DNA of 6,873 nucleotides from Thiobacillus sp. GTDB lineage: Bacteria; Pseudomonadota; Gammaproteobacteria; Burkholderiales; Thiobacillaceae. Below are positions 1 to 6,873 of this stretch, one piece after another. Under the pieces are notes generated by a model. That model was not told the origin of the DNA. It did not search any database and saw nothing but the letters and a program-made list of their open reading frames with translations. A program made the position numbers and the translations under genes. Where the stretch lies: assembly GCA_011391285.1 (NCBI GenBank), contig JAABQU010000019.1:1-6873 (forward strand), read 5' to 3'. Each line of letters starts with the position of its first letter. The stretch's first letter is position 1.

Positions 1-1060
1 CGAGAAACGCGCTCACCTCGAACACGAAGAACAGCACGAGGGCAAAGACCGCAAGCGTGCCGACGAACCCCCAGCGCGGATGCAGGAAGAGGTCGTCTGC
101 CCATTGTTGCCAGCGTGGCTGCTCGCCTTCCTGGCCGGGACGGGTCACCGACTCGAACATCATGGCGGACCGATGATGCCGGTCGGCGTGGATCTCCTCC
201 GCCAGCGGGCGCGGCAAGGCCGCGTCGGCGCGCGTGCGCGCGGCGAGCAGAACAGCGTGCTGGTCGGGGAAGTGCGCCTGCAATTCTTGCGCGAAGTAGC
301 CGTCGTTCTCCGCGAGTTGTTGCGTCAACAAGGCCTCGGGCACCGCGAACGCCGCTGCCACGTCCGACTGTCGGGCGATGTCGGCAATGGCCCGCAAGTG
401 CGCCTCGATGTGTGGGCTGGGCCGATGAGCCGATGGGTGTGCGTCTGCAGACCGTGCCTCGCGCGCGGTACGCACCGCGGTGGTAAACAGATCGGCCAGA
501 CCGATGCCCATGTGCGCCACGGTCGGCACCACCGGTGCGCCCAGTTGGGTGGACAGGGCGCGCACATTGATGAACCGTCGCTTGGCACGCGCCTCGTCCA
601 TGCGATTGAGCGCAAACACCATCGGCTTGCCCAGGTGCATCAATTCCAGGGCGAATTCGAGGTCCCGCTCGAGCGCCGTGGCATCCAGCACCATCAGAAG
701 CAAGTCGGGGGCTGCGAACGTGCTCGCGGGCAAATGCACCTCGTGCCGTGCAATGTCCGGCCAGCGATCGCCCCACAGCAGGTACTTCAGCGTGACGCAC
801 GCGCCTTCGTCCAGATCGTGCAAGCCATCGATGGCAGGCAGCGCGACCAGTGAAATCTGGTCGATGCCCACTTCGACCAGGCATTCCTCGTAGGCTGGCC
901 CGATGCCGGCCAGGCGCTTGTGATGGGTAGAGGTGCTGGCGGCCGCACGAAAGATGCTGTGCTTGCCGCTGCCGGTGCGGCCGACGATCGCCACGCGAGG
1001 TCGCCTTGCGCCGCGCAATCCTGGGCCGTGAAGGGGAAAGGTATGCGCGGACAAAGTCAT
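1..1060 (-). CDS. feoB: FeoB-family ferrous iron transporter with degenerate GTPase motifs (N-terminal part, cut by the window edge)
   Basis: The minus-strand frame opens at an ATG (1058-1060) and stays open for 353 codons to base 1, so the C-terminal membrane domain is missing. FeoB proteins import Fe2+ across the inner membrane and carry a cytoplasmic G domain, a helical GDI-like linker and a gated membrane domain. Family signs are GRTGSGK (27-33) in place of the usual GNPNxGK, LNRMDEA (151-157) with the NxxD G4 motif, LGAPVVPTVAHMGIG (173-187), a helical linker (about 215-310), and LFLHPRWGF followed by the first membrane helix (about 332-353). Three G motifs are altered: His34 replaces the P-loop Ser/Thr, the switch I region reads GIGPAYEE without the usual Thr, and DLPG reads ALPA (73-76). 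No feoA lies upstream; nsrR does, in the same direction, 71 bases away. No clear Shine-Dalgarno is visible. Membership of the FeoB superfamily is secure; transport activity is not. Confidence 0.85.
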   Translation of the reverse strand, partial: MTLSAHTFPLHGPGLRGARRPRVAIVGRTGSGKHSIFRAAASTSTHHKRLAGIGPAYEECLVEVGIDQISLVALPAIDGLHDLDEGACVTLKYLLWGDRWPDIARHEVHLPASTFAAPDLLLMVLDATALERDLEFALELMHLGKPMVFALNRMDEARAKRRFINVRALSTQLGAPVVPTVAHMGIGLADLFTTAVRTAREARSADAHPSAHRPSPHIEAHLRAIADIARQSDVAAAFAVPEALLTQQLAENDGYFAQELQAHFPDQHAVLLAARTRADAALPRPLAEEIHADRHHRSAMMFESVTRPGQEGEQPRWQQWADDLFLHPRWGFVGTLAVFALVLFFVFEVSAFL

Positions 1061-1096
1061 TGATCAGGAAAGTCTACGGCAAGAATGATTCACGGT

Positions 1097-1119
1097 TGTA
1101 CCCTATTCGACCCGGTACA
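1097..1119. repeat. Inverted repeat between nsrR and feoB
   Basis: TGTACC (1097-1102) and GGTACA (1114-1119) form a perfect 6-base inverted repeat with an 11-base loop in the 71-base gap between the nsrR stop and the feoB start. In the transcript it could form a small hairpin. There is no T-tract on the minus strand, so a Rho-independent terminator is not supported. It could equally be an operator or a processing or attenuation element. Function unknown. Confidence 0.4.
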
Positions 1120-1131
1120 GGGCGGCCGCGC

Positions 1132-1542
1132 TCAGTTGGTTTTTAGTGGCAACAAATCGGCCAGGGTATAGCGATCCAGACTGGCCAGAAAGGCGTGGCC
1201 TGCATCCGCGAGTATGGGCATGAGCGCACAACGCGGCAGAAAGCGGCAGGTGGACTCACCCGGTTTGAAGCATTCGGCCAGCTCGAACCCGGATTCCATG
1301 TCGCGTACCACTTTGCCGATCCCGATTTGATCGGGCTGTCTGGCCAGTCGAAGGCCGCCTCCCTTGCCGCGTACCGTCTCGATATAGCCCTTGAGGCCTA
1401 GCTGGTGCACCACGCGGGTGAGATGGTGCCGGGAAATGCCATGCTCTTCGGCAATTGCCCCCACGGTTGCGATCTGTCCTGGGTGGGATCCCAGGTGAAT
1501 CAACACTCTGAGCGAATAATCGGTGAAGCTGGTGAGTTGCAC
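1132..1542 (-). CDS. nsrR: NsrR, Rrf2-family nitric oxide-sensing transcriptional repressor
   Basis: This 136-residue protein begins MQLTSFTDYSLR, the typical opening of NsrR, from a GTG start (1540-1542) with a weak AGG about 8 bases upstream. The N-terminal winged helix has the recognition segment ISRHHLTRVVHQL (36-48) and the wing VRGKGGGLRL (57-66). Cys91, Cys99 and Cys105 form a CX7CX5C pattern in the cluster loop, and Asp8 matches the acidic residue reported as a cluster ligand in characterised NsrR. Established family role: a dimer with an Fe-S cluster represses NO-response genes until NO nitrosylates the cluster. The gene is divergent from the DUF2249 operon and shares a short promoter region containing an NsrR-type site, which supports the assignment. 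IscR is less likely given the CX7CX5C spacing, the NsrR-like N terminus and the operator. It may be co-transcribed with the downstream feoB-like gene. Confidence 0.93.
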   Translation of the reverse strand: MQLTSFTDYSLRVLIHLGSHPGQIATVGAIAEEHGISRHHLTRVVHQLGLKGYIETVRGKGGGLRLARQPDQIGIGKVVRDMESGFELAECFKPGESTCRFLPRCALMPILADAGHAFLASLDRYTLADLLPLKTN

Positions 1543-1561
1543 GGCGATAACCTGTATCTCA

Positions 1562-1574
1562 AAGATAAATTATA
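1562..1574 (-). promoter_or_regulatory. Probable nsrR promoter -10 box overlapped by an NsrR half-site
   Basis: On the minus strand, TATAAT (1569-1574) lies 26 bases before the nsrR GTG; a possible -35 ATCACA (1593-1598) sits 18 bases upstream of it. On the plus strand, AAGATAAATTA (1562-1572) matches the NsrR half-site AAGATGYATTT at 8 of 11 positions and overlaps this -10 box, which would allow autorepression. No good second half-site is seen. The -10 box is clear; the operator reading is inferred. Confidence 0.5.
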
Positions 1575-1579
1575 GGCGC

Positions 1580-1604
1580 TTGACTCGCTTCCTGTGATTA
1601 TAAT
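1580..1604 (+). promoter_or_regulatory. Probable promoter of the DUF2249 operon
   Basis: A consensus TATAAT lies at 1599-1604 and a TTGACT at 1580-1585, but the spacer is only 13 bases, too short for a standard sigma-70 pair. Either the -10 is used with a poor -35, or TAATAT (1601-1606) is used with a 15-base spacer. No convincing FNR/DNR-type TTGAT-N4-ATCAA site is seen. The position immediately before the NsrR-type site fits repression by occlusion of RNA polymerase. Confidence 0.5.
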
Positions 1605-1624
1605 ATGTATTCCATTTACATCTT
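1602..1624. promoter_or_regulatory. NsrR operator (11-1-11 inverted repeat)
   Basis: The left half AATATGTATTC (1602-1612) and the right half ATTTACATCTT (1614-1624) flank a single central base. Against the known enterobacterial NsrR consensus AAGATGYATTT-N-AAATRCATCTT each half matches at 9 of 11 positions, 18 of 22 overall. It overlaps the end of the TATAAT box and lies just before the AAGGA ribosome binding site (1626-1630) of the DUF2249 gene, an ideal place for repression. With nsrR divergently encoded next door this is a strong prediction. Confidence 0.83.
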
Positions 1625-1638
1625 TAAGGACGAAAGCC

Positions 1639-1893
1639 ATGAGTGCCCATCTGCATCTTCGCCAGGACAGTGTCTACCCCTTCGACGCACGCGGTATTGC
1701 CAAGCGTTTTCGCCATGCGGCCATTTTCGGCGCACTCGACGCGCTGAATTCGGGCGAGCGCATGCGCTTCGTCAATGATCACGACCCGCTGCCGCTGCTC
1801 GATCAGTTGCGCAACCGCTATGGCGAAGCCGTTGAGATCCAGTACCTGCAGCGTGATCCCGGTCAGATCGTGATCGACTTCATCCGCAACTGA
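1639..1893 (+). CDS. DUF2249 domain protein, first gene of the NsrR-controlled operon
   Basis: This 84-residue soluble protein starts at an ATG with AAGGA 8 bases upstream. An in-frame ATG at 1594 was rejected because it lies before the promoter -10 box. It has the DUF2249 pattern: a DARG segment (16-19), a helix with IFGALDALNSGE (29-40), the turn NDHDPLPLL (46-54), and a C-terminal strand PGQIVIDF (74-81). The family resembles the small TusA/SirA-like alpha-beta fold and is often found near nitrite or NO reductase and haemerythrin genes, but no biochemical role is established. The fold comparison and gene-neighbourhood statement come from family knowledge, not this sequence. The stop is 7 bases from the next start, so translational coupling is likely. 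The NsrR site directly upstream predicts induction by NO. Confidence 0.85.
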   Translation: MSAHLHLRQDSVYPFDARGIAKRFRHAAIFGALDALNSGERMRFVNDHDPLPLLDQLRNRYGEAVEIQYLQRDPGQIVIDFIRN

Positions 1894-1900
1894 GCGCCCC

Positions 1901-3031
1901 ATGGCGTTGCCGGCGCTGGTGCTGCTTGCCCTGGTCGCGTTTGCCGCGGCCTTGCTATGGTCGCCCCACGCAGGACGCGCCGCCGCCCTGCATCTGCTTC
2001 TGGCGGTGGGTGCCATGCCGCTGATCTTCGGCGCCATGAGTCACTTCATTCCGGTGCTCACCCGCACCCGCAACGCCACTGCCGGACTGGTCGCGATCCC
2101 CGTCCTGGCGCTGGCGGGCGGCGCGCTGGTGGTAAGCGCACTGAGTCTGCCCGAGCTGTTCTGGGGGCGTCATGCCGGCGCTGTTCTGGCGGTATCTGCA
2201 GCGAGTGCGCTGCTCGTCTGGAGCCGTCGCCGGCGCGCCGGCATGCTGGGCCGGCCGCATCCCTGCCTGGCCTGGTACGAGGTGGCACTGGCCTGCCTCG
2301 TGTTGGCCCTGCTCGCCATTCTCGCCAGCGCGATCTGGCCACAACAGACGATCGCGCTGCATCGCCTCCATCTCCATCTCAACACGCTCGGCTTTGTCGG
2401 GCTGACCGCCATCAGCACGCTGTCGGTGCTGCTCCCGACCGTTGCTGACAGGCCGGATCGCGAGGTTGGATCGCGGCTGCAACGCGATCTGCCCTGGGCG
2501 GTTGCCGGCACGCTGCTGGTTGCCTTCGGCTCGGCCTGGTTCAGCCCGCTCGCCTGGATCGGCGGTGCGGTGTGGGCGGTTCCGCTGATGCGGCTGGGGT
2601 CGAGTTGGCTGCGGCTTTATCGCGCCGAGATCCTCGCGCTGCACGGCGCTGCGCCGCTGCTCGCTGCTGCGCTGGCCGGACTCGCCATCAGCATGATTTT
2701 TGGTGCGGCGGCGCCGATCGCTCGGCCAACCGAACCGGCGTTGGCCTTTGTCGTCGGGTTCATGCTGCCGCTGGTATCCGGTGCGGCCACCCAGTTGCTG
2801 CCGGTATGGCTGCGCCCGGGTGTCCAAAGCAGCTGGCACGCACGCTTGCGCGACCGCCTTGGCCGCTATGGCGGCGTCCGTGCTGTCCTGTTCTGCCTCG
2901 GCGGCATCGTCGCCGGAATGGGCCGCGATTGGGGGCTGCTGCTCGGCGCGGCCACGCTGATCTGGTTTCTGCTCCAGGCCAGCGTGGCCTTGCTGCAGTC
3001 CAAAACATTTCAAGAAAGGGATCCGTCATGA
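1901..3031 (+). CDS. Polytopic membrane protein, heme-copper-oxidase/NnrS-like, with HxxHxHxN motif
   Basis: This 376-residue protein is very hydrophobic, with roughly ten predicted membrane helices. The first spans about 4-20; others fall near 28-54, 62-81, 91-107, 126-146, 157-181, 198-217, 247-268, 279-301 and 327-365. Notable features are GAMSHFIPVLTRT (44-56), with His31 and His48 in or beside a helix, and LHRLHLHLNTLGFVGLT (153-169), giving His154, His157, His159 and Asn161 in one helix. Similar H-x-H-x-N segments occur in membrane domains resembling heme-copper oxidase subunit I and in NnrS-like proteins linked to NO metabolism, so heme or copper binding is plausible but inferred. It is not a clear NnrS orthologue. 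There is no strong Shine-Dalgarno; the start lies 7 bases after the DUF2249 stop and probably depends on coupling. The stop overlaps the next start in an ATGA, so the operon is tight. Confidence 0.8.
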   Translation: MALPALVLLALVAFAAALLWSPHAGRAAALHLLLAVGAMPLIFGAMSHFIPVLTRTRNATAGLVAIPVLALAGGALVVSALSLPELFWGRHAGAVLAVSAASALLVWSRRRRAGMLGRPHPCLAWYEVALACLVLALLAILASAIWPQQTIALHRLHLHLNTLGFVGLTAISTLSVLLPTVADRPDREVGSRLQRDLPWAVAGTLLVAFGSAWFSPLAWIGGAVWAVPLMRLGSSWLRLYRAEILALHGAAPLLAAALAGLAISMIFGAAAPIARPTEPALAFVVGFMLPLVSGAATQLLPVWLRPGVQSSWHARLRDRLGRYGGVRAVLFCLGGIVAGMGRDWGLLLGAATLIWFLLQASVALLQSKTFQERDPS

Positions 3032-3636
3032 CTTATCCGGAATTTTTTGCCGCCGTGCCGCGCCTCACGCTGCACGACCCCCTGGCCGAACTCCTCGGCG
3101 CCGCCGAAAACGGCCTGATCGAATACGGCTACACCGATGCGGTCAAGCTGGCCGGACATTCGTGTCCCACCGTCGCGGGCGCCTACCTCATGACCCTCAG
3201 GGCGCTTACGAAGCTCTATCCGGATGGACACCCTGAACGCGGCGGCATTCGGGTCGAACTCAAGGCGGCGCAGGTGGACGGCACCGCGGGCGTCACCGGC
3301 GCCGTGGCCGGCCTGCTCACGGGCGCCGCAGGCGAGGGGGGATTCAAGGGACTGGCGGGGCGCTTCAGCCGCCGTGATCTGCTGGAGTTTGCAGCCGGAA
3401 TCGACGCCGAGCTCTGTTTCACCCGGATGGACTCGGGTGCGCGCGCGACGGCTACGTACCATCCGGAAGTCGTGCCGCCTTCGCCCGAACTGCAGGAATT
3501 GATGCCGAAGCTGCTTGCCGGTGCTGCCAGCGCGGCGGATCAAACGGAATTCGGTCGCCTCTGGCAGATGCGGGTCAAACGCATCCTGATCGACCATTTC
3601 GATGATCCGGAACTGGTGCGATGCCAGCCGGCATGA
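3028..3636 (+). CDS. FmdE-domain protein, third gene of the NsrR-controlled operon
   Basis: This 202-residue soluble protein starts at an ATG overlapping the previous stop (ATGA), with AAAGGG (3015-3020) 7 bases upstream. The same frame is open back to 2572, but that upstream part is only a shadow of the membrane gene. It carries an FmdE-like signature, LAGHSCPTVAGAYLM (41-55), with candidate metal ligands His44 and Cys46, then a Gly-rich stretch VDGTAGVTGAVAGLLTGAAG (83-102) and GGFKGLAGRFSRRDLLEF (104-121). A second part (about 128-202) contains Cys130 and Cys199. FmdE is named after a gene of the methanogen formylmethanofuran dehydrogenase operon; bacterial relatives are mostly of unknown function. 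There is no sign of methanogenesis or C1 genes nearby, so that annotation should not be transferred. Co-transcription with the DUF2249 and membrane genes suggests a role in the NO response, possibly redox or metal related. Confidence 0.82.
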   Translation: MTYPEFFAAVPRLTLHDPLAELLGAAENGLIEYGYTDAVKLAGHSCPTVAGAYLMTLRALTKLYPDGHPERGGIRVELKAAQVDGTAGVTGAVAGLLTGAAGEGGFKGLAGRFSRRDLLEFAAGIDAELCFTRMDSGARATATYHPEVVPPSPELQELMPKLLAGAASAADQTEFGRLWQMRVKRILIDHFDDPELVRCQPA

Positions 3637-3650
3637 CGGCCCCATTCCTG

Positions 3651-3668
3651 AAACCGAGCGCACGGTTT
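3651..3668 (+). terminator. Weak terminator-like hairpin after the FmdE-domain gene
   Basis: AAACCG (3651-3656) and CGGTTT (3663-3668) make a perfect 6-base stem with a 6-base loop, 15 bases after the stop of the FmdE-domain gene. It is followed by an AT-rich but interrupted tract (ATATTTGTTGATATGG), not a true T-run. It may act as a weak terminator at the operon end; the stem is only half GC. Confidence 0.35.
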
Positions 3669-3715
3669 ATATTTGTTGATATGGTTTTTCGCCTAACCCA
3701 CCACAGCCTGACACC

Positions 3716-3940
3716 ATGAACACGAAACCTGACGACTCATCACCGTCCCAGCCGAAACCGCGCCTCCCGAAGGGGCCGCTGATCATCATATTGGTGGTTC
3801 TCGCCAGTCTGGTCTGGGCGTATTGGCTGACGCGCTCGGCCCCGCGTCCGCCACCCGAGTTTCCGCCGCTGCGCGAATTGCCGCTGAAGCAGGATCCGAG
3901 TCCGGATCCCGCCACGGACCCGGCGCGCGAGCAGCCCTAA
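3716..3940 (+). CDS. Small single-pass membrane protein, proline-rich, unknown function
   Basis: This 74-residue protein is not recognised. It has a charged Lys/Pro-rich N terminus (1-20), one membrane helix (about 21-38, PLIIILVVLASLVWAYWL), and a Pro-rich acidic tail (43-74). By the positive-inside rule the N terminus is cytoplasmic and the tail periplasmic. No Shine-Dalgarno is visible before the ATG, which lowers certainty. It lies 79 bases after the FmdE-domain gene, past a weak hairpin, so it may be read through from that operon or have its own unseen promoter. The clear charge-helix-tail layout argues for a real gene; the helix excludes most chance frames. Confidence 0.6.
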   Translation: MNTKPDDSSPSQPKPRLPKGPLIIILVVLASLVWAYWLTRSAPRPPPEFPPLRELPLKQDPSPDPATDPAREQP

Positions 3941-3953
3941 CAGTCGGGGCCGC

Positions 3954-3980
3954 GCGGCTCGCTTCCACTGGGCGAGTCGC
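3954..3980. terminator. Stem-loop between convergent genes
   Basis: Bases 3954-3962 (GCGGCTCGC) pair with 3972-3980 (GCGAGTCGC) to give a 9-bp stem with one G-U pair and a 9-base loop. It abuts the exbD stop (3981-3983) and lies 13 bases after the plus-strand stop, where a shared terminator is expected. No T-run follows on either strand, so it may need Rho or act in mRNA 3' end protection. Confidence 0.5.
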
Positions 3981-4400
3981 TCAGGGCTGCTTCGGGTCGG
4001 TCACGAATCCGATGCGCACCAGTCCCGCCTTCGCCGCGACCGACATCACCTGGGCCACGGATTCATAGTGTGCAAATCGGTCAGCGCGAATATGCAATTC
4101 GGGCTGCGGCTCTTTTTTGGCTTCCACGGCGAAGCGTTCAGCCAGTTCCTGACGGCTGACGGGCGCGCCGTTCCAGAAGAGGTCGCCGTTCTCGCGAATG
4201 CCGAACTCGATATGATCGGGCCGGGTGATGTTGGGCGTGCTGCTGGCCTTGGGCAGGTCGATCTTGACGGAGTGGGTGAGCAGGGGCGCGGTGATGATGA
4301 AGATCACCAGCAACACCAGCATCACATCCACCAGCGGCACGACGTTGATTTCCGCCATCGGACCCTGCTGGCACCGGGGGTTGAAGCTTCCCATGGACAT
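3981..4400 (-). CDS. exbD: ExbD/TolR-family biopolymer transport protein
   Basis: This 139-residue protein has a short cytoplasmic N terminus, MAEINVVPLVDVMLVLLVIF (15-34) leading into one membrane helix, then a periplasmic domain (about 44-139). Asp25 is the protonatable residue required for proton flow in ExbD, and the first ATG (4400) gives it the same number as in E. coli ExbD. A second ATG two codons later (4394) also has a usable AAGG at 8 bases; the first has AAGGGG 7 bases upstream. LVRIGFVTDP (127-136) is the usual family C-terminal end. With ExbB it forms the proton-driven motor that energises TonB. The start is 4 bases after the exbB stop, the last gene of a tonB-exbB-exbD operon. 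ExbD is preferred over TolR because of the adjacent tonB and absence of tolA/tolB. Confidence 0.92.
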   Translation of the reverse strand: MSMGSFNPRCQQGPMAEINVVPLVDVMLVLLVIFIITAPLLTHSVKIDLPKASSTPNITRPDHIEFGIRENGDLFWNGAPVSRQELAERFAVEAKKEPQPELHIRADRFAHYESVAQVMSVAAKAGLVRIGFVTDPKQP

Positions 4401-4404
4401 GGCC

Positions 4405-5157
4405 TTACCCCTTCGCGCCTGCGCGCGCTTCCAGCTGCGGCGCGGGGCGTGACGCGCCAAACTCCGTTTCCGAACTGTTGGCCTTCTCGCCCACGGTGAT
4501 GACCGCGTAGAGGTCGTGTGCAAAGGCATCGAGCCTGGACAGCCAGACCCGGTTGTGACGGGTGAAGGCGTTGTAGGCGAGCACCGCGGGAATGGCGACC
4601 GCAAGTCCGACGCCGGTCATGATCAGCGCCTCGCCTACCGGTCCCGATACCTTGTCCAGCGTGCCCTGGCCCGACAAGCCGATGTTGACCAGCGCGTGAT
4701 AGATCCCCCACACCGTTCCGAACAAGCCGATGTAGGGCGAGGCGGAACCGGCGGAGGCGATCACGGTGAGGCCTTGCTCCACCCGCGTCGCTTCCTGGTC
4801 GATGCCGTTGCGCAGGACACGGGTCAGGAATTCGCCCAGTCCGCCGGCCGCAGCCAGTTTCTGCATGCCGTTCTGCTGGTTGTTGCGGGCGGCTTCAAAC
4901 GCTTCCTTGGCCAGTCTGGCAAACGCGTTGTCCAGCGGCTGCCGTCGCAACGCAACGCCCACATCCTCGAGTGAATCGGCCGCCCAGAACTGTTTGAGGA
5001 AAACTTCGGCGCGGCGCCCCGCCACATAATTCGCCAGGGACTTGGTCACGATCAGGTACCAGCTCGCAACCGAAAGCCCGAGCAGCAGCAGCAATACGAT
5101 GCGCCCGAGGGTGTCGGTCTGTGCGAGAAAGTGGGCAAAGCCCAGGCTGTTTTCCAT
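4405..5157 (-). CDS. exbB: ExbB-family proton channel subunit (MotA/TolQ/ExbB)
   Basis: This 250-residue inner-membrane protein has three helices: about 17-37, 131-155 and 176-198, with a large cytoplasmic loop (about 40-128) between the first and second. The signature ASPYIGLFGTVWGIYHAL (139-156) and GEALIMTGVGLAVAIPAVLAYN (175-196) are typical of ExbB. Thr148 and Thr181, which line the proton path in E. coli ExbB, are present at the same numbers. It works as a pentameric channel around ExbD helices and transfers energy from the proton gradient to TonB. The C-terminal tail (224-250) is polar and Ala/Glu-rich, likely disordered. The ATG follows the tonB stop by 3 bases, with AAGGA inside the tonB end as its ribosome binding site. 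TolQ is a possible alternative but the neighbours favour ExbB. Confidence 0.93.
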   Translation of the reverse strand: MENSLGFAHFLAQTDTLGRIVLLLLLGLSVASWYLIVTKSLANYVAGRRAEVFLKQFWAADSLEDVGVALRRQPLDNAFARLAKEAFEAARNNQQNGMQKLAAAGGLGEFLTRVLRNGIDQEATRVEQGLTVIASAGSASPYIGLFGTVWGIYHALVNIGLSGQGTLDKVSGPVGEALIMTGVGLAVAIPAVLAYNAFTRHNRVWLSRLDAFAHDLYAVITVGEKANSSETEFGASRPAPQLEARAGAKG

Positions 5158-5160
5158 ATT

Positions 5161-5871
5161 TCAGTATCCTTCGAGGGTGAAATCGAATGGCTGCAACGCC
5201 ACTGAACGGACGGCCTGTCCGTCACGTTGAGCGGGGCGGCAACGCCATGTGCGGACGGCTGCGAGCGCGGCCGCATCGAGGCGGTCGAAACCGCTGCTGG
5301 TGACCACACGGGCCGCACTCACGCGCCCCGCTTCGTCCAGTTCGACCCGCAGCACGACTTTGCCTGTTTCCCCCAGTCTGCGCGACAGCGATGGGTAGGC
5401 AGGCGGCCGGCGTTCCGGGCAAACCAGAGCCAGATCCGATGCCAGGCTTACCGGTCCGGCGGGCATGGACGGGCCAGACGAAAAGGGGAGACCCGACGCG
5501 CCGGATCGAGGCGCGTCCACCACCGGTTCCGGCGGGGGCAGCGGCTCCGTCGCTTCTGTCGGTGCCTCCACGGGCGCCTCCGTTGCCAGAAGATGCTGCG
5601 TCGGTTCGACCGGGCGCAGGGCGGCTTGCTCGACCGGCTTGCTTGGCCTGGCCGGCTTGGGCGGCTCAGGTGTCGGGCTGGCGCTCTGCCCGGACTGCGC
5701 AGACGGAGGCGAGGGTGGGCTGACGAGGTTGACGAAGACGTGCACCGCCTCGTCCATGTGCGGAATCACGCGGATGCTCCACAGGCCATAGAGCACGGCA
5801 CCGTGCAACAGCACCACCACGATCAGGCCTGTCGCATGGCTGCTCGCCAGGCGTTCCAGCACCCGGTTCAT
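5161..5871 (-). CDS. tonB: TonB-family energy transducer
   Basis: Started at the ATG at 5869-5871, the protein has 236 residues; the frame is open further to a TTG at 5925, but the ATG gives the usual short TonB N terminus and has AGGCGGA immediately upstream. One membrane helix (about 14-34) contains His23 in LLHGAVLYGLW, matching the conserved signal-anchor His of TonB. A Pro-rich periplasmic spacer (about 51-120) precedes the C-terminal domain (about 150-236) with PPAYPSLSRRLGETGKVVLR (156-175), SSGFDRLDAAALAAVRTWRC (192-211) and a final FDFTLEGY. TonB links ExbB-ExbD in the inner membrane to outer-membrane receptors for iron chelates, heme or cobalamin. Two cysteines, Cys151 and Cys211, frame the C-terminal domain and might form a disulfide. 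No receptor gene is in the window, so the substrate is unknown. Confidence 0.88.
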   Translation of the reverse strand: MNRVLERLASSHATGLIVVVLLHGAVLYGLWSIRVIPHMDEAVHVFVNLVSPPSPPSAQSGQSASPTPEPPKPARPSKPVEQAALRPVEPTQHLLATEAPVEAPTEATEPLPPPEPVVDAPRSGASGLPFSSGPSMPAGPVSLASDLALVCPERRPPAYPSLSRRLGETGKVVLRVELDEAGRVSAARVVTSSGFDRLDAAALAAVRTWRCRPAQRDGQAVRSVALQPFDFTLEGY

Positions 5872-5969
5872 TCCGCCTGTTGACTGCACGACACGCTTGC
5901 GCTCATGATCAGGCCTGGTGCTCAACGGCCGCTGAGCGGGGCAGGGTGGAGGGAGACATCGGTGCGAAC

Positions 5970-5985
5970 TGCATAGCGTTATGCA
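5970..5985. promoter_or_regulatory. Perfect 6-4-6 palindrome upstream of tonB, possible operator
   Basis: TGCATA (5970-5975), a GCGT spacer and TATGCA (5980-5985) form a perfect inverted repeat about 100 bases before the tonB ATG, in an otherwise GC-rich stretch. Its size and form suit a dimeric regulator. It is one base shorter than an NtrC site, and it does not match Fur, NsrR or FNR. Regulator unknown. Confidence 0.45.
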
Positions 5986-6070
5986 TAAGGATGCGGCTGT
6001 TCCGGCGGCGCTTTCGGGTTATCGACGGCTCAGCTTGAACAGGAGGGCAAGCCGAAAAGCCATGTAAAAG

Positions 6071-6089
6071 CAAAATGATAAAGGCTTAT
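6071..6089. promoter_or_regulatory. Weak Fur-box-like sequence
   Basis: Bases 6071-6089 contain AATGATAA and match the 19-base E. coli Fur consensus at 10 positions by my alignment, eight of them in one run. It is AT-rich in a GC-rich gap about 200 bases from the tonB start. Fur control of tonB systems is common in Proteobacteria, but the second half of the box is poor, so this is tentative. Confidence 0.2.
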
Positions 6090-6273
6090 CCGGACGGACG
6101 CGACAGCGGCATCGGGGCCGCAGTGGATGTTTCAGCGGGGAATGTGCCGCCGGACAGTTCTCGCGAACACAGCGGAAGTGACGGCAAGGAGTGGGCTGTC
6201 TCCTTTCGTATGCCGTCAACGCACAGACAACACCAAACCGGCGTTCAGCCCACTTTGCTGCCGCCTCGAACGC

Positions 6274-6645
6274 TCAGCACTCGACCATGTCGTTGCGGGT
6301 CGATTCGATGAATGCCACCACATCGGCGCGCTCGGCCGGCGGCAAGGCGAACTTGTCCAGCGTGGCGTGCAGATGGCTCATGAACGCATCCCAGTCGGCG
6401 GCGCTGATGCGCATGCCCTTGTGGGATACCACCATGTCACGGCCGGTGTAGTACATGGGTCCGCCGGCGGCGTTGCAGATGAAATCCACCAGCAACTGAT
6501 ACTCGCGCTTGATGCCGTCCTCGCCGCGATGCAGCCAGAAGCGTTCCAGAAGCGGGTCGGCCTGCAAACGCGGCAGCAGGTCGGCGCACACGGCGGCGAT
6601 GGCGTCGTAGCCACCGAGGCGTTGGTAGAGGGTAGGGGTGGTCAT
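6274..6645 (-). CDS. Truncated haemoglobin, group I-like
   Basis: This 123-residue protein has the 2-on-2 globin layout: LYQRLGGYDAIAAV (6-19), LQADPLLERFW (27-37) at the B-C-D turn, the glycine motif AAGGPMYYTGRDM (59-71), and SHKGMRIS (74-81) with His75 as the proximal heme ligand. Length fits the short group I type. Group I members bind O2 and NO and often act as NO dioxygenases or redox sensors; that role is inferred here. Aligned by eye with mycobacterial GlbN, the distal Tyr B10 falls on Leu24, so the distal pocket may differ from the classical one. The ATG (6643-6645) has a strong AAAGGAGA site (6651-6658) 5 bases upstream. It reads toward tonB but is about 400 bases away, so an operon with it is unlikely. 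Confidence 0.88.
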   Translation of the reverse strand: MTTPTLYQRLGGYDAIAAVCADLLPRLQADPLLERFWLHRGEDGIKREYQLLVDFICNAAGGPMYYTGRDMVVSHKGMRISAADWDAFMSHLHATLDKFALPPAERADVVAFIESTRNDMVEC

Positions 6646-6650
6646 ATCAG

Positions 6651-6658
6651 TCTCCTTT
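6651..6658 (-). promoter_or_regulatory. Strong ribosome binding site of the truncated haemoglobin gene
   Basis: The minus strand reads AAAGGAGA 5 bases before the ATG, close to the ideal Shine-Dalgarno, and fixes the start. It is the best ribosome site in the window and suggests efficient translation. Confidence 0.8.
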
Positions 6659-6659
6659 G

Positions 6660-6873
6660 ATGGTTGGGGTGAAGGGTGCGTGCAGTACCCATTCCGGTTC
6701 GTGTGGAAAAACCGCGCTCGTCGCGAAAGCGTTGGCGAGGCGGGCCGGTCTCGTGCTCCAGACCGCGGGTGAAACCTTCCCGCTGTTCCTGCACCTTAGC
6801 CGCGCCGACGAACACTATCCTTGGCGCGTGCACGCCGCACCGCTTCAGGATGACGCAGCCGAGGGCAGGAGGG
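6660..6873 (+). CDS. Possible N-terminal part of an unrecognised protein, open to the window edge
   Basis: A plus-strand frame with its first ATG at 6660 stays open for 71 codons to the last base, so it is at best partial. The translation from about residue 18 looks protein-like (ALVAKALARRAGLVLQTAGE, then TFPLFLHLSRADEHYPWRVH) with GC-rich third positions like the true genes around it. I do not recognise the family. Against it: no Shine-Dalgarno before the ATG, and the ATG is only 14 bases from the divergent haemoglobin start, leaving no room for that gene's promoter unless the true start lies further right. A GSCGKT stretch near the N terminus is not a full Walker A motif. The antisense frame (minus 6642-6833) looks less protein-like. 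Confidence 0.38.
   Translation, partial: MVGVKGACSTHSGSCGKTALVAKALARRAGLVLQTAGETFPLFLHLSRADEHYPWRVHAAPLQDDAAEGRR

Follow-up and report, generated by a model that had tools for sequence, protein, structure and literature searches.

The window, by which we mean the whole stretch of 6873 bases analyzed here, contains three plus-strand genes encoding a DUF2249 protein, a membrane protein (MEM) and an FmdE-domain protein, preceded by an NsrR-type operator and a -10-like element and facing the gene for an NsrR-like repressor (Table 1). The layout described in the initial annotation can be read directly: a 7-base gap separates the DUF2249 and MEM genes, the MEM and FmdE genes share a 4-base ATGA overlap with the FmdE ATG at 3028, a consensus-like site lies ahead of the trio, and the minus-strand Rrf2/NsrR-like gene stands opposite it.

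Table 1. Features of the locus, in window coordinates
Feature	Position	Strand	Basis
Gene for an NsrR-like repressor of the Rrf2 family, divergent from the trio	1132-1542	-	Pfam Rrf2, E=4.8e-34
TATAAT, putative -10-like element abutting the operator	1599-1604	+	Read in the sequence
NsrR-type operator TATGTATTCCATTTACATC	1604-1622	+	12/14 fixed positions of the consensus
DUF2249 protein (PF10006), 84 aa	1639-1893 (stop included)	+	Pfam, E=2e-27
MEM, 376-aa membrane protein, predicted 12-helix heme-copper-oxidase fold	1901-3031	+	Predicted structure, PDB fold matches, alignment
MEM invariant H31 codon (TM2; Pro-20)	1991-1993	+	Alignment
MEM invariant H157-L-H159 codons (TM6; Pro-22, Pro-20)	2369-2377	+	Alignment
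FmdE-domain protein, 202 aa, GHSCP motif	3028-3636	+	Pfam, 26.0 bits; alignment (n=14)

Several other genes flank this unit. An open-ended 353-aa ORF on the minus strand (2-1060) has an FeoB_N-like GTPase domain (E=3.9e-22) and scores below the NCBIfam FeoB cut-offs. The region 3716-5925 begins with a 74-aa plus-strand ORF with a likely membrane helix, followed on the minus strand by an ExbD gene identified with Pfam and by genes that on inspection look ExbB-like and TonB-like. A bacterial-type globin gene with a possible function in NO handling lies at 6274-6645 on the minus strand (PF01152, E=2.2e-12), and the window scan found no NsrR-type site upstream of it. The 74-aa ORF, the FeoB-like ORF and the globin were rejected as operon members, with no phmmer match for any of them across the 44 loci of a genome scan; these scan loci were retrieved with patterns derived from the window MEM and are therefore biased to close kin. 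ExbB, ExbD and TonB were excluded from the unit on orientation alone.

The operator was scored against the NsrR consensus gATGyAT-N5-ATrCATc given in the available part of Rodionov et al. 2005 (PMC1274295). Three matches were found in the window, at 1604, 3567 and 6372, the last two being intragenic, and the operator is the best of them with 2 mismatches against 3 in each of the others. At three mismatches or fewer, 0.56 matches are expected, and three or more were obtained in 4 of 200 shuffles; when the 200 upstream bases were shuffled 2000 times, a score of at least 12/14 arose 5 times. By eye, the same operator block precedes the DUF2249 gene in the 21 loci with MEM identity of at least 64%; the scores are 12/14 in 12 of them, 11/14 in 5 and 10/14 in 4, the 11/14 match of L019 coming from another position. 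The -10-like element reads TATAATATG in related loci and TATAATATA in L008. A strict operator pattern (one mismatch) gave 11 matches in 8 of 10 genomes from the 21-locus set and none in the remaining two, and its backward control gave 0 matches in the 10 genomes. When coordinates were compared by hand, 10 of the 11 strict matches fell in the gap upstream of DUF2249, the sole match located elsewhere being in G002:C15; G444 and G528 have a second strict site on the nsrR side of the gap.

The best NCBIfam match of the divergent gene product is NsrR PRK11014 (E=1e-35), with a score of 122.9 bits that misses the equivalog cut-off of 182. The protein combines an Rrf2 domain with the three Fe-S cysteines expected of NsrR (Cys 91, 99 and 105, C-x7-C-x5-C), and the same spacing is present in 14 of 14 linked copies, although the L003 copy is split and its pattern was read in a 70-residue piece. 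An NsrR-like gene lies next to MEM in 14 of the 44 scan loci. Seven of the 21 loci with an operator block (L008, L010, L014, L015, L016, L040 and L044) keep the block yet lack a divergent nsrR. An Rrf2-family relative of the window regulator is present in all 12 genomes searched, and for the seven loci without divergent nsrR the best genome-wide relative is 50-54% identical. Three Rrf2 regions from these seven were examined: in two (L190 and L192) the gene is divergent from a NorB-like gene, and in the third (L191) the copy sits, by eye, next to transporter-like genes. A TGATN4ATCA box, which we take to be of the FNR/DNR type, is present 89-93 bases upstream in 7 of the 38 regions scanned, compared with 14 of 3700 shuffles; the carriers (L030, L034-L038 and L043) are mostly Rhodocyclaceae. 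The regulator thus seems to change among loci while a link to low oxygen or NO persists. By analogy with the NsrR family, NO would be the inducing signal, and the three-gene operon is probably switched on by NO.

The MEM structure model has a pLDDT of 93.6 and 12 helices, and the six best PDB matches found by Foldseek align 351-363 residues at 3.0-3.4 Å, with an E value of 0.003 at best. No Pfam family matches MEM at E≤1, and profile-profile comparisons with CcoN, CoxI, NorB, C23 oxidases and NnrS were not significant (E 0.02-0.87); the comparison with a second oxidase-like family, described below, gave E 6e-4 at a probability of 28%, which is suggestive at most. Among the best 120 relatives listed, the named ones are mainly from Thiobacillus. 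On the predicted structure, MEM has the 12-TM fold of heme-copper oxidases and NO reductases, the same as that of CcoN and NorB. Unlike these proteins, it lacks the TM7 His pair (CuB/FeB), which is missing from the window protein and from 36 of 37 sequences, L022 alone having HH at the helix start; the operon also has no cytochrome c subunit. The model thus supports an assignment of MEM to the heme-copper-oxidase/NOR fold without the usual catalytic-site ligands.

The HxxHxHxN motif named in the initial annotation lies at MEM 154-161. All 37 aligned sequences have H157, H159 and N161, whereas H154 is found in only 4. Together with H31, which is equally invariant, H157 and H159 occupy defined positions relative to a proline, namely Pro-20 in TM2 for H31 and Pro-22 and Pro-20 in TM6 for the other two. 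The low-spin heme ligands of oxidases are found at Pro-20 of TM10 and Pro-22 of TM2. In same-genome CoxI (6 sequences) and CcoN (12 sequences), a TM10 HxH lies 22 and 20 residues ahead of a conserved Pro; CoxI also has a TM2 His at Pro-22 and CcoN a TM6 His at Pro-20, and C23 oxidases have the HxH at 21 and 19. MEM shares with CcoN and CoxI an HxH followed by a Pro 20 residues on, but theirs is in TM10 and that of MEM in TM6, and a TM10 HxH, the source of high- and low-spin heme ligands in the enzymes, is present in 0 of 37 aligned MEM sequences. By the same criterion the spacing rule is not general, since the small sets of NorB (n=5) and NnrS (n=11) sequences and TM2 of CcoN have no such Pro. 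The second oxidase-like family (n=17) has His at TM2 Pro-20 and TM6 Pro-22, the TM6 His being present in 17/17 by column count; a narrower TM6 His pattern found 0/17, and patterns of the same test found NnrS TM2 in 6/11 and NnrS TM10 in 4/11.

From the threefold pseudo-symmetry of the fold and the Pro spacing, a putative heme of MEM would follow between repeat units 1 and 2, with TM2 Pro-20 and TM6 Pro-22 as ligands. We tentatively extend this to both families, and hold it with some reserve: MEM and the second oxidase-like protein might carry heme in the third pseudo-symmetric pore (TM2/TM6), the pore that is heme-free in respiratory oxidases and NO reductases. One His at Pro-20 of TM10 is present in 12 of 37 MEM proteins (L020-L029, L031 and L033) and absent from the window protein; because of this third His, that subgroup may bind heme differently.

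We then turn to the distribution of MEM. In a less biased sample, 29 of 250 genomes taken evenly from a single order contained MEM; a class-wide draw gave 6 of 274 genomes, including one weak partial match. Cytochrome cd1 (a strong cd1 domain, E<1e-99, counting NirF/NirN-type relatives; 66/250 genomes) is present in 26 of the 29 MEM genomes against 40 of 221 without MEM (Fisher p 2e-14), and for NorB (cNOR query, E<1e-60, some at ~40% identity; 59/250 genomes) the counts are 26 of 29 and 33 of 221 (p 6e-16), all of these counts being made by hand and kinship ignored. The MEM genomes without cd1 are G307, G406 and G422, and those without NorB at this threshold are G307, G409 and G447. NirK was considered as an alternative partner and rejected, with 0/29 matches above the family cut-off and 24/29 weak ones below it. 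NnrS was found in 8 of 8 MEM genomes tested.

The co-occurrence expected of the three families held for DUF2249, which adjoins MEM in 37 of 44 scan loci (36 at a stricter score), but not for FmdE, which cannot be regarded as a constant member since it is next to MEM in 16 of 44, once as a 61-residue piece. DUF2249 was not found by MEM in 7 of the 44 scan loci and in 12 of the 29 sampled genomes, where some contigs are short. The window DUF2249 scores 95.3 bits against PF10006 (cut-off 29.5) and is a small, probably cytoplasmic protein and the usual partner of MEM. The window FmdE matches PF02663 (E=1.1e-5, 26.0 bits, cut-off 22.9), and its GHSCP motif, invariant in 14/14 aligned proteins, suggests a candidate metal site. 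Neither protein matched PDB sequences at E≤1, and the FmdE structure model (pLDDT 57) was too poor and was set aside. In the sampled genomes, FmdE is adjacent to MEM in 4/29 and within 10 kb in 3 more. An FmdE-family match (E≤0.001) was found in 12 of 30 genomes chosen mostly for having no FmdE by MEM, a count that includes the positive control L004 and two matches covering part of the profile. In 5 of 9 such regions examined an FmdE gene was called, with 52-62% identity to the window FmdE. PLD, MscS and phosphoglycerate-mutase-like genes are among its neighbors in these regions, and for none of the neighbors is a role in NO handling evident. FmdE would be an accessory confined to certain lineages and perhaps able to bind metal.

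We propose, with a probability of about 50%, that the trio is an operon for NO tolerance in denitrifying betaproteobacteria, repressed by NsrR and induced by NO, with a role like that of NnrS. Damage by NO to the Fe-S cluster of the NsrR-like repressor encoded opposite the trio would free the operator abutting the -10-like element. In MEM, H31 (TM2) and H157 (TM6) would ligate a b-type heme close to the periplasmic face, with H159 to spare. As with NnrS, the protein could then bind or relay NO or shield heme and iron pools during denitrification. NnrS is itself related to the oxidases and protects iron pools from NO. It belongs to an NO-regulated family, a feature probably shared by MEM, and is found in MEM genomes and islands, but MEM has no PF05940 match at E≤1 and the conserved His of NnrS lie near columns 52, 293 and 315 of 387, whereas those of MEM are in TM2 and TM6.

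The co-occurrence with NorB and cd1 would also be expected if MEM and DUF2249 helped cNOR or cytochrome cd1 to assemble or mature, acting in heme/FeB insertion or stabilization. Such an aid would fit the divergent norB gene found within 0.7 kb of the MEM unit in 4 of the 29 genomes sampled, and the possible relevance of COG4309 to NO reductase function suggested in the available text of Rodionov et al. (PMC1274295). However, MEM is missing from 33 of the 59 sampled genomes that carry NorB, and norB was not seen near the trio within the flanks examined for the window and its nearest relatives. We consider this explanation rather unlikely.

Within 10 kb of MEM in the 29 genomes we found DUF2249 (17), the second oxidase-like protein (12), a second DUF2249 (11), hemerythrin (11), NorB (7), a nitronate-monooxygenase-family (NMO) flavoprotein (7), FmdE (7), NnrS (5), an NsrR-like gene (5) and cd1 (2); several contigs in this sample are short, at least 5 of the genomes are also scan loci, and the reference sets come from scan loci and genomes. 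The NMO-family gene lies at most 10 kb from MEM in 29/44 scan loci. Alongside DUF2249, MEM and NMO, the L194 island contains the second oxidase-like pair and its hemerythrin, a cytochrome c resembling NorC, norB, norQ, a VWA protein and an nsrR-like gene. The second oxidase-like protein, a membrane protein of ~426 aa with no Pfam match, occurs with its own DUF2249 and hemerythrin at L194 7419-9651 and in 11/29 sampled genomes; the second DUF2249 of the islands reaches the TusA cut-off and that of the window does not. A parallel arrangement is seen at L193 6013-8239, where an NsrR-like gene is opposite genes for a PF01883 Fe-S assembly domain protein, DUF2249 and a 354-aa membrane protein. In the seven loci with a TGATN4ATCA box, DUF2249-MEM sits amid genes for cytochrome b-like proteins and unusual heme-copper oxidases, with cd1 and NirDLGH-like genes close by too in L030, L034, L035 and L043.

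These neighborhoods bear on a different function, in which MEM would be a redox or electron-transfer heme protein that takes electrons from quinol and hands them to a soluble acceptor, for instance hemerythrin or a flavoprotein, for the repair of nitrosylated metal centers. The predicted bis-His heme, the frequency of hemerythrin and NMO within 10 kb and the L193 pairing with an Fe-S assembly domain are consistent with it, but neighbors need not be partners, and we regard this function as quite improbable. The initial annotation had offered NO reduction, NO tolerance or repair; the link to NO and denitrification is borne out by co-occurrence and neighborhood, while an NO-reducing enzyme of known type is unlikely because MEM lacks the usual catalytic ligands. 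That MEM itself is a minimal NO reductase or NO dioxygenase has very little chance of being correct, in view of the TM10 and TM7 counts and an operon with no c-type cytochrome gene.

Related systems have been noted before. Heme-copper oxidase homologues (HCOH) are reported to have been defined by Pei and colleagues in 2014 as 12-helix proteins built of three repeat units, with few conserved His and a DUF2249 context, and MEM resembles them in its oxidase fold, three repeat units, reduced His set and DUF2249 context. The same work reportedly tied DUF2249 to the oxidase superfamily. The DUF2249 family corresponds to COG4309. An association of DUF2249 with the oxidase superfamily is stated, citing Pei et al. 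2014, in the accessible part of a 2024 paper (PMC11218638), and that work is also cited in eLife 2015 (PMC4602095, in part). The available text of Rodionov et al. 2005 (PMC1274295) places COG4309, whose function was unknown, in the NsrR and NnrR regulons, preceded by predicted NsrR sites and often together with norB, and describes it as possibly relevant to NO reductase function; that portion mentions no MEM or FmdE partner. In Thermus, according to the accessible portion of PMC6282519, DrpA is periplasmic and DrpB consists of DUF1858 and two DUF2249 domains; this resembles our locus in pairing a DUF2249 protein with a membrane-associated partner, there by a nitrate respiration operon, but that partner is not oxidase-fold, unlike MEM. 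Because the COG4309 prediction dates from 2005 and the DUF2249-oxidase association from 2014, as far as these sources go, the kind of system is already known and calling it undescribed was an overstatement. In the open-access papers searched we found no report of DUF2249 together with NnrS or with NsrR, and no precedent for the operon with FmdE, the fold of the MEM family, the ligand placement or the counts.

The analysis assigns unnamed genes of sulfur-oxidizing denitrifiers a fold, a set of predicted ligands and a genomic context, and names residues as candidates for mutants. It also ties DUF2249, a family of unknown function, to oxidase-fold membrane proteins as recurrent gene pairs in NO islands. 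If the heme in the third pore is real, the respiratory oxidase fold would be reusable for NO handling and would have been reused in more than one manner: NnrS may have kept the low-spin site, while the families paired with DUF2249 would employ the vacant one as a center for NO binding or NO relay.
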